A stretch of DNA of 64,000 nt from Maribacter orientalis (lineage in GTDB: Bacteria > Bacteroidota > Bacteroidia > Flavobacteriales > Flavobacteriaceae): assembly GCF_900109345.1 (NCBI RefSeq), contig NZ_FNZN01000003.1, positions 1-64,000 on the forward strand, given 5' to 3'. The position numbers and the translations under genes are program-made. This document shows, piece after piece, positions 1 to 64,000 of the stretch; the stretch's first letter is position 1; every line of letters begins with the position of its first letter. The notes beneath the pieces were generated by a model. It was not told the origin of the DNA. It worked only from the letters and a program-made list of their open reading frames with translations, and did not search any database.

Positions 1-193
1 AACGTCCCAGCTATGGCAAGTAGGGCGGGTGATAAGCACTTATCTTTCCGCCAAGCCCATAGCCAAAGTTTTTGTATTTAGTTTTTATTTAATCTAAAAG
101 CCAAATTAAAAGATTTGGCGGACTTCACAGACACGCCCAAGCGTTTAGATTCAGAACTTACCGCCCTATTTGCTATAGGTTTTGTTAGCATAC
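1..193 (-). repeat. attC-like imperfect palindrome
   Basis: The outer arms pair 1-28 with 161-186; they share GGGCGG/CCGCCC, a CTAT/ATAG segment and AAC/GTT ends. Nested inside are TCCGCCAA (47-54) with TTGGCGGA (115-122), a short hairpin GATAAG/CTTATC (31-36/39-44) and AATCT/AGATT (91-95/111-115). On the minus strand the order is a core ending in AAC, a long variable stem-loop region, then GTT, as in attC sites. At about 190 nt it is long for attC. The right core GTATGCTAAC (193-184) is the exact reverse complement of the core beside the recombinase. Confidence 0.5.
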
Positions 194-194
194 G

Positions 195-866
195 TTATTT
201 TTGGTTTATTATTCGGACAAATGTTTCGTGTAAATAGATACGCCTTAATTCGTTTCCTTTCTTTTTATTAAAAATCAATATTTCAAATTCGGTTTCTGGT
301 ATTAAGTCCTTTAATGGTCCAGCTAACATTTCTGATTCGACTTTCGCTAGGGAATCCAAATAGTTCGTTTTTGAAGATAAAACCAAATTTCCAATTATTA
401 CTTTAGCTTGATTCAGAGTTTCGTTTTTGGAATTTTGAAAGTAATTACTTCTCTTAATTCCCTGATTTTCGTCATCAAGGTCATATGAAAATCCGTAAAT
501 GCTATCATTGGTAATTATAGCCCCCTTTTTTACAAAATCATTTTCAAAATTCGAATTAGTTGAGCGTTGTTCTATAAAAACAAGAGAGTCTAATTCCTTA
601 AGGTTTATTTTTAAACTCGAAAATATTTGAGAAAGTCTTTCAGCTCTTTTGTTGTGGTTTTCCTTTGCTTGAAAAAGTAATTCTTCTTCAGGACTTCTTC
701 CACTTTCAAGTTTGTACACAATTGTTGTGTCAATATATTTTTTTACATAATTTTCATCTTTGTAAACTTTCCAATCGTCTTCAAATCGTTCAGCGTAGAG
801 TTCCTTTATGTTCTGTCCTTTTGCAAAGGCACAGAGAAAAAATAATATGAACGGAATTTTTTTCAT
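195..866 (-). CDS. Secreted protein of unknown function, cassette-borne
   Basis: A 223-residue protein with an N-terminal signal peptide (MKKIPFILFFLCAFAKG), so probably exported. The start at 866 is chosen because the signal peptide begins there; an upstream in-frame Met at 881 would lie inside the recombination core. The mature part is rich in charged residues and Asn, with no motif I recognise, no cysteine cluster and no membrane segment. The gene fills the space between two recombination-like cores almost exactly and has no obvious promoter of its own, which suggests it travels as a cassette. Function unknown. Confidence 0.7.
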   Translation of the reverse strand: MKKIPFILFFLCAFAKGQNIKELYAERFEDDWKVYKDENYVKKYIDTTIVYKLESGRSPEEELLFQAKENHNKRAERLSQIFSSLKINLKELDSLVFIEQRSTNSNFENDFVKKGAIITNDSIYGFSYDLDDENQGIKRSNYFQNSKNETLNQAKVIIGNLVLSSKTNYLDSLAKVESEMLAGPLKDLIPETEFEILIFNKKKGNELRRIYLHETFVRIINQK

Positions 867-869
867 AAT

Positions 870-908
870 GTATGCTAACAATTGGCTAAGAGTACCTGGG
901 TACTCTTA
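870..908 (-). other. Candidate primary recombination site (attI-like) with perfect hairpin
   Basis: The core GTTAGCATAC (minus strand, 879-870) sits between the recombinase stop and the cassette gene. Directly beside it is a perfect 10-bp inverted repeat with a 2-nt loop (887-896/899-908, TAAGAGTACC...GGTACTCTTA). On the plus strand a T-run follows at 912-918, so the hairpin could also act as a terminator against plus-strand transcription. Its position at the junction of recombinase and first cassette is where an attI site would lie. No experimental basis. Confidence 0.4.
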
Positions 909-926
909 TATCTTTTTTGTGAACAC

Positions 927-2054
927 CTAATCTAATGGATTTTTTATACTTTCGAAAGTGTTCGTGGCAACATGAGTGTAAATTTCTGTTGTTTTTGTTG
1001 AACCATGTCCTAATAGTACTTGTATTTGTCGAATGTCTGTACCTGATTCTAATAGGTGAGTGGCAAAACTATGTCGTAATACATGAGGTGTTACTACTAT
1101 CCTAATTTTAGCTTTTTCTGCTGCAGTTTTTACAACTTTCAACACGCTAACTCCGCTATATTTATTTCCATTATTTCCCTCAAAAAGATACACTTTTGGT
1201 TCATATTTAGTATAGTAGCGTCGAAGATCATGGAGCGCTGTTTTTGATAATAAAGTTACTCTGTCTTTATTCCCTTTCGAATTTTCAACTCGAATTAGCA
1301 TCCGTTTACTATCAATATCACTCAATTTAAGATTTAGAAGTTCACCGCGTCGTAAACCTGAACCGTAAAGTAGCTGAACTATACATCTATGTTTAATATT
1401 GTTGGTGCTTTCAATGATTGAAAGTATTTCTTCTTTTGAGATTACTGTGGGTAGTTTTGATTCTTTTCTAGGTCGTTCTATTTCATAAAAACGGTTTGGC
1501 ATGTCCAAAACAATTTCATAATAGAATTTTATAGCATTAATTGCTTGATTTATATAAGAATTTGAATATTCCTTTTGAATAAGATTTTGAAGGAAACTTC
1601 TAATATCATTTTCATTAAGTTCTTTTAGTTTTTTATTGTAATGGTGATTTATGAATAGCTCAAAAAAAGTTACATAAGTTTTAACGGTACTGTTGGCATA
1701 CCTTTTAAGTTCTAGTTTTAATAAATATTCTTCTGGGCAAAGTCTATAACCTGGCGTAGTAACTCTACTTCTAAACCATTGCACATCTAATGTTTTGTTA
1801 TGGGTATTAATTGGTCTATTAGTAAAAAATTTATGGTAGTTTATCCATACCGCTCCTTTGAACGTATTAAACACTATACCCAAGTTCGCTTTGGTATTGG
1901 GTATATAAGCCATATTATATTGTTGACTCCATTTAGGGTCGGGGAGTCCTTTAATTAAGTTCTGTATCAACTTATCTGGCGTGAATTTGATACCGATCAT
2001 CTTTACGTCTTTGATCATCAAATGATACAGGGTTATGGACTTTAGAGAATGCAT
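927..2054 (-). CDS. Tyrosine recombinase, Bacteroidota integron/Xer-like
   Basis: A 375-residue site-specific DNA recombinase. Residues 1-80 form an extra N-terminal region, about 105-195 the SAM-like core-binding domain and about 200-370 the catalytic domain. Visible catalytic residues are R235 (GSGLRRGELL), K260 (NSKGNKDR), H324 and R327 (HVLRHSFATHLL), H350 (LLGHGSTKTT) and the nucleophile Y359 (IYTHV). It ends in KNPLD, reminiscent of the SPLD end of integron integrases, but it lacks the IntI-specific insertion before the HxxR box, so by motif it is closer to XerC/XerD. It abuts a cassette-like gene with attC-like ends, in the same orientation. The start at 2054 keeps the N-terminal extension that I recall in related flavobacterial recombinases. 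Confidence 0.88.
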   Translation of the reverse strand: MHSLKSITLYHLMIKDVKMIGIKFTPDKLIQNLIKGLPDPKWSQQYNMAYIPNTKANLGIVFNTFKGAVWINYHKFFTNRPINTHNKTLDVQWFRSRVTTPGYRLCPEEYLLKLELKRYANSTVKTYVTFFELFINHHYNKKLKELNENDIRSFLQNLIQKEYSNSYINQAINAIKFYYEIVLDMPNRFYEIERPRKESKLPTVISKEEILSIIESTNNIKHRCIVQLLYGSGLRRGELLNLKLSDIDSKRMLIRVENSKGNKDRVTLLSKTALHDLRRYYTKYEPKVYLFEGNNGNKYSGVSVLKVVKTAAEKAKIRIVVTPHVLRHSFATHLLESGTDIRQIQVLLGHGSTKTTEIYTHVATNTFESIKNPLD

Positions 2055-2098
2055 ATGACAAGTCTAATGAAATTCTCAACTTATAGCTGGGTGTTAAA

Positions 2099-2132
2099 CG
2101 TTTGTAAGCGTTTATTGTCGTTTGTAATCGCT
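2099..2132. repeat. Two direct repeats upstream of the recombinase
   Basis: CGTTTGTAAGCGTT (2099-2112) and CGTTTGTAATCGCT (2119-2132) match at 12 of 14 positions with start-to-start spacing of 20 bp. They lie 45-78 bp before the recombinase start. Such phased repeats could bind a regulator or the recombinase itself. No palindrome is evident and the role is unknown. Confidence 0.4.
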
Positions 2133-2164
2133 TAAATCATACTATTTATAAGGAATAAATAAAC

Positions 2165-2950
2165 TTACAGCGATTTTAATAATCCACCATCAATAGGCAG
2201 GTTTATACCTGTAATATAGGCCGCATTATCAGAGGCTAAAAATGCTGCTAAGTAGCCATATTCTTTTGGGTCGCCTATACGCTGTGCCGCCACCCTCGAT
2301 TCCATTTCTTTTCTAACTTCACTTTGGGCAATACCTAACTGCTCGGCTTTTTTAGCATTTAGTTGTGCAATACGGTCGGTGTCGAAATAACCGGTAAGAA
2401 CATTATTAACGGTAATATTATATTTACCAACATCGGTTGCCAATGATTTTGCCCAAGTAACTACTGCAGCTCGTATGGAGTTTGATAATGCTAAATACGA
2501 AAGCGGCTCTTTTACCGAAACAGATGCCACATTGATAATGCGCCCCCAATTGTTTTCAATCATATGTTTTAAGGCCAATTCTGTAGTGAAAACAACTGTT
2601 TTAAAGAGTAAGTCGAACGCTTCTTGATAATCGCTAACTTTTTTTTCGAGTGCATTGCCTGCTGCCGGACCTTGAGTGTTGTTTACCAAAATATCAACGG
2701 AATTATGTTCGAAATAATCGGTTATAATGTTGCGATATCCGTGAAAATCATTGAAATCTACTACTAAATATTGATGCCGTTGACCTTCGTCTTTCGGTAG
2801 CTTGGCTACAATGTGTTGTAGTTTTTCGGCACTATGAGACATAAGGGTTACACTTGCTCCACTTGCTGCCAACTGTTGTGCAATTGCCTTGCCGATACCA
2901 TCACTACTGCCACCAACCAATGCTTTTTTATTTTTTAGAGATATGTTCAT
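2165..2950 (-). CDS. SDR-family protein lacking the YxxxK active site
   Basis: 261 residues with a Rossmann fold of the short-chain dehydrogenase/reductase type. The cofactor loop VGGSSDGIG (12-20) replaces the usual TGxxxGxG, ILVNNTQGP matches the NNAG strand, and the Ser of the active site is present in NVASVS. Where YxxxK is expected the sequence reads LSNSIRAAV, so the catalytic Tyr and Lys are missing. This fits the divergent subgroup described as resembling beta-ketoacyl-ACP reductases but without a perfect catalytic tetrad; substrate and even oxidoreductase activity are uncertain. A cupin gene lies 75 bp upstream in the same orientation, probably co-transcribed. Confidence 0.85.
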   Translation of the reverse strand: MNISLKNKKALVGGSSDGIGKAIAQQLAASGASVTLMSHSAEKLQHIVAKLPKDEGQRHQYLVVDFNDFHGYRNIITDYFEHNSVDILVNNTQGPAAGNALEKKVSDYQEAFDLLFKTVVFTTELALKHMIENNWGRIINVASVSVKEPLSYLALSNSIRAAVVTWAKSLATDVGKYNITVNNVLTGYFDTDRIAQLNAKKAEQLGIAQSEVRKEMESRVAAQRIGDPKEYGYLAAFLASDNAAYITGINLPIDGGLLKSL

Positions 2951-2976
2951 TTCATAAACTTATTTATATTAGGTTA

Positions 2977-2993
2977 CTGAGCGTAGTCGAAGT
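2977..2993. repeat. Dispersed repeat, copy 1 (GAGCGTAGTCGAAGT)
   Basis: CTGAGCGTAGTCGAAGT lies in the gap between the cupin and SDR genes. A second copy with one change (GAGCATAGTCGAAGT) lies at 60982-60996, in the gap between fecR and the sigma-factor gene. Short dispersed repeats with this core are, to my knowledge, common in intergenic DNA of flavobacteria. No function is evident. Confidence 0.55.
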
Positions 2994-3025
2994 CATTCAA
3001 TCATCAACCAACAACCAACAACCAA

Positions 3026-3343
3026 TTATCGATACTCTTCTCGCGTCGGACTAAAAACATCTAACAATTTGCAATCGGTCAATGCCTTACCACTATGTTT
3101 TAAGTGAGGTGCAATGATAACAATATCACCCGAGTGATAGACTTTTGTTTCACCGTCTAAGGTAAATTCAAAATCGCCTTCCATAACATGCATAATCTGC
3201 TCATTCATATGTGCATGTTCGGGCACTTTGGCGTCTTTTTTCACCTCCCAGATGGCAATACTCATGTTTTCTGAGTGTACTAGTTTGCCAAAATAGCCAG
3301 GCATGATTTCTTTTGATGGAATGTTGGAAAGGTTCAGTGTCAT
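3026..3343 (-). CDS. Cupin-domain protein
   Basis: 105 residues, a single small beta-barrel cupin. The metal-binding motif 1 is visible as EHAHMNEQIMHVMEGDFEF (two His, a Glu/Gln position and a further His) and motif 2 as PHLKHSGKAL. It has no signal peptide, so it is cytoplasmic. Small cupins of this type bind metals and act as isomerases, dioxygenases or ligand sensors; the sequence does not decide between these. It is probably the first gene of a pair with the downstream SDR-like gene, which suggests a shared small-molecule pathway. Confidence 0.85.
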   Translation of the reverse strand: MTLNLSNIPSKEIMPGYFGKLVHSENMSIAIWEVKKDAKVPEHAHMNEQIMHVMEGDFEFTLDGETKVYHSGDIVIIAPHLKHSGKALTDCKLLDVFSPTREEYR

Positions 3344-3390
3344 AGCTTTTATTTATGAACACCAAGATAATTGAAATGGTTGCAAAAAGA

Positions 3391-3420
3391 AAGCCTCAGA
3401 AGATTAATCCTATGAGGCTT
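3391..3420 (-). terminator. Terminator of the decayed OmpA-type gene
   Basis: The 8-bp stem AAGCCTCA/TGAGGCTT (3391-3398/3413-3420) with a 14-nt loop is followed on the minus strand by TTCTTTTTG. It lies just after the stop of the gene remnant at 3444-3581 and before the cupin start. A T-rich tract is also present on the plus side, so it may work in both directions. Confidence 0.6.
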
Positions 3421-3443
3421 TTGATTTTTTAAATTTTAGTATG

Positions 3444-3581
3444 TTATAAAGGTTTCTTACTATCATAATCCCAACCTACTACTACGAATTCGCAGCGACG
3501 GTTCCATTCATGGTCTTCTTCTGAACAAGCTTCTTCCCCAGGGTAACCTGAACGTAGTTGGTTGATAAATGCAATTATTCG
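3444..3581 (-). pseudogene. Remnant of an OmpA-family C-terminus
   Basis: On the minus strand an open stretch of 45 codons ends with EEDHEWNRRCEFVVVGWDY and a TAG/TAA-type stop at 3444. The pattern 'NQLRSGYPGEEAC...NRRCEFVV' matches the end of the OmpA/Pal peptidoglycan-binding domain, in which NRR is the conserved diaminopimelate-contact region. The frame is closed upstream by a stop codon directly before residue 1 and no start codon exists, so only the last part of the domain survives. Its terminator remains at 3391-3420. The rest of the 456-bp gap 3344-3799 shows only AT-rich sequence and a promoter-like element for the next gene. Confidence 0.65.
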
Positions 3582-3774
3582 ATTTTAAAAGTATTTCGGA
3601 ATAGTAGGGTAAGGAAAAATATATTGTCAGGCAATAAAATTGTAGGGTGAATACTACTAATAGTGTTGAATAGTGTTAATAAAATCTGTATTTCATCGAT
3701 AAAACAATGCGTATTAAATAGTTAAGGAATCGCTTCGAAAGGCTAGAATTCCGTTATTATAAAAGGACAATACT

Positions 3775-3782
3775 TATCTTTG
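3775..3782 (+). promoter_or_regulatory. Promoter -7 element for the Mur ligase gene
   Basis: TATCTTTG matches the Bacteroidota -7 consensus TAnnTTTG and ends 17 nt before the ATG at 3800. At the expected distance upstream I find no clear TTG -33 element, so the promoter is only partly supported. Confidence 0.4.
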
Positions 3783-3799
3783 GAGACTAAAATTTAGGA

Positions 3800-5164
3800 A
3801 TGCAAATACATTTTATTGCTATAGGAGGAAGTGCCATGCACAATTTAGCACTTGCTTTAGAACACAAAGGATACAAGATTACAGGTAGTGATGATGTTAT
3901 ATTTGAGCCTTCTAAATCGAGGTTGCAAGCAAAGGGATTATTGCCAAATGAATTCGGTTGGTTTCCTGAAAAGATAAATTCTGATTTAGATGCCATTGTA
4001 TTAGGCATGCATGCAAAGGCAGATAATCCTGAATTACTAAAAGCACAAGAATTAGGGTTGACCATTTATTCGTACCCAGAATTTCTTTACGAGCAATCTA
4101 AGAATAAGACGAGAGTAGTTATTGGTGGTAGTCATGGTAAAACGACTATTACGTCTATGATTTTACATGTACTAAACTTTCATGATATTGAGGTTGATTA
4201 CATGGTAGGGGCACAATTAGAAGGATTTGAGAGAATGGTTCATTTGACCGAGGATAATGACTTTATCGTTTTGGAAGGAGATGAGTATTTGTCCTCACCC
4301 ATAGACAGGCGACCTAAGTTTCATTTATATAAGCCCAATATTGCCTTATTGAGTGGTATTGCTTGGGATCATATCAACGTATTTCCAACTTTTGAGAATT
4401 ATGTTGAGCAATTCAAAATTTTCGTGGACAGTATTGTGAAAGGAGGTTCAATAACCTATAATGAGGAAGACGATATAGTAAAGCAAGTAGTTGAAGCATC
4501 TGAAAATGCCATTCGTAAATTACCATATACAACTCCAGAATATAGTGTTGAAGATGGAGAAACTCTTTTAGAAACTTCTGAAGGCCCTATGCCTATTGAG
4601 GTGTTCGGAAAACATAATTTAAGTAATTTGGCCGGCGCAAAATGGATCTGTCAAAATATGGGTGTTGATGAAGATGATTTTTACGAGGCGATAGCCACTT
4701 TTAAAGGAGCATCGAAACGACTAGAAAAGATTGCTGAAGGTGCTTCGAGTATTGCATATAAAGATTTTGCACATTCACCAAGTAAGGTAGCAGCAACGAC
4801 AAAGGCGGTAAAAGAACAGTATCCTGATAGAAAATTAATAGCTTGTTTAGAGCTGCATACCTACAGTAGTTTTAACCCAGAATTTTTAAAGGAATATAAA
4901 GGTGCTTTAAATGCTGCCGATGAAGCTGTGATTTTCTTTCTACCAGAATCGGTAGCGATTAAAAAATTAGATGCAGTTACACCAGAACAAATTTCCGAAG
5001 CTTTTGAAAGAGACGATCTGAAGATTTTTACCGATGCAAAATCGTTTCATGAACTTTTAGAAAATCAACAGTACAAAAACGCCACATTATTGTTAATGAG
5101 TTCCGGTAATTACGGCGGATTCGATTTGAATAAACTGCAGGGTTTAATGGCTGGTACAAAATAA
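3800..5164 (+). CDS. mpl: Mur ligase of the Mpl type (peptidoglycan recycling)
   Basis: 454 residues with the three Mur-ligase domains: an N-terminal Rossmann domain starting IHFIAIGGSAMHNLA, an ATP-binding central domain with the P-loop GGSHGKTT (109-116), and a C-terminal domain containing KDFAHSP. Mpl joins UDP-N-acetylmuramate to the recovered L-Ala-D-Glu-meso-Dap tripeptide during cell-wall recycling. The N-terminus and the AHSPSKV region fit Mpl better than the de novo enzyme MurC, which is usually encoded in the dcw cluster; here the gene stands alone. Bacteroidota copies are often annotated simply as peptidoglycan synthetase. The MurC-like alternative is not fully excluded. Confidence 0.85.
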   Translation: MQIHFIAIGGSAMHNLALALEHKGYKITGSDDVIFEPSKSRLQAKGLLPNEFGWFPEKINSDLDAIVLGMHAKADNPELLKAQELGLTIYSYPEFLYEQSKNKTRVVIGGSHGKTTITSMILHVLNFHDIEVDYMVGAQLEGFERMVHLTEDNDFIVLEGDEYLSSPIDRRPKFHLYKPNIALLSGIAWDHINVFPTFENYVEQFKIFVDSIVKGGSITYNEEDDIVKQVVEASENAIRKLPYTTPEYSVEDGETLLETSEGPMPIEVFGKHNLSNLAGAKWICQNMGVDEDDFYEAIATFKGASKRLEKIAEGASSIAYKDFAHSPSKVAATTKAVKEQYPDRKLIACLELHTYSSFNPEFLKEYKGALNAADEAVIFFLPESVAIKKLDAVTPEQISEAFERDDLKIFTDAKSFHELLENQQYKNATLLLMSSGNYGGFDLNKLQGLMAGTK

Positions 5165-5185
5165 AGATCTAGTTTTTTAGGTGTT

Positions 5186-5209
5186 AAGAATCAGAGGTAT
5201 TCTTTTTTT
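5186..5209 (+). terminator. Weak intrinsic terminator after the Mur ligase gene
   Basis: A 6-bp AU-rich stem AAGAAT/ATTCTT (5186-5191/5199-5204) with a 7-nt loop is followed by five Ts. It lies in the convergent gap between the Mur ligase gene and the DUF1569 gene. The stem is weak, so confidence is limited. Confidence 0.45.
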
Positions 5210-5241
5210 AAAACTTTTAGTTTTTTTCCAACAACCAATAC

Positions 5242-5685
5242 TTAAACCCCAAATTGCGTTAAATGGTGGTCTAAATGTTTATACTGCATTTGGCCCCATT
5301 GTTCTTTAGTAAATGTGCCAAAAGCAGGGTGTGGGTACCATTCATCCCGGTCACGCACAGCATATAATTCATTTACTAAAGATTTTAAGGTCTCATGTTC
5401 AGAAGAGAAATCCTTATTTTCCTTCGTTTTTAGTTGAGGTGCTGTTGGCAAGTTCTTACGCCAAGGCTTATCATTATATAATGATTTCTTAAAAAAGGTT
5501 TTAATGAACCAATTTCCTTTAGAGGTATTTGGTTTATTGGTTATGGCTAATTTCAACGGATATTGACAATGCCAACACATTTGACCAACAGACATTTTAC
5601 CCCAACCTTTTTCTGAATTTTCAGTAAGTTGTTCAATTCTTCCTTTTATTTCTTGATATCCATCTTCGGTAAGTAATGATTTCAT
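5242..5685 (-). CDS. DUF1569 (DinB-like fold) protein
   Basis: 147 residues, cytoplasmic. The motif GKMSVGQMCWHCQYPLKLA near residue 30 and the closing MQYKHLDHHLTQFGV are typical of DUF1569 proteins, a branch of the DinB/YfiT four-helix metal-binding fold. The His residues in WHCQ and YKHLDHH are the probable metal ligands. The biochemical role of the family is not established. It is transcribed convergently to the Mur ligase gene and away from radC. Confidence 0.8.
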   Translation of the reverse strand: MKSLLTEDGYQEIKGRIEQLTENSEKGWGKMSVGQMCWHCQYPLKLAITNKPNTSKGNWFIKTFFKKSLYNDKPWRKNLPTAPQLKTKENKDFSSEHETLKSLVNELYAVRDRDEWYPHPAFGTFTKEQWGQMQYKHLDHHLTQFGV

Positions 5686-5746
5686 AGGTGCCTTTTAATT
5701 GATGTTTAAATTTACCATAAAATAATTTGTTCTGTATCTTTAGCCT

Positions 5747-6445
5747 ATGCAGGATAAATCAAAATCGTTCTCTATAAAAAATTGGTCAGATGATGATAAG
5801 CCAAGAGAAAAATTGGTGCAGAAAGGTCGTTCGGTATTATCTGATGCAGAATTGATTGCTATTTTAATAGGCTCAGGTAGTAGGGCCGAAAGTGCTGTTG
5901 AGCTCTCTAAACGTATTTTAGCAACTGTAGATAATAATCTGAATGAGCTAGGTAGACTTTCAATTAAACAGCTAATGACCTTTAAAGGAATTGGTGAAGC
6001 GAAAGCGGTAAGTATTACGGCAGCCTTAGAAATTGGAAGAAGGAGAAGGGAAGAAGACGCTGCTAAAATTGATAAGATAGGAAGCAGTCAAGATGTTTAT
6101 CACCTTTTACAGCCTTTACTTGGCGATTTGGAACATGAAGAATTTTGGATTCTTTTTTTAAATAATTCCAATAAAGTATTACATAAGGCTCAGTTAAGTA
6201 AGGGGGGTATTACCGGCACCTTGGTCGATGTTCGTTTGGTAATGAAACAAACGTTAGAGATTGGGGCAGTAGCCATTATTTTAGCACATAACCATCCTTC
6301 GGGTACCCTAAGCCCAAGTGCTGCAGATAAACAGATTACCCAAAAAATAAAGACCGCTAGCGAAACTTTAGATGTTAAGGTATTGGATCATTTGATTATT
6401 ACTCAGAAAAGTTATTATAGCTTTGCCGATGAAAAAATTCTATAA
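5747..6445 (+). CDS. radC: RadC family protein (JAB/MPN domain)
   Basis: 232 residues. The N-terminal part holds a helix-hairpin-helix-like segment (TFKGIGEAKAVSI, about 78-90). The C-terminal JAB1/MPN metalloprotease-like domain has its metal motif intact: H181, H183, S185 (AHNHPSG) and D194. The family was named for DNA repair in E. coli, but that role was later questioned, and the true function is unsettled. The stop codon is directly followed by the start of the next gene, so the two are translated from one message. It starts at the ATG at 5747, after an A/T-rich region. Confidence 0.92.
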   Translation: MQDKSKSFSIKNWSDDDKPREKLVQKGRSVLSDAELIAILIGSGSRAESAVELSKRILATVDNNLNELGRLSIKQLMTFKGIGEAKAVSITAALEIGRRRREEDAAKIDKIGSSQDVYHLLQPLLGDLEHEEFWILFLNNSNKVLHKAQLSKGGITGTLVDVRLVMKQTLEIGAVAIILAHNHPSGTLSPSAADKQITQKIKTASETLDVKVLDHLIITQKSYYSFADEKIL

Positions 6446-7741
6446 ATGTTACTGATTTACACTCATAAAATAACACCTCGCCTTACCTATATCATGAGGC
6501 ATATTTTCGTTAATATATTGGGTGTTGAATTAGATTTTACAACTAAGGTTGAAGAATTTATAAAACATACTGGGCCAAAAATAACCTATACTAAACAGCC
6601 TTTACAGAACGAGTTTTTTATACGTAGTAATGAATTGTTGTTCGAACAGGGAATTAATGATATTCAATTAACTAGTGCAGATTGGGAGGGTACACCTTGC
6701 TTTTTTCCAACTGGTGAGCGTAGTAATCTTCCCTATGACGTTTTTGCCGCTAGTTTTTTTCTAATTTCTAGGTACGAGGAATATTTACCACATGTAAAAG
6801 ATATACATAGTAGATTTTCACCAAAAGATAGTATTGCATATCAAAATGGCTTTCTTCAAAAACCAGTTGTAGATATATGGGCCTATAAATTATTAGATGC
6901 CTTAAAAGAACGTTTCGATGATTTTGAATATAAAATTAAAGGCTATGAGTTTGTTTCAGTCTTAGATGTAGCTACCTCACATTGTTATGCCAATAGAGGC
7001 ATAGTGCGTGGCTTAGCAGGGTTGTTAATGGATCTCGGTACTCTTAAGTTGAGACGGGTTGCTGACCGAATATCGGTTGGTCTAAATAAAATGAAGGATC
7101 CTTTTGACAATTATGAAGAGTTAATAGCTTTACATAAAAAGTACAACGTGAAGAGTAATTTCTTTTTTCAGTTTGCTGATTATTCGAAATACGATAAGAA
7201 TGTTTCTACTAATAGCATCAAGTTTAAGTCGTTAATAAAATATGTTGCCGATTATGCACCAGTATCTTTGGCGGCCTCGTATAGTTCTTTTACAGATCTA
7301 GAATTATTGAAAAAGGAAAAGGCTAATTTAGAGGAGGTAATCAATAGACCTGTCAACAGTTCTAAAATGCGCTATAATAGAGTAGATGTACCCGAAACTT
7401 ACCGAAATTTAATTACCGCAGAATTTACTGATGACTATACCATGGGGTATACCTATGAATTAGGATTTAGGGCAGGTACGTGTACCGCATTTCAGTTCTA
7501 TGATATTCCCTTAGAAGTAAAGCAACCCATTAAAGTACACCCTTTTGCTATTCATGATTACGCCTTGGCAAAAATTAAGAAAGATGAGGTACTACTGCAA
7601 CACGTAAGAAAAATAAAAGATGAGGTAAATAAAGTCAATGGTACTATGATCGTAATGTTTTCTAATGAACTTCTAGGGAATAAGGATGATAGAGATTGGA
7701 TGTCATTGTACGCTGAAATATTAAAAGAACAACATGTTTAA
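6446..7741 (+). CDS. Polysaccharide deacetylase-like protein (DUF7033 type)
   Basis: 431 residues without a signal peptide. The first 170 residues correspond to the domain found at the start of many Bacteroidota deacetylase-like proteins (KITPRLTYI, then SRYEEYLPHVKDIHSRFS). The remainder resembles a NodB-type barrel (KYNVKSNFFFQFADYSKYDKN; ELGFRAGTCTAFQFYDI; HPFAIHDYAL). The usual DDG metal motif is not obvious here (FVSVLDVATSH in its place), so catalytic activity is uncertain. It begins immediately after the radC stop and overlaps the next gene by 8 bp, indicating an operon radC-this gene-HAD phosphatase. Probable role in surface polysaccharide modification. Confidence 0.75.
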   Translation: MLLIYTHKITPRLTYIMRHIFVNILGVELDFTTKVEEFIKHTGPKITYTKQPLQNEFFIRSNELLFEQGINDIQLTSADWEGTPCFFPTGERSNLPYDVFAASFFLISRYEEYLPHVKDIHSRFSPKDSIAYQNGFLQKPVVDIWAYKLLDALKERFDDFEYKIKGYEFVSVLDVATSHCYANRGIVRGLAGLLMDLGTLKLRRVADRISVGLNKMKDPFDNYEELIALHKKYNVKSNFFFQFADYSKYDKNVSTNSIKFKSLIKYVADYAPVSLAASYSSFTDLELLKKEKANLEEVINRPVNSSKMRYNRVDVPETYRNLITAEFTDDYTMGYTYELGFRAGTCTAFQFYDIPLEVKQPIKVHPFAIHDYALAKIKKDEVLLQHVRKIKDEVNKVNGTMIVMFSNELLGNKDDRDWMSLYAEILKEQHV

Positions 7742-8423
7742 AAATAAGGTTACCGATGTTTTTTTCGATTTAGATCATACACTTTGGGATTTCGATAAAA
7801 ATTCAGCATTTACTTTTCAGAAAATTTTTGTTGAACAACAAATAAATTTAGAGATTGGAGATTTCTTAGAAGTTTATGTGCCTGCAAATCTCAGGTTTTG
7901 GAAAATGTATCGTGAGGAAAAAATTACGAAATCAGAATTGCGATATCAAAGGTTGAAGTCGGTTTTTGATACGATAGGCTATCCTGTTTCAGATCAGCTT
8001 ATCGATATTTTATCCGATGAATATATCAACAATCTTTCTACATTTAATAATCTTTTTCCCAATACTATTGAGGTGCTAGACTATTTGCAACCAAATTATA
8101 AACTGCATATAATTACCAATGGGTTTCAAGAAATACAAGATAAAAAATTAAGGAATTCAGGTATTCATAGTTATTTCAATCACATTATTGATTCTGAAAT
8201 GGCAGGGGTAAAAAAACCCAATCCTATCATATTTAATCTTGCCTTAAACAGGGCTAATGCCAATCCTCAGACTTCTTTAATGATCGGCGATAGTTTAGAA
8301 GCCGATATTCTTGGTGCAAAAGCTGTTGGTTTTCATACAATTCATTTTAACGCCCATAGAGAAGAAAGTCATAATGAAGCGCCCATTATTTACGATTTAC
8401 AAGAAATAAAATCGTTTTTATAG
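7734..8423 (+). CDS. HAD-superfamily hydrolase, YjjG-like nucleotidase
   Basis: 229 residues with the HAD motifs in order: DLDHT with D12 and D14 (motif I), ITNG (motif II), KKPNPIIF (motif III Lys) and GDSLEADILGA (motif IV). An all-helical cap follows motif I. Length and cap type match the YjjG family of pyrimidine 5'-nucleotidases, which remove noncanonical nucleotides. Substrate specificity cannot be read from the sequence. It overlaps the end of the preceding gene by 8 bp. Confidence 0.85.
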   Translation: MFKNKVTDVFFDLDHTLWDFDKNSAFTFQKIFVEQQINLEIGDFLEVYVPANLRFWKMYREEKITKSELRYQRLKSVFDTIGYPVSDQLIDILSDEYINNLSTFNNLFPNTIEVLDYLQPNYKLHIITNGFQEIQDKKLRNSGIHSYFNHIIDSEMAGVKKPNPIIFNLALNRANANPQTSLMIGDSLEADILGAKAVGFHTIHFNAHREESHNEAPIIYDLQEIKSFL

Positions 8424-8475
8424 AGTTAATACTACTACAGGGTTACCCCCTGTAATGTATAATCTATAAATAGAA

Positions 8476-9021
8476 ATGAAAGGCTTTCGAATTTTAGTAA
8501 CTGTAATTTTTGGCTTTCTGTTGGTTATAGCTTGTTCTGAACCACAAGATTTCGACCAGCTAGATAATTTAGAAATTACACCTACTTATGAGACAAGTGT
8601 TTTCTATGTTAAGGCTCAAGAAAGCCTTATAAATAGGGTTTCGGGACTCAGTTTTTTTACTCAAGATTTTAATTTCGATGCTTTTGAAGAGCCTTTTTTT
8701 GCAGAAAGAGTACTTTCAGGTGTGCTAAGTTATGAGCTTGAAAATACGACAAGCAAGCCAATAGAAATAAGTCTTGAATTTCTTGATGAAAATGAAAATA
8801 TTTTAGATACTGAAGAATTCAGAATGGACGCAGCGCCTACTTCTACTCTAATAAGAAATGTTGCTTATGGCCCTACCGGTAAAAGTCTTGATATCATTAA
8901 AAATACTTCAAAAATAAGATTGGTTGCCACTAATTTAGGAGATGGCAGTAGTACTTCAAATCTTACGAATCCCTCCATCGTGCTTCGTTCTAGCGCTAAA
9001 TTCACATTAGAATTAAAATGA
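8476..9021 (+). CDS. Lipoprotein of unknown function
   Basis: 181 residues with a lipoprotein signal (MKGFRILVTVIFGFLLVIAC; Cys20 as lipidation site). The mature part is predicted mostly beta-stranded, with no catalytic motif visible. Its stop overlaps the start of the next gene in an ATGA arrangement, so it is translationally coupled to the DUF5723 outer-membrane-like protein and probably works with it in the envelope. A 7-bp hairpin without a T-run lies upstream at 8436-8454. Confidence 0.75.
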   Translation: MKGFRILVTVIFGFLLVIACSEPQDFDQLDNLEITPTYETSVFYVKAQESLINRVSGLSFFTQDFNFDAFEEPFFAERVLSGVLSYELENTTSKPIEISLEFLDENENILDTEEFRMDAAPTSTLIRNVAYGPTGKSLDIIKNTSKIRLVATNLGDGSSTSNLTNPSIVLRSSAKFTLELK

Positions 9022-10463
9022 GGTTAACCCATTATTTACTACTTGGTAGTGTAATGCTTACCATGAGTGTTTTTGCCCAGAATAAGGAAATACTCTATGA
9101 TTTTAATGAGATTCCTCAATCGTTATCATTAAACCCTGGTACGGAAATAGATTTTAAATGGTATGCTGGTCTGCCACTATTATCTGGAGTTTCAGGCTAT
9201 GTCGGTGCAAATGGAATATCTGTAAATGATATTTTCGCTAATGATGGTGTTGACATTAATATAAAAGTGCGAGAAAGAGCATTAGATGTATTAAAGCCAC
9301 GTGATGAATTTAGTACTACCGTGCAATTAGAATATTTTAATGGAGGATTTAGAAGTAATGACCCTAGTATTTTTTATTCCTTCGGAGGTTATTTGGAAAT
9401 AGATAATATCACTTTTTGGCCACAAGATTATGCCTATTTAATCTTTGATGGTAATGCAGACCAGTTGAATAGAGAATTTGACTTAGGTGACTTGAAGTCA
9501 AGAGGTTCGATGATTAATGTAATTCATTTTGGAATAAATAAAAAGGTAGACAGAAATTTAACGGTAGGTGCAAGAGGTAAACTTTATTCTGGAATTGTAG
9601 ATTATAGCTCTACGTCAAATAAAGGTTATTTGGTAAATACGGAAGGTCAAAATAATAGAATAGCAACGACATTAGATGCAGATTTAATGTTGCATACTTC
9701 TGGATTTCAAGCTTTAGATGAAGCAAGTGATTCAGATACGGCTGCAGGTCAATTTGTGAAAAGAGCTTTTTTCGGAGGTGATTTAGGTTTGGGAATTGAT
9801 GTTGGTTTTACATTTCATTTAAACGAAAGAACTACTATAACGGGTAGTGTTCTAGATTTAGGTTTTATATATCACGGTAACGATGCTAAAAGTTATAGTC
9901 TAAACGGAAAAGCAACTGTTGAAGGTATAGAGATTGATATTTTAGAAAATTTCGCAAATTTGAATAGAGATTTTTGGCAAGATTTAGTAGATGAGGTTGA
10001 AGCTTTAGTTCCCTTTGAAACTGACACGAATAGTTATGTCACATTTAGGCCTACAAAACTATATGCATCTATTCGAAATGATTTTGGAGAGCCTGTAAAT
10101 AATGGAAGTGGGCAATTAGATTGTGATTGCACCGCAGGGTCTTCCGGTGGTGCTGAACTTCGCACAAAGTATAGAAATTCAATCGGTGGTCAATTATATA
10201 TGATTAATAGGCCTAGAGGTCCGCAAATTGCTCTTACCGGTTTTTATACTCGTAGGTTGGGTAATTTTCTAGCACTAAAAGGAACGTATACGGTAGATAA
10301 ATTTAGTTACACGAATGTGGGTTTAGGAATGAACTTACAAGCAGGACCAATAAACTTTTACGTAATGGCAGATAATTTGCTTTCATATAAGAATATAGCT
10401 GCAGCGAACTACGCTTCATTTCAGCTAGGAATGAATATTATATCTTGGGGACGTAATAAGTAG
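9018..10463 (+). CDS. DUF5723 outer-membrane-like protein
   Basis: 481 residues with a Sec signal peptide ending in FAQ. The mature protein is rich in alternating aromatic and polar residues and Gly, with repeated beta-hairpin patterns and a C-terminal strand end (NYASFQLGMNIISWGRNK), consistent with an outer-membrane beta-barrel. The opening LYDFNEIPQSLSLNPG and WYAGLPLLSGVSG match DUF5723 proteins of Bacteroidota; function unknown. It overlaps the upstream lipoprotein gene by 4 bp. Confidence 0.8.
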   Translation: MRLTHYLLLGSVMLTMSVFAQNKEILYDFNEIPQSLSLNPGTEIDFKWYAGLPLLSGVSGYVGANGISVNDIFANDGVDINIKVRERALDVLKPRDEFSTTVQLEYFNGGFRSNDPSIFYSFGGYLEIDNITFWPQDYAYLIFDGNADQLNREFDLGDLKSRGSMINVIHFGINKKVDRNLTVGARGKLYSGIVDYSSTSNKGYLVNTEGQNNRIATTLDADLMLHTSGFQALDEASDSDTAAGQFVKRAFFGGDLGLGIDVGFTFHLNERTTITGSVLDLGFIYHGNDAKSYSLNGKATVEGIEIDILENFANLNRDFWQDLVDEVEALVPFETDTNSYVTFRPTKLYASIRNDFGEPVNNGSGQLDCDCTAGSSGGAELRTKYRNSIGGQLYMINRPRGPQIALTGFYTRRLGNFLALKGTYTVDKFSYTNVGLGMNLQAGPINFYVMADNLLSYKNIAAANYASFQLGMNIISWGRNK

Positions 10464-10539
10464 TCTGCCTTCTTCGCACTATTTTATATTTTTGGCATGC
10501 TTTTTTCATATATTACCTCGAATTTAAAATTATAGAATT

Positions 10540-11442
10540 TTGAAAACTTTTATCGCATTACTATTTGTTTGTATAGGTTATTCCGCCTATGCTCAAACGA
10601 ATTTAAATGATTATAAATACATTATCGTTCCTAAAAAGTTCGATTCATTTAAAGAAACCAACGAGTTTCAAACGAGTACGTTAATAAAATATCTTTTTAA
10701 TGGAAAAGGGTTCAATGTCGTTTATGATGATGCTTTGCCTAGCGATTTGAATACAAATAGATGTTTAGGGCTATTGGTTGAGTTACAAGATGATAGTAGT
10801 TTGTTTACTACAAAGACAATCATAGTATTAAAAGATTGTAATGATAATACCGTTTTTACTTCAATGCAAGGGACAAGTAAAGAAAAGGAATATAAGCAGG
10901 CCTATACTGAGTCAATAAGAGAGGCAATGCGTTCTTTTAATGGGGTTGAATATGCGTATACTGGAAAGAGTGAGAAGAACGAAGCTGTTACGGTTAGTTT
11001 TAGAAATGATGTTAAAAAACTTGATGAAGATAAAGTTGATGAAATGAGTAATATAGAGTCGGCAAAAATGGAAGAAAAAGGTGGTGATTCAAAAATTGTT
11101 GCTGAAGAAGCTACAGAGACAACACAATACTACAAAGATAATACACCAGTGGATTCGAACATTAAAAAAGCGGAAAAGGAGATAACAACTTTTAAGAAAG
11201 TAGAATTAAAAAAACCGAACGTTGACGATATTTGGTACGCCCAAGCAACCAATGTTGGCTTTCAATTGGTTGATAGTACGCCTAAAGTAAGAATGAATTT
11301 ACTAAAGAGCTCAGTCGATAATATATTTATGGGCAAAACCGATACAAAAAACGGAATAGTATTTCAGAAAGAGGGTAGCTGGATTTTTGAGTACTATGAG
11401 AATGACAAATTGGTTCAAGAAGAACTGAACATAAAATTCTAA
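10540..11442 (+). CDS. Secreted protein of unknown function
   Basis: 300 residues with a Sec signal (KTFIALLFVCIGYSAYAQ). The start is TTG at 10540; no ATG fits before the signal peptide. Residues 25-140 (DYKYIIVPKKFDSF...) form a compact domain I recall in flavobacterial secreted proteins without known function. A charged, low-complexity linker follows (about 165-215), and then a C-terminal domain (DDIWYAQATNVGFQLVDSTPK). It ends overlapping rarA by 4 bp tail to tail. It may belong to the same envelope transcription unit as the two genes before it. Confidence 0.7.
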   Translation: MKTFIALLFVCIGYSAYAQTNLNDYKYIIVPKKFDSFKETNEFQTSTLIKYLFNGKGFNVVYDDALPSDLNTNRCLGLLVELQDDSSLFTTKTIIVLKDCNDNTVFTSMQGTSKEKEYKQAYTESIREAMRSFNGVEYAYTGKSEKNEAVTVSFRNDVKKLDEDKVDEMSNIESAKMEEKGGDSKIVAEEATETTQYYKDNTPVDSNIKKAEKEITTFKKVELKKPNVDDIWYAQATNVGFQLVDSTPKVRMNLLKSSVDNIFMGKTDTKNGIVFQKEGSWIFEYYENDKLVQEELNIKF

Positions 11443-12716
11443 AAATCATACTTCTCTTTCCATCTATTTTTTAAGAAATCACTTAGTGCTTTTTCTCGTG
11501 CATTACTTCCGGGTTTATAAAAAGTAGTACCAGAAAGTTCCTCAGGTAAAAATTCTGCATCTACAAAGTTGTTTTGGAAATCGTGTGCGTATTTATATTC
11601 TTGTCCATATCCTAAATCTTTCATTAATTTAGTTGGTGCATTTCGTAAGGGTAAGGGTACGGGTAAATTTCCAGTCTGTTTTACTGCTTGCTGTGCCTTT
11701 CCTATTGCTATATAACTTGCATTGCTTTTAGCAGAAGTTGCCAAATAAATAGCACACTGGCTAAGAACGATACGTGCTTCAGGGTAACCGATAGTTGTAA
11801 CTGCTTGAAAAGTGGTATTTGCCATCACTAAAGCCGTAGGGTTTGCTAAACCGATATCTTCAGAGGCAGATATAAGCATTCTACGCGCAATAAATTTCAC
11901 ATCTTCGCCACCTTCTATCATTCTTGCTAACCAATAAACGGCACCATTGGGGTCACTGCCACGTATAGATTTAATAAAAGCTGATATAATATCGTAATGC
12001 TGCTCACCTGTTTTGTCATACAGAACGGTGTTTTTTTGAACTTTTGAGAGTACCAGATCATTGGTTATAATAACATTATTACCTTCTTCAGAATTAACGA
12101 CCAGTTCAAAAATATTTAGCAATTTTCTACCATCACCTCCAGATAAACGAAGCAAGGCTTCGGTTTCTTTAAGTTCAATATTTTTATTTTTCAGAAATTG
12201 GTCCTTGTCCATCGCTCTAGTAATTAGATTTTCTAAATCTTCTTTTCCAAAAGCATTTAATACATAAACCTGGCATCGAGATAATAGTGCAGGTATAACT
12301 TCAAAACTTGGATTTTCGGTAGTTGCGCCAATTAAAGTTACCCAACCTTTTTCTACAGCCGCTAATAATGAATCTTGTTGAGATTTACTGAAACGGTGTA
12401 TCTCATCAATAAATAAAATAGGATTTTTAGAAGTAAATAGGCCACCCGCCTGCTTCGCTTTATCAATAACTTCACGAATATCTTTAACACCACTATTAAT
12501 AGCACTGAGTACGTAAAATGGGCGTTTGCTTTCTTCTGCGATAATATTGGCCAACGTAGTTTTACCAGTTCCAGGAGGGCCCCAAAGTATGAGTGAAGGA
12601 ATTATTCCTTTTTTAATTTGATGTGTTAACGAGCCTTTTTCACCAACTAAATGATGTTGACTAATATATTCGTCTAGGGTTTTAGGGCGTACACGTTCGG
12701 CTAAAGGTTCATTCAT
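11439..12716 (-). CDS. rarA: Replication-associated recombination ATPase RarA (MgsA)
   Basis: 425 residues, AAA+ ATPase of the clamp-loader group. The P-loop is GPPGTGKTT (46-54), Walker B is [10 protein letters not shown] near 100, the sensor region is [11 protein letters not shown], and arginine-finger-like SRC follows in LLSRCQVY. The C-terminal half carries the MgsA tetramerisation domain ([18 protein letters not shown]). RarA acts at stalled replication forks. A Bacteroidota-type -7 element (TACTTTTG, minus strand) lies just 8 nt before the ATG, suggesting an extremely short leader. It is convergent with the secreted-protein gene, with a 4-bp overlap. Confidence 0.95.
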
Positions 12717-12855
12717 ACTACAAAAGTATGATAATCTTAAAAGAGAAGATAATTCTTAGTTAGTCAATTGATAACTTTACAAATCATCGTGTGACAATTT
12801 GACCAATTTCAATAATTTGGCCACATAATTGTAAAATCAATTCAAAAGAAAGCTG

Positions 12856-13602
12856 ATGTCAGAAATGGGACATTTTAAATTTTCAAATAGAGTATTGGTG
12901 ATTCCACTTTTGGCCATGATTATTATTTGGGCGGTGTATTGGGTAGAATTGGCTCTGGGAGTAAACTTCAATGAAATGGGTGTGATGCCAAGAACGCTAT
13001 CTGGTCTTAAAGGGGTGATTTTAAGTCCATTCATACATGGGTCACTAGAGCATTTATATAACAATACGATTCCGTTAGGGATTCTACTTACTGCATTATG
13101 GTATTTTTATAAGGATGTGGCTTGGAAAATAGTGATTTATGGAATTATAATATCAGGTCTTCTAACATGGTTAATTGGCCGTACTTCATATCATATCGGT
13201 GCAAGCGGACTTATTTATGTGCTTGCAAGTTTTATATTTTTCAAGGGTATTTTTAGTTCTTACTATAGGCTTATTGCACTTTCTTTAATTGTGGTTTTTA
13301 TTTATGGTAGTTTGCTATGGTATATATTTCCTGTTGAGGAAGGAATTTCATGGGAGGGACACCTTGCCGGTTTTCTTACCGGATTATTTTTGGCAAGGGT
13401 AATAAAGGCGACCATTCCAAAACCTAAAAAATATGAATGGGAGAAAGAAGATTTTAAAGAAGAGGATGATTTGTTCTTAAAACATTTTGATGAAGAAGGA
13501 AATTTTAGAGAACTACCCACGATAGAAGAAATGTCTGAAGATGATAATTTTAAGGTAAATTATATCTACAGATCTACTGATCAAAATAATGAGAAAGAAT
13601 AA
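12856..13602 (+). CDS. Rhomboid-family intramembrane serine protease
   Basis: 248 residues with six predicted membrane segments. The catalytic dyad is S117 in GASG and H169 in WEGHLAG. The typical HGSLEHLYNN segment (61-70) supplies the conserved His and Asn of the oxyanion region. The last 60 residues are a charged cytoplasmic tail (KKYEWEKEDFKEEDD). Rhomboids cleave membrane proteins within the bilayer; the substrate is unknown. It ends 4 bp from the convergent rlmB gene. Confidence 0.92.
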   Translation: MSEMGHFKFSNRVLVIPLLAMIIIWAVYWVELALGVNFNEMGVMPRTLSGLKGVILSPFIHGSLEHLYNNTIPLGILLTALWYFYKDVAWKIVIYGIIISGLLTWLIGRTSYHIGASGLIYVLASFIFFKGIFSSYYRLIALSLIVVFIYGSLLWYIFPVEEGISWEGHLAGFLTGLFLARVIKATIPKPKKYEWEKEDFKEEDDLFLKHFDEEGNFRELPTIEEMSEDDNFKVNYIYRSTDQNNEKE

Positions 13603-13606
13603 TGTT

Positions 13607-14341
13607 TTACATACGTTGACGTACAGCTTCGTATAAAAATACGGCACAAGCCACAGATACATTCAATGACTCGATTTCACCTAATAAAGGTACCTTTGCG
13701 CGATAATCGGAAGCTTTCAAAATAGAAGGTGTAATGCCTCGGTCTTCAGCTCCCATGACAATTGCAATAGAATCGGTAAAAGGAACATCATAAACAGAAT
13801 CCTCTGTTTTTTCTGTCGCAGAAACTATTTTAATACCTGAGGCCTGTAAGTAAAAAACGGCATCTTTTAAATGGTCTACTTTTGCAATAGGTACTCTATA
13901 CGCTGCGCCGGCAGATGTTTTTATCGTGTCAGCCGTTACAGGGGCGGCGCCTTTCTTTTGAACAATAATGCCATCAACACCAGTGCATTCCGCTGTTCTG
14001 ATAATAGCACCGAAATTACGAACATCAGATAGTTGGTCTAAAAGTAAGAATAGGGCAGGACCCTCCTTTTCACTAGCCTTTTCAACAAGTTCTTCTATCG
14101 TATGAAATGAAATAGGAGAGATGTTGGCAACTGCTCCTTGGTGGTTGCTTTTTGTTAAGCGGTTTAGTTTTTCAACAGGTACATATACCATGTTGATTTC
14201 ATTTCTACGCAATAAACCCTCCAATTCTTTCATAAGATCACCCTTAAGACCTTTTTGAAGAAATACCTTGTCTATTTCCTCATTTGAGTTAACGGCTTCT
14301 ATAATGGCTCTAAGGCCATAAATCTGAGTGGTTTTTTCCAT
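13607..14341 (-). CDS. rlmB: 23S rRNA 2'-O-methyltransferase RlmB (SpoU/TrmH family)
   Basis: 244 residues. An N-terminal L30e-like substrate-binding domain (1-75) is followed by the SPOUT methyltransferase domain with its three motifs: NFGAIIRTAECTG, IVMGAEDRGI and LNVSVACAVFLYEAVRQ. The family methylates a guanosine in the peptidyl-transferase region (G2251 in E. coli numbering). Related family members modify tRNA, but length and motif spacing favour RlmB. It is convergent with the rhomboid gene. Confidence 0.9.
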   Translation of the reverse strand: MEKTTQIYGLRAIIEAVNSNEEIDKVFLQKGLKGDLMKELEGLLRRNEINMVYVPVEKLNRLTKSNHQGAVANISPISFHTIEELVEKASEKEGPALFLLLDQLSDVRNFGAIIRTAECTGVDGIIVQKKGAAPVTADTIKTSAGAAYRVPIAKVDHLKDAVFYLQASGIKIVSATEKTEDSVYDVPFTDSIAIVMGAEDRGITPSILKASDYRAKVPLLGEIESLNVSVACAVFLYEAVRQRM

Positions 14342-14350
14342 GGGGCAAAG

Positions 14351-14385
14351 GTAAATAAAAACAGCTCAACTATTGTTGAGCTGTT
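14351..14385 (-). terminator. Terminator downstream of the arylsulfotransferase-like gene
   Basis: A perfect 11-bp stem AACAGCTCAAC/GTTGAGCTGTT (14360-14370/14375-14385) with loop TATT. On the minus strand it is followed by TTTTATTT. It lies between the minus-strand gene ending at 14450 and the rlmB start at 14341, so it separates the two transcription units. Confidence 0.85.
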
Positions 14386-14449
14386 GCAAATCTTGTGTAT
14401 TAAAAACTAATTTATAATGTATAATTTTTTCAATTTATTTATATGCTAG

Positions 14450-15799
14450 TTAAAGACCGAGAGCCAAGATTGCAGGATCATCTTTAGCATAATGGTATGC
14501 TCTCCAAAAGAATCCTGGCGCAGAAAATTTCCAAACGACTTCACCTTGTTGGGTTACTTCCCATAATCCAAAATCACCTTCGGTAATTAATGTATTGCCA
14601 TTAGGCAAGCGAACTGCCCCTGAAACTTTAGGCGCATACAATTCTGTATCAGTAAAACTCCACAGAATTTCTGGTTGTGTAGGTTTTGGTATTGTCTTTT
14701 GAGTAAGTTCAGTAGGTAGTTTAAGTTCATAAACGGTAGATTGCTCTAGATCTCCACCATTGGTGTAGATTAATATTTTACCAGGTTCAAATAGGTTGGG
14801 GTAATGATTATTGATGAATAAACGTTCTGTAGTTTCATCATTTTGAGTTGAAGGGTTTCCAAATCGGTATAATAAATCACCACCTTTTCCAAATTTTCCA
14901 CCCGAATGTAATGCAGCATCATCAGTATTTGTAGAATGATCTATGACCCAAACTTCACTATAATAATTTACACTTAAATAAATTAAATCATTTATTTCGT
15001 CGTAGCCAATTCCATTTGCGTGCATAATATTTCCTCCATCTGCATCAACATAGTTTAAATTTATCAGCTGAGGATTCTCTTCGATGCTTCCAAAATTTAA
15101 TTTTGAGTTATCAAAATCCTGAATTAGATGATGCTTAGCATGCCATTCCCAAACAATAGTGTTTGTTATAGGATCAATCTCTATAATAGATTCTGGAAAA
15201 ATATCTGTACCTAGCATTGAGCCATTTGCAATTGCTTCTTCTTTAACCATTTTCTCCCATGCAATTGCTAATACGTTGCCATTTGGTAAAAGTTCTACGT
15301 CATGATGAGATCTATGTTCAGTAGTAGAATATTCGAAATTCCATAAAGTTTGCCCATTTTTATCTATGATTTGAATTATGCCCCCTTGTCCTCCAAATTG
15401 AAAATCTGGATTGTCTGATTCAAGTGAAGCTAACAATGTGCCGTCATTTAGTAAAATAACATCATTACCGATTATACGATCACCTAATGGCCATTCATAG
15501 ACTAAGTCCGCATTTTTATCCATTAGATATACACTGTTTGCAGCGGCATCATTTACGAGAATGTATTCATCTTCTGATAGTTCTTCATTGTAAAAGGTAA
15601 CGGTACCCAATTCGCCAATAGTTGTGGTTGAAGATTCTGTCGGAGTTTCTTCATTTCCCTCTACGCTAGAGGGTACTTCAGTCTCTATTTCTTCCTCTGG
15701 TATTACGTTGATTTTTGTATTGTCTGTAGAACAAGACGATAAAACAAAAATTAATATACAATAGAGGCTGATTTTAATATTTAGGTATTTTAGTTGCAT
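14450..15799 (-). CDS. Arylsulfotransferase (ASST)-family lipoprotein
   Basis: 449 residues with a lipoprotein signal (ILIFVLSSC, Cys23). After a Glu/Ser/Thr-rich linker (35-65), the body shows repeated beta-propeller blades such as YILVNDAAANSVYLMDKNADLVYEW, HHDVELLPNGNVLAIAWE and ANGIGYDEINDLIYLSVNY. The HHDVELLPNGN and HANGI motifs with their His residues fit the ASST family, which transfers sulfate between phenolic compounds; some relatives are non-enzymatic. It is exported and probably surface- or periplasm-anchored. Roughly 100 bp separate it from the upstream sugar-dehydrogenase-like gene, with no terminator between them. Confidence 0.75.
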   Translation of the reverse strand: MQLKYLNIKISLYCILIFVLSSCSTDNTKINVIPEEEIETEVPSSVEGNEETPTESSTTTIGELGTVTFYNEELSEDEYILVNDAAANSVYLMDKNADLVYEWPLGDRIIGNDVILLNDGTLLASLESDNPDFQFGGQGGIIQIIDKNGQTLWNFEYSTTEHRSHHDVELLPNGNVLAIAWEKMVKEEAIANGSMLGTDIFPESIIEIDPITNTIVWEWHAKHHLIQDFDNSKLNFGSIEENPQLINLNYVDADGGNIMHANGIGYDEINDLIYLSVNYYSEVWVIDHSTNTDDAALHSGGKFGKGGDLLYRFGNPSTQNDETTERLFINNHYPNLFEPGKILIYTNGGDLEQSTVYELKLPTELTQKTIPKPTQPEILWSFTDTELYAPKVSGAVRLPNGNTLITEGDFGLWEVTQQGEVVWKFSAPGFFWRAYHYAKDDPAILALGL

Positions 15800-15900
15800 T
15801 ATTGCTGCTTATATGTTTAATTAAAAAAATCGAATTTTAAATAATTTTCAATTTAAAGTCCCTAGGTAATATGTGATTTTATTAAATATAATGTATTGCT

Positions 15901-17343
15901 TCATTCTCTATCTAAATTTTCAGGTGTCTTAAGATATGACTTTGATTTCCTGCTCTCCATTTCTGAGAGTTGTTCGGTTCCGAAAGCTTTTTTATCCCCA
16001 TTAAATTGTACACGCCAAATTTTACCTTGTTTCGATTCTGAAATATAAAGTGAACCATCTGCACCTTCTGCCAAGCCCATTGGTCTATATTTTGCATCAG
16101 GCATTGAAACGATGGTATCCACCCCTGCAAAACCATCAGCAAAAACTTCCCACGTACCTGTTGGTTTACCATTGTTAAATGGAATAAAGGCTACAATATA
16201 TCCTGCCTGTGGGTAAGGTGTTCTATTCATAGAACCATGAAATGCAACAAATGCTCCACTTTTATATCTTTCTGGAAATTCATCGCCTTTATAGAATAAT
16301 AAATCATTAGGTGCAAAATGTGCAGGAAGACCCATAATAGGGTTCTTATAATCTTTAGCTTCCTTTTTACCGTCACCCCCATACTCAGGCGCTATTAGTT
16401 TTTTGTTTTTAAAGTGATCGTAATAACTGTAGGGCCAGCCGAAATCATCACCTTTTTCAATTTTCATAAATTCTTCTGCAGGTAATACGGCTTGATCCCA
16501 TTTACTATAATATTGTGGGGCATGGTTGTGTAGATAATCGCGACCGTGTTGAAGTCCATATAGGCTGTTGTCCATATCATTCCAAGAAATGGCAACCATG
16601 CTTCGTACACCAGTGGCGTAAAGTTCACCATCTTGTTGTGATTGATTTAGTTTATTCTCATCAAATCTCCAAATACTACCCAATACTTCAAGTCCAGGAC
16701 AAGGTTTCATTCCTTTTATTTGACCTACCGAATTTGGGTCTTCACAAGCGTTGGTTGGCGCGCTAAACGTTACATACATGTTACCTTTTTTATCAAAGGC
16801 CAAAGATTTAGCATTGTGCCATCTTTTTGGAAAATAATCGGTTAAAATTACTTCAGGCTTGCCTTCTGGTATTAATTGGTTTGGAGATAGTTTTTGTCTA
16901 TAAATGACCTGTTCTGAACTAAAATATAGATACCCATTATGTATGCGCATTTCAGTCGCAAAAGTTCCATCATTGGGATAATCTCCAAATCGTTGAATGA
17001 TATTGGCAACTCCGTTACCAGTTGTATCACGTAAGGCCATATTTCCTTTGGTACCGTTTGGTTCTCTTAATTTTGCATAGATATCACCATTTGTATTTAC
17101 GGCTATATGCCTTGATGGTCCAATGCTATCAACAACTACGGTAGCGGTAAAACCTTCTGGGAAATACAGGCCACCATTTATTTCTTTTTTTTGGGGTGTA
17201 ATCTTTGTCGTTGAGGTATTGGTGATAACGGTAGTGTTGTCTTTATTTTCTGAACGGTCCTTGCAAGAGAAAATGAGAACAACGATAATAGAAATTATAT
17301 AGTGCTTGAGTAGTCTTTTTTGAATTATGTATTGAAAATGCAT
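15901..17343 (-). CDS. PQQ-dependent sugar dehydrogenase-like lipoprotein
   Basis: 480 residues with a lipoprotein signal (ISIIVVLIFSC). The body is a six-bladed propeller of the glucose/sorbosone dehydrogenase family: GPSRHIAVNTNGDIYAKLR, GVRSMVAISWNDMDNSLYGLQHGRD and the family motif KGDDFGWPYSYYD are visible. Such enzymes oxidise sugars in the periplasm using PQQ. No PQQ synthesis genes occur in the window, so cofactor supply would have to come from elsewhere. It is transcribed toward the arylsulfotransferase-like gene. Confidence 0.8.
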   Translation of the reverse strand: MHFQYIIQKRLLKHYIISIIVVLIFSCKDRSENKDNTTVITNTSTTKITPQKKEINGGLYFPEGFTATVVVDSIGPSRHIAVNTNGDIYAKLREPNGTKGNMALRDTTGNGVANIIQRFGDYPNDGTFATEMRIHNGYLYFSSEQVIYRQKLSPNQLIPEGKPEVILTDYFPKRWHNAKSLAFDKKGNMYVTFSAPTNACEDPNSVGQIKGMKPCPGLEVLGSIWRFDENKLNQSQQDGELYATGVRSMVAISWNDMDNSLYGLQHGRDYLHNHAPQYYSKWDQAVLPAEEFMKIEKGDDFGWPYSYYDHFKNKKLIAPEYGGDGKKEAKDYKNPIMGLPAHFAPNDLLFYKGDEFPERYKSGAFVAFHGSMNRTPYPQAGYIVAFIPFNNGKPTGTWEVFADGFAGVDTIVSMPDAKYRPMGLAEGADGSLYISESKQGKIWRVQFNGDKKAFGTEQLSEMESRKSKSYLKTPENLDRE

Positions 17344-17448
17344 ATGCAGATTTATAATTGATTTTTTTATCTTAAAGGGTCAAAAAAACTCAATGTTCAG
17401 TGTCTTCCAATATAATAAAAGGTTTTGAATTGTTTATACCCAAAATGA

Positions 17449-17481
17449 AAAAAGGGTGTAAACATAGTTTACACCCTTTTT
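17449..17481 (-). terminator. Strong terminator of the SusC/SusD operon
   Basis: A perfect 15-bp stem AAAAAGGGTGTAAAC/GTTTACACCCTTTTT (17449-17463/17467-17481) with a 3-nt loop. It lies 21 bp after the stop of the third gene of the SusC-SusD operon on the minus strand, and U-rich sequence completes the stem. The symmetry allows action in both directions. Confidence 0.9.
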
Positions 17482-17501
17482 GGTATTTATAGATTTATAG
17501 C

Positions 17502-18428
17502 TTAATCAACACAGAAATCAATAGCAATTGGTCCAGCAGCAGTTCCAGGAGAACCACTAGCGGCAACATTACCATTTGGCGTTACGATTTCAAATACTAT
17601 TTCACCATATGCATCACCAGGGAAGTACCAATCAGCAGTTGTCGTTCCAGCTGGAATTTCTACAGTTGCAGATCCAACGTTACCGGGAGTACAGTCATAG
17701 GCAGATGGTCCATAAGGAGAACAAAGGCCAACCTCGAAAACAGTGCCATCATCTAAAGTAATAGTGATGCCATCTCCAGCAGTGGTGTCAGATGTTTGCC
17801 ATCCATCGCCGTAAGTATCCTCCATGTTTACAACCCAAGTTCCCGCAGTTGGAGGAACAGGTGGGCAAACTAAAGGGATAGTATAGGTGAAAGGTGATCT
17901 AAAGAAAGCCCCACCGGCAACCGTACTGTTCAAATTAGTACTAGTAAAAGTTCTACCATCAGTAAGATTTAAAGCATATCTTATTGTGAAAGAATCTCCA
18001 CCAGTATAATCACTTGCATTTAAACCAGAAGCACCAGCTAATTCACCTAAGGTAAATGTAACATCAATGCTTGGTAAGCCATCTGAATTAGTAGTAAATT
18101 CTGATGCAGCTATTGTTCTAACCAAAACTTCTGCTACAGATGTTGCAGGGTCAGCAGCGCTATTAAAAGAGCTATACACTTGAACGTCTTGTAAAAGTCC
18201 TCCTTGTGCATTGTCTTCAACTTCAAATGTTGTTGAAATACTCGCTGAAGGATCAGAAAAACTGAATTCTTGTGCGGCTATAACCGAACCAGGTGTAGTA
18301 GATCTGAAAACAGCCCCACGAGTTATTTCTGCGAAGACATCATCAATTGTCTTGTTGCTAGACTCACAGGCTAAGAAGCCTGTGGTAACTAGCGAAAGTA
18401 TCATTATGTTCTTAATATATCTTTTCAT
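17502..18428 (-). CDS. SusC/SusD-associated lipoprotein
   Basis: 308 residues with a lipoprotein signal (MILSLVTTGFLAC, Cys21). The N-terminal part (about 30-185) is beta-rich. The C-terminal part (about 195-308) contains MEDTYGDGWQTSD, matching a D-x-YGDGW pattern seen in secreted Bacteroidota proteins, with paired Cys around VGLCSPYGPSAYDC. It is the third gene of the operon, 12 bp after susD, so it is probably a surface-exposed accessory binding protein for the same ligand. No catalytic residues are recognisable. Confidence 0.75.
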   Translation of the reverse strand: MKRYIKNIMILSLVTTGFLACESSNKTIDDVFAEITRGAVFRSTTPGSVIAAQEFSFSDPSASISTTFEVEDNAQGGLLQDVQVYSSFNSAADPATSVAEVLVRTIAASEFTTNSDGLPSIDVTFTLGELAGASGLNASDYTGGDSFTIRYALNLTDGRTFTSTNLNSTVAGGAFFRSPFTYTIPLVCPPVPPTAGTWVVNMEDTYGDGWQTSDTTAGDGITITLDDGTVFEVGLCSPYGPSAYDCTPGNVGSATVEIPAGTTTADWYFPGDAYGEIVFEIVTPNGNVAASGSPGTAAGPIAIDFCVD

Positions 18429-18439
18429 CTTTTCTTTTT

Positions 18440-20125
18440 TTAGTTTGATAATGGAAAACCAGCATCAGGATTGTTGTCCCAGAAAACTTTTTCGGTCACA
18501 GAAGTCTTTTGTGTAACCTTATTGTTGTTATTCGCATAAACTGCTGGATATAAGAATGATCTTATGTAAGCTCCTGGATTAAACTCAAGATTTGGCTGTA
18601 AATCGTTAGGGTATCCTGTTCTTCTATAGAAGTTATAAGCATCGATTCCATTTCCAAATAACGAAACAAAGAATTCCTTTGCGATTAAGTTAAGCTTTTC
18701 ATCACCAACAGCTGCTTCATAAAGAGCATCAACTTCGGCAATATAGTCAGCAACATCATCATCAGATGGAGCAAGTGATAAATCTGCACCGCCATCTAAT
18801 TCGCCAAAAGCCAATGTTTTATCCATTGATTTTTGAATACCGTTAAGTAGGAATGTTTTAGCACCAGCTGCGTTGCCACTAGCATAAGCCACTTCTGCTC
18901 TTAAGAAGTCGACAGTTTGTGCCAAGAATATTGGCATGATACCAGCTCCACCAGCTCCAGATCCTAAATCAACTGGAGTGAAGGCACTGTCATCGAATTC
19001 ACCACCTGCAGGATAAACACCATAGGTTGTTTTTAATTGACCATCTGGAGGTGTACCATCATCATCACCATGATCTCTACCCCAGTATCCATTAGGTAAA
19101 TAACAGAATGTAAAGCCAGCGTAATGTGCAGGTGCAGGTTCTACACTACAAGAAAGATCTTGTTGATTAGGACCATCTGAGTCAGATGCGCCTGGTGTAG
19201 TTTCAGCTTGTCTATAGTAGTAATATCTAATTCTTGGATCACTACCTTCATAGTTTCCAACACCATTACCAACTTTAGAATTATCCATGTAGTTCATCAA
19301 CCAGTTGCTCATGTAATCATTAGAACCTTGTGGTGTATAATTGTCTATATAGTTTGGATGTCTAGAATCAGGATTAACAACATTTGTTCCCCATGTAAAT
19401 TGAAAATCCTCATCTACAGTTTTTATGTAGTTACCGCCAGTGATAATTGCATTAAAAGCACTTACAGCTCCTGCATCTACTAATCTAGATTGAGCATAGA
19501 TCTTTAATTTCAATGAGTTAGATAATTTTACCCAATTCTCCCAATCACCACCGTAGAAGTAATCATTTTCAGGATCCGCTGCATTGTCAGTAGTATTAAA
19601 GTTCGCATTTGCAGCAGTCAATAAATCTAAAGCAGCTGCATAAATTGAAGCACCGCTGTCAGCAGAAGGGTTCAAGTTATCAATACCTGTATTGGCCTCG
19701 CTATATGGTACATCACCATAGAAATCTACCAAAGTAACCAAAGTGAATGCTTTCATTACTTGCCCCATACCAATATGACGTTTGAAGTTAGCGTCTGTTG
19801 CTAAAACATTCATCGCATTAATATCGGTGATCATGGAAGAATAAGCAAATCTCCATTCTGCATCTTGTGAAGCAGGTGAATATGCTTGTTGATAAAGTCG
19901 AGTTCCCATTTGTTCAATACGAGTAACTTCAGATCCATTGGTGCCAAAGGCATCATTAAATCGAGCGAACTCTTCTTGTACGCGATTCAGATAAAAATCT
20001 GGCGTTGCTTGATCTGGACTAACCGCATTTGGGTCAGTAATCAAATTTAGTTCAGTAGTCTCACACGAAAGGATAAGCCCTGCGGAGAATAAAGTTAGAA
20101 CTACGTTTTTAATAAATATTTTCAT
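18440..20125 (-). CDS. SusD/RagB-family nutrient-binding lipoprotein
   Basis: 561 residues with a lipoprotein signal (LILSCETTELN, Cys21). NLITDPNAVSPDQATPDFYLN and the following helical TPR-like segments match the SusD-like_2 branch, in which Asn-rich segments surround the ligand site. SusD proteins sit on the cell surface as a lid over the SusC transporter. It starts 12 bp after susC and is followed 11 bp later by the accessory lipoprotein. The substrate cannot be told; no glycoside hydrolase, peptidase or sulfatase lies next to it. Confidence 0.93.
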   Translation of the reverse strand: MKIFIKNVVLTLFSAGLILSCETTELNLITDPNAVSPDQATPDFYLNRVQEEFARFNDAFGTNGSEVTRIEQMGTRLYQQAYSPASQDAEWRFAYSSMITDINAMNVLATDANFKRHIGMGQVMKAFTLVTLVDFYGDVPYSEANTGIDNLNPSADSGASIYAAALDLLTAANANFNTTDNAADPENDYFYGGDWENWVKLSNSLKLKIYAQSRLVDAGAVSAFNAIITGGNYIKTVDEDFQFTWGTNVVNPDSRHPNYIDNYTPQGSNDYMSNWLMNYMDNSKVGNGVGNYEGSDPRIRYYYYRQAETTPGASDSDGPNQQDLSCSVEPAPAHYAGFTFCYLPNGYWGRDHGDDDGTPPDGQLKTTYGVYPAGGEFDDSAFTPVDLGSGAGGAGIMPIFLAQTVDFLRAEVAYASGNAAGAKTFLLNGIQKSMDKTLAFGELDGGADLSLAPSDDDVADYIAEVDALYEAAVGDEKLNLIAKEFFVSLFGNGIDAYNFYRRTGYPNDLQPNLEFNPGAYIRSFLYPAVYANNNNKVTQKTSVTEKVFWDNNPDAGFPLSN

Positions 20126-20137
20126 TTTTCTATTTTT

Positions 20138-23100
20138 TTAAAATGTTGCTTTAATAGACATACCATATCTCCTAGAACCTGGACTATTGATAAAGTCAAA
20201 TCCTAATGCATTACCTACACCAACCCCAAGATTTTCCGGGTCAAAATTAGTTCCATCAGGAACATTAAGACCTTTAAACCATATGTTTTGACCACTTACG
20301 GTAAAACTTAATGATCCAAAAGGAGTTTGTTCTAATGCTTTGCTAGGTACTGAGTACCCTAATCTAAGTTCTCTTAAACGAAGTGTACTACCATCATAAA
20401 CTTGTAACTCACTAGGGCCAAATGCAACGTTACTGAAATAATAATCAGAGTTGTTGATTTGAATGTCATTTACAGAACCATCAGCTTTAACGGCTGGCAA
20501 AACAAAAGTAGATACACGATCTTCAGTATCTGTAGTTAAACCTCTACCTACCAAAGCAGATATTGTGTTAGAATACACATCACCACCATGTCTGTAAGAA
20601 ATGTCAAAGTTGAAAGAGAAGTTTTTGAAATTGAAACCATTACTTACGTTAAGTCTCCAATCCGCATTTGGATCACCGATTTCAAACAAACCATTTTCTT
20701 CAACGAAGAATCCGTTACTAGAAACAACTTTGTTGTCATTTTCATCTCTCAATACTCTACTACCCATTATAATACCAAAAGGTCTATTTGTTACAGCAAA
20801 GTTAGAAAGGTCAGAGAATATACCACCTATGTTAATGTTGTCCGTGTCTTGACCTAAATCAATAACCGTAGATTCATCAGCTGTAAAGTTAGCGTTGATA
20901 TTCCAATTAAAACCTCCTGGATTATCATTACGGAACAAAGTAAGACCTAGATCAGCCTCAATACCTTTAACTTGAACTTCACCAATATTGGTAACCGTAG
21001 AAGTATATCCAGTTGAAGGATCTAAAGGTTGTTCAGAAATTAAATCAGTTGTATTCTTTTTATAAACAGATACATCTAACGATACTCTGTTATTGATAAA
21101 ACGAGTTTCCAAACCAAATTCAAGTTCTTTTAATAACTCTGGGCTTAGACCTGGATTAGCTAATTCATCATCAACAGTAATTGAAGATACCAATGTACCG
21201 TCTTTTAAGAATTCTCTTGTATCTAAAGTTGCAGTATTTGCTACTGGATATCCACCGAAGAAACCGGCAGAAGTACCGTAACCAGCTCTTAACTTCAAGA
21301 AGTTAAGTCCGTTTTGAGATTGCAAACCGTCAATAAGGGCTGTAGGTAAAATTGATAAACTCGCAGATGGGTAAAATATTGAATTTTCAATAAAGTTAGA
21401 AACCCAATCATTTCTAGCCGCTAATGTTAAGTAGGCGAAATTGTCATATCCAAATTCTGTTTGTGCATATACACCCATAATGTTTTGAGTTTCATCACGC
21501 TGAACAGGTGCTTGTGTAGCAAAGTTGTAGTGTCTGAATACTCCAAAAATAGATTGTTGATCACTAGTAACCCCTTGTCTAGAAAATTCTGTTCTTCTAG
21601 AGGTAGCTCCTAAGTTCACGTTCATATCTAATTTCTCGGTTAATTGCCACATACCGTTAATCTGTGCGGTATGATCCCAAATAGTGTTTTTGTTATCATA
21701 CGTTTGGTATCTACCTTGTATATACCCTTCAGCACCACCTTTATTTTGACCAATTTCGTTACGTTCTGAATAGAAATCTAAACCAGTTCTAAAGAATGCA
21801 TTGATATTGTCATTAATTTTATAGGTAAATTGTGTGCTACCAAAAACTCTATTAGTCAACTGATTTGCAAAAGCATTTTCAGCTGTCCATCTTGGGTTTT
21901 GAATATCGTTACCGCCTCTATAGTAAATACTTCTACCATCGATAGGGCTCTGAAAAGGAAGACCCATTAAGTCAACACTTCTAGGAGTAAAGAATAAATG
22001 ACCAAAAACCGAAGCACCGTCACCTGTAGCACCATTACCTAAACTAGCGGCAATAGGTGGTGATTTCACATCACTCTTGGTAAAGTTCATTGTACCATTA
22101 ACAGTAAATCTATTGCTTAATTCAGCTTTACCACCAATACTAAATGTTGTTCTTTGTAATTTGTTTCCTGGTGTAAACCCTTCGTCTCTTAAATTACCAA
22201 CACTAGCGTTATATGATATTTTCCCATCATCAGAAGAGCCTGAAGCACTTACTGAGTTGTTCGTTACCGTACCAGTACGAAAGAAATTCTTAACACCATC
22301 ATAAGGCTTATACTCGTAAGTTTGTCCTTGATATTCTGGGAAAGCAGCACTTACAGCAGCATTGTTCGAGTAAGGATGCTTAATTAAAATGGTTCCGTCA
22401 GAGGTAGTACCTCTCCATTTATCACCAAAACTATTTGGATTGGCAATATTGAAATCAGGACCCCAGTTACTGAAAAATTCACCATAAGCCTGATCAAAAC
22501 CATTACCATATCGGTCTTGGTAATCAGGTAATGTAGAAATTTCGTTGTAGAAAAGAGATGAACTAACTGTGATTTCAGATTTTTTCTTACCTGTACCAGT
22601 TGAGCCAGCTTTTGTAGTAATTAATATTACACCGTTTCTACCTGCAGTACCGTATAAGTTAGCCGCAGCCAAACCTTTAAGTACATTCACATTGGCAATG
22701 TTGTTTGGATCTAGATCCAAAAATCTACTCGAACCAACGTTACCATCGATAGCATCACCCTGGTTGTTCGTGTCAGAACTAAAAGGAACACCATCTACAA
22801 TGAATAAAGGTTGGTTAGAACCTGAGATAGAAGTAAAACCACGAATAATAATGTTCGTAGCAGAACCTGAAACACCACTGGCAGCATTAATTAATACACC
22901 AGAAGCTTTACCGTTTAGTACTCTACCAACGTCACCTTCAGCTCTTTGCTCTAAATCTTCTTCACCAACGGAAGAAACTGCGTAACCAAGAGATTTTTTC
23001 TCTCTTTTAATACCCTGGGCAGTAACAACTACTTCTTCCAAAGCTTGAGCATCTTCCTCCATCTGTACATTAATCGTACTTCCAGCGCCTACTGTTTGGC

Positions 23101-23344
23101 GAACTGCTTTCTGACCAATATAGGTAATGAGTAATGTTTGCCCTTGAGAGGCCATAATTGAATAATTTCCATCGAAATCGGTTTGAGTACCTGTAGTGGT
23201 ACCTTCAACTACGATGTTAACCCCGGGCAAAGGAAGCCCTCCTTGATCAGTAACCGTACCGGATACTGTTTTTTGTTGTGCAAAAGAAATATGCACAACT
23301 AACGCCAATAGTAGCGTTAACAATCCATTTAGTTTTGTTCTCAT
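20138..23344 (-). CDS. SusC/RagA-family TonB-linked outer-membrane transporter
   Basis: 1068 residues. A signal peptide is followed by a carboxypeptidase-regulatory-like domain (GTVTDQGGLPLPGVNIVVEG, about 29-100), the TonB-dependent plug (EEVVVTAQGIKREKKSLGYAV, then IIIRGFTSISGSNQPLFIVDG) and a large beta-barrel ending in GMSIKATF, with terminal Phe as usual. Together with SusD it imports oligosaccharides or peptides. Sequence near QPLFIVDGVPF and the SLGYAVSSV motif are typical of the RagA/SusC group. First gene of a three-gene operon. Confidence 0.95.
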   Translation of the reverse strand: MRTKLNGLLTLLLALVVHISFAQQKTVSGTVTDQGGLPLPGVNIVVEGTTTGTQTDFDGNYSIMASQGQTLLITYIGQKAVRQTVGAGSTINVQMEEDAQALEEVVVTAQGIKREKKSLGYAVSSVGEEDLEQRAEGDVGRVLNGKASGVLINAASGVSGSATNIIIRGFTSISGSNQPLFIVDGVPFSSDTNNQGDAIDGNVGSSRFLDLDPNNIANVNVLKGLAAANLYGTAGRNGVILITTKAGSTGTGKKKSEITVSSSLFYNEISTLPDYQDRYGNGFDQAYGEFFSNWGPDFNIANPNSFGDKWRGTTSDGTILIKHPYSNNAAVSAAFPEYQGQTYEYKPYDGVKNFFRTGTVTNNSVSASGSSDDGKISYNASVGNLRDEGFTPGNKLQRTTFSIGGKAELSNRFTVNGTMNFTKSDVKSPPIAASLGNGATGDGASVFGHLFFTPRSVDLMGLPFQSPIDGRSIYYRGGNDIQNPRWTAENAFANQLTNRVFGSTQFTYKINDNINAFFRTGLDFYSERNEIGQNKGGAEGYIQGRYQTYDNKNTIWDHTAQINGMWQLTEKLDMNVNLGATSRRTEFSRQGVTSDQQSIFGVFRHYNFATQAPVQRDETQNIMGVYAQTEFGYDNFAYLTLAARNDWVSNFIENSIFYPSASLSILPTALIDGLQSQNGLNFLKLRAGYGTSAGFFGGYPVANTATLDTREFLKDGTLVSSITVDDELANPGLSPELLKELEFGLETRFINNRVSLDVSVYKKNTTDLISEQPLDPSTGYTSTVTNIGEVQVKGIEADLGLTLFRNDNPGGFNWNINANFTADESTVIDLGQDTDNINIGGIFSDLSNFAVTNRPFGIIMGSRVLRDENDNKVVSSNGFFVEENGLFEIGDPNADWRLNVSNGFNFKNFSFNFDISYRHGGDVYSNTISALVGRGLTTDTEDRVSTFVLPAVKADGSVNDIQINNSDYYFSNVAFGPSELQVYDGSTLRLRELRLGYSVPSKALEQTPFGSLSFTVSGQNIWFKGLNVPDGTNFDPENLGVGVGNALGFDFINSPGSRRYGMSIKATF

Positions 23345-23371
23345 TTTTAAATTATTTGAATTAGCTAGCTA

Positions 23372-23402
23372 CAAACTTCATAATAAACTGTTAATAATGC
23401 AA
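23372..23402 (-). promoter_or_regulatory. Candidate promoter of the susC operon
   Basis: On the minus strand TTG (23402-23400) is followed after 20 nt by GAAGTTTG (23379-23372), one mismatch from the Bacteroidota -7 consensus TAnnTTTG. This leaves a 27-nt leader to the ATG at 23344. The remaining part of the 399-bp divergent gap 23345-23743 is AT-rich, and I see no gene in it. Confidence 0.45.
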
Positions 23403-23671
23403 GTTAATTTTAATAAAACTTTAAGAGCAGGTTATAAAATTGGAAGTTACAGATTAAACACCATGTGTATTTAAAGGTGAATAATATAACATATGATTTT
23501 TTGTGAAATTCATAATTAATCACCAAAAGAGTAAATTAATTAAATTTAGTAAAACTTAAAAAATCATAATTTTTGGTAAAGAAGAGGTACTACCTATTAT
23601 ATGGGTTAGCTGTTTTGTGAATGAATAATTTGTGGTGTAATTAAAAAAAATGAAAATAAATTGATCGGGGT

Positions 23672-23701
23672 TTGAATTATTGCAAAATATCACTACATTT
23701 G
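23672..23701 (+). promoter_or_regulatory. Promoter of the ribosomal superoperon (rpsL)
   Basis: TTG (23672-23674), exactly 19 nt, then TACATTTG (23694-23701): a full match to the Bacteroidota primary-sigma consensus TTG-N19-TAnnTTTG. The ATG of rpsL lies 42 nt after it. This is the best promoter in the window and it drives the longest operon. Confidence 0.8.
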
Positions 23702-23743
23702 CCGACCCTTAAAGTAGGGGTAATTTTTATATATTATTATAGT

Positions 23744-24118
23744 ATGCCAACAATATCACAATTAGTACGAATAGGAAGAGAGACGATTACTAAGAAGAGT
23801 AAATCGGCTGCTTTGGATTCGTGTCCTCAAAGAAGGGGTGTTTGTACACGTGTTTATACTACAACGCCAAAGAAACCAAATTCAGCTATGAGAAAAGTAG
23901 CAAGGGTTAGGTTGACAAATGGTAAGGAAGTTAACGCTTACATTCCAGGAGAGGGTCACAATCTACAAGAGCACTCGATAGTATTAGTAAGAGGCGGAAG
24001 AGTTAAAGATTTACCAGGAGTTAGGTATCATATTGTACGTGGTGCATTGGACACAGCAGGTGTGGCCGGTAGAACACAACGTAGATCTAAATATGGTGCA
24101 AAACGCCCTAAGAATTAA
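23744..24118 (+). CDS. rpsL: 30S ribosomal protein S12
   Basis: 124 residues starting [13 protein letters not shown]. The start at 23744 is chosen over an upstream in-frame TTG because it matches the conserved N-terminus and lies after the promoter. S12 sits at the decoding centre. The streptomycin-related residues are wild-type: TPKKPNSA with K43, and [13 protein letters not shown] with K87. D88 is the position that is beta-methylthiolated in other bacteria. First gene of the str unit, 23 bp before rpsG. Confidence 0.98.
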
Positions 24119-24141
24119 TTAAACTTGTTTAAAAGGAAGTA

Positions 24142-24618
24142 ATGAGAAAAAGACAGGCAAAGAAAAGACCACTTTTACCAGATCCAAGATTTCATGATCA
24201 ATTGGTGACACGTTTCGTCAACATGATGATGTGGGATGGTAAAAAATCAGTTGCGTTTAGCGTTTTTTATGATGCAATAGACATCGTAGATGCTAAAAAG
24301 ACCGATGATGAGAAAACGGCTTTAGAGTTGTGGAAAGATGCATTAAGTAATGTAATGCCTCATGTTGAAGTAAGAAGTAGAAGGGTTGGTGGAGCTACGT
24401 TCCAGATTCCTATGCAAATTAGGCCAGACAGAAAGATTTCTACTGCAATGAAATGGTTGATTAGTTATGCTAGAAAGCGTAATGAAAAAGGGATGTCTCA
24501 AAAATTAGCAGGGGAGATTTTAGCGGCAGCTAAAGAAGAAGGTGCAGCGGTTAAGAAAAGAACCGATACACACAAAATGGCTGAAGCAAACAAAGCATTC
24601 TCTCACTTTAGATTTTAA
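24142..24618 (+). CDS. rpsG: 30S ribosomal protein S7
   Basis: 158 residues, full length. It binds the 3' major domain of 16S rRNA and contacts E-site t[22 protein letters not shown] is the diagnostic RNA-binding segment. It ends 6 bp before fusA. In E. coli S7 represses this operon; the short gap here holds no clear structure. Confidence 0.98.
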
Positions 24619-24624
24619 TCGGAA

Positions 24625-26757
24625 ATGGCAAGAGATTTAAGATATACAAGAAACATAGGTATTGCTGCGCACATTGATGCTGGTAAAACCACCACTACTG
24701 AACGTATTCTTTTTTATACGGGAGTTAGTCATAAAATAGGTGAAGTTCATGATGGTGCAGCCACTATGGACTGGATGGAGCAAGAGCAGGAAAGAGGTAT
24801 TACAATTACTTCGGCTGCCACTACTTGTGAGTGGAAATTTCCTAAAGAGAATGGTGAACCAACTGCTGAGGCAATGGATTATCATTTTAACATTATCGAT
24901 ACCCCGGGACACGTTGATTTTACCGTTGAGGTAAATCGTTCTTTACGTGTTTTAGATGGTTTAGTCTTTTTGTTTAGTGCTGTTGATGGTGTTGAGCCAC
25001 AATCGGAAACTAACTGGAGATTGGCGGATAACTATAAGGTTCCAAGAATTGGATTTGTGAACAAAATGGATCGTCAAGGTTCTAATTTCCTTATGGTTTG
25101 TAAGCAAGTAAAGGAAATGTTAGGTTCAAATGCAGTTCCAATTGTACTTCCAATCGGTGATGAATCCGATTTTAGAGGTATAGTGGATTTAGCAAAAAAC
25201 AGAGCTATCGTATGGCATGAAGAGGGCTTCGGTGCTACTTTTGATGTTATCGATATTCCTGAGGATATGAAGGCAGAGGTTAAGGAGTATAGAGCTGCCT
25301 TGATTGAAGCTGTAGCTGAGTATGATGAACAATTGATGGAAAAATTCTTCGAAGATGAAGATTCTATTTCTGAAGATGAAGTTCATGCTGCTTTAAGAGC
25401 TGCTGTAATGGATCGCGCAATCATTCCAATGATTTGTGGTTCTTCATTTAAAAATAAAGGTGTTCAGTTTTTATTGGATGCTGTTTGTAGATATCTTCCA
25501 TCTCCTATGGATAAGGAAGCTATTGAAGGTACAAACCCTGATACAGGTGCGATTGAAAGACGTAAACCTAGTGTAAAGGAGCCTTTTTCGGCATTAGCTT
25601 TTAAAATTGCTACTGATCCATTTGTTGGAAGGTTAGCTTTTTTTAGAACATATTCTGGTCGTTTAGATGCGGGTTCATATATATTGAATAACCGTTCTGG
25701 AAAAAAAGAGCGTATTTCTCGTATATATCAAATGCACTCTAATAAGCAAAATGCTATCGATTATATCGAAGCAGGTGATATTGGAGCGGCAGTAGGTTTC
25801 AAGGATATAAAGACTGGTGATACCATGTCTGATGAAAAGCACCCAATTGTTTTGGAAAGTATGAATTTCCCAGAACCGGTTATTGGTATTGCTGTTGAAC
25901 CTAAAACTAAGGCTGATGTAGATAAGTTAGGAATGGCGTTGTCTAAATTGGCAGAAGAAGATCCAACTTTTCAAGTGAAAACCGATGAAGCTTCAGGTCA
26001 GACTATTATTTCTGGAATGGGCGAGTTGCACTTAGATATTATTGTAGATCGTTTAAGAAGAGAATTTAAGGTAGAGGTTAATCAAGGTGAGCCTCAAGTA
26101 GAATATAAAGAAGCATTGACTAAAACAGCTTCACATAGAGAAACTTATAAGAAGCAATCTGGTGGACGTGGTAAATTTGGTGATATTGTATTTGAAATGG
26201 GTCCTGCGGATGAGGATTTCGAAGGAGAAGGACTTCAATTCGTAGATCAGATAAAAGGTGGTCGTATTCCAAAAGAATTTATACCATCTGTGGAAAAAGG
26301 ATTTCAAGCTGCAATGCAGAATGGACCTTTGGCCGGTTATGAAATGGATACGATGAAAGTTGTTCTTAAGGATGGATCTTTCCACGCTGTGGATTCTGAT
26401 GCGCTTTCTTTCGAATTGGCTGCAAAAATGGGTTACAAGGCTGCGGGTAAAGCTGCAGGTGCTGTAATAATGGAGCCAATAATGAAGTTAGAGGTTATTA
26501 CCCCTGAGGAAAATATGGGTGATATCGTTGGAGATTTAAACAGACGTAGAGGTGCTATCGGCGATATGAGTGATAGAGCTGGTGCTAAAGTTGTAAAAGG
26601 GACTGTTCCATTATCTGAAATGTTCGGATATGTTACTTCACTTAGAACTTTATCTTCGGGTCGTGCAACGTCAACAATGGAATTTTCACATTATGCAGAA
26701 ACTCCTTCTAACATATCAGAAGAAGTAATCAAAGCAGCAAAAGGAATAACAGCATAA
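24625..26757 (+). CDS. fusA: Elongation factor G
   Basis: 710 residues, full length. GTPase motifs: [15 protein letters not shown] (P-loop), [11 protein letters not shown] (switch I end), DTPGHVDF (G3) and NKMDRQG (G4). Domains II to V follow, including the domain IV loop that enters the decoding centre. It catalyses tRNA-mRNA translocation. The usual neighbour tuf is not present between fusA and rpsJ; they are 9 bp apart. Confidence 0.98.
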
Positions 26758-26766
26758 ATTTAGGAC

Positions 26767-27072
26767 ATGAGTCAGAAAATTAGAATAAAACTAAAATCTT
26801 ACGATCACAATTTGGTAGATAAGTCTGCCGAGAAGATTGTAAAAACGGTAAAGACTACCGGTGCTGTAGTAACAGGACCAATTCCATTACCAACGCATAA
26901 AAAAATATTCACCGTTTTGCGTTCACCACACGTGAACAAGAAGTCTAGAGAACAGTTCCAATTAAGTTCTTATAAGAGATTATTGGATATTTATAGTTCT
27001 TCATCAAAAACTATTGATGCACTTATGAAGTTAGAGCTTCCAAGTGGTGTAGAAGTAGAGATTAAGGTGTAA
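26767..27072 (+). CDS. rpsJ: 30S ribosomal protein S10
   Basis: 101 residues ([21 protein letters not shown], then [28 protein letters not shown]). It belongs to the 30S head and also serves in NusB/S10 transcription antitermination. It is separated from rplC by 145 bp holding two hairpins, a break that marks a possible regulatory point inside the superoperon. Confidence 0.98.
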
Positions 27073-27097
27073 ATTTGCTGTCTATCCCGATTATGGG

Positions 27098-27179
27098 TTA
27101 GGCTACATGTCCTAAGCTGCGTGCGAAGGAAAAATGGAAAAAATAATTTAGGGTTAAATTATTTTGACCCTATTTTTTT
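27098..27179 (+). promoter_or_regulatory. Attenuator-like leader before rplC
   Basis: Two hairpins occupy the rpsJ-rplC gap. TTAGG/CCTAA pairs 27098-27102 with 27111-27115. The stem TAGGGT/ACCCTA (27149-27154/27167-27172) is extended by a G-T pair and three A-T pairs, and is followed by seven Ts at 27173-27179. The second has the form of an intrinsic terminator 38 nt before the rplC start, inside a set of genes that must all be expressed, so it probably acts as a regulated attenuator or as the end of the str unit. Confidence 0.55.
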
Positions 27180-27217
27180 GTAAAGAATTTAATAAGTAAT
27201 AATTAATATAAATAAGT

Positions 27218-27841
27218 ATGTCTGGGTTAATAGGAAAGAAAATAGGCATGACTAGTATTTTTGACGAGAATGGAAAGAATATTCCATGTACCGTAATAGA
27301 AGCTGGGCCATGTGTAGTTACCCAAGTCAGAACCGAAGAGGTTGACGGGTATAGTGCTCTTCAGCTTGGTTTCGATGACAAGGCAGAAAGTCGTGCTAAT
27401 AAGGCTGAGTTAGGCCATTTTAAAAAAGCAGGTGCTTCTCCTAAGAAAAAAGTCGTTGAGTTCCAAGATTTTGAAGGTGATTTTAAATTAGGTGACACTG
27501 TAGGTGTTGACGTTTTTGTTGAAGGCGAATTCGTAGATGTTATTGGTACATCTAAGGGTAAAGGTTTTCAAGGTGTGGTAAAGCGTCACGGTTTTGCTGG
27601 TGTGGGTCAAGCGACGCATGGTCAGCATAACAGACTTAGGGCCCCAGGTTCTATTGGTGCTGCGTCATATCCTGCAAGAGTTTTCAAAGGTATGAAAATG
27701 GCCGGTAGAATGGGTACGGATCGTGTTACGGTTCAAAACCTGAAAGTTTTAAAAGTAGTTCCAGAAAAGAATCTTTTAGTTGTAAAAGGTTGTGTTCCGG
27801 GCCATAAGAATGCTTATGTAACTATACAAAGGTGGATGTAA
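27218..27841 (+). CDS. rplC: 50S ribosomal protein L3
   Basis: 207 residues. [18 protein letters not shown] opens the beta-barrel; the long loop [26 protein letters not shown] reaches toward the peptidyl-transferase centre. L3 is an early assembly protein binding the 3' end of 23S rRNA. Its stop TAA overlaps the ATG of rplD by one base, giving translational coupling. Confidence 0.98.
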
Positions 27842-28473
27842 TGAAAATAGCAGTTTTAGATATTAAAGGAAAAGACACAGGTAGAAAGGCAAACCTTTCT
27901 GATGATGTTTTCGCTATAGAGCCTAATGATCACGCAGTTTATTTGGATGTTAAGCAATATTTGGCACACCAAAGACAAGGAACGCATAAGGCAAAGGAAA
28001 GAGCCGAAATTGCTGGAAGTACTCGGAAGATTAAAAAACAAAAAGGTACAGGTACAGCAAGAGCTGGTAGTATTAAATCACCAATCTTTAGAGGTGGGGG
28101 TAGAATTTTTGGACCAAGACCTAAGGATTATACTCAAAAATTGAACAAGAATTTAAAGCGTTTGGCAAGAAAATCAGCCTTGTCTTTAAAATCTAAAGAA
28201 AATGCAATTTTAGTAGTTGAAGACTTTGATTTCGACACTCCGAAAACAAAAGATTTTATACAGGTTTTAAGGACTTTAGGTCTTGAGAACAAAAAATCTT
28301 TAATAGTGTTGGGTGATTCAAATAAAGGTGTATATTTGTCTTCGCGTAATTTTAAAGGCTCTGAAGTTATAACTAACTCAGAATTAAGTACTTATAAAAT
28401 TCTTAATGCTAACAGTGTAGTGTTGTTGGAAAGCTCTTTAGAAGGAATCGAATCGAATTTAAATAAACAATAA
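27841..28473 (+). CDS. rplD: 50S ribosomal protein L4
   Basis: 210 residues starting [14 protein letters not shown] at 27841; an in-frame upstream Met at 27832 lies inside rplC and is less likely. The extended loop [23 protein letters not shown] lines the nascent-peptide exit tunnel. In E. coli L4 represses the S10 operon; whether it does so here is unknown, but a candidate leader lies before rplC. It is 4 bp from rplW. Confidence 0.98.
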
Positions 28474-28477
28474 TAGC

Positions 28478-28768
28478 ATGAGTGTGTTGATAAAGCCAAT
28501 TATAACGGAGAAGATGACTGCTGATAGCGAGTTGAATAATCGTTATGGTTTCGTAGTTAACCCTAAGGCAAATAAATTGCAAATTAAGGATGCAATTGAA
28601 GCTACTTATGGTGTTTCAGTAAAGAAGGTTCGTACTATGAATTACGGACCCACCAGAAAATCCAGATATACAAAAACTGGAGTTCAGCATGGTAAAACAA
28701 ATGCAATTAAAAAAGCAATTGTTGATGTTGTAGAGGGTGATATTATCGATTTTTACAGTAATCTATAA
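28478..28768 (+). CDS. rplW: 50S ribosomal protein L23
   Basis: 96 residues, full length (LIKPIITEKMTADSELNNRYGFVV). L23 stands at the tunnel exit, where trigger factor and SRP dock. It has compact spacing to its neighbours (4 and 9 bp). Confidence 0.98.
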   Translation: MSVLIKPIITEKMTADSELNNRYGFVVNPKANKLQIKDAIEATYGVSVKKVRTMNYGPTRKSRYTKTGVQHGKTNAIKKAIVDVVEGDIIDFYSNL

Positions 28769-28777
28769 AGACAAGAA

Positions 28778-29602
28778 ATGTCAGTTAGAAAATTAAAACC
28801 AATCACTCCAGGACAGCGTTTTAGAGTAGTAAATGGATTTGACGCCATTACTGCTGATAAGCCGGAGAAGAGCTTGCTTGCTCCGTTAAAAAAGTCCGGA
28901 GGTAGAAACAGTCAAGGAAAAATGACAATTCGCCAAAAAGGTGGAGGTCATAAGAGAAGGTATCGTGTGATAGACTTTAAAAGGGATAAGCAAGATGTGC
29001 TAGCTTCTGTAAAGTCTATTGAATATGATCCAAATAGAACAGCATTTATTGCTCTTTTAGAGTATGCTGATGGTGAAAAGCGATATGTTATTGCTCAAAA
29101 TGGATTGCAAGTTGATCAGCAGATTTCCTCTGGTGATTCGGTGGCTCCAGAAATTGGAAACGCATTACCATTAAGAGAAATACCTTTAGGTACAATAATA
29201 TCATGTATTGAGTTAAGACCTGGTCAAGGTGCCGTAATGGCAAGAAGTGCAGGTACATTTGCTCAACTTATGGCTAAGGACGGTAAGTTTGTTACTGTTA
29301 AAATGCCATCTGGAGAAACAAGATTAATTCTTTCTGGTTGTATGGCTACTATAGGTGCTGTATCTAACTCGGATCATCAATTATTGGTTTCTGGTAAAGC
29401 TGGTAGAAGTAGATGGTTGGGTAGAAGACCAAGAACTAGACCAGTTGCAATGAACCCTGTCGATCACCCAATGGGTGGTGGTGAAGGTAGAGCTTCTGGA
29501 GGACATCCAAGATCGAGAAACGGAATACCTGCTAAAGGATTCAGAACTCGTTCTAAAACCAAGAGCACCAATAAGTATATAATAGAACGTAGAAAGAAAT
29601 AA
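28778..29602 (+). CDS. rplB: 50S ribosomal protein L2
   Basis: 274 residues. It has an N-terminal OB-like domain and a C-terminal SH3-like domain with the conserved [14 protein letters not shown] segment, whose His is important for peptidyl transfer in E. coli. It is needed for subunit association. The C-terminus is highly basic ([18 protein letters not shown]). Confidence 0.98.
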
Positions 29603-29616
29603 AAAAGTAGAAAGAA

Positions 29617-29895
29617 ATGGCACGTTCACTAAAAAAAGGACCATACGTTCACTATAGCTTGGAGAAAAAAATCCAACAAAGTGTTTCATCCGGTAAGAAG
29701 TCGGTAATTAAAACTTGGTCAAGAGCTTCTATGATAACTCCTGATTTTGTTGGGATGACTATAGCAGTTCATAACGGAAAACAATTTGTACCTGTTTTTG
29801 TAACAGAAAACATGGTAGGACATAAACTTGGGGAATTTTCACCAACCAGATCTTTTAGAGGTCACGTAGGTGCGAAAAACAAAGGAAAAAAGTAA
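29617..29895 (+). CDS. rpsS: 30S ribosomal protein S19
   Basis: 92 residues ([19 protein letters not shown]; then [23 protein letters not shown]). It forms a complex with S13 in the head of the 30S subunit and contacts the A-site tRNA. It ends 3 bp before rplV. Confidence 0.98.
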
Positions 29896-29898
29896 GCT

Positions 29899-30306
29899 AT
29901 GGGAGTTCGTAAAAAACAGATGGCCGAAAGAATAAAGGCTGAAAAGAAGATGGTAGCTTTCGCTAAGTTGAATAACTGCCCTACTTCACCAAGAAAAATG
30001 CGTCTTGTAGCTGACTTGATTAGAGGTGTAAAGGTAGAAAATGCTTTGGCAATATTGAGGTTCAATCCTAAGGAGGCTTCAAGAAAATTGGAAAAGTTAT
30101 TATTGTCTGCTTTAGCAAACTGGCAAGCCAAGAATGAAGATGCAAATTTAGAAGATGCAGATTTAGTTGTTGCTGAAATTAGAGTTGATGGTGGTGCAAT
30201 GTTGAAAAGATTGCGTCCTGCTCCACAAGGTAGAGCGCATAGAATTAGAAAACGTTCAAACCATGTAACATTGGTTTTAGGGTCTAAAAATATAACAGAA
30301 AACTAG
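29899..30306 (+). CDS. rplV: 50S ribosomal protein L22
   Basis: 135 residues. [16 protein letters not shown] is the diagnostic segment and [24 protein letters not shown] is the beta-hairpin that lines the exit tunnel, where macrolide-resistance changes occur in other bacteria. The N-terminus is about 20 residues longer than in E. coli, which I regard as normal for the group. It ends 1 bp before rpsC. Confidence 0.98.
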
Positions 30307-30307
30307 A

Positions 30308-31027
30308 ATGGGACAGAAAACAAATCCAATAGGAAATCGTCTAGGAATCATTAGAGGTTGGGAGTCTAACTGGTATGGTGGAAATGATTATGGTGATAAA
30401 TTGGCTGAGGATGATAAAATACGTAAGTATATTCATGCCAGACTTTCTAAAGCTAGTGTTTCTAGAGTTATAATAGAACGTACCCTTAAATTAATAACTG
30501 TTACTGTAACCACAGCTAGACCTGGTATTATTATCGGTAAAGGTGGTCAAGAAGTTGATAAGTTAAAAGAGGAGTTGAAGAAAATCACCAATAAGGAGGT
30601 TCAAATCAATATTTTCGAAATAAAAAGGCCAGAATTAGATGCGAATCTAGTAGCGGCAAGTGTTGCTCGTCAAATAGAGAGTAGAATTTCTTTTAGAAGA
30701 GCAATTAAAATGGCAATCGCTGCAGCAATGCGTATGAATGCTGAAGGTATTAAAATTCAAATTTCTGGAAGATTGAATGGTGCTGAAATGGCTCGTTCAG
30801 AATCTTATAAAGATGGTAGAATTCCATTATCGACCTTTAGGGCTGATATTGATTATGCCTTACAAGAAGCTCAAACTACATATGGTAAACTTGGTATTAA
30901 AGTTTGGATTATGAAAGGTGAGGTTTACGGTAAAAGAGATTTATCTCCATTGGTAGGAATGCAAAAAAGTGATTCCTCTAAAGGTGGTAAGCAAGAAGGT
31001 GGAAGAAAACAACGTCGTAGAAAGTAA
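30308..31027 (+). CDS. rpsC: 30S ribosomal protein S3
   Basis: 239 residues. The KH domain has its GxxG loop in [16 protein letters not shown], and the C-terminal S3 domain contains [17 protein letters not shown]. It lies at the mRNA entry tunnel. The C-terminal tail is very basic ([15 protein letters not shown]). Confidence 0.98.
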
Positions 31028-31047
31028 TTTTTTAAAGAACTAAAGTA

Positions 31048-31476
31048 ATGTTACAACCGAAAAGAACGAAGTTCCGTAAGATGCAGAAGGGCCGTATGAA
31101 AGGTCTAGCTGGAAGAGGACACCAACTTTCAAATGGTATGTTCGGTATAAAGAATGTTGATGGTGCTACATTTTTGACTTCACGCCAAATTGAAGCTGCT
31201 CGTATTGCTGCTACAAGATTTATGAAGAGAGAAGGTCAATTGTGGATCAAAATATTTCCGGATAAGCCGATAACCAAAAAGCCTCTAGAGGTACGTATGG
31301 GTAAAGGTAAGGGTGCACCTGAATATTTTGTTGCTGTGGTTAAGCCAGGTAGAATAATGTTCGAAGTGGCTGGAGTTCCAATGGAAGTAGCAAAAGAAGC
31401 TTTAAGATTAGCGGCACAAAAACTTCCTGTTAAAACAAAATTTATTGTGGCTCGAGATTACGAGGTAGCAAATTAA
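31048..31476 (+). CDS. rplP: 50S ribosomal protein L16
   Basis: 142 residues ([39 protein letters not shown]). It occupies the A-site region of the 50S subunit. The Arg of RMGKGKG corresponds to the residue hydroxylated by YcfD in E. coli; that modification is not implied here. Confidence 0.98.
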
Positions 31477-31488
31477 ACGTAAGTAACG

Positions 31489-31680
31489 ATGAAAAAACAA
31501 GAGATTAAAGAAATGTCTGTAGAAGGACTTACGGAGAAATTGGCCGAGTATAAGAAGCAACATGGAGATTTGAAAATGGCACATTTTGTAACTCCGTTAG
31601 AAAATCCGCTTCAGATAAGAAAAGTAAGGAGAACGGTGGCAAGATTGGCTACTGAATTAACTAATAGGGAAAACCAATAA
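31489..31680 (+). CDS. rpmC: 50S ribosomal protein L29
   Basis: 63 residues, two long helices forming a hairpin ([41 protein letters not shown]). It lies beside L23 at the tunnel exit. Spacing to rpsQ is 13 bp. Confidence 0.97.
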
Positions 31681-31693
31681 TTGGTTGTGCTTT

Positions 31694-31951
31694 ATGGAAA
31701 AAAGAAACTTAAGAAAAGAGAGAGTAGGAGTAGTCACTAGTGATAAAATGGAGAAATCCATTGTTGTTGCTGAAGTGAAAAGAGTAAAGCATCCTATGTA
31801 CGGTAAATTCGTTTTGAAGACTAAGAAATATGTCGCGCATGACGAAAAAAATGACTGCAATATTGGTGATACGGTAAAAATCATGGAGACTCGTCCTATG
31901 AGTAAAACCAAATGTTGGAGATTAGTAGAAATCTTAGAAAGAGCTAAATAA
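31694..31951 (+). CDS. rpsQ: 30S ribosomal protein S17
   Basis: 85 residues from [14 protein letters not shown] at 31694. An upstream in-frame GTG at 31685 would add only three residues without support. OB-fold: [22 protein letters not shown] and [24 protein letters not shown] are the 16S-binding segments. It is 3 bp from rplN. Confidence 0.98.
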
Positions 31952-31954
31952 GTT

Positions 31955-32323
31955 ATGTTACAGCAAGAATCTAGATTAAAGGTTGCGGATAACACAGGAG
32001 CAAAGGAAGTTTTAACTATCCGTGTTCTTGGTGGTACTAAAAGAAGATATGCGTCAATTGGTGACAAAATTGTTGTTACTGTAAAAGAGGCAACTCCTAA
32101 CGGAGGTATCAAAAAAGGAGCGGTATCAACTGCGGTTGTAGTTCGCACTAAAAAAGAGGTAAGAAGACCTGATGGGTCTTATATCAGATTTGATGATAAC
32201 GCTTGTGTATTGTTGAACCCTGCAGGAGAAATGAGAGGTACTCGTGTTTTTGGACCTGTTGCAAGAGAGCTTAGAGATAAGCAATTCATGAAGATTGTAT
32301 CATTGGCCCCAGAGGTATTATAA
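31955..32323 (+). CDS. rplN: 50S ribosomal protein L14
   Basis: 122 residues ([41 protein letters not shown]). It forms an intersubunit bridge and contacts L19. The length is the same as in E. coli. Confidence 0.98.
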
Positions 32324-32336
32324 TATAACTGACAAG

Positions 32337-32651
32337 ATGAAAAAGTTAAAAATTAAAACAGGAGATACAGTAAGAATTACTGCTGGTGACCACAAGGGAA
32401 CCGAAGGTAAGGTAATGCGTGTAGATCTTGAGAAAAATAAAGCCATTGTTGAAGGTGCTAATATGGTATCTAAACATGAGAAGCCTAGTGCTAAGAATCC
32501 TCAAGGTGGTATTGTAAAAAAAGAAGCTTTAATCCATATTTCAAACCTTTCTTTAATCGATGGTAAATCCGGAGATACTACAAGAGTTGGTTATGAGATG
32601 AAGGATGGTAAAAAAGTTAGGGTTTCCAAAAAATCCAAAGAAGTAATTTAG
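32337..32651 (+). CDS. rplX: 50S ribosomal protein L24
   Basis: 104 residues from [12 protein letters not shown] at 32337; an earlier in-frame Met at 32295 lies inside rplN. The KOW motif is at the N-terminus ([19 protein letters not shown]). It initiates 50S assembly by binding the 5' part of 23S rRNA. It is 2 bp from rplE. Confidence 0.97.
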
Positions 32652-32653
32652 TT

Positions 32654-33205
32654 ATGGCATACGTTACAAGATTAAAGAAAGAGTATAAGGAGCGAATTAT
32701 TGCTGCCCTTACCGAAGAATTTGGTTACAGTAATGTAATGCAGGTTCCTAAATTAGAGAAAATAGTAATGAGTAGAGGAGTAGGTGCTGCTGTTGCTGAT
32801 AAAAAGCTTATTGACCACGCACTTGATGAAATGACAATGATTACGGGTCAAAAAGCAGTTGCTACATTATCTAAAAAAGATGTTGCTGCCTTTAAATTAA
32901 GAAAAGGTATGCCAATTGGTGCAAAGGTTACTCTAAGAGGTGAGCGCATGTACGAATTCTTAGATCGTTTAGTAACTTCTGCTTTACCACGAGTAAGGGA
33001 TTTTCAAGGTATTAAAGCTACTGGCTTTGATGGTCGTGGAAATTATAACTTAGGTATTACCGAACAGATTATTTTTCCAGAAGTTAATATTGATAAAATC
33101 AATAGAATTAACGGAATGGATATTACTTTTGTAACCTCGGCAGAAACTGACAAGGAAGCAAAATCTTTATTAACTGAATTAGGATTACCTTTTAAAAAGA
33201 ATTAG
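32654..33205 (+). CDS. rplE: 50S ribosomal protein L5
   Basis: 183 residues, full length. [32 protein letters not shown] and [19 protein letters not shown] are the diagnostic segments. It binds 5S rRNA in the central protuberance. The stop lies 1 bp before rpsN. Confidence 0.98.
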
Positions 33206-33206
33206 T

Positions 33207-33476
33207 ATGGCTAAGGAATCAATGAAGGCCCGTGAGAGAAAAAGGGAAAGAACTGTAGCAATTTATGCTGAAAGGAGAAAAGCTTTGAAAGAAGCTGGAG
33301 ACTATGAAGCTTTACAGAGATTACCTAAGAATGCATCTCCGGTAAGATTACACAATAGATGTAAGTTAACTGGTAGACCTAAGGGTTACATGAGAACTTT
33401 TGGTATTTCTAGGGTAATGTTTAGAGAAATGGCTAACGCTGGTTTAATACCTGGTGTTAAAAAAGCAAGCTGGTAA
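33207..33476 (+). CDS. rpsN: 30S ribosomal protein S14, zinc-free type
   Basis: 89 residues of the long, C-minus type. The single Cys in [21 protein letters not shown] leaves no zinc-binding CxxC pair, so it does not depend on zinc. The C-terminal [19 protein letters not shown] is highly conserved. A 65-bp gap with a hairpin follows before rpsH. Confidence 0.98.
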
Positions 33477-33491
33477 AAAAGAATTATTAAT

Positions 33492-33522
33492 GGTTTCAGG
33501 TTTAGCTTAGTTGCTGAAAACC
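33492..33522 (+). promoter_or_regulatory. Hairpin in the rpsN-rpsH gap
   Basis: GGTTTCAG (33492-33499) pairs with CTGAAAACC (33514-33522), leaving one bulged base. It ends 19 nt before the rpsH start, in one of the few gaps of the spc unit. S8 regulates this unit by mRNA binding in E. coli, near rplE. Whether this hairpin mimics the S8 rRNA site cannot be decided by eye. Confidence 0.35.
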
Positions 33523-33541
33523 GTCTCCGAATTATATATAA

Positions 33542-33940
33542 ATGGTAACAGATACTATTGCAGATTACCTAACGAGAGTTAGAAACGCTAGTAGAGCGGG
33601 TCACAGGGTTGTTGAAATTCCTGCGTCGAATCTAAAAAAAGAGATAACTAAAATATTATTCGATCAAGGATATATTTTAAGTTATAAGTTTGAGGACAAT
33701 AAGGTTCAAGGAGCTATTAAAATAGCTTTAAAATATGACAAACTTACTAAAGAACCTGTCATTAAGAAAATTCAACGTATCAGTAAACCGGGTCTTAGAA
33801 AGTATGCTGGTAACGAAGATTTACCACGTGTATTGAATGGTTTAGGTATTGCTATTGTTTCTACATCTCACGGTGTAATGACAAGCAAACAAGCAAAGGC
33901 AGAAAAAGTGGGTGGTGAAGTTTTGTGCTACGTTTATTAA
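33542..33940 (+). CDS. rpsH: 30S ribosomal protein S8
   Basis: 132 residues (TDTIADYLTRVRNASRAGH; the C-terminal NGLGIAIVSTSHGVMTSKQAK binds the central domain of 16S rRNA). In E. coli it is the repressor of the spc operon. Full length. Confidence 0.98.
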   Translation: MVTDTIADYLTRVRNASRAGHRVVEIPASNLKKEITKILFDQGYILSYKFEDNKVQGAIKIALKYDKLTKEPVIKKIQRISKPGLRKYAGNEDLPRVLNGLGIAIVSTSHGVMTSKQAKAEKVGGEVLCYVY

Positions 33941-33959
33941 TTGATTAAAGATTTAGAAG

Positions 33960-34502
33960 ATGTCTAGAATAGGTAATAATCCAATCGCGATTCCTGAAGG
34001 AGTTACAATTGAAATCAATGACAATATCATTTCTGTAAAAGGAAAGTTAGGTGAATTGACTCAAGAGTTTTCTGATGTTGCGGTTAAAGTAGAAGATGGA
34101 CAGGCTTGGGTGACAAGACCGTCAGATTCTAAGGATCATAAAGCAAAGCACGGTTTATATAGATCACTGATAACTAATATGGTTGAAGGTGTTTCTAAAG
34201 GATGGACCAAAGAATTAGAATTGGTAGGTGTTGGGTATAGAGCAAGTAATCAAGGTCAAAAACTAGATTTAGCTTTAGGTTTTTCTCATAATATAGTTTT
34301 TGATCTGGCTCCAGAAGTTAAGGTTGAAACTATTTCTGAAAAAGGTAAGAACCCAATTGTAAAACTAACGTCCTATGACAAACAATTAGTTGGTCATATT
34401 GCTGCAAAAATTAGATCTTTCCGTAGACCTGAACCGTACAAAGGGAAAGGAATTAAGTTTGTAGGTGAAATATTAAGAAGAAAAGCTGGTAAGTCAGCTT
34501 AA
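33960..34502 (+). CDS. rplF: 50S ribosomal protein L6
   Basis: 180 residues forming two similar alpha-beta domains (MSRIGNNPIAIPEGVTIEI; RRPEPYKGKGIKFVGEILRRKAGKSA). It lies near the sarcin-ricin loop, where elongation factors bind. It is 12 bp from rplR. Confidence 0.98.
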   Translation: MSRIGNNPIAIPEGVTIEINDNIISVKGKLGELTQEFSDVAVKVEDGQAWVTRPSDSKDHKAKHGLYRSLITNMVEGVSKGWTKELELVGVGYRASNQGQKLDLALGFSHNIVFDLAPEVKVETISEKGKNPIVKLTSYDKQLVGHIAAKIRSFRRPEPYKGKGIKFVGEILRRKAGKSA

Positions 34503-34514
34503 TATAAGGGTATT

Positions 34515-34871
34515 ATGGGATTATCAAAGACACAAAGAAAATTAAGAATCCGACGTAGAATTCGTAAGGTTTCTTCTGGAACTGCAGCAAGACCAAGGTT
34601 ATCTGTGTTCAGAAGTAATAGTGAGATTTACGCTCAAATTATAGATGACGTTAAAGGAATCACAATAGCATCTGCTTCTTCTAGAGATAAGGATATTGCT
34701 AAAACAAAGGGAAATAAAACAGAGATTGCTGCTTTAGTTGGAAAAACAATTGCTGAGAAATCTGTAAAAGCAGGCCTTGATAAGGTAGCTTTCGATAGAG
34801 GAGGTAATTTGTATCATGGAAGAGTAAAATCTTTAGCTGATGGTGCAAGAGAAGCAGGATTAAAATTCTAA
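34515..34871 (+). CDS. rplR: 50S ribosomal protein L18
   Basis: 118 residues ([23 protein letters not shown] cut short here; C-terminal [23 protein letters not shown]). It binds 5S rRNA with L5. The basic N-terminal arm is intact. Confidence 0.98.
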
Positions 34872-34880
34872 TATACTAGT

Positions 34881-35405
34881 ATGTTCCAAAAATATAAAAA
34901 CGTAGAAACTGTTAAGCCTGGCGGTTTAGATTTAAAAGATAAATTAGTTGGCATTCAACGTGTAACTAAAGTAACAAAAGGTGGTAGAGCATTTGGTTTT
35001 TCTGCTATTGTTGTTGTAGGTGATGAAAACGGCGTTGTAGGTCATGGTTTAGGTAAATCTAAAGAAGTTGCTACAGCAATTGCTAAGGCTATTGAAGATG
35101 GTAAAAAGAATTTAGTTCGTATTCCTTTAAACAAAGGTACTTTACCACATGAGCAAAAAGGTAAATTTGGTGGTGCTAGGGTTTATATTCAACCTGCATC
35201 TCATGGTACCGGTGTTATTGCTGGTGGTGCTGTTAGGTCAGTATTAGAATCTGTTGGGGTACATGATGTACTTTCTAAATCTCAAGGTTCATCAAATCCA
35301 CATAATGTTGTAAAAGCTACTTTTGATGCTTTATTACAACTTAGAGATGCGAAGACAATTGCAGCACAAAGAGGTGTTTCTTTAGAAAAAGTATTTAAAG
35401 GCTAA
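34881..35405 (+). CDS. rpsE: 30S ribosomal protein S5
   Basis: 174 residues. The N-terminal dsRNA-binding-like fold ([18 protein letters not shown]) and the C-terminal domain ([18 protein letters not shown]) are both present. S5 supports decoding accuracy at the mRNA entry. Position in the gene order rplR-rpsE-rpmD is standard. Confidence 0.98.
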
Positions 35406-35415
35406 GCGTAGAATT

Positions 35416-35595
35416 ATGGCAAAGATTAAAGTTACACAATTAAAAAGTGGAATTAAGAAACCTCAAAACCAGAAAAGGACTTTAGAGGCACTTGGTTTAA
35501 AAAGAATTGGACAGGTTGTTGAACATGATGATACACCTAGCATTCTTGGAATGATAAATAAAGTTAAACATTTAGTTTCCACAGAGGAAGCTTAA
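35416..35595 (+). CDS. rpmD: 50S ribosomal protein L30
   Basis: A small gene of 59 codons read directly from the sequence: MAKIKVTQLKSGIKKPQNQK, then RTLEALGLKRIGQ, then a C-terminal GMINKVKHLVSTEEA. It fits L30 in length, in the LGLKRI core and in its place between rpsE and rplO (10 and 12 bp gaps). Confidence 0.97.
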   Translation: MAKIKVTQLKSGIKKPQNQKRTLEALGLKRIGQVVEHDDTPSILGMINKVKHLVSTEEA

Positions 35596-35607
35596 AGATA
35601 GAATAGA

Positions 35608-36060
35608 ATGGGTTTACATAATCTACAGCCTGCAGAAGGTTCAGTGAATAGAGACGGAAAACGTCTTGGAAGAGGTCAAGGTTCTGGAAAAGGTGGAACA
35701 GCTGCAAGAGGTCATAAAGGAGCTAAGTCAAGATCTGGTTATTCTAAGAAAATTGGTTTTGAAGGTGGTCAAATGCCTTTGCAACGTCGTGTACCTAAGT
35801 TTGGTTTTACAAATATTAATCGTAAAGATTATCAAGGTATCAATTTAGAAAAATTACAAGAACTTGTTGATAGTAAAATTATCACTAATGAAGTGTCTTT
35901 AGATATCTTAATTGAAAACGGTTTAGTTGGTAAAAATGATTTAGTGAAAATTTTAGGTAACGGTGAATTAAAATCTCCACTAAAAATTTCAGTACATAAA
36001 TTTACTGTTTCTGCCAAAGCAGCTATTGAGGCAGCAGGTGGAGAGGCAATAAGTTTGTAA
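35608..36060 (+). CDS. rplO: 50S ribosomal protein L15
   Basis: 150 residues. It has the Gly/Arg-rich N-terminal extension (GRGQGSGKGGTAARGHKGAK) that enters the rRNA, and a globular C-terminus ending KAAIEAAGGEAISL. It is a late assembly protein. It is followed 14 bp later by secY. Confidence 0.98.
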   Translation: MGLHNLQPAEGSVNRDGKRLGRGQGSGKGGTAARGHKGAKSRSGYSKKIGFEGGQMPLQRRVPKFGFTNINRKDYQGINLEKLQELVDSKIITNEVSLDILIENGLVGKNDLVKILGNGELKSPLKISVHKFTVSAKAAIEAAGGEAISL

Positions 36061-36074
36061 GCATAAACGAGAGC

Positions 36075-37418
36075 ATGAAGAATTTTATTGATACAATATC
36101 CAATATTTGGAAGATAGAAGAACTAAGAAATAGAATTCTTATTACATTGGGTCTTTTGTTGGTTTATCGTTTTGGTTGTCAAATTGTACTTCCAGGTATA
36201 GATTCGACTCAATTAGGTGGATTGACAGATAGTACTGACCAGGGTATTTTTGGTCTTTTAAATGCATTTACAGGAGGAGCTTTTGCTAATGCTTCTGTTT
36301 TTGCTTTGGGTATTATGCCATATATATCTGCATCTATTGTTGTGCAGTTAATGGGTATTGCAATACCATATCTTCAAAAACTGCAAAAAGAGGGGGAAAG
36401 TGGTCGTAAGACGATAAATCAAATTACAAGATGGTTAACCATTGGTATTTGTATTGTTCAAGCTCCTGCTTATCTGTATGGTTTAGAAGCATTTGGTGTT
36501 AGAGATACTGCATTTTTACTAGGCAAAGGATTGGACTTTATGGTTCCTGCTGTTATTATATTGGTAACAGGTACTGTATTTGCAATGTGGCTTGGCGAAA
36601 AAATAACTGATAAAGGTATTGGTAACGGTATTTCTTTATTAATTATGATAGGTATTATTGCTACGATGCCACAATCTTTTGTTCAAGAATTTATTTCAAG
36701 AACAACTGATAATAACGGAGGACTAATGTTTATATTAATTGAGGTCATTGTTTGGTTCTTGGTAATATTAGCGTGTATTCTTTTAGTAATGGCTACAAGG
36801 CAAATTCCTGTACAGTACGCTCGACGTACAGCGTCTGGTGGATATGAAAAGAACATAATGGGTTCTAGACAGTATATACCTTTAAAGTTAAATGCTTCTG
36901 GAGTTATGCCAATTATATTTGCGCAAGCTATTATGTTTGTTCCTGGTATGATAGGTAGTGCGTTTGATGATACTTCTTTTGGACAGTGGATGCAAGTTCA
37001 GTTTAGTGATATATTCGGTTGGGCATATAATTTATTATTTGCTATACTAATTATAATTTTTACGTACTTCTATACTGCAATTACGGTTCCTACCAATAAA
37101 ATGGCAGATGATTTAAAAAGAAGTGGTGGTTTTATACCTGGAATACGTCCTGGAAAGGAAACGGGAGATTATTTAGATAAGATTATGTCATTAATAACAT
37201 TACCTGGATCTATTTTCTTAGCTTTGCTGGCTATTTTACCGGCGATAGTAGTGAAGTTAATGGATGTTCAGGCGGGTTGGGCATTATTTTATGGTGGAAC
37301 ATCACTATTAATTATGGTAGGTGTAGCCATTGATACGGTACAACAAGTAAATTCATATTTGTTAAATAGACATTATGATGGTTTGATGAAAACCGGCAAA
37401 AATAGAAAAGTAGCATAA
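36075..37418 (+). CDS. secY: Protein translocase subunit SecY
   Basis: 447 residues with ten predicted membrane segments. LLVYRFGCQIVLPGID (start of TM1 and plug region), QRKL-like GESGRKTINQITRW and the cytoplasmic loop with GIGNGISLLI are diagnostic, as is PGIRPGKETGDYLDKI. It forms the protein-conducting channel of the inner membrane with SecE and SecG. adk and map, often placed after secY elsewhere, are absent; infA follows after 3 bp. Confidence 0.98.
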   Translation: MKNFIDTISNIWKIEELRNRILITLGLLLVYRFGCQIVLPGIDSTQLGGLTDSTDQGIFGLLNAFTGGAFANASVFALGIMPYISASIVVQLMGIAIPYLQKLQKEGESGRKTINQITRWLTIGICIVQAPAYLYGLEAFGVRDTAFLLGKGLDFMVPAVIILVTGTVFAMWLGEKITDKGIGNGISLLIMIGIIATMPQSFVQEFISRTTDNNGGLMFILIEVIVWFLVILACILLVMATRQIPVQYARRTASGGYEKNIMGSRQYIPLKLNASGVMPIIFAQAIMFVPGMIGSAFDDTSFGQWMQVQFSDIFGWAYNLLFAILIIIFTYFYTAITVPTNKMADDLKRSGGFIPGIRPGKETGDYLDKIMSLITLPGSIFLALLAILPAIVVKLMDVQAGWALFYGGTSLLIMVGVAIDTVQQVNSYLLNRHYDGLMKTGKNRKVA

Positions 37419-37421
37419 TTT

Positions 37422-37637
37422 ATGGCTAAGCAGGCAGCAATAGAACAAGATGGGTCTATCATAGAAGCATTGTCAAATGCAATGTTTCGGGTAGAATTGG
37501 AGAATGGGCATGTAGTAACAGCGCATATTTCAGGTAAGATGCGTATGCACTATATCAAGTTATTACCTGGTGATAAGGTTAAATTGGAGATGAGTCCGTA
37601 TGACCTTACGAAAGCAAGAATTACATATAGATACTAA
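37422..37637 (+). CDS. infA: Translation initiation factor IF-1
   Basis: 71 residues, S1-type OB fold ([41 protein letters not shown]). It occupies the 30S A-site during initiation. It is 8 bp before rpmJ. Confidence 0.98.
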
Positions 37638-37645
37638 GATACAAG

Positions 37646-37762
37646 ATGAAAGTAAGAGCATCAGTTAAGAAGAGAAGCGCCGACTGCAAGATTGTTCGCA
37701 GAAAAGGCAGGTTGTACGTAATCAACAAAAAGAATCCTAGATTTAAACAAAGACAAGGGTAA
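37646..37762 (+). CDS. rpmJ: 50S ribosomal protein L36, zinc-free type
   Basis: A 38-codon gene read directly: [20 protein letters not shown] followed by [18 protein letters not shown]. Only one Cys remains, so the usual zinc ribbon is lost (C-minus form). It lies 2 bp before rpsM in the standard order infA-rpmJ-rpsM. Confidence 0.96.
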
Positions 37763-37764
37763 TT

Positions 37765-38139
37765 ATGGCAAGAATCGCAGGTATTGATATACCAAAACAA
37801 AAGAGAGGCGTGATCGCCTTAACCTACATTTTTGGAATTGGCAGAAGTAGGTCACAAGAAATTTTGAGTAAGGCCCAAGTTAGTGAAGATACTAAGGTTT
37901 CTGATTGGAATGATGATGAAATAGGTCGTATCAGAGAGGCTGTTTCAGCATTTGTAATTGAAGGTGAATTACGTTCTGAAACTCAGTTGAACATTAAACG
38001 TTTAATGGATATTGGCTGTTATAGAGGTATTCGTCATAGGTCAGGTTTACCTTTAAGAGGTCAACGTACCAAGAATAACTCTAGAACTAGAAAAGGAAAG
38101 CGTAAAACAGTTGCTAACAAGAAGAAAGCGACTAAATAA
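37765..38139 (+). CDS. rpsM: 30S ribosomal protein S13
   Basis: 124 residues. [21 protein letters not shown] begins the helical core (cut here for length); the C-terminal tail [18 protein letters not shown] reaches the P-site tRNA. First gene of the alpha unit, 9 bp before rpsK. Confidence 0.98.
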
Positions 38140-38148
38140 TAATTAGGT

Positions 38149-38541
38149 ATGGCAAAGGCAAATACTAAAGTTACCAAGAAACGTAAAGTTATAGTTGACT
38201 CAGTTGGTGAAGCTCACATTAGTGCTTCTTTCAACAATATCATTATATCTTTGACAAATAAAAAAGGAGATGTGATTTCTTGGTCATCTGCTGGTAAATT
38301 AGGTTTTAGAGGATCTAAGAAAAATACACCTTATGCTGCTCAAGTAGCTGCAGAAGACTGTTCTAAAGTTGCGCATGAAGCAGGTTTAAGAAAAGTTAAG
38401 GTATATGTAAAAGGACCTGGAAATGGTAGAGAATCTGCAATAAGATCTTTACACAATGCAGGTATTGAAGTAACAGAAATTATTGATGTTACTCCTATGC
38501 CTCACAACGGTTGTAGACCTCCTAAGAGAAGAAGAGTTTAA
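38149..38541 (+). CDS. rpsK: 30S ribosomal protein S11
   Basis: 130 residues ([41 protein letters not shown]-terminal [14 protein letters not shown]). It lies on the platform near the E-site mRNA. An 87-bp gap with a structured leader separates it from rpsD. Confidence 0.98.
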
Positions 38542-38561
38542 TTAATTACTAATATTTCATC

Positions 38562-38615
38562 GAAAGTGTAGTTACGATTATCGAAGGATAAGCCTTAATT
38601 CATAATCTCACTTTC
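38562..38615 (+). promoter_or_regulatory. Structured leader before rpsD (candidate S4 autoregulatory RNA)
   Basis: Three nested perfect stems stack within 54 nt: GAAAGTG/CACTTTC (38562-38568/38609-38615), GATTAT/ATAATC (38576-38581/38602-38607) and AAGG/CCTT (38584-38587/38593-38596). It ends 13 nt before the rpsD ATG. In other phyla S4 represses its operon through a leader before rpsM or rpsD, so an S4-binding element is a reasonable reading; the stems are seen, the function is inferred. Confidence 0.55.
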
Positions 38616-38628
38616 AAATTTAAAGAAA

Positions 38629-39234
38629 ATGGCAAGATATACAGGACCAAAATCTAAAATTGCTCGTAAATTTGGCGAAGCAATATTCGGAGACGATAAG
38701 TCATTCGAAAAGAAAAATTACCCTCCAGGGCAACATGGAAATAACAGAAGAAGAGGAAAAAAATCTGAATATTCTGTTCAATTGATGGAGAAGCAAAAAG
38801 CTAAATATACGTATGGTATTTTAGAAAAGCAATTCAGAAACTTATTCCAAACTGCAAAAAGAAAAGAAGGTGTTGCTGGTGAAATTTTACTTCAACTTTG
38901 TGAATCACGTTTAGACAACGTTGTTTTCAGAATGGGTATTTCTCCTACAAGAAGTGGAGCTAGACAATTAGTTTCGCATAGACATATCACTGTTAATGGC
39001 GAGTTGGTAAACATACCTTCTTATTCATTAAAAGCGGGTGATGTTGTTGGTGTTAGAGAAAAATCAAAATCACTTCAAAGCATACAAGATTCATTAACTG
39101 CAAGTAGTGCTGTTTATGAATGGATTTCTTGGAATAGCGAAAAGAAGGAAGGAACGTATGTTTCTATTCCTGAAAGATTACAGATTCCAGAAAATATCAA
39201 AGAACAACTAATCGTGGAGTTATACTCTAAATAA
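38629..39234 (+). CDS. rpsD: 30S ribosomal protein S4
   Basis: 201 residues. The N-terminal region ([19 protein letters not shown]) lacks zinc-binding Cys. The S4 RNA-binding domain covers about 90-155 ([21 protein letters not shown], cut here). It nucleates 30S assembly and in many bacteria represses the alpha operon. The upstream leader could be its target. Confidence 0.98.
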
Positions 39235-39251
39235 ACAACACTGATCCAATT

Positions 39252-40244
39252 ATGGCATTATTTAATTTTCAGAAACCCGATAAAGTAATAATGATCGATT
39301 CCTCTGATTTCGAAGGGAAGTTCGAATTTCGCCCTTTGGAACCTGGTTATGGATTGACTGTTGGGAATGCATTAAGACGTGTATTGCTTTCTTCATTAGA
39401 AGGACATGCTATTACGTCCGTTAGGATAGATAAGGTAGAGCATGAATTCTCGGTGATTTCTGGCGTTGTAGAAGATGTAACAGAGATTATTTTGAACTTG
39501 AAACAAGTTCGTTTCAAGAAACAAATTGAAGACTCTGAAGCAGAAGTTGTATCTATATCTGTAAGTGGTAAAAATCAATTGACTGCTGGCGATTTTCAGA
39601 AATTCATTTCTGGTTACCAAGTATTGAATCCTGATTTAGTAATATGTAATATGGATGCTAAAGTTAGCATCAATATGGAAATTACTATTGAAAAAGGAAG
39701 AGGTTACGTACCTGCAGAAGAAAATAAGAAATCAGGTACTCCGTTAGGTACTATAGCAATTGATTCTATTTTTACACCTATCAAGAATGTAAAATATAGT
39801 ATTGAAAACTTTCGTGTTGAACAAAAAACTGATTATGAAAAATTGGTTTTTGAAATTTCTTCTGATGGATCAATTCATCCTAAAGATGCTTTAACTGAAG
39901 CAGCTAAAGTATTAATTCATCATTTTATGCTTTTCTCTGATGAGCGTATTACGTTAGAAGCAGATGAAATAGCTCAAACAGAGACTTACGATGAGGAGTC
40001 TTTACACATGAGGCAATTGTTGAAAACTAAATTAGTAGATATGGATCTTTCGGTTCGTGCTCTAAATTGTTTAAAAGCAGCTGAAGTTGATACCTTAGGT
40101 GATTTAGTTTCTTTTAATAAGAACGATTTAATGAAGTTTAGAAATTTCGGTAAAAAATCTTTAACTGAACTAGAAGAGCTTGTAATCAACAAGGGATTAA
40201 GTTTCGGAATGGATTTGTCAAAATATAAATTAGATAAAGATTAA
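39252..40244 (+). CDS. rpoA: RNA polymerase subunit alpha
   Basis: 330 residues. The N-terminal dimerisation domain ([20 protein letters not shown]; later [11 protein letters not shown]) and the C-terminal domain with helix-hairpin-helix ([39 protein letters not shown]) are both present. The C-terminal domain binds UP elements and activators. Standard place between rpsD and rplQ. Confidence 0.98.
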
Positions 40245-40247
40245 ATA

Positions 40248-40292
40248 ATCATATTTTGCTCCTCGTTCGAACGAGTTTGGTAGCAAGATGAT
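40248..40292 (+). promoter_or_regulatory. Hairpin leader before rplQ
   Basis: A 14-bp perfect palindrome CTCGTTCGAACGAG (40262-40275) is enclosed by TTGCT/AGCAA (40256-40260/40282-40286) and ATCAT/ATGAT (40248-40252/40288-40292). The composite stem ends 11 nt before the rplQ start. As DNA the palindrome could bind a protein; as RNA it would fold into a bulged hairpin. Either way it sits at the last gene of the superoperon and may set the L17 dose. Confidence 0.4.
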
Positions 40293-40303
40293 AAAATTGT
40301 AAA

Positions 40304-40867
40304 ATGAGACACGGTAAAAAAATTAACCATTTAGGTAGGAAGACGGCGCATAGAAAAGCAATGTTAGCTAACATGGCTTGTTCTTTAATTGAGCACAAAA
40401 GAATCAACACTACAGTTGCTAAAGCAAAAGCTTTAAAACAATTTATTGAGCCATTGATTACTAAATCAAAAGCTGAAAATAATGTTAGTGCTGAAAAAGG
40501 AACGCACAATAGACGTATAGTTTTTAAAAATCTACGTGATAAATATGCAGTAACTGAATTATTCAGTGTAGTATCTGAAAAAGTTGCTGATAGACCAGGT
40601 GGTTATACTAGAATTATCAAATTAGGTAATCGTTTAGGTGATAACGCTGATATGGCAATGATAGAGTTGGTTGATTTCAACGAATTGTATAATGCTGGTA
40701 AGCCAAAGAAAAAATCAACTAGACGAAGTAGAAGATCAGGTGGTAGTGATGCTGAATCCATTTCTGCAGAGAAAGAGGTTAAAGAAGCTAAAGTTGTTGA
40801 GGAATCAAATCCAGAAGCAGATGCTCAAACTGATAATGAAGTAAAGGCAGATGATTCTAAGGAATAA
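40304..40867 (+). CDS. rplQ: 50S ribosomal protein L17 with acidic C-terminal extension
   Basis: 187 residues. Residues 1-125 are ordinary L17 ([21 protein letters not shown] cut to its start; [21 protein letters not shown]). The last 60 residues form an extension that is first basic ([14 protein letters not shown]), then acidic and low in complexity ([20 protein letters not shown]). Extended L17 is, as far as I recall, usual in Bacteroidota. It ends the superoperon and is followed by a strong terminator. Confidence 0.97.
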
Positions 40868-40892
40868 ATTGTCAATAAGTAATTATAATGAA

Positions 40893-40926
40893 AAAGGATG
40901 AGCTTTCTAGCTTATCCTTTTTTTTT
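40893..40926 (+). terminator. Terminator of the ribosomal superoperon
   Basis: Stem AAAGGATGAGCT/AGCTTATCCTTT (40893-40904/40909-40920; one G-T pair) with a 4-nt loop, followed by a run of Ts to 40926. It lies 25 bp after rplQ and closes the operon that began at rpsL. Confidence 0.9.
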
Positions 40927-40960
40927 GTTTTTTTGTGAACGAATAAATTTTTAGACTAAA

Positions 40961-42088
40961 ATGAAATATCAAGCAAAGAGAAAAGCTTTAATATTATTAG
41001 CTGATGGTACAATTTTTCATGGTAAATCAGTAGGTGACAAAGAAGGAACTGCTTTTGGTGAAGTTTGTTTTAATACAGGTATGACAGGTTATCAAGAAAT
41101 ATTCACTGATCCTTCTTATTTTGGACAAATTATGGTGACTACCAATGCACATATTGGTAATTATGGGGTAAATAAAGAAGAGGTAGAGTCTGATTCAATT
41201 AAAATTTCAGGTTTAGTTTGTAGAAATTTTAGTTACGAATATTCTAGACCGTTAGCTGATGATAGTTTACAGAATTTCTTAAATGAGAATAATCTTTTTG
41301 CTATTTCTGATGTTGATACAAGGGCGTTAGTAGGTTACATAAGAGATAACGGAGCTATGAATGCTGTTATTTCTACTGATGTTGATAATATAGACGCTTT
41401 AAAGAAACAATTAAGTGAGGTGCCGAGTATGGAAGGTCTTGAGTTGGCTTCTAAAGTTTCAACGAAAGAAGCGTATTTTGTTGGAGACGAAAATGCTACT
41501 TATAAAATTGCAGCTTTAGATATTGGAATCAAGAAGAATATATTACGAAATCTAGTAAAAAGAGATGCTTACGTAAAAGTGTTTCCATATAATTCTAGTT
41601 TTGAAAACATGTCTTCGTGGAATGCTGATGCGTTCTTTATATCTAATGGCCCTGGCGATCCAGAACCTTTGATCGACGCAATTGCTGCTGCAAAGAAAAT
41701 GATACAAACGGACAAACCTTTATTCGGTATCTGTTTAGGTCATCAAGTATTGGCTTTGGCGAATGGTGTGTCAACTTATAAAATGCACAATGGGCACAGA
41801 GGAATAAATCATCCTGTATTAAATTTATTAACTGGTAAGGGAGAAATAACGTCTCAAAATCACGGTTTTGCTATTAATAGGGAAGAAACTGAGGCTAATG
41901 CTAATTTAGAAATTACACATGTGCATCTAAATGATAAAACAGTTGCAGGCATTCGTATGAAGAATAAAGATGTATTTTCTGTTCAATATCATCCAGAAGC
42001 GAGTCCAGGTCCACATGATGCAGAGTATCTTTTTGATGATTTTTTCAAATTAATCAAGAAAAGTGCTAGACGTAACGAAATAGTTTAA
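40961..42088 (+). CDS. carA: Carbamoyl-phosphate synthase small subunit
   Basis: 375 residues. The N-terminal CPSase domain (ILLADGTIFHGKSVG; GMTGYQEIFTDPSY) is followed by the class I glutamine amidotransferase domain. Its nucleophile Cys is in FGICLGHQVLAL and its His in SVQYHPEASPGPHD. It hydrolyses glutamine and feeds ammonia to CarB for arginine and pyrimidine synthesis. carB is not in this window. Position after rplQ and before eno is common in flavobacteria as I recall. Confidence 0.97.
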   Translation: MKYQAKRKALILLADGTIFHGKSVGDKEGTAFGEVCFNTGMTGYQEIFTDPSYFGQIMVTTNAHIGNYGVNKEEVESDSIKISGLVCRNFSYEYSRPLADDSLQNFLNENNLFAISDVDTRALVGYIRDNGAMNAVISTDVDNIDALKKQLSEVPSMEGLELASKVSTKEAYFVGDENATYKIAALDIGIKKNILRNLVKRDAYVKVFPYNSSFENMSSWNADAFFISNGPGDPEPLIDAIAAAKKMIQTDKPLFGICLGHQVLALANGVSTYKMHNGHRGINHPVLNLLTGKGEITSQNHGFAINREETEANANLEITHVHLNDKTVAGIRMKNKDVFSVQYHPEASPGPHDAEYLFDDFFKLIKKSARRNEIV

Positions 42089-42191
42089 ATAAATAGTATT
42101 TAATTAGGAAATGTACGGATTAAACAAACTTGGAGAAACCATGGTTTTGTATCTTTACTTTTTAATTTTTCAACCAATAAAAACAATATAA

Positions 42192-43484
<1,293 letters not shown>

Positions 43485-43507
43485 TTTTCTAAAAATTTAA
43501 TTGATTT

Positions 43508-43539
43508 AAGCCTTTCCTTTTGGAAAGGCTTTTTTTTTT
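43508..43539 (+). terminator. Terminator of eno
   Basis: A perfect 10-bp stem AAGCCTTTCC/GGAAAGGCTT (43508-43517/43522-43531) with loop TTTT, followed by Ts to 43539. Confidence 0.93.
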
Positions 43540-43566
43540 GGCGTACTCCGAAACTTTAACTACCTT

Positions 43567-43597
43567 TTGAGAATAATCCAATAATAACCTCCCTTTG
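43567..43597 (+). promoter_or_regulatory. Candidate promoter of the GT5 gene
   Basis: TTG (43567-43569), 20 nt, then TCCCTTTG (43590-43597), one mismatch from the Bacteroidota -7 consensus. The ATG at 43605 follows after only 7 nt, so the message would be nearly leaderless. Confidence 0.4.
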
Positions 43598-43604
43598 TTA
43601 GCGT

Positions 43605-45140
43605 ATGAATAATTTTCTTTTTGTTTCAGCTGAGAATGATGCCATTCCAGATTGTAAGGCTGGTGGAATGGGTGATGTAGTTAGAGATGTGCCGAGAGAG
43701 ATTTCGAGAAGAGGTGATAAAGCTCATGTAGTTGTACCTGCCTATTCAAGATTGCATAAAAATGGAATTTTTAAGACGAAACTAGAGTTTAGTCTTAGAG
43801 GTATGCCATACACCGCCGAATTATATGAGGTAGTACCTAAGAAGGTCGATGCGAATATCACTCATTATGTAATTCATCATCCTGAAATTCTTGAAGGCGG
43901 AATAGCACATATATATCACGATGATCCAACCGAGCCTTTTTATAATGATTTTATAAAATTTGTAATTTTTTGTGCAGCTACTGCTGAGGCTATAAAAATT
44001 GGCGCTTTTGGAGATTTGGATATCGTACATATGCATGATTGGCATGCTGCCGCCTTGTTGTTCATAAAAAAGTACCATCCAGAGTACCAAGATTTGAAAA
44101 AAATGAGGTACGTATATAGTATTCATAATTTAGCAATTCAGGGTATAAGGCCTTTTTATAATAATTATGCTTCTGTTAATAATTGGTTTCCCGAGGTTGA
44201 GTTAGACCATAAAGCTCTTATGGATCCCCGTTATCAAGATTGTATCAATCTGATGGCGGTAGGGATACGATTGGCAGATGCTGTTCATACGGTTTCTCCA
44301 TCTTATAAGGAGGATGTTCTATTGCCAAGTAGAAGACCTGAATTTATTGGTGGTGAAAGCTTAGAAGTTGATTTGCAAAAGGCTGATAATGAAGGTAGGC
44401 TTTTTGGTATCCTAAATGCGAGTAATTATGGTAATATTCGAGTAGCTGAAACAGGCTTGTTGTATAGGAATACCGTAAAAGCTTTATTTAGATGGCTTCA
44501 AGACACTTCAAAAAAATATAAAGCTGATTTTCTAGCTCATACCGGTGAGAAAATTATGCAGTATGTGGGTAATAGACCAAAATTTATTGTGTCTAGTGTG
44601 GCGCGCTTAACCGAACAAAAATTCTATTTTTTAAAACGTTCACCCGAAGCTTTTGAGAAAATGCTTGCTCGTTTAAATGAAATTGAAGGCATTTTTATGT
44701 TGTTAGGTACAGGTGATCCAGATTACGAAGAATTTTTTCGTGAAATGAGTTACAAGCATAAGAATTTTGTGTTCACCAATGGGCAATCCGAAGACTTGAT
44801 AGATTCCATGTATTTGGAGACCGATTTATATTTTATGCCAAGTTTATTTGAGCCATGTGGTATTAGTCAAATGTTGGCCATGAGAAATGGTAATCCATGT
44901 TTGGTTCATCATACCGGGGGGCTTAAAGATACTGTTGAGCATATGAAAACTGGTTTTGCATTTTCGGGTGAAACTTACGACGAACAAATTAAAAATATGG
45001 TATCGAGTTTTGATGAAGCTTTGACCATTTGGGAAAAGGATAGACCCACCTGGGAAAAGATTCAGGCAAACGCTAAAAAGGCTCGTTTTACTTGGGATAA
45101 ATCATTAGATGAATACTATAAATCATTATATCTGTTGTAA
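43605..45140 (+). CDS. Glycogen/starch synthase-family glycosyltransferase (GT5)
   Basis: 511 residues. The ADP-glucose binding motif appears as CKAGGMGDVVRD (usual KxGGL), and the second Rossmann domain contains MPSLFEPCGISQMLAMRNG, with the catalytic Glu of the E-x7-E type motif in its usual setting. DIVHMHDWHAA and YSIHNLAIQG are further GT5 signatures. The family elongates alpha-1,4-glucan from ADP-glucose. No glgB, glgC or glgP is adjacent, so it stands alone between eno and gltA. Residues about 270-310 diverge from typical GlgA, which leaves donor specificity open. Confidence 0.85.
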   Translation: MNNFLFVSAENDAIPDCKAGGMGDVVRDVPREISRRGDKAHVVVPAYSRLHKNGIFKTKLEFSLRGMPYTAELYEVVPKKVDANITHYVIHHPEILEGGIAHIYHDDPTEPFYNDFIKFVIFCAATAEAIKIGAFGDLDIVHMHDWHAAALLFIKKYHPEYQDLKKMRYVYSIHNLAIQGIRPFYNNYASVNNWFPEVELDHKALMDPRYQDCINLMAVGIRLADAVHTVSPSYKEDVLLPSRRPEFIGGESLEVDLQKADNEGRLFGILNASNYGNIRVAETGLLYRNTVKALFRWLQDTSKKYKADFLAHTGEKIMQYVGNRPKFIVSSVARLTEQKFYFLKRSPEAFEKMLARLNEIEGIFMLLGTGDPDYEEFFREMSYKHKNFVFTNGQSEDLIDSMYLETDLYFMPSLFEPCGISQMLAMRNGNPCLVHHTGGLKDTVEHMKTGFAFSGETYDEQIKNMVSSFDEALTIWEKDRPTWEKIQANAKKARFTWDKSLDEYYKSLYLL

Positions 45141-45194
45141 GTTATGTAGTTGATAGAAGTAATTGTTAATTTTAGCCCAAACAGAATGTTGTAA

Positions 45195-45225
45195 TTGTTA
45201 AAACGAACGTGTTTTGCTAACTTTA
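45195..45225 (+). promoter_or_regulatory. Candidate promoter of gltA
   Basis: TTG (45195-45197), 20 nt, then TAACTTTA (45218-45225), one mismatch from TAnnTTTG, leaving a 30-nt leader to the ATG at 45256. Confidence 0.45.
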
Positions 45226-45255
45226 CGAGAAGTATTTATAACGTAAAAATTAAAA

Positions 45256-46542
45256 ATGTCAGATAAAGCTATTTTAGAATATAATGGTGAAAAATATGAG
45301 TTTCCTGTAATAAAGGGAACCGAAGATGAACTTGCAATTGATATTAAATCGTTGCGTTCAGACACCAAAGGGATTATTACAATAGATCCGGGTTTTAAGA
45401 ATACCGGTTCTTGTGAAAGTGCCATTACATTCTTAGATGGTGAGAAAGGAATCTTACGATATAGAGGGTATTCTATTGAAGAACTAGCTGAAAAAGCTGA
45501 TTTTTTAGAAGTAGCATATTTGTTGATTTTTGGAGAACTTCCAAATAAGGAACAATTGGAGGCTTTTCATGTAGATATAAAAAATGAATCTCACGTTGAC
45601 GAGGAAATGAAAAAGATTCTGGATGCTTTTCCAAAATCGGCACATCCAATGGGAGTGTTATCTTCTTTGACCAGTGCACTTATAGCCTTTAACCCAATTT
45701 CGGTAAACGTTACCTCAAAGGATGAAATGTACGGTGCTATTGTACGGATACTCGCCAAATTCCCAGTTTTAGTAGCTTGGACGCTTCGTAAGAAGAAAGG
45801 TTTGCCTTTAGATTATGGAGATGATAGCTTAGGATATGTAGAGAACATTCATAAAATGATGTTCAAGAAGCCTACGCAAGAATACAAAAGGAATAAAATT
45901 GTAATCGATGCTCTAGATAAGTTATTGATTTTACACGCAGATCATGAGCAAAATTGCTCTACCTCAACCGTACGTATTGTAGGTTCTTCCCATGCGGGAC
46001 TATTTGCATCACTTTCGGCAGGTATTTCAGCATTATGGGGTCCATTGCACGGTGGAGCGAATCAAGCCGTATTGGAAATGTTGGAGGCGATTCAAAAGGA
46101 TGGTGGTGATACTAAAAAATATATGGCCAAAGCTAAGGATAAGAATGATCCTTTTAGATTAATGGGCTTTGGGCATAGAGTATATAAGAATTTTGACCCT
46201 AGGGCCAAAATTATCAAACAGGCGGCCGACGAAGTTTTAGCAGATTTGGGGATTGAAGATCCAATTTTGGAAATTGCTAAAGGCTTGGCCAAAGAGGCAT
46301 TGGAAGATCCCTATTTTGTAGACCGTAAATTATATCCGAATGTTGATTTTTATTCGGGTATTATCTATAGAGCTTTAGGTATTCCTACCGAAATGTTTAC
46401 TGTAATGTTTGCATTAGGAAGATTGCCAGGATGGATTTCTCAATGGAGAGAAATGAGATTGAACGGTGAGCCTATCGGAAGACCGAGACAAATATATATC
46501 GGAGAAAAATTAAGACCTTTTGTCGAACTTGACAAGAGGTAG
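45256..46542 (+). CDS. gltA: Citrate synthase
   Basis: 428 residues of the Gram-negative, NADH-sensitive (type II) length. The active-site regions are visible: GPLHGGANQAVLEM, FGHRVYKNFDPRA and FYSGIIYRALGIP (Asp just before it in NVDFYSG). It condenses acetyl-CoA with oxaloacetate at the entry of the TCA cycle. It is monocistronic, with its own candidate promoter and terminator. Confidence 0.98.
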   Translation: MSDKAILEYNGEKYEFPVIKGTEDELAIDIKSLRSDTKGIITIDPGFKNTGSCESAITFLDGEKGILRYRGYSIEELAEKADFLEVAYLLIFGELPNKEQLEAFHVDIKNESHVDEEMKKILDAFPKSAHPMGVLSSLTSALIAFNPISVNVTSKDEMYGAIVRILAKFPVLVAWTLRKKKGLPLDYGDDSLGYVENIHKMMFKKPTQEYKRNKIVIDALDKLLILHADHEQNCSTSTVRIVGSSHAGLFASLSAGISALWGPLHGGANQAVLEMLEAIQKDGGDTKKYMAKAKDKNDPFRLMGFGHRVYKNFDPRAKIIKQAADEVLADLGIEDPILEIAKGLAKEALEDPYFVDRKLYPNVDFYSGIIYRALGIPTEMFTVMFALGRLPGWISQWREMRLNGEPIGRPRQIYIGEKLRPFVELDKR

Positions 46543-46566
46543 ATTGCTACCGTTAATAAAAAAACA

Positions 46567-46602
46567 AAAAGCTCTTTTAATTTTTAAAGGAGCTTTTTTT
46601 TG
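46567..46602 (+). terminator. Terminator of gltA
   Basis: Stem AAAAGCTCTTTTAA with TTAAAGGAGCTTTT-type pairing (one mismatch position) within 46567-46596, followed by a T-run. It lies 25 bp after the gltA stop. Confidence 0.85.
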
Positions 46603-46636
46603 TGCTATTTTTTAATCATATATAAATAGAATACCC

Positions 46637-47551
46637 ATGCTTCAATTAAATATTAAAGACGAAATATCACCATTAAAGGCTGTTGTTTTAGGTATAGCTA
46701 AAAGTTCAGGGCCTGTTCCTACAGTTGAAGAAGCGTATGATCCAAAATCCTTAGAGCATATTAAAGCAGGCACATATCCTAAAGAATCAGATATGGTTCA
46801 AGAAATGGAAGCCTTTAGAAAGGTATTTGAGAAGTACAATGTAAAAGTTTTTCGACCGGAAGTTTTAGAGAACTGCAATCAGATATTTACAAGAGATATT
46901 GCTTTTGTAATTGAAGATAAATTGATCAAAGCAAATATATTGCCTGATCGCGAACAAGAAGTAGAGGCAATTTTACATGTTCTTGATAAAATTGACGAAA
47001 AAAATATTCTACAACCGCCTGCCAATGTTCATGTAGAAGGCGGTGATGTTATGCCATGGAACGAATATATATTTGTAGGTACTTATACCGCAGCAGATTA
47101 TTCATCATATATAACAGCACGAACAAATAAAGCGGCCGTAGAATATTTAACGAAGCAGTTTCCACACAAGACCATTAAATCCTTTGAGTTAAGAAAGTCC
47201 AATACGGTTGCCCAAGATAATGCGTTACACTTAGACTGTTGCTTTCAGCCATTAGGCAAAGGGAAAGCCATATTGCATAAGAACGGATTTCTTGTAGAGG
47301 AAGAATATCAATGGTTAGTAGATTTTTTTGGCAAAGAAAATATATTTGAAATTGATGCTCAGGAAATGTATCATATGTTTAGCAATGTATTTTCAATTTC
47401 TCCTGATGTCATTGTTTCCGAGCGTAATTTTACGCGCTTAAATAATTGGTTACGTGAGCAAGGTTTTACGGTTGAAGAAATTCCATATGCAGAAATTTCT
47501 AAACAAGAAGGGCTATTACGTTGCAGTACATTACCCCTTATAAGAGCATAA
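46637..47551 (+). CDS. Amidinotransferase-fold hydrolase (DDAH/arginine deiminase-like)
   Basis: 304 residues of the guanidino-modifying superfamily. The fold is shown by IFTRDIAFVIEDKLI, the acidic VHVEGGDVMPW, the active-site His in NALHLDCCF and the nucleophile Cys near the C-terminus in LLRCSTLPLIRA. Members hydrolyse arginine or methylated arginine to citrulline. Exact substrate is uncertain. It is followed 43 bp later by a second gene of the same superfamily, suggesting a joint role in arginine or citrulline metabolism. Confidence 0.82.
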   Translation: MLQLNIKDEISPLKAVVLGIAKSSGPVPTVEEAYDPKSLEHIKAGTYPKESDMVQEMEAFRKVFEKYNVKVFRPEVLENCNQIFTRDIAFVIEDKLIKANILPDREQEVEAILHVLDKIDEKNILQPPANVHVEGGDVMPWNEYIFVGTYTAADYSSYITARTNKAAVEYLTKQFPHKTIKSFELRKSNTVAQDNALHLDCCFQPLGKGKAILHKNGFLVEEEYQWLVDFFGKENIFEIDAQEMYHMFSNVFSISPDVIVSERNFTRLNNWLREQGFTVEEIPYAEISKQEGLLRCSTLPLIRA

Positions 47552-47594
47552 ATTATAATAAAAAATAAAAGAGAAATTTAATTAGTACCCAGAT

Positions 47595-48524
47595 ATGCAA
47601 ATAACTAATACCATACTAATGATTCGTCCAGTGTCTTTCAGAATGAATGAACAGACCGCAGTCAATAACTACTTTATGGAAGATATTGATTTGAAGAATC
47701 AAGATATTAATAAAAAAGCTCAAGAAGAGTTTGATGACTTTGTATCCGTATTAAAAAACAAAGGGGTCAATGTTATTGTTGTTGATGACACGAAAGAACC
47801 TGATACACCGGATAGTATTTTCCCAAATAATTGGATATCCTTTCACTCTAATGGTGTTGTCGGTGTATACCCTATGTTTGCTGAAAATAGAAGAAATGAG
47901 CGTAGAGAAGATATATTCGTAATCTTAGAAAAGAGCGGTTTTAAAATTAATGATGTAATTGATTACACTTCAGCCGAAGATGAGGGGCTGTTTCTTGAAG
48001 GCACTGGGAGTATTTTAATAGATAGGGTGAATAAAAAAGCATATTGTGCATTATCTCAACGTGCAGATGAAGATTTATTCATTGAATTTTGTGAAGATTT
48101 TGACTATTTTCCGGTGATATTCACGGCAAATCAATCTGTAGATGGTAAAAGGTTGCCTATTTATCATACCAACGTTATGATGGCGTTGGCAGAGAACTTT
48201 GCTATAATTTGCACTGATTCTATTGATGACAAGAAAGAAAGGAAGAATGTTCTAGACCACCTTAAGAATGATGGTAAGGAAATAATAACGATTACTGAAA
48301 AACAAATGCATCATTTCGCTGGTAATATGTTGCAGGTTTTAGGTGGTGAAGGTCAAAAGTACATGGTGATGAGTACAGCTGCTTTTAACAGTCTAACTCC
48401 AATACAAATTTCCCAAATAGAGCATCATTGTCCTATTCTTCATAGTTCTTTAGAGACCATAGAAACATGTGGTGGTGGTAGTGCAAGATGTATGATGGCT
48501 GAGGTGTTTCTTCCTAAAGGTTAA
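47595..48524 (+). CDS. ctlX: Citrulline utilisation hydrolase CtlX-type
   Basis: 309 residues. ILMIRPVSFRMNEQTAVNNYF, FPNNWISFHSNG, EGTGSILIDR and the closing ETCGGGSARCMMAEVFLP with its Cys are typical of the CtlX group of the amidinotransferase fold. The active-site His is probably that in PIYHTNVMMA. The name comes from citrulline use; I know the family name but not a detailed mechanism for this organism. It is likely co-transcribed with the preceding gene. Confidence 0.85.
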   Translation: MQITNTILMIRPVSFRMNEQTAVNNYFMEDIDLKNQDINKKAQEEFDDFVSVLKNKGVNVIVVDDTKEPDTPDSIFPNNWISFHSNGVVGVYPMFAENRRNERREDIFVILEKSGFKINDVIDYTSAEDEGLFLEGTGSILIDRVNKKAYCALSQRADEDLFIEFCEDFDYFPVIFTANQSVDGKRLPIYHTNVMMALAENFAIICTDSIDDKKERKNVLDHLKNDGKEIITITEKQMHHFAGNMLQVLGGEGQKYMVMSTAAFNSLTPIQISQIEHHCPILHSSLETIETCGGGSARCMMAEVFLPKG

Positions 48525-48637
48525 ATTTTTATAGACTTTATAAAGAAGAAAATGATTTTATTGGATTAAAATATGTGTAAAGGTTTCCTTATCTTCATAA
48601 GCATATGGTTTTGGAAACTATATTTTAATTAACTAAA

Positions 48638-49249
48638 ATGAAGCTCAAAACTTGGTTTATCTTTCTAGCAATTAGTAGTATAGGTGTGTTGCTTGCTCTA
48701 GCAAATTCACCTAAAATTTTTGAATATCGATTACTGGAAAATCAGCAATCTGAAATATACAAATCGGATGATGCTTACAATAAGATGATGGATGTGCTAA
48801 CCCATCAACGTTGTATGAATTGCCATCCCAACGATAATATTCCTAAACAAGGTAATGACCGCCATCCTCATTATTTTGGAATGGCAAGAGGTGAGGATAA
48901 TAAGGGATTTCAGGCTACAAATTGTAATACCTGTCATAATTCGGAGAATAATAAATATTCAGGAGTACCGGGAGCTCCACATTGGTCTTTGGCACCCGCT
49001 TCAATGGGTTGGGAAGGACTTTCTCGAGCTCAAATTGCAGAACGTTTACTTGATAAAAGCACCAATGGTAACAGAAGCCATGTAGAACTTATAAAGCATA
49101 TGACCGAAGATGATTTGGTGTTGTGGGCTTGGCAACCTGGTGTTGATGCAGAAGGAGTACAGCGTACCATACCACCGGTTTCAAAAGAAGATTTTAAGAA
49201 AGCTGTCGAAATTTGGTTTGCTAACGGAGCGGTAATCCCCACTAAATAA
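48638..49249 (+). CDS. Diheme c-type cytochrome of a molybdenum hydroxylase
   Basis: 203 residues with an uncleaved or cleaved N-terminal export segment (LKTWFIFLAISSIGVLLAL). Two heme c sites are visible, C59-C62-H63 (CMNCH) and C96-C99-H100 (CNTCH), so two hemes would be attached in the periplasm. No second Cys pair is present. It is the first gene of an operon with the iron-sulfur subunit (9 bp later) and the molybdopterin subunit, so it most likely carries electrons away from that enzyme. Confidence 0.85.
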   Translation: MKLKTWFIFLAISSIGVLLALANSPKIFEYRLLENQQSEIYKSDDAYNKMMDVLTHQRCMNCHPNDNIPKQGNDRHPHYFGMARGEDNKGFQATNCNTCHNSENNKYSGVPGAPHWSLAPASMGWEGLSRAQIAERLLDKSTNGNRSHVELIKHMTEDDLVLWAWQPGVDAEGVQRTIPPVSKEDFKKAVEIWFANGAVIPTK

Positions 49250-49258
49250 TTAAATTTT

Positions 49259-49750
49259 ATGGAAATTTCCTTAATAGTAAATGGTGTTCTAAAAACCGTT
49301 CATATAGAAGATGAAAATACACCGCTTCTTTGGGTCATAAGAGATATTCTTGATTTAAAAGGCACAAAATTTGGTTGTGGTAAATCGGCTTGTGGTGCTT
49401 GTACTTTACACGTAGATGATGAGGCAGTTAGATCTTGTTCATACCCTGTCAAGTTTGCTGATGGGAAAAGGATAACTACAATAGAAGGATTGGGAGATAG
49501 GGAAAATCCACATCCTGTACAGCAGGCATGGGTCGAGGAAATTGTCCCTCAATGTGGATATTGTCAACCAGGGTTTATGATGGCGACAGCCGCACTGTTA
49601 AAAAAAGTGCCTAAACCAACCGATGAGGATATTGACAAGAATATCATAAACGTATGCCGTTGTGGTACGTACTACCGAATGAGAAAAGCAATTCACAAAG
49701 CTGCCGAAATACAAACGGAAAAGGATAGTAATGAATCTAATATGGTGTAA
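49259..49750 (+). CDS. Iron-sulfur subunit of a xanthine-dehydrogenase-family enzyme (IorA-like)
   Basis: 163 residues. It has an N-terminal plant-type [2Fe-2S] domain with C40, C45, C48 and C60, and a C-terminal four-helix [2Fe-2S] domain with C99, C102, C133 and C135. Length and two-cluster layout match the small subunit of isoquinoline 1-oxidoreductase and aldehyde oxidase-type enzymes. No Tat or Sec signal of its own; it would be exported bound to the Tat-bearing large subunit. It ends directly before that gene. Confidence 0.92.
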   Translation: MEISLIVNGVLKTVHIEDENTPLLWVIRDILDLKGTKFGCGKSACGACTLHVDDEAVRSCSYPVKFADGKRITTIEGLGDRENPHPVQQAWVEEIVPQCGYCQPGFMMATAALLKKVPKPTDEDIDKNIINVCRCGTYYRMRKAIHKAAEIQTEKDSNESNMV

Positions 49751-49753
49751 GTG

Positions 49754-51928
49754 ATGGCTGATAATAAAAGTGATTCTAAAAAAGTTTCTAGACGTAAGTT
49801 TTTAGTAAGGGGTGGTTTAGGTACCATAGGAGTGGTAGCCATCGGAACCTATATTTTTCGGAATTCTATTCGTCGTGAGATTTTAGGTACCGTAAATTCT
49901 CTAGATTTACCGTATACCGATAACACCGATAAACCCATGGTTTGGTTTGAGGTAACAACGGAAAATAATATTCTATTACATTCTCCAAAAGTTGAAATGG
50001 GGCAGGGAACCTTCACCGGTATAGCCCAAATGGCTGCTGACGAACTTTCGGTTTCCATGAATCAGATTCAGGTGGTACATGCAGCTTCCTCTACTGGAAA
50101 TATAGATAGTTTTGCAACTGGTGGTAGTACATCCATATCTGGTTTATGGAAACCCCTTAGAGAACTTTCTGCCTTGTTACGTGAAATGCTTCTTAAAGAA
50201 GCTGCCCGTAAAATGAATATTGGTATTGAGGAACTAACCATAGAAGACGGAGTTATATTCGGTAACGAAAAATCAATGACTTATGCACAAGTAGCAGAAG
50301 GGGTAGAGAATTGGAAAGTGCCTGATACTCCTGTTCTAAAAAGTTTAAACGAGTATAAATATATAGGTAAACCTATTGCTAGGGTAGATTTGGATGCCAA
50401 AGTTTTTGGAGACCCAATTTTTGGAATGGATGCCCAATTGCCGGATATGCTATACGGAGCGGTGGTAAGATCTACTAAAATAGGAGCCAAATTCATTAGT
50501 GCGGATACTAGTGCTGCTGAAAATATGATCGGTGTTGTAAAAGTTATTGTTGAAGAAGATTTTGTTGGTGTAGTGGCAAATTCCTTGATTGAAGCGGAAA
50601 ATGCAAAAGACGCCATTAATGTTACCTGGGAGAGTTATGAAAATTTAAATACCGAAGCAATCCTTAAAATTATGACGGTTGGTAATGGTAAATCTACTAT
50701 TATTCAAAAGCATGGTGATGCCTTAGAGGAGCAAGATGGTGTAGAAATATTAGAATTTAGAACCCCTATTGGAGCACATGCCCAAATTGAGCCAAATGGC
50801 GTTGTCGCTTCTGTTGAAGGTGATAGTGCTATTATTAGAATTTCAACTCAGGTAATAGGGTTAACCAGAAAAGAAGTTGCTAGCCGTTTAGGTTTGGATG
50901 TTGAAAACGTAAACGTGATACCTACTTATTTAGGTGGTGGTTTTGGTCGTAGATTACATACGCCACATGCGGTGCAGGCTGCTGTAATGTCAAAAGCAGT
51001 TGGTAAGCCGGTCAAGTATTTTTTTAGTAGAAAGGAAGAGTTTCAGCATGATATGTTTCGACCTCCTACACATCATATCATTAAGGGGAGATTGAATGGC
51101 GAAGGTTATTTAGATGGTCTTGAGCATCAATTTGTTAGTGGCGATGTGGGTAACCATTCTGCTTTAATGCCAGATTTCCTACCTCCTATCATAGGTGCCG
51201 ATATTGGTGCTATTCGTGGTGGTTTCATTCAATATACGGGTATTCCTAATTTTAGATCGGTGTACTGGCATGTAGATTTACCTTTTGCAACAAGTTGGTG
51301 GCGTAGCCTTGGTTTATTAGCGAATACGTTTGCCATGGAAAGTTTTATGGATGAAATGGCTTTGAAGGCAAATAAGAATGCGGTAGACTTTAGACTTGCC
51401 CAAATTGGTGATGATGCTATTGGCGTTCGTTTAAAAAATGTGATTAGTGCTGCTGCAGAAAAATCAGGTTATTCTGAAGAAATAATTGATGGTCGTGCCA
51501 TGGGGTTTGCTGCTTCCATTGACGCCAATACGCCGTGTGCACAAGTGGCAGAGGTTTCAATTGTTGATAACGAAATTATTGTTCATAAGGTAACCGTTTC
51601 TTTAGATCCAGGTTTGGCGGTTAATCCTGATCAAATACGTGCACAATGCGAAGGTTGTGTTATTATGGGGATGAGTGCTGTGCTTTATGAACAAATGTAT
51701 GTGGAGAACGGGGAATTGCAACCTACAATCTATGGTCCTTACAAAATGGCATTGATGAAGAATGCACCAAAAGAAATAGATGTAGTTCTTCTTCAAGGCA
51801 AAGATACGCCTGGGGCTGTAGGTGAGCCTCCTTTAGGACCTATTGGTGCAGCGATAGCAAATGCTGTAAGGCGATTGACAGGGGAAAGACTAACGGAGTT
51901 TCCTTTAAAACTTACTAAAACCAAGTAG
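49754..51928 (+). CDS. Molybdopterin subunit of a xanthine-dehydrogenase-family enzyme (IorB-like), Tat-exported
   Basis: 724 residues from the ATG at 49754 (a GTG directly before it would add one residue). The Tat signal SRRKFLVRGGLGTIG begins near residue 11. Mo-cofactor contacts include GGGFGRRLHTPHAVQA, GEPPLGPIGAAIANA and the Glu of GAVGEPPLG, the usual catalytic base. The family hydroxylates N-heterocycles or oxidises aldehydes; isoquinoline is only the namesake substrate. It works with the [2Fe-2S] subunit and the diheme cytochrome upstream. No FAD subunit is present, as usual for the periplasmic type. Confidence 0.9.
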   Translation: MADNKSDSKKVSRRKFLVRGGLGTIGVVAIGTYIFRNSIRREILGTVNSLDLPYTDNTDKPMVWFEVTTENNILLHSPKVEMGQGTFTGIAQMAADELSVSMNQIQVVHAASSTGNIDSFATGGSTSISGLWKPLRELSALLREMLLKEAARKMNIGIEELTIEDGVIFGNEKSMTYAQVAEGVENWKVPDTPVLKSLNEYKYIGKPIARVDLDAKVFGDPIFGMDAQLPDMLYGAVVRSTKIGAKFISADTSAAENMIGVVKVIVEEDFVGVVANSLIEAENAKDAINVTWESYENLNTEAILKIMTVGNGKSTIIQKHGDALEEQDGVEILEFRTPIGAHAQIEPNGVVASVEGDSAIIRISTQVIGLTRKEVASRLGLDVENVNVIPTYLGGGFGRRLHTPHAVQAAVMSKAVGKPVKYFFSRKEEFQHDMFRPPTHHIIKGRLNGEGYLDGLEHQFVSGDVGNHSALMPDFLPPIIGADIGAIRGGFIQYTGIPNFRSVYWHVDLPFATSWWRSLGLLANTFAMESFMDEMALKANKNAVDFRLAQIGDDAIGVRLKNVISAAAEKSGYSEEIIDGRAMGFAASIDANTPCAQVAEVSIVDNEIIVHKVTVSLDPGLAVNPDQIRAQCEGCVIMGMSAVLYEQMYVENGELQPTIYGPYKMALMKNAPKEIDVVLLQGKDTPGAVGEPPLGPIGAAIANAVRRLTGERLTEFPLKLTKTK

Positions 51929-51950
51929 AATATTCTTATTCTACTTCTTT
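51923..51950. terminator. Terminator shared by two convergent genes
   Basis: A perfect 10-bp stem AAGTAGAATA/TATTCTACTT (51923-51932/51937-51946) with a 4-nt loop spans the 7-bp gap and both stop codons of the molybdopterin-subunit gene and the convergent SDR gene. On the plus strand CTTTTTG follows; the minus side is less T-rich. Confidence 0.75.
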
Positions 51951-53372
51951 TTGATTTGCAATATTCTTTATCATTCCACCAAAAATAAAATAATGGAATG
52001 GTACAATGCTATACCAATATAGTCTACCCTTTAAACCACGAGGTCTGAATGTAGCAGTTTGATGGAGTATATTGTTTTCATCTATTCTAAATTCTAACCA
52101 TGCCTCGCCTGGTAATTTCATTTCGGCAAATAACAATAATCTTTTGGCTTTTTTATCAGCTAAAAGCACTCTCCAAAAATCAAGGGAATCACCGGTATAG
52201 ATGCGATTAGGATGTGTTCGGCCACGACGAAGACCGACACCGCCAGAAAGCTTATCTATAAATCCTCGAATTTTCCAAAGCCAATTTCCATAATACCATC
52301 CGGTCTCACCCCCAATGCTCCAAATACGTTCTAGTACTTCATCAGGGTTATTGATTTTTAGTTGTTTAGCATCTTTTAGAACGCCGAATTTAGGTACTTG
52401 TATGTGCTTTCCTATATTTTCATTAAACCTGCCGCTTACCATACTATCTTTCCAACTGCTGATTACCAAGTTTTGTTCTATTTTTTTGAAGGCCATGTCT
52501 ATAGCCTCTATATAGCTGTGCGGTTTAATATTTAGAATTTCTTGTAGTCTTTTATCTTTAGCAATCACCTCTATTTTCATGCTGTCGACTAAATTTAAAG
52601 CTAACCTGTAAGAGGTTGAGGTTACAAAATATAGCCAATACGAAGATAACTTAGGGGTCATGATCGGTACGGTTAAAATCCAATTTTTGAAACCTCGAGC
52701 TTCGGCATATATATGGAGCATTTCTTTGTAGGTGAAAACATCTGGACCTGCAATATCAAAAGAATCGTTGTAAGTTTTCTCATTGCCAAGCACTCCTGTG
52801 AGAAAAGAAATAACATCACGTATTGCAATTGGTTGCGTTTTGGTCAATACCCATTTAGGAGTAATCATAAACGGGAGTTTCTCGCATAAATCACGAATAA
52901 TTTCAAATGAGGAGCTACCAGAGCCAACTATAATACCAGCTCTTAAAACTGTTAAGTTAAAATCACCTTCATAGAGTATATCCTCAACATTTTTACGGGA
53001 CCTTAGGTGTTTCGATAAAACTTCATCATTAACAATTCCACTTAAATAAATAACTTGTTTAATATTGGTGTTGGCTACAATTTTATTAAAATTAAGTGCC
53101 GTAGTAGCCTCCAATTCATCAAAATCTTGAGTGGAGGTGCTCATGGAGTGTATTAAAAAATATGCGGCATCAATATCTTTCGGCAGAATATTCTCTATTG
53201 GTTCTTTTAAAAAATCAATTTCAATCACTTCAATTTGTGCTCTTATCTCCTTGTCTACTGATAATCTAGTTTCATCACGAACTGCACAAATTACATGATG
53301 GCCCATTTCTAAAAGTAAGGGTAATAGACGCATGCCGATATAGCCATTAGCACCTGTGAGTAATATTTTCAT
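51936..53372 (-). CDS. NAD(P)-binding SDR (NmrA-like) with DUF2867-type C-terminus
   Basis: 478 residues. The N-terminal Rossmann domain is of the atypical SDR type (ILLTGANGYIGMRLLPLL, then YFLIHSMST and VIYLSGI). The C-terminal 150 residues (RIWSIGGETGWYYGNWLWKIRG; GDSLDFWRVLLADKKAKRLLLFAEMKLPGEAWLEF, shortened) match DUF2867. The combination is widespread in bacteria without a settled reaction. A 4-bp overlap with the upstream small gene indicates coupling. Confidence 0.85.
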   Translation of the reverse strand: MKILLTGANGYIGMRLLPLLLEMGHHVICAVRDETRLSVDKEIRAQIEVIEIDFLKEPIENILPKDIDAAYFLIHSMSTSTQDFDELEATTALNFNKIVANTNIKQVIYLSGIVNDEVLSKHLRSRKNVEDILYEGDFNLTVLRAGIIVGSGSSSFEIIRDLCEKLPFMITPKWVLTKTQPIAIRDVISFLTGVLGNEKTYNDSFDIAGPDVFTYKEMLHIYAEARGFKNWILTVPIMTPKLSSYWLYFVTSTSYRLALNLVDSMKIEVIAKDKRLQEILNIKPHSYIEAIDMAFKKIEQNLVISSWKDSMVSGRFNENIGKHIQVPKFGVLKDAKQLKINNPDEVLERIWSIGGETGWYYGNWLWKIRGFIDKLSGGVGLRRGRTHPNRIYTGDSLDFWRVLLADKKAKRLLLFAEMKLPGEAWLEFRIDENNILHQTATFRPRGLKGRLYWYSIVPFHYFIFGGMIKNIANQKEVE

Positions 53373-53794
53373 AAATCTTCTATAGAGGTTGGGGCATTAT
53401 CCGCTTTATAAGCAATTATTTTTTTAAAGAATTTCTGTACTGCTTTGGTGTCAGATTCTACCTTTATAAAGTGGTGATCCCGATAAATGGAATATACAGA
53501 AGCTTCTCCTTTATAGAGAGATAATTTATAATACGGAATAACCAAAGCAAATGTTTCTAAGAGCGAGCGAAATCGAACAATGATTCCTTTTGGTCTTAAT
53601 TCTACGTTGCAAGTGTTCCTATTGTTATCTAGAATCAATAGATTTCTAATCTCAATACTGGTCTCGGTGATGATTAGTTTTGGGGAGCCAATACCATCCA
53701 TTGCCCAACGTTCTTTTAACGTAAACGGTTTACCTACCTGCTCATCTACCTTTCGGGTGGTCACTTTATTATTGTAAGATACGTTTACGAGCAT
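53369..53794 (-). CDS. Small conserved hypothetical protein
   Basis: 141 residues, cytoplasmic, mostly beta-strand by composition, with no catalytic motif I recognise (MLVNVSYNNKVTTRKVDEQVG start; VIPYYKLSLYKGEASVYSIY middle). Overlapping the SDR gene by 4 bp, it is probably translated with it. A domain of PH-like shape is conceivable but unproven. Confidence 0.65.
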   Translation of the reverse strand: MLVNVSYNNKVTTRKVDEQVGKPFTLKERWAMDGIGSPKLIITETSIEIRNLLILDNNRNTCNVELRPKGIIVRFRSLLETFALVIPYYKLSLYKGEASVYSIYRDHHFIKVESDTKAVQKFFKKIIAYKADNAPTSIEDL

Positions 53795-53910
53795 GTTCGC
53801 TTTATTGGGTAGTTTTTAATAAAGTTAACCAAATGACGAATGAATGCCGAATCTGTTTACCTTAAAAGCCTAAAAAATGATTAGTTTTGCAGGCTTAATT
53901 AAACGTTTTG

Positions 53911-55692
53911 ATGAATATTCAAGAGGTACTATCACATAAAGTAAAAGAAGCGGTAAAATCTATCTTTGGTCAAGAATTACCATCTGTGGAATTTCAACCC
54001 ACCCGAAAGGATTTTGAGGGAGATATTACCATTGTGGTATTTCCAATGTTGCGTGTTGTAAAAGGGAATCCTGTTCAAATAGGTGAGCAGATAGGCGCTT
54101 ATTTACAAGAGTATGTAGAAGAAGTTTTAGCCTATAATGTTATTAAAGGCTTCTTAAATATCGTCATTGATGATGTATTCTATTTGAATTTTTTCAATAC
54201 TATTAAAGAAACACCTCATTTCGGTTTTGTTGAAGAATCAAAAGAAGCTGTGATGGTAGAGTACTCTTCACCAAACACAAATAAACCACTTCACTTAGGG
54301 CATATTCGTAATAACCTCTTAGGATATTCTGTTGCGGAAATATTGAAGGCTTCAGGTAAAAAAGTATATAAAACTCAAATTATCAATGATCGTGGTATCC
54401 ATATTTGTAAAAGTATGGTGGCTTGGCAAAAATTCGGAAACGGAGAAACACCTGCCTCTACCGGATTGAAAGGCGATAAGCTAGTTGGTAATTATTATGT
54501 GGCTTTTGATAAAACCTATAAAAAACAAATTGCACATTTAGTAGCTGAAGGTACTGATCAGAAAGTTGCTGAAAAAGAAGCACCTATTTTACAGGAAGCG
54601 CAAGAAATGCTTTTAAAATGGGAAGCTGGCGAGCCCGAAACCGTTGACCTCTGGAAAACTATGAACGGTTGGGTGTACAAAGGTTTTGAAGTGACATATA
54701 AGAATTTAGGGGTCGATTTTGACACCATGTATTATGAAAGTGATACCTACCTTTTAGGAAAAGATGTTGTTGAGGAAGGTCTTAAAAAAGGTGTTTTCTT
54801 TAAAAAGGAAGATGGTAGTGTTTGGATAGATTTGACCGAAGACGGATTAGATGAAAAAATTGTTCTTCGTTCCGATGGTACTGCAGTATATATGACTCAA
54901 GATATAGGTACAGCTATACAACGTGTTAAGGATCACCCAGATGTTAATGGTATGGTCTACACTGTGGGTAATGAGCAAGATTACCATTTTAAAGTACTAT
55001 TCCTGATTCTTAAAAAATTAGGATTTTTATGGTCAAATAAGTTGCACCACCTAAGTTATGGTATGGTCGATTTGCCTAGCGGAAAAATGAAGAGTAGAGA
55101 AGGGACTGTAGTTGATGCCGATGATTTAATGGCGGATATGACCCAGACTGCCGCAACCATTTCTGAAGAGTTAGGAAAGCTTGAAGAGTATAACGAGGAA
55201 GAAAAGCAGTCACTTTATAAAATGATTGGCTTAGGTGCGTTAAAATACTACATTTTAAAAGTTGATCCTAAAAAGCGAATTTTATTCGACCCGGAAGAAT
55301 CGGTAGATTTTCAAGGGAATACAGGTCCGTTTATTCAATATACGTATGCTCGAATTCAATCTATCTTAAGAAAGGCGGAGAGTATGGGCATTGATATTTC
55401 TAACGATGCCAAGATTTCTGAACTTCATGGAAAGGAAAAGGAATTGATAAAGCAACTTCAATTATTCCCAGATACCATTCAATTGGCTGCTGATAATTAT
55501 AGCCCAGCATTGATTGCCAATTACACGTATGATTTGGTAAAAGAATTCAATTCTTTCTATCAACAGGTTTCTATACTAGGGGAGTCAAATGAAGAAAAGA
55601 GAGTGCTCCGTGTGCAATTATCAAGTAAAGTTGCTGAGGTTATAAAAGATGCATTTAAATTGTTGGGTATTGAAGTACCTGAGCGTATGTAA
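53911..55692 (+). CDS. argS: Arginyl-tRNA synthetase
   Basis: 593 residues from the ATG at 53911 (a TTG directly before it is the alternative). Class I signatures: SSPNTNKPLHLGHIRNNLLG with the HLGH form of HIGH, and SGKMKSREGTVV for the KMSKS loop. The N-terminal Add-1 tRNA-binding domain and the C-terminal helical anticodon domain (TYDLVKEFNSFYQQVSILG) are present. A -7-like TAGTTTTG lies at 53882-53889. Confidence 0.97.
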   Translation: MNIQEVLSHKVKEAVKSIFGQELPSVEFQPTRKDFEGDITIVVFPMLRVVKGNPVQIGEQIGAYLQEYVEEVLAYNVIKGFLNIVIDDVFYLNFFNTIKETPHFGFVEESKEAVMVEYSSPNTNKPLHLGHIRNNLLGYSVAEILKASGKKVYKTQIINDRGIHICKSMVAWQKFGNGETPASTGLKGDKLVGNYYVAFDKTYKKQIAHLVAEGTDQKVAEKEAPILQEAQEMLLKWEAGEPETVDLWKTMNGWVYKGFEVTYKNLGVDFDTMYYESDTYLLGKDVVEEGLKKGVFFKKEDGSVWIDLTEDGLDEKIVLRSDGTAVYMTQDIGTAIQRVKDHPDVNGMVYTVGNEQDYHFKVLFLILKKLGFLWSNKLHHLSYGMVDLPSGKMKSREGTVVDADDLMADMTQTAATISEELGKLEEYNEEEKQSLYKMIGLGALKYYILKVDPKKRILFDPEESVDFQGNTGPFIQYTYARIQSILRKAESMGIDISNDAKISELHGKEKELIKQLQLFPDTIQLAADNYSPALIANYTYDLVKEFNSFYQQVSILGESNEEKRVLRVQLSSKVAEVIKDAFKLLGIEVPERM

Positions 55693-55693
55693 T

Positions 55694-55720
55694 AAAAAAA
55701 AGACCGCCGAAGCGATCTTT
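55694..55720 (-). terminator. Terminator of the proteorhodopsin gene
   Basis: On the minus strand AAAGATCGC-TTCG-GCGGTCTTT folds into a 9-bp stem (55712-55720 with 55699-55707, one G-U pair) closed by a TTCG tetraloop and followed by Ts (55698-55694 as A on plus). In the plus direction the same stem carries a mismatch, so it serves proteorhodopsin better than argS, whose stop lies beside it. Confidence 0.8.
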
Positions 55721-55762
55721 TTCATAGCAATTAATAACTACCTAAATTAGGTTAGTAAAAGG

Positions 55763-56500
55763 TTATGCGGTTTTCTTTGCTGCTAAAGCTGCACCATATA
55801 CAACAAGTCCAAATCCGATTTTGTTAATGGCGTCTCCAATGTTGTAAATGACATCCATATTAAGACCTAGATTGCCAAGACCTTCATACCAACCAGGTGT
55901 ACCTGCCATATATCCTAGTGGATAAATTGCCCATCCAACGAGTACAAACCAACAGAGAGTTTTGTGTGCCGTTAAAACAGCGCCACCTGCTTGTTCCGCT
56001 AATTGTTTGGCGCTTCCAAACCATATTTCATAAACAATATAGAAATAAGCAAGACCTGAAATTAAACCCCAAACGGCTGGACCAGTACCTGTATTGTATA
56101 CTGCTTCTCCAAAATATCCAGTCACAAGCATTACAATAGATGCAGCAATAAGTTTCCACATGAGGGATTTTTTTGCGCCAGCAACTTTTAGGATTAAGTA
56201 AAATTCAACACACATTAACGGCACTGTAAGTACCCAGTCTACATATCTAAAGAAGGTTGGAGATTCGCCTACTGTTGCCCAATAATCTCGCATATACCAA
56301 TAATGGACCGCGGCAATAAATGTAATAAGACCGGAAACCAGAATAGAGGTTTTCCATTTAGTGTCAAAATCGTTCATTGAAAAGAAAAAGAAGGCAGATG
56401 CTGCCATCATGGCCATGCATCCAACAAAGAACGTAAAACCAACATAGTCATTGGATAACATTTTAGTTGCCAATGAAATTGAAGTAATAAAATTTTCCAT
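55763..56500 (-). CDS. Proteorhodopsin, light-driven proton pump
   Basis: 245 residues with seven membrane helices. The key residues are D88 (proton acceptor; RYVDW), E99 (proton donor; LMCVEF), H66 (AAVHYWYM, the partner of the acceptor) and K227 (DAINKIGFG, retinal Schiff base). At the tuning position, three before the donor, stands M96 (Met105 in the usual numbering), typical of green-absorbing flavobacterial pumps. The DTE-type acceptor-donor pair indicates H+ rather than Na+ pumping, in which the NDQ motif would appear. The start at 56500 (ATG) is preferred over TTG at 56506. It diverges from blh, which makes its retinal. Confidence 0.97.
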   Translation of the reverse strand: MENFITSISLATKMLSNDYVGFTFFVGCMAMMAASAFFFFSMNDFDTKWKTSILVSGLITFIAAVHYWYMRDYWATVGESPTFFRYVDWVLTVPLMCVEFYLILKVAGAKKSLMWKLIAASIVMLVTGYFGEAVYNTGTGPAVWGLISGLAYFYIVYEIWFGSAKQLAEQAGGAVLTAHKTLCWFVLVGWAIYPLGYMAGTPGWYEGLGNLGLNMDVIYNIGDAINKIGFGLVVYGAALAAKKTA

Positions 56501-56542
56501 AATCAAAGTTTTTTTAAATTGTTTAAGTAAATTTACTAATAG

Positions 56543-56561
56543 TTAAACAATTATTGTTTAA
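56543..56561. promoter_or_regulatory. Palindrome between proteorhodopsin and blh
   Basis: A perfect 9-bp inverted repeat TTAAACAAT-T-ATTGTTTAA lies in the only divergent control region of the two light-related genes, 43 bp from the proteorhodopsin start. It overlaps the TTG proposed as the blh start. It is AT-rich, so chance cannot be dismissed, but the symmetry suits an operator for a shared regulator. Confidence 0.45.
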
Positions 56562-57495
56562 TAAAATTGTTAAAATATTGAACAAAATAAAAAATAAGCA
56601 TATTGATTTTCCGAACTTAGAAAGTATAATAATTGTAGGGACTTTTTTTTCGCTATGGTTAGCAGTTATTTTTGAAGACGTGATAGAACATGTTATGGCC
56701 TATGTATTTATTCTTTCCTTTGGAATTTTACATGGTGCAAATGACCTTACCCTTCTTCAAAGGACTGAAATCAAAAAGAAGTCGACTAGAAATTACATGA
56801 AGATTCTGTTATACTATGTCCTTTTTGTGTTTGGTAGTGTATTGATATTTTACTTAGTACCAAGCTTAGCATTGGTTGTGTTTGTGCTATTCAGTGGTTA
56901 TCATTTTGGAGAACAACATTTTATTTCTAAGACTATTTCAGCTTCCTTTAAAACTAATGTGCTTTATTTTGCATATGGTACTTTTATTCTTTTTCTCCTT
57001 TTTAATTCAAATAATTTAGCAACATCCGAAATTATTAAAAACATAATAGGTTACTCTATTCCTATTTCTGTCTTTAAGGTTGGCTTACTCTTAAGTGGAG
57101 TAATTTCGGTAGCTTTTAGTCTCATATTGGTATTGAAGAATGAATTGAAAATCAACCCGATAAAAGAGCTGTTTTTTTTAGGAATCTTTTTCGTGGTGTT
57201 TAAAACAGCGTCTTTGTTATGGGGATTTGCTATATATTTTATATTATGGCATTCCATTCCTTCCCTATATGACCAGATATTCTTCTTGCATGGTCAGATT
57301 AATAAAAGGTCATTCAGGTCATTTGTAGTAACGTCATTCCCATATTGGTTGATTTCTGTTGCTGGATTACTTTTCTTGCTATTTTTATTTAGGGATAATT
57401 TAGAAAAGTCTTTGGCTTTCTTTTTCTCATTTTTGGCAGCGATAACCTTTCCTCATGTGTTGGTTATTAAAAGGTTGAATCAAAATCAAAACTGA
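56554..57495 (+). CDS. blh: Beta-carotene 15,15'-dioxygenase, Brp/Blh family
   Basis: Up to 313 residues, integral membrane protein with about eight membrane segments. The conserved iron-binding His positions are H60 (ILHGANDLTLL), H117 and H122 (SGYHFGEQHF), with a fourth in LWHSIPSLYDQ. It cleaves beta-carotene into two retinals, the chromophore of the adjacent proteorhodopsin. No ATG opens the frame; TTG at 56554 or TTG at 56578 must serve, and the second would avoid the palindrome. The 3' end overlaps the convergent receptor gene by 10 bp. Confidence 0.93.
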   Translation: MFNKIVKILNKIKNKHIDFPNLESIIIVGTFFSLWLAVIFEDVIEHVMAYVFILSFGILHGANDLTLLQRTEIKKKSTRNYMKILLYYVLFVFGSVLIFYLVPSLALVVFVLFSGYHFGEQHFISKTISASFKTNVLYFAYGTFILFLLFNSNNLATSEIIKNIIGYSIPISVFKVGLLLSGVISVAFSLILVLKNELKINPIKELFFLGIFFVVFKTASLLWGFAIYFILWHSIPSLYDQIFFLHGQINKRSFRSFVVTSFPYWLISVAGLLFLLFLFRDNLEKSLAFFFSFLAAITFPHVLVIKRLNQNQN

Positions 57496-60005
57496 ATCCT
57501 AAAACTGGCATTTGGTGTCATCCTCAGCGAAACACGTTCGATAGATTCGATGGAATTATCCTCTTGTAGTCTATAAAACGTATTTAACATATTCTTTCTA
57601 TTTGTAATATTTAGAATAGAAGCACCTATCGTTCCTTTTGCACTTCTGCCTAACTTCATTGTGTAAATTGCTGAGGCATCTACCCTAATGTATTCTGGTA
57701 ATCGACTACTATTTGGGTTTTGGTAATTTATCTCATTTGGGAATACGGTGTTATCTATAGGTTCATTTACATCAGGTTGCGTATAAGGTTTCCCAGATTT
57801 ATAATTGAGACCTGCTCCTAATTTTAGATTGCCGATTATGTAATTCGCGGCCAGGGTTACCGAATGTCTTACATCTAGATTATTTGGGAAAGTCGCTGGT
57901 ATCAGTGCATCAAAGGTATAATCATTTTTATTGAAGGTGTAACTAAGCCATGCACTGTAGTCATTGTTTTTCGTGTTAATTAAAAACTCAGCTCCTTTAA
58001 TGGCATAGGAACCTATCTCCCCTTCAAATTGATTCTGATTTTGAAAGCCTTGGGTATACACGTTAATACCGTTTACCTCTTTATAAAATCCGTCAATACC
58101 AACATATAGTTTATCAGTATCATAATTAAACCCAATAGAACCTTGTTTGCTTTTGGTGATGGGCAAGGCATCACCGTCAGAAAGGATCCAACGTCTTTTT
58201 TCAATGCCCAAAAAGTTTTGTTCCAAATCTATAATTTGATTGGTGACCTGACTTTTAAATTCACCTAATACTTCGGTTTTAATGTTGGGTAAAAGTTCAT
58301 AAGTGACATTTATTCGTGGTTCAAAAACGTATTCTTTAAAAGTGTTTAAATTTTCGAAATAATTTAACCTGCCGCCAATGATACCAATTAGTTTCTCATT
58401 TTCAGAACTGTATTTCAATTCTGAAAACAATGCATGTTGGCGAATTACGCCTTTTATATTGCTTGCAAAGGGTGGCTGATTAACGTTCGTGGTATTTTCA
58501 ATTCCTGTTTCGGTAAACTCATAGCCGTTCATCCAATTTATACGCTCCTTTAACATGTAATTAGTAGATAGTTTTACGTTCGATTCCTTTACCAGATTAT
58601 TTTGTTTTAATTGCTGTAAGTCGTTATTAGAAATGGATAAGGCATCCAAATTGTATTGTGTGTAATAGAAACTCAATTGCGAGGTTAACTCATCTGTCCA
58701 TTCGCTTTGCAATTGACTGCCAATAGAGAAATTATCTTGGTTGAGATTGCTTCTATTTGGGGCAATGCTGTCGTTTGTAGTTTCAATGTAATTTAAATTA
58801 TTGCTCATGTTTATCATGCTAACACGTACCTGTTGGTAAGGGTTTACCTCATAAATGAGTTTGGCAGTGAAATCATAGAAATAAAATTCACCTTCGTTAT
58901 CTACCTCAGAATCTTGAAATGCTTTTTCTGAGAATGTGGTGTATGTTGGGGTATTTAGAAAATCGGTATATGACCTTCGGGCAGAAACTTGTACTGCTAA
59001 ATTTTCGGTGATAGGAATTTCGCCAAAAATATCACCAGAAATTAGATTGACTCCTGCACCACCTGTATAGGTTATAGGCAATTCATCTATGGTGTGCATA
59101 TGTAAAGTACCACTAACACCACCACCGAACATGGCAGATGTTCCGTTTTTGATGATTGATACTTTTTGGGTCACATACGGATTGAATGCGGATATCAATC
59201 CGAAAAAATGCCCAGTTTGGTACATTTTTATACCATCCCAAAGAATCAGATTTTGGTCATTAGTGCCCCCTCTGATGTTAATATCTGAAACGGTTTCATC
59301 AACGCTTTTAATGCCGGGTAAAGCTTGAATGGTCTGAAGAATATCAGGTTCGCTAACACCTGGAAGAATGCCAAATTTTGCAGGATTCAACTCAATACTC
59401 GCATCGCTCAGTTTATTTAGTCCTGTAGTTAAAAACTGTGTAACTATAACTTCGTCCAATTCTTGATAGCTTAGCGCCATGGCAATGGTTTTACACTCCC
59501 TAGTGTTGACGAATTCTTTTGCTTCAATAAAAACAGGTTTGTAACCAAGGTGCTTTATGTAAACCAAAGAATTCTCAAGGACGTTATCGAATCTAAATGC
59601 CCCAGTGGCATCGGTAATTCCCGTTAAATTAGATTGGTAAATTTCAACAGTTGCACCTGGTATGGTGTTCTCTTCAAAGTTGTCTAAAACAAAGCCACAA
59701 ATAGAAATGGTTGCCGTTTTGGTTAAGGTATAGTAACGGTCATTTAGCTTGTTGATGGTTATTCCTGTAACTTCTCTTATTTCGTTGAGAATTATATCAA
59801 GGGATTTTGAATCGGGTTTTACAATGTTGATAGTGTTTATATCGCTATCTGCATAAGAGAATTTTACATTAAACGAGGTTTCTAGTTCAGAAAGAAAATC
59901 GCGTAATGGTACACTTTTATCAGTTACGTTTTGGGCGTAACCATTCATGCTGAAACTCAGCAAAAATAGCATGATAATAAGATTATTTAGGTGCTTTTTC
60001 GGCAT
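57486..60005 (-). CDS. TonB-dependent receptor with STN signalling domain
   Basis: 839 residues from MPKKHLNNLIIM at 60005, where a signal peptide begins. After the signal comes a secretin/TonB short N-terminal (STN) domain (VPLRDFLSELETSFNVKFSYA, cut), then a carboxypeptidase-regulatory-like domain (GFVLDNFEENTIPGATVEIY), the plug (LPGIKSVDETVSDINIRGGTN, cut) and a 22-strand barrel ending in ASFRIQF. STN receptors pass an outer-membrane signal to the FecR anti-sigma factor, and fecR overlaps this gene by 23 bp. No SusD follows, so the substrate is probably a small ligand rather than a glycan. Confidence 0.93.
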   Translation of the reverse strand: MPKKHLNNLIIMLFLLSFSMNGYAQNVTDKSVPLRDFLSELETSFNVKFSYADSDINTINIVKPDSKSLDIILNEIREVTGITINKLNDRYYTLTKTATISICGFVLDNFEENTIPGATVEIYQSNLTGITDATGAFRFDNVLENSLVYIKHLGYKPVFIEAKEFVNTRECKTIAMALSYQELDEVIVTQFLTTGLNKLSDASIELNPAKFGILPGVSEPDILQTIQALPGIKSVDETVSDINIRGGTNDQNLILWDGIKMYQTGHFFGLISAFNPYVTQKVSIIKNGTSAMFGGGVSGTLHMHTIDELPITYTGGAGVNLISGDIFGEIPITENLAVQVSARRSYTDFLNTPTYTTFSEKAFQDSEVDNEGEFYFYDFTAKLIYEVNPYQQVRVSMINMSNNLNYIETTNDSIAPNRSNLNQDNFSIGSQLQSEWTDELTSQLSFYYTQYNLDALSISNNDLQQLKQNNLVKESNVKLSTNYMLKERINWMNGYEFTETGIENTTNVNQPPFASNIKGVIRQHALFSELKYSSENEKLIGIIGGRLNYFENLNTFKEYVFEPRINVTYELLPNIKTEVLGEFKSQVTNQIIDLEQNFLGIEKRRWILSDGDALPITKSKQGSIGFNYDTDKLYVGIDGFYKEVNGINVYTQGFQNQNQFEGEIGSYAIKGAEFLINTKNNDYSAWLSYTFNKNDYTFDALIPATFPNNLDVRHSVTLAANYIIGNLKLGAGLNYKSGKPYTQPDVNEPIDNTVFPNEINYQNPNSSRLPEYIRVDASAIYTMKLGRSAKGTIGASILNITNRKNMLNTFYRLQEDNSIESIERVSLRMTPNASFRIQF

Positions 60006-60897
60006 AGAATAGCACTTTGTCCCCATCTAAGTTAAACTTAATTTGTAAAGGAACGCTTATGCTTTTAAGAGCAAGTTCTAAATTGTCGTTACTGAAAGTC
60101 CCTGTAAAAAGTTGCGCGGTATCAATGCCCTCTGTAACAACTTCAATATTATATTGGCGCTCTAGTTCGTCCATTACATAATGTAGTGGAATACTTTTAA
60201 AAGAACTCTCTTTAGACAACCACGAAGGCACGCCGTTAACCGTAGCTTTCATCATAGTGGTATTACCGTCAATAGTCAATATCGAATTTCCGGCAGGTAA
60301 TTTAGTTTCTTTACCGTTGATGGTTACGCTTACTAAACCTTCAAAACAAGTGACTTCAAAATAGTTTTTACGTGTTTCTACATTAAATTGGGTTCCTAAT
60401 ACCGTAACCAACCCTTGTGTAGTTTTTACGGTAAATTTCTTTCCTTTAGCTACTTTAAAATACGCTTCGCCCTTTAGGTTAACGTTTCTATTTTTATCCC
60501 ATTTTTTCTCACTAAAAGCTAATTCAGATTCGGCATTCAAAATTACTTCCGAGGCATCTGGTAAGGTGATGGATTTATTCTCGGCATAATCCGTAGTAAA
60601 CGATTCATTCAATGTGTTTAAATAAAAGAATGATCCTGCTAGTAATACTGCAATGACCGCAGCTACTCGTAGAAACTTTTTAAATGGTGATAATATAAAT
60701 ACTTTGGTTTCTTCTTTAGTTTTATATTGCTCGATAGATTCCCATGCTTTATCCACATCAAATTCTGGAGACTCGAGCTGTGAGGCCGACTCCTTAATTT
60801 TCTGATATGTCTCATAGGCTTCAGATTTTTTGAATTCCGCCAATTCGGCATCGGTCAATTCATCATTAAGCCATTTTGCTAAGTAATTGTTCTGCAT
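59983..60897 (-). CDS. FecR-type anti-sigma factor
   Basis: 304 residues from MQNNYLAKWLNDELTDAEL at 60897. An N-terminal cytoplasmic sigma-binding part (1-80), one membrane helix (FLRVAAVIAVLLAGSFFYL), the periplasmic FecR domain (SITLPDASEVILNAESELAF; EVTCFEGLVSVTINGKETKL) and a C-terminal STN-like DUF4974 domain (IPLHYVMDELERQYNIEVV) are seen. It transmits the state of the TonB receptor to the sigma factor. A motif shared with the lipoprotein promoter lies 23-55 nt upstream of the start. Confidence 0.93.
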   Translation of the reverse strand: MQNNYLAKWLNDELTDAELAEFKKSEAYETYQKIKESASQLESPEFDVDKAWESIEQYKTKEETKVFILSPFKKFLRVAAVIAVLLAGSFFYLNTLNESFTTDYAENKSITLPDASEVILNAESELAFSEKKWDKNRNVNLKGEAYFKVAKGKKFTVKTTQGLVTVLGTQFNVETRKNYFEVTCFEGLVSVTINGKETKLPAGNSILTIDGNTTMMKATVNGVPSWLSKESSFKSIPLHYVMDELERQYNIEVVTEGIDTAQLFTGTFSNDNLELALKSISVPLQIKFNLDGDKVLFYAEKAPK

Positions 60898-60919
60898 GTT
60901 TTTAGCTTTATATAGTATT

Positions 60920-60952
60920 AACAACTAAGGCTATAAAAACCCTACTTTCATT
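60920..60952 (-). promoter_or_regulatory. Candidate ECF-sigma promoter before fecR
   Basis: On the minus strand AATGAAAGTAGGGT (60952-60939), 13 nt, GTTGTT (60925-60920), then 22 nt to the fecR ATG. The same two-part motif precedes the lipoprotein gene at 61558 with 13 of 14 matching bases and identical spacing. It would let the sigma factor activate its own regulators and receptor. Confidence 0.6.
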
Positions 60953-60981
60953 GTTTTATTTTTTTCATTAACCGATCTGCC

Positions 60982-60996
60982 GAGCATAGTCGAAGT
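60982..60996. repeat. Dispersed repeat, copy 2 (GAGCATAGTCGAAGT)
   Basis: One base different from the copy at 2979-2993, lying in the gap between fecR and the sigma gene. See copy 1. Confidence 0.5.
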
Positions 60997-61005
60997 AATT
61001 AACCT

Positions 61006-61536
61006 TCATATTCCATCAATTTGTTCCCTTAGGCTTTTGAGTGCCAAATGCATTCTTTTTTCAATTGCTTTTACACTTACGCTTTCCATTTCTGCTATTT
61101 CGGCATATTTTTTTCCATCAATCCTATTCAGTAAAAAAGTAGTGCGTTGGTTTTCCGGTAGACTATTCAAGGCATAGTCCAATTTTTCTTTGAATTGGTT
61201 TTCCTCCATGATAAACTCTGGGGTCTCGTTTGTGGTTTTTAAAGTGCTGTCGGCATATTTTAAGCGTACTTTTTCCGCCTTTATAACATTCAAGTATAAA
61301 TTATTGGCAACAGTATATAAATAAGATTTTGCTTTTTCTGGAACAACCTTTGAACAATTCTCCCAAAGCTTTACAAAAGCTTCCTGTACAGCATCATTGG
61401 CTTTTTCTTCGTTACCGAATTTGTAATAAATGTAATTGAAGATGGTTTTAGACGTTTCATTAAAAACCCTTTTGTAAACCTGTTCTTCACATACGTTTAA
61501 ATGTTCTTCTGCTTTCAATGGATTGCTTTTTATCAA
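61006..61536 (-). CDS. ECF-family RNA polymerase sigma factor
   Basis: 176 residues. Region 2 (TIFNYIYYKFGNEEKANDAV, then EAFVKLWENC) and region 4 (LPENQRTTFLLNRIDGKKYAEIAE, shortened; SVKAIEKRMHLALKSLRE as helix-turn-helix) are present, with no region 1 or 3, as in ECF factors of the FecI/Bacteroidota type. It is held by FecR until the TonB receptor signals. It lies 108 bp upstream of fecR and is divergent from the large lipoprotein gene. The shared promoter motif on both sides suggests these as its targets. Confidence 0.93.
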   Translation of the reverse strand: MIKSNPLKAEEHLNVCEEQVYKRVFNETSKTIFNYIYYKFGNEEKANDAVQEAFVKLWENCSKVVPEKAKSYLYTVANNLYLNVIKAEKVRLKYADSTLKTTNETPEFIMEENQFKEKLDYALNSLPENQRTTFLLNRIDGKKYAEIAEMESVSVKAIEKRMHLALKSLREQIDGI

Positions 61537-61557
61537 AGATATTTTAAAAAAAATAAA

Positions 61558-61590
61558 AATGAAGGTAGGGTATTTTTAAAGTCGGTTGTT
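61558..61590 (+). promoter_or_regulatory. Candidate ECF-sigma promoter before the repeat lipoprotein
   Basis: AATGAAGGTAGGGT (61558-61571), 13 nt, GTTGTT (61585-61590), then 34 nt to the ATG at 61625. It matches the motif before fecR in sequence and spacing. It lies in the 88-bp region that also carries the upstream part of the divergent sigma-factor gene. Confidence 0.6.
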
Positions 61591-61624
61591 TTAGAAGCAT
61601 AATAACATACAATACCAAGTCATT

Positions 61625-63385
61625 ATGAAAAAGATTTTTAATTACGCAATGTACGTTAGCCTACTAACAATTGCACTAAGTTTTACCGCTTGTCAAGATG
61701 AGTTTGAGGAAATAAATACGGGGGAGGAACCTACGGCAATAACTGCAAATTCTTCTACGGCAGATTTAATTCAACGAACAAGCTCTAACGATGGTTCATG
61801 TGATAATATAGTAGATGGTACAAGTTGCTTTGAAATAAACTTTCCATATACCGTTGAGGTTAACGGAATGGTGCTTACTATTGAATCGGAGGATGATCTT
61901 GACCAAATTGAAGAGATATTCGATAGTGTGGAGGATGATGAAAATTTATTGGATATTATATTTCCTATCACAGTTACAGCAGGCGATTTCTCTGAAATTA
62001 CTATAAATGGATTGGAAGATTTGCGAGAATTGGCAGCTGAATGTAAAGAAGGTGGCGATGATGACGATATAGAGTGTATTGATTTTGTCTACCCAATAAC
62101 CCTGTTCACTTTTAATGTGAATTTAGAGCAAACAAGCTCTGTTGTTGTAGAAAGTGATCGCGATTTACGATTGTTCTTTAAAGATTTGGGCGATGATAAT
62201 TTAATCAGTTTTGATTTTCCTATCTCCCTAAAATTATATGATGAAACTATTCTTACGGTAGAAAGCAATGAAGAATTGGCGACAGCAATCGAGAATGCAA
62301 AAGATATGTGTGATGAAGACGACGACGATGATTATAATGATGATGATTTCAATGAAGATGAATTTAAAAATGAATTGGTGGAATGTGTTTGGTTCGTTAC
62401 AGAAATAAAAAGAAATGCTGTTGATCAGACCCCACAATATGAAAACTACATTTTAAACTTTAAAGAAGATGGTACCGTAGTAACCGGTTTTTCAGGAGCT
62501 ACAACTTTTGAAGGAACTTGGAGCTCAACCGTAGGTGATGACGGTGCGAAACTAACTATGGAATTTGATGTGACTACCGATTTTAACCTAGAATGGAACG
62601 TGTATGATTTAGGTGATGATAAAATTAAACTGTACAGCGATGATAGTAACCGAATTGTTATGAAACAATTTTGTCTGGAAGACTTGCCAAATACCAACGC
62701 AGATAGTTTAAGGGAGATACTTAAAGAGTGTGCTTGGATTATTAAAGGTATAGAATTACAAAATGAGGATTTTGATAGGGTTTTAGGTTATGAATTTCAA
62801 TTTATGGCTGAAGGCATGTTAACCTTAAGTAATGGTGTCAATACTTCCGAAGGAACATGGGAAATTAAATTGAATACAGGGCAAGAATTGGTTATGGCTA
62901 TTGAAATGCCAGATGAATCTGGGGTAAGTTTTGAATGGCCAATTCGTGAAATGTTCAATGATAGATTAAGATTTGAAGCAGACGAAATTGGATACGAATT
63001 GAACCTACAACGTGTATGTGACAACAATTCTACCGATGGAGATGTTGCGGAAATAAGAAATTTTGTGATGGGTGGTGAATGGTTAGTAGCTACCTATGTA
63101 GAAGGTGATGTCGATATGACCAGTTTGTTTGGCGGATACAGTTTAGAATTTATGGCTGAACATCAAATTTCCATTATGGAAGGTGGCGAAGCTTTTGGAG
63201 CCGGATTATGGAGGGTACTTAGAAATAGTGATGAGAAGCTTAAAGTATATTTAAACTTTGGTGAAAATAGCCCTTTCAATGAGCTAACGGATGATTGGGA
63301 TTTTGTATCCGTAGTTGATGGTAGATTAGAACTTAAAGACATTAGCGGTGATGGAACCATAACCACATTGGTATTAGAAAAGTAA
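61625..63385 (+). CDS. Large acidic lipoprotein with two kinds of repeated domain
   Basis: 586 residues with a lipoprotein signal (LLTIALSFTAC, Cys23). Residues 65-240 hold four copies of a motif of the form hydrophobic-FPI-hydrophobic followed by E-x-DL (INFPYTVEVN, IIFPITVTAG, FVYPITLFTF, FDFPISLKLY). Acidic linkers follow (DEDDDDDYNDDDFNEDEF), which could bind Ca2+. Residues 250-586 contain three copies of a lipocalin-like beta module starting ECVWFV, ECAWII and GGEWLV, each with a GTW/GLW and an acidic-W step. The next gene encodes one more copy. Probable target of the ECF sigma factor; surface role unknown. Confidence 0.8.
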   Translation: MKKIFNYAMYVSLLTIALSFTACQDEFEEINTGEEPTAITANSSTADLIQRTSSNDGSCDNIVDGTSCFEINFPYTVEVNGMVLTIESEDDLDQIEEIFDSVEDDENLLDIIFPITVTAGDFSEITINGLEDLRELAAECKEGGDDDDIECIDFVYPITLFTFNVNLEQTSSVVVESDRDLRLFFKDLGDDNLISFDFPISLKLYDETILTVESNEELATAIENAKDMCDEDDDDDYNDDDFNEDEFKNELVECVWFVTEIKRNAVDQTPQYENYILNFKEDGTVVTGFSGATTFEGTWSSTVGDDGAKLTMEFDVTTDFNLEWNVYDLGDDKIKLYSDDSNRIVMKQFCLEDLPNTNADSLREILKECAWIIKGIELQNEDFDRVLGYEFQFMAEGMLTLSNGVNTSEGTWEIKLNTGQELVMAIEMPDESGVSFEWPIREMFNDRLRFEADEIGYELNLQRVCDNNSTDGDVAEIRNFVMGGEWLVATYVEGDVDMTSLFGGYSLEFMAEHQISIMEGGEAFGAGLWRVLRNSDEKLKVYLNFGENSPFNELTDDWDFVSVVDGRLELKDISGDGTITTLVLEK

Positions 63386-63396
63386 GAACCCAAGGT

Positions 63397-63426
63397 CTTC
63401 TGAAAATCTTTTCAGAAGGCTTTTAT
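63397..63426 (+). terminator. Terminator after the repeat lipoprotein
   Basis: Stem CTTCTGAAAA/TTTTCAGAAG (63397-63406/63409-63418) with a 2-nt loop, followed by GCTTTT and more Ts. It lies 12 bp after the stop and before the second lipoprotein gene, so that gene needs read-through or its own promoter. Confidence 0.8.
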
Positions 63427-63444
63427 TTTAAATATTAACCTTAA

Positions 63445-63942
63445 ATGAAAACTATGAAACTAGAACACATAAAGTCTATCCTATTACTATTAATGACATT
63501 TATGTTTTTTTCTTGTGATTCTTCAGATGACAATGTTGAAAATAGTGTAATGGACTTGACCGAAATTAACGCTACTGCTACTTCTGGGTCCTGGGTGGTA
63601 GCACGATTTGAGGAAGACGGTGTTGATCAAACCAGTAATTTTTTAGGTTATTCGTTCACCTTTGATATAGATGGTATTTTGAATGTTGCCAAGGAAGACC
63701 TATTAATAACGGGAAGCTGGTCCATTACCTCAGATTCAAATAGTAATTACAATGATGATAGTTCTCTTGATGCCGATTCAAATGACGATGTTGATTTTAA
63801 TATCTTCTTTTCTTCAACTTCAAATTTTGAGGAACTATCGGAAGATTGGGAGATAGTTTCTTATACTGAAACTAGAATAGAATTAAAACATATAAGTGGA
63901 GGAGATGGTAGTATTGATGTTCTTGTTTTTGAAAAACAATAA
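63445..63942 (+). CDS. Single-module lipoprotein related to its upstream neighbour
   Basis: 165 residues with a lipoprotein signal (LLLLMTFMFFSC, Cys26). The mature part is one copy of the module at the end of the preceding protein: SGSWVVARFEEDGVDQTSNF against GGEWLVATYVEGDVDMTSLF, and EELSEDWEIVS against NELTDDWDFVS. A polar, acidic insert (SDSNSNYNDDSSLDADSNDD) sits in its middle. It lies 59 bp after the larger gene, with a terminator between them, and looks like a duplicated shortened copy. The last 58 bp of the window after it show nothing recognisable. Confidence 0.75.
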   Translation: MKTMKLEHIKSILLLLMTFMFFSCDSSDDNVENSVMDLTEINATATSGSWVVARFEEDGVDQTSNFLGYSFTFDIDGILNVAKEDLLITGSWSITSDSNSNYNDDSSLDADSNDDVDFNIFFSSTSNFEELSEDWEIVSYTETRIELKHISGGDGSIDVLVFEKQ

Positions 63943-64000
63943 TTTATAATGGTTATACGAATAAAAAATTAAAACATCCAGAAATATACCGTCAACAGTA

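What the first reader, a model, noticed from the sequence alone, without database searches (positions are those of the whole stretch)
1..2054. Integron-like cassette system with a same-strand, IntI-insertion-less recombinase
The sequence shows a tyrosine recombinase (Y359, all catalytic residues) followed on its own strand by a cassette-like unit: core GTTAGCATAC 3 nt before the ATG, one gene, stop 1 nt before the inverted core GTATGCTAAC, then a roughly 190-nt imperfect palindrome with nested stems ending in GTT at the window edge. This is the logic of an integron cassette and its attC. By motif, however, the recombinase lacks the IntI insertion and is Xer-like with an extra N-terminal domain, and the orientation is opposite to class 1 integrons. 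It may be a separate Bacteroidota cassette-capture system.
Basis: partly seen in the sequence, partly recalled or inferred. Interest (0 to 1): 0.78.

Follow-up and report, generated by a model that had tools for sequence, protein, structure and literature searches.

The report
A second kind of integron
A Maribacter-like marine bacterium carries a gene-capture system that looks and apparently works like an integron but has a different recombinase; relatives of it are common in Bacteroidota, and antibiotic resistance genes such as tet(X) occur as its cassettes.

Summary
Window 1-2054 (minus strand) is a tyrosine recombinase, an attI-like site, one gene cassette and its 186-nt attC-like hairpin, ending at the contig edge. 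Other contigs hold more arrays, one with six chained cassettes. In a strict cassette GTT plus 7 nt at the 5' end is complementary to the 7 nt plus AAC at its own 3' end. In 42 named loci, 90 such cassettes lie downstream on the recombinase strand, none on the other strand, and none in 420 kb upstream. The recombinase lacks the roughly 42-residue IntI insertion and lies outside a fully supported IntI clade. The hairpin stem covaries; conserved A.C oppositions become G.T wobbles on the bottom strand, whose inner arms are more stable in 164 of 168 sites. Similar attI sites diverge right after GTT. Near-identical tet(X2), aadS and catB units occur between different neighbours, breaking at GTT. In Acinetobacter plasmids the 'xerD-tet(X)' junction holds a truncated relative of this recombinase, an attI and the tet(X) cassette start. 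I read it as an integron-type system with a non-IntI recombinase. Recombination itself is inferred, not shown.

The parts
927..2054 (-). Tyrosine recombinase, 375 aa, catalytic R235/K260/H324/R327/H350/Y359, no IntI insertion
1761..2054 (-). Extra N-terminal domain (about residues 1-98), predicted b-b-a-b-b-a-b
   Evidence: first 105 aa: no Pfam match; AlphaFold2 model, mean pLDDT 80.3, pTM 0.55; this part barely covered by the PDB matches, so its fold is untested
887..908 (-). attI-like inverted repeat TAAGAGTACC-CA-GGTACTCTTA, 18 nt after the recombinase stop
   Evidence: inverted-repeat arms of 7 bp or more follow the recombinase in 75 of 93 distinct regions
877..879 (-). GTT, inferred insertion point between attI and cassette
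   Evidence: 58 attI pairs on average 95.6% alike over the 30 nt ending in GTT, 37.6% alike in the next 30 nt
869..879 (-). 5' cassette core GTT-AGCATAC-A
195..866 (-). Cassette gene, 223 aa, start looks like a signal peptide (by eye), function unknown
   Evidence: no Pfam family over its cut-off; only in this genome among 36 of the genus
184..194 (-). 3' cassette core C-GTATGCT-AAC, complementary to the 5' core of the same cassette
1..186 (-). attC-like palindrome AAC...GTT, 186 nt, long size class
   Evidence: fold; relatives in own genome; covariation and conserved A.C positions of the class
1..3 (-). GTT at the end of the attC = contig edge, where the next cassette would start
   Evidence: compare

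Best explanation
This is an integron-type gene-capture system run by a Xer/XerA-like tyrosine recombinase that is not IntI. The recombinase would recombine a folded single strand of a cassette hairpin (attC) with a site just downstream of its own gene (attI), joining at GTT, so that circular, probably promoterless genes are inserted next to the recombinase on its strand; attC x attC exchange would excise and shuffle them. The folded bottom strand is the predicted substrate: it forms an uninterrupted outer stem (GTT, the 7 cassette-specific bases, a G.T wobble and about 3 more pairs) and an inner stem with further wobbles, while the gene strand has A.C oppositions there. Shown by sequence: anatomy, cassette-specific pairing, covariation, orientation, variability and break points. 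Inferred: single-strand folding, strand choice, the exact cut within GTT, and activity. I hold the cassette-capture reading at about 0.95 and the folded-bottom-strand mechanism at about 0.8.
For: Chained cassettes with 7/7 own-core pairing (six in a row in L069; 168 distinct strict cassettes from 52 of 107 sources, 72 chained junctions; sources counted). Position: 90 strict cassettes downstream on the recombinase strand (229,684 nt), 0 on the other strand, 0 on either strand in 420,000 nt upstream, 42 loci. Same-cassette pairing beats shuffles: mean 4.27 of 8 over 73 pairs against 2.32, maximum 2.86 in 2000 shuffles. Compensatory changes in 12 of 13 stem pairs (short class, 70 sites) and 8 of 11 main-stem pairs (long class, 50 sites; the other 3 hardly vary). 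Conserved A opposite C: 50/50 and 48/50 (long), A 70/70 against C 67/70 at one place (short); outer pairing resumes after the A/C mark: 166, 156, 139 of 168. Bottom strand more stable in 164 of 168 inner arms, and in 98 of 103 palindromes not selected on cores (same loci, overlapping set). 158 of 168 cassette ORFs on the array strand, 157 clusters from 163 proteins. attI break at GTT. Same upstream gene and same attI but different cassettes in L084 and L085. Near-identical tet(X2), aadS and catB units between different neighbours.
Against: No recombination was observed. In one search, 33 of 73 consecutive palindromes matched in only 0-3 of 8; 19 of these 33 are over 1000 nt apart, against 7 of the 27 pairs with 7 matches, so some are missed sites, but decayed cores are likely too: in the own genome one C13 cassette pairs 6/7 and one C8 cassette 5/7. 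Of 10 loci of more distant relatives (L229-L238) only 2 had strict cassettes, and a XerA-like group (L205-L209) had none, so not every relative has an array. The attI inverted repeat is AT-rich: shuffled regions gave 7-bp arms in 29 of 93 on average (maximum 39 in 50 shuffles) against 75 of 93 real. The 168 cassettes were selected on the A/C mark, so of the strand tests only the inner arms are free of that selection. The other unpaired place of the short class is less uniform. The model's pTM is modest (0.55).
Confidence: 0.9

Rival explanations
1. An ordinary integron with a divergent IntI.
For: Cassettes, attC-like hairpins, attI and GTT cores are integron-like. Next to true IntI genes, 6 of 16 consecutive pairs in 9 loci show the same own-cassette pairing at 7-8 of 8 (5 of 9 in L227, 1 of 4 in L222). 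TIGR02249 matches at 210.8 bits. A weak branch puts the clade beside IntI (84/53).
Against: TIGR02249 is below its cut-off of 265. KGxKxR-to-HxLRH spacing is 58 aa in 45 of 48 measured ORFs against 100 aa in 28 of 28 measured IntI. The 24 IntI are a 100/100 clade without this family. Only 14 of 168 cores fit GTTRRRY (the consensus is recalled).
Confidence: 0.06
2. Chance: a Xer-like chromosome recombinase next to unrelated palindromic repeats (terminators, REP- or MITE-like elements).
For: The recombinase passes the XerA model cut-off (223.9 against 220), and GTT-N7 pairs do occur by chance (8 in 64 kb).
Against: Strict cassettes are 90 to 0 to 0 by position and strand; chained cores, covariation, variable genes and precise breaks.
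Confidence: 0.02
3. The palindromes are ends of transposable elements that carry single genes.
For: IS-like or IS genes lie in or at the end of some arrays (C8 and C13 by eye; L241), and ISVsa3 lies beside tet(X5).
Against: Each strict unit has its hairpin at the 3' end and a different short gene; 158 of 168 ORFs lie on the array strand, and there are 157 clusters among 163 proteins; units abut at GTT downstream of one recombinase.
Confidence: 0.02

Closest known systems
Integrons (IntI, attI, attC)
   Same: Cassettes of mostly one short gene with a 3' hairpin; own-cassette core pairing (also seen beside true IntI); inferred insertion next to the recombinase at GTT; bottom-strand hairpin predicted; variable arrays
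   Different: Recombinase without the IntI insertion and outside the IntI clade, with an extra N-terminal domain; recombinase and cassettes on one strand; core GTT-N7 with A/C mark and mostly not GTTRRRY; attI with a roughly 20-bp inverted repeat; conserved A.C (bottom-strand G.T) positions
XerA / Xer recombinases
   Different: Extra N-terminal domain, variable presence, more than one copy in some genomes, linked to attI and cassette arrays
'Integron-like' subgroup of Smyshlyaev et al. 2021 (PMC8138268, passages seen)
   Same: [quoted passage not shown] this was not checked
   Different: The passages seen call the insertion essential for integron function and mention no arrays for members lacking it
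xerD-tet(X3)-res-ISCR2 module (PMC8635130, PMC7473080, PMC7530245; passages seen)
   Same: In the two plasmids read, the gene in the 'xerD' place (TnpF) is a shortened relative of this recombinase, and an attI-like repeat plus the tet(X) cassette start lie between it and tet(X)
   Different: Those passages explain mobility by ISCR2; PMC7473080 leaves a role of XerD open

Membership tests
Integron | Tyrosine recombinase with the IntI-specific additional domain (PMC9668308 and PMC9024848, passages) | tested here: not met
   58 aa spacing against 100 in IntI
Integron | Recombinase in the IntI clade / over the TIGR02249 cut-off | tested here: not met
   210.8 against 265; 24 IntI of this phylum 100/100 without it (VchIntIA itself was not in the tree)
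Integron | Array of gene cassettes, each with an attC-type hairpin | tested here: met
Integron | Cassette-specific complementarity of the two core ends (defining status recalled) | tested here: met
   also seen in arrays beside IntI (6 of 16 pairs)
Integron | attI next to the recombinase as insertion point | tested here: met
   (comparative evidence only)
Integron | Core consensus GTTRRRY (recalled) | tested here: not met
   14 of 168 cores
Integron | Recombination of the folded bottom strand | not testable with these tools
   Only consistent with it: inner arms more stable on the bottom strand in 164 of 168
Integron | Match to the published attC covariance model | not tested
   model not available; Rfam gave no match for window 1-2200
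XerA / chromosomal Xer | Sequence over the XerA model cut-off (NF040815) | tested here: met
   223.9 against 220, only just
XerA / chromosomal Xer | Conserved single-copy gene of the chromosome | tested here: not met
   no match at E <= 1e-30 in 8 of 35 other genomes of the genus (two of the 8 incomplete); two copies in the own genome and in G018, three in G001, at 62% identity or more
Transposon / MITE | Terminal inverted repeats at both ends with target duplication | tested here: inconclusive
   hairpin at one end only and units abut at GTT; duplications not searched for

The most novel reading that the evidence does not exclude
There is a second integron lineage, in Bacteroidota and probably a few other phyla, that does hairpin cassette recombination without the IntI domain held to be essential for it; it is the native home of tet(X), aadS, catB and ere(D) cassettes, and tet(X3)/tet(X5) reached Acinetobacter as a first cassette sitting at its attI, with the recombinase's remains annotated as xerD.
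Probability: 0.8. Interest if true: 0.95.

Novelty: new variant of a known kind. Interest (0 to 1): 0.92.

Why it matters
The IntI insertion is described as necessary for integron recombination (PMC9668308, PMC8138268, passages). A large family that shows the comparative signs of the same reaction without it makes the origin and minimum of the mechanism testable. Searches for IntI would probably overlook it (inference). It also offers an answer to a question left open in print, whether XerD takes part in moving tet(X) (PMC7473080, passage; PMC7494873, passage, found no shared tet(X) context between Flavobacteriaceae and Acinetobacter/Enterobacteriaceae): here the tet(X) cassette starts with the same GTT core in both.

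Tried and rejected
Searching for repeated GTTAGCATAC: 5 sites in the genome against 7 for the reversed control, because the core is cassette-specific. Rfam: no match in 1-2200. Pfam for the N-terminal 105 aa: none. The PDB fold comparison barely covered residues 1-98; that domain was not predicted alone, and the plain Foldseek search failed. A first regular expression for the sites found only two and was replaced by a motif-free finder. A distant-mode DNA search with the tet(X2) attC found 14 plasmid records, 13 of them at 95% or more, so it gave at most one new attC. The contig-end argument is weak: of 72 rows printed, five are not contig ends (L036, L038, L048, L057, L062) and two repeat a contig; of the remaining 65, 5 stop in GTT (about 1 expected), and one of the five is the window itself. 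Of the 10 distant loci L229-L238, L230-L232 and L234-L238 showed no strict cassette; L232, L236 and L238 are short. tet(X4) in an E. coli plasmid (L249) was looked at as annotation only; in the rows listed its similarity to the tet(X3) query begins at query position 315 or later, inside the gene. The complementary 3' core of tet(X3)/tet(X5) was searched in L242 and L240 with up to 2 mismatches; no match in L242, one 2-mismatch match in L240 that lies inside the annotated estT. No recombinase of the array type was found in the 60 kb around the G458 tet(X) array; a XerA-like one is there. The tree was not tested by AU test. Prior description: ten text searches of the open-access library listed no paper that I recognised as describing such a system; only titles and abstract starts were seen for most, and preprints and most subscription papers are not in that library.

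Full report
WHAT IS THERE. The window is the first 64 kb of contig C11 of a 4.16-Mb, 26-contig genome. On the minus strand, in order: a 375-aa tyrosine recombinase (927-2054), an inverted repeat (887-908), GTT (877-879), a cassette with one 223-aa gene (195-866), and a 186-nt palindrome (1-186) that ends in GTT at the contig edge. The cassette begins GTT-AGCATAC-A and ends C-GTATGCT-AAC. In the whole 64 kb there are 8 GTT-N7/N7'-AAC pairs within 200-3500 nt, but this is the only one joined to a palindrome. Both strands of 1-193 fold far better than shuffles (z -4.0 and -4.3).

MORE ARRAYS IN THE SAME GENOME. A search with the palindrome found relatives at about 0.6-1.2-kb spacing on other contigs. 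Contig C13 (5.6 kb) is an array, C19 (7.2 kb) holds six cassettes in an unbroken chain with 7/7 pairing, and C8 holds a second recombinase (76% identical) followed on its strand by an attI-like site and cassettes. Pairing within cassettes is 7/7 in those listed; one C13 cassette pairs 6/7 and one C8 cassette 5/7.

THE CASSETTE RULE. For 73 consecutive palindromes downstream of recombinases in 42 loci, the core after one palindrome matches the core before the next (the same cassette) in 4.27 of 8 positions on average, against 2.32 in shuffles (maximum 2.86 of 2000); 27 pairs match in 7 of 8, and 33 match in only 0-3. Of those 33, 19 are more than 1000 nt apart, against 7 of the 27, which suggests missed sites for part of them. 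A strict detector (7/7 core, palindrome, A after and C before the core) gives 168 distinct cassettes and 72 chained junctions in 107 sources, the window and L065-L170; 52 of the 107 contribute. In the 42 loci of at least 11.6 kb it finds 90 downstream on the recombinase strand (229,684 nt), 0 on the other strand, and 0 on either strand in 420,000 nt upstream. The longest ORF is on the array strand in 158 of 168 (8 opposite, 2 none), starts a median 26 nt after GTT, and fills a median 93% of the cassette; 163 proteins fall into 157 clusters. Of 8 cassette proteins of the own genome scanned, one passed a Pfam cut-off (a DUF).

THE HAIRPIN. Site lengths fall into classes near 120-129 nt (85 of 168) and 180-199 nt (66 of 168). 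In 70 non-redundant short and 50 long sites the predicted stems are paired in 92.9% and 96.1% of cells. Compensatory types occur in 12 of 13 pairs (short) and 12 of 19 (long); of the 11 main-stem pairs of the long class 8 do, and the other three hardly vary. Two places in the long stem are not paired in the gene strand but are nearly fixed as A opposite C (48 and 50 of 50); the short class has one such place (A in 70 of 70, C in 67 of 70) and a second, less uniform one. The outer stem goes on after its own A/C mark (166, 156 and 139 of 168 paired, then 51 and 19). On the opposite, bottom strand these A.C become G.T wobbles. Accordingly the bottom strand is more stable in 164 of 168 inner arms, and in 98 of 103 palindromes that were not selected on any core but come from the same loci; with cassette ends joined, in 160 of 168 (selected on the A/C mark). 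That integrons use this strand I recall; that this system does is my inference.

THE INSERTION SITE. A median 16 nt after the recombinase stop lies an inverted repeat of roughly 20 bp, then in 62 of 75 cases 3-7 nt, then GTT (75 of 93 distinct regions have arms of 7 bp or more, against 29 on average and at most 39 in 50 shuffles). In 58 pairs of loci at least 85% alike over the 30 nt ending in GTT (mean 95.6%), the next 30 nt are 37.6% alike, under 50% in 49 of 58; the pairs are not independent. The gene upstream of the window's recombinase is also upstream of the recombinase in L101, L084/L151 (one genome) and L085; L084 and L085 share their attI, yet their cassettes differ from GTT on. The window's cassette gene is in 1 of 36 genomes of the genus, its own.

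DISTRIBUTION. Recombinases with arrays occur in many Flavobacteriaceae loci and, by titles, in a Prolixibacteraceae bin (L166) and a Fermentibacterota bin (L164, recombinase matched over residues 117-375); bins may be contaminated. In 395 Bacteroidia genomes 98 have a relative at E <= 1e-90; 17, own included, score over 530 bits. Of 10 loci of the more distant relatives, 2 had strict cassettes; some distant relatives had arrays (e.g. L201, L204, L217, L090) and others had none, among them the XerA-like group L205-L209. The family is not uniform.

RESISTANCE GENES AS CASSETTES. A plasmid search with the recombinase hit Acinetobacter plasmids among others (capped at 5000 records). In p29FS20-1 (A. 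baumannii) and pHH1107 (uncultured bacterium) a shortened relative (matching residues 144-375) is followed by an attI-like repeat, GTT-ATGTGCC-A and then tet(X5) or tet(X3). In an unnamed Bacteroidia genome (G458) tet(X2) lies in a chained array with this very core at its 5' end and the complementary core and hairpin at its 3' end. The same 1330-nt unit, 99.8-100% identical to that of G458, is in six Bacteroidota plasmids (92.6% in a seventh); an eighth, L258, has one core base changed. Over the chromosome and seven plasmids there are five kinds of left and six kinds of right neighbour, changing at GTT. An aadS unit (1032 nt, 99.8-99.9% in three loci) has three different left and right neighbours; the same left sequence precedes aadS in L255 and tet(X2) in L253. 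A catB unit (1020 nt, 99.4%) lies in L257 and L259, and ere(D) lies in a cassette in L255. The attI-tet(X) junction matches 62 plasmid records, 50 of them over at least 80% of its length; the three shorter matches listed begin at the GTT or one base before. Against: in the two plasmids read no convincing 3' core was found, so tet(X) there is probably no longer a complete cassette, and its present spread is ascribed to ISCR2 (PMC8635130, PMC7530245, passages). PMC7473080 (passages) asks whether XerD moves tet(X); the main text of PMC7494873 contains the words cassette and integron 0 times.

VERDICT. It resembles an integron in the comparative tests of cassettes, hairpins and insertion site, but fails the membership features of the recombinase. 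I therefore call it an integron-type system with a non-IntI recombinase: a new variant of a known kind. Activity, strand and exact cleavage remain to be shown.

Noticed in passing
L240:5353, L242:5880, L250:10682-11889, L253-L260: tet(X), aadS, catB and ere(D) sit in cassettes of this system; the xerD-tet(X3)/tet(X5) junction contains an attI-like repeat and the tet(X) cassette start.
   Followed up: partly
L255:2370-3823, L257:2115-2956, L259:2980-3821: ere(D) and catB are annotated on the strand opposite to their cassette's orientation, unlike most cassette genes.
   Followed up: no
L201: Several cassettes with the same core (GTTGTAGTGCA) in tandem near a more distant recombinase, looking like cassette duplications.
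   Followed up: no
L067 (C15 about 53-57 kb), L068 (C10 about 10 kb): Palindromes related to the window's attC in the own genome with no or one unmarked strict cassette; perhaps decayed arrays.
   Followed up: no
L065:5230-5579 and L070:11470-11816: Two arrays of the own genome end in the same IS-like (helix-turn-helix) sequence at a contig end.
   Followed up: no
L114, L128, L159 and window 1-3: Contigs that stop exactly at the GTT of attI or attC, as if sequence beyond differed between cells; weak statistics.
   Followed up: partly
L205-L209: A XerA-like group in the same genus, 40-44% identical over residues 113-375, without nearby strict arrays.
   Followed up: partly
168 sites: attC lengths fall into discrete classes (about 122 and about 186 nt) although sequences vary; the extra 62 nt or so is unexplained.
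   Followed up: no
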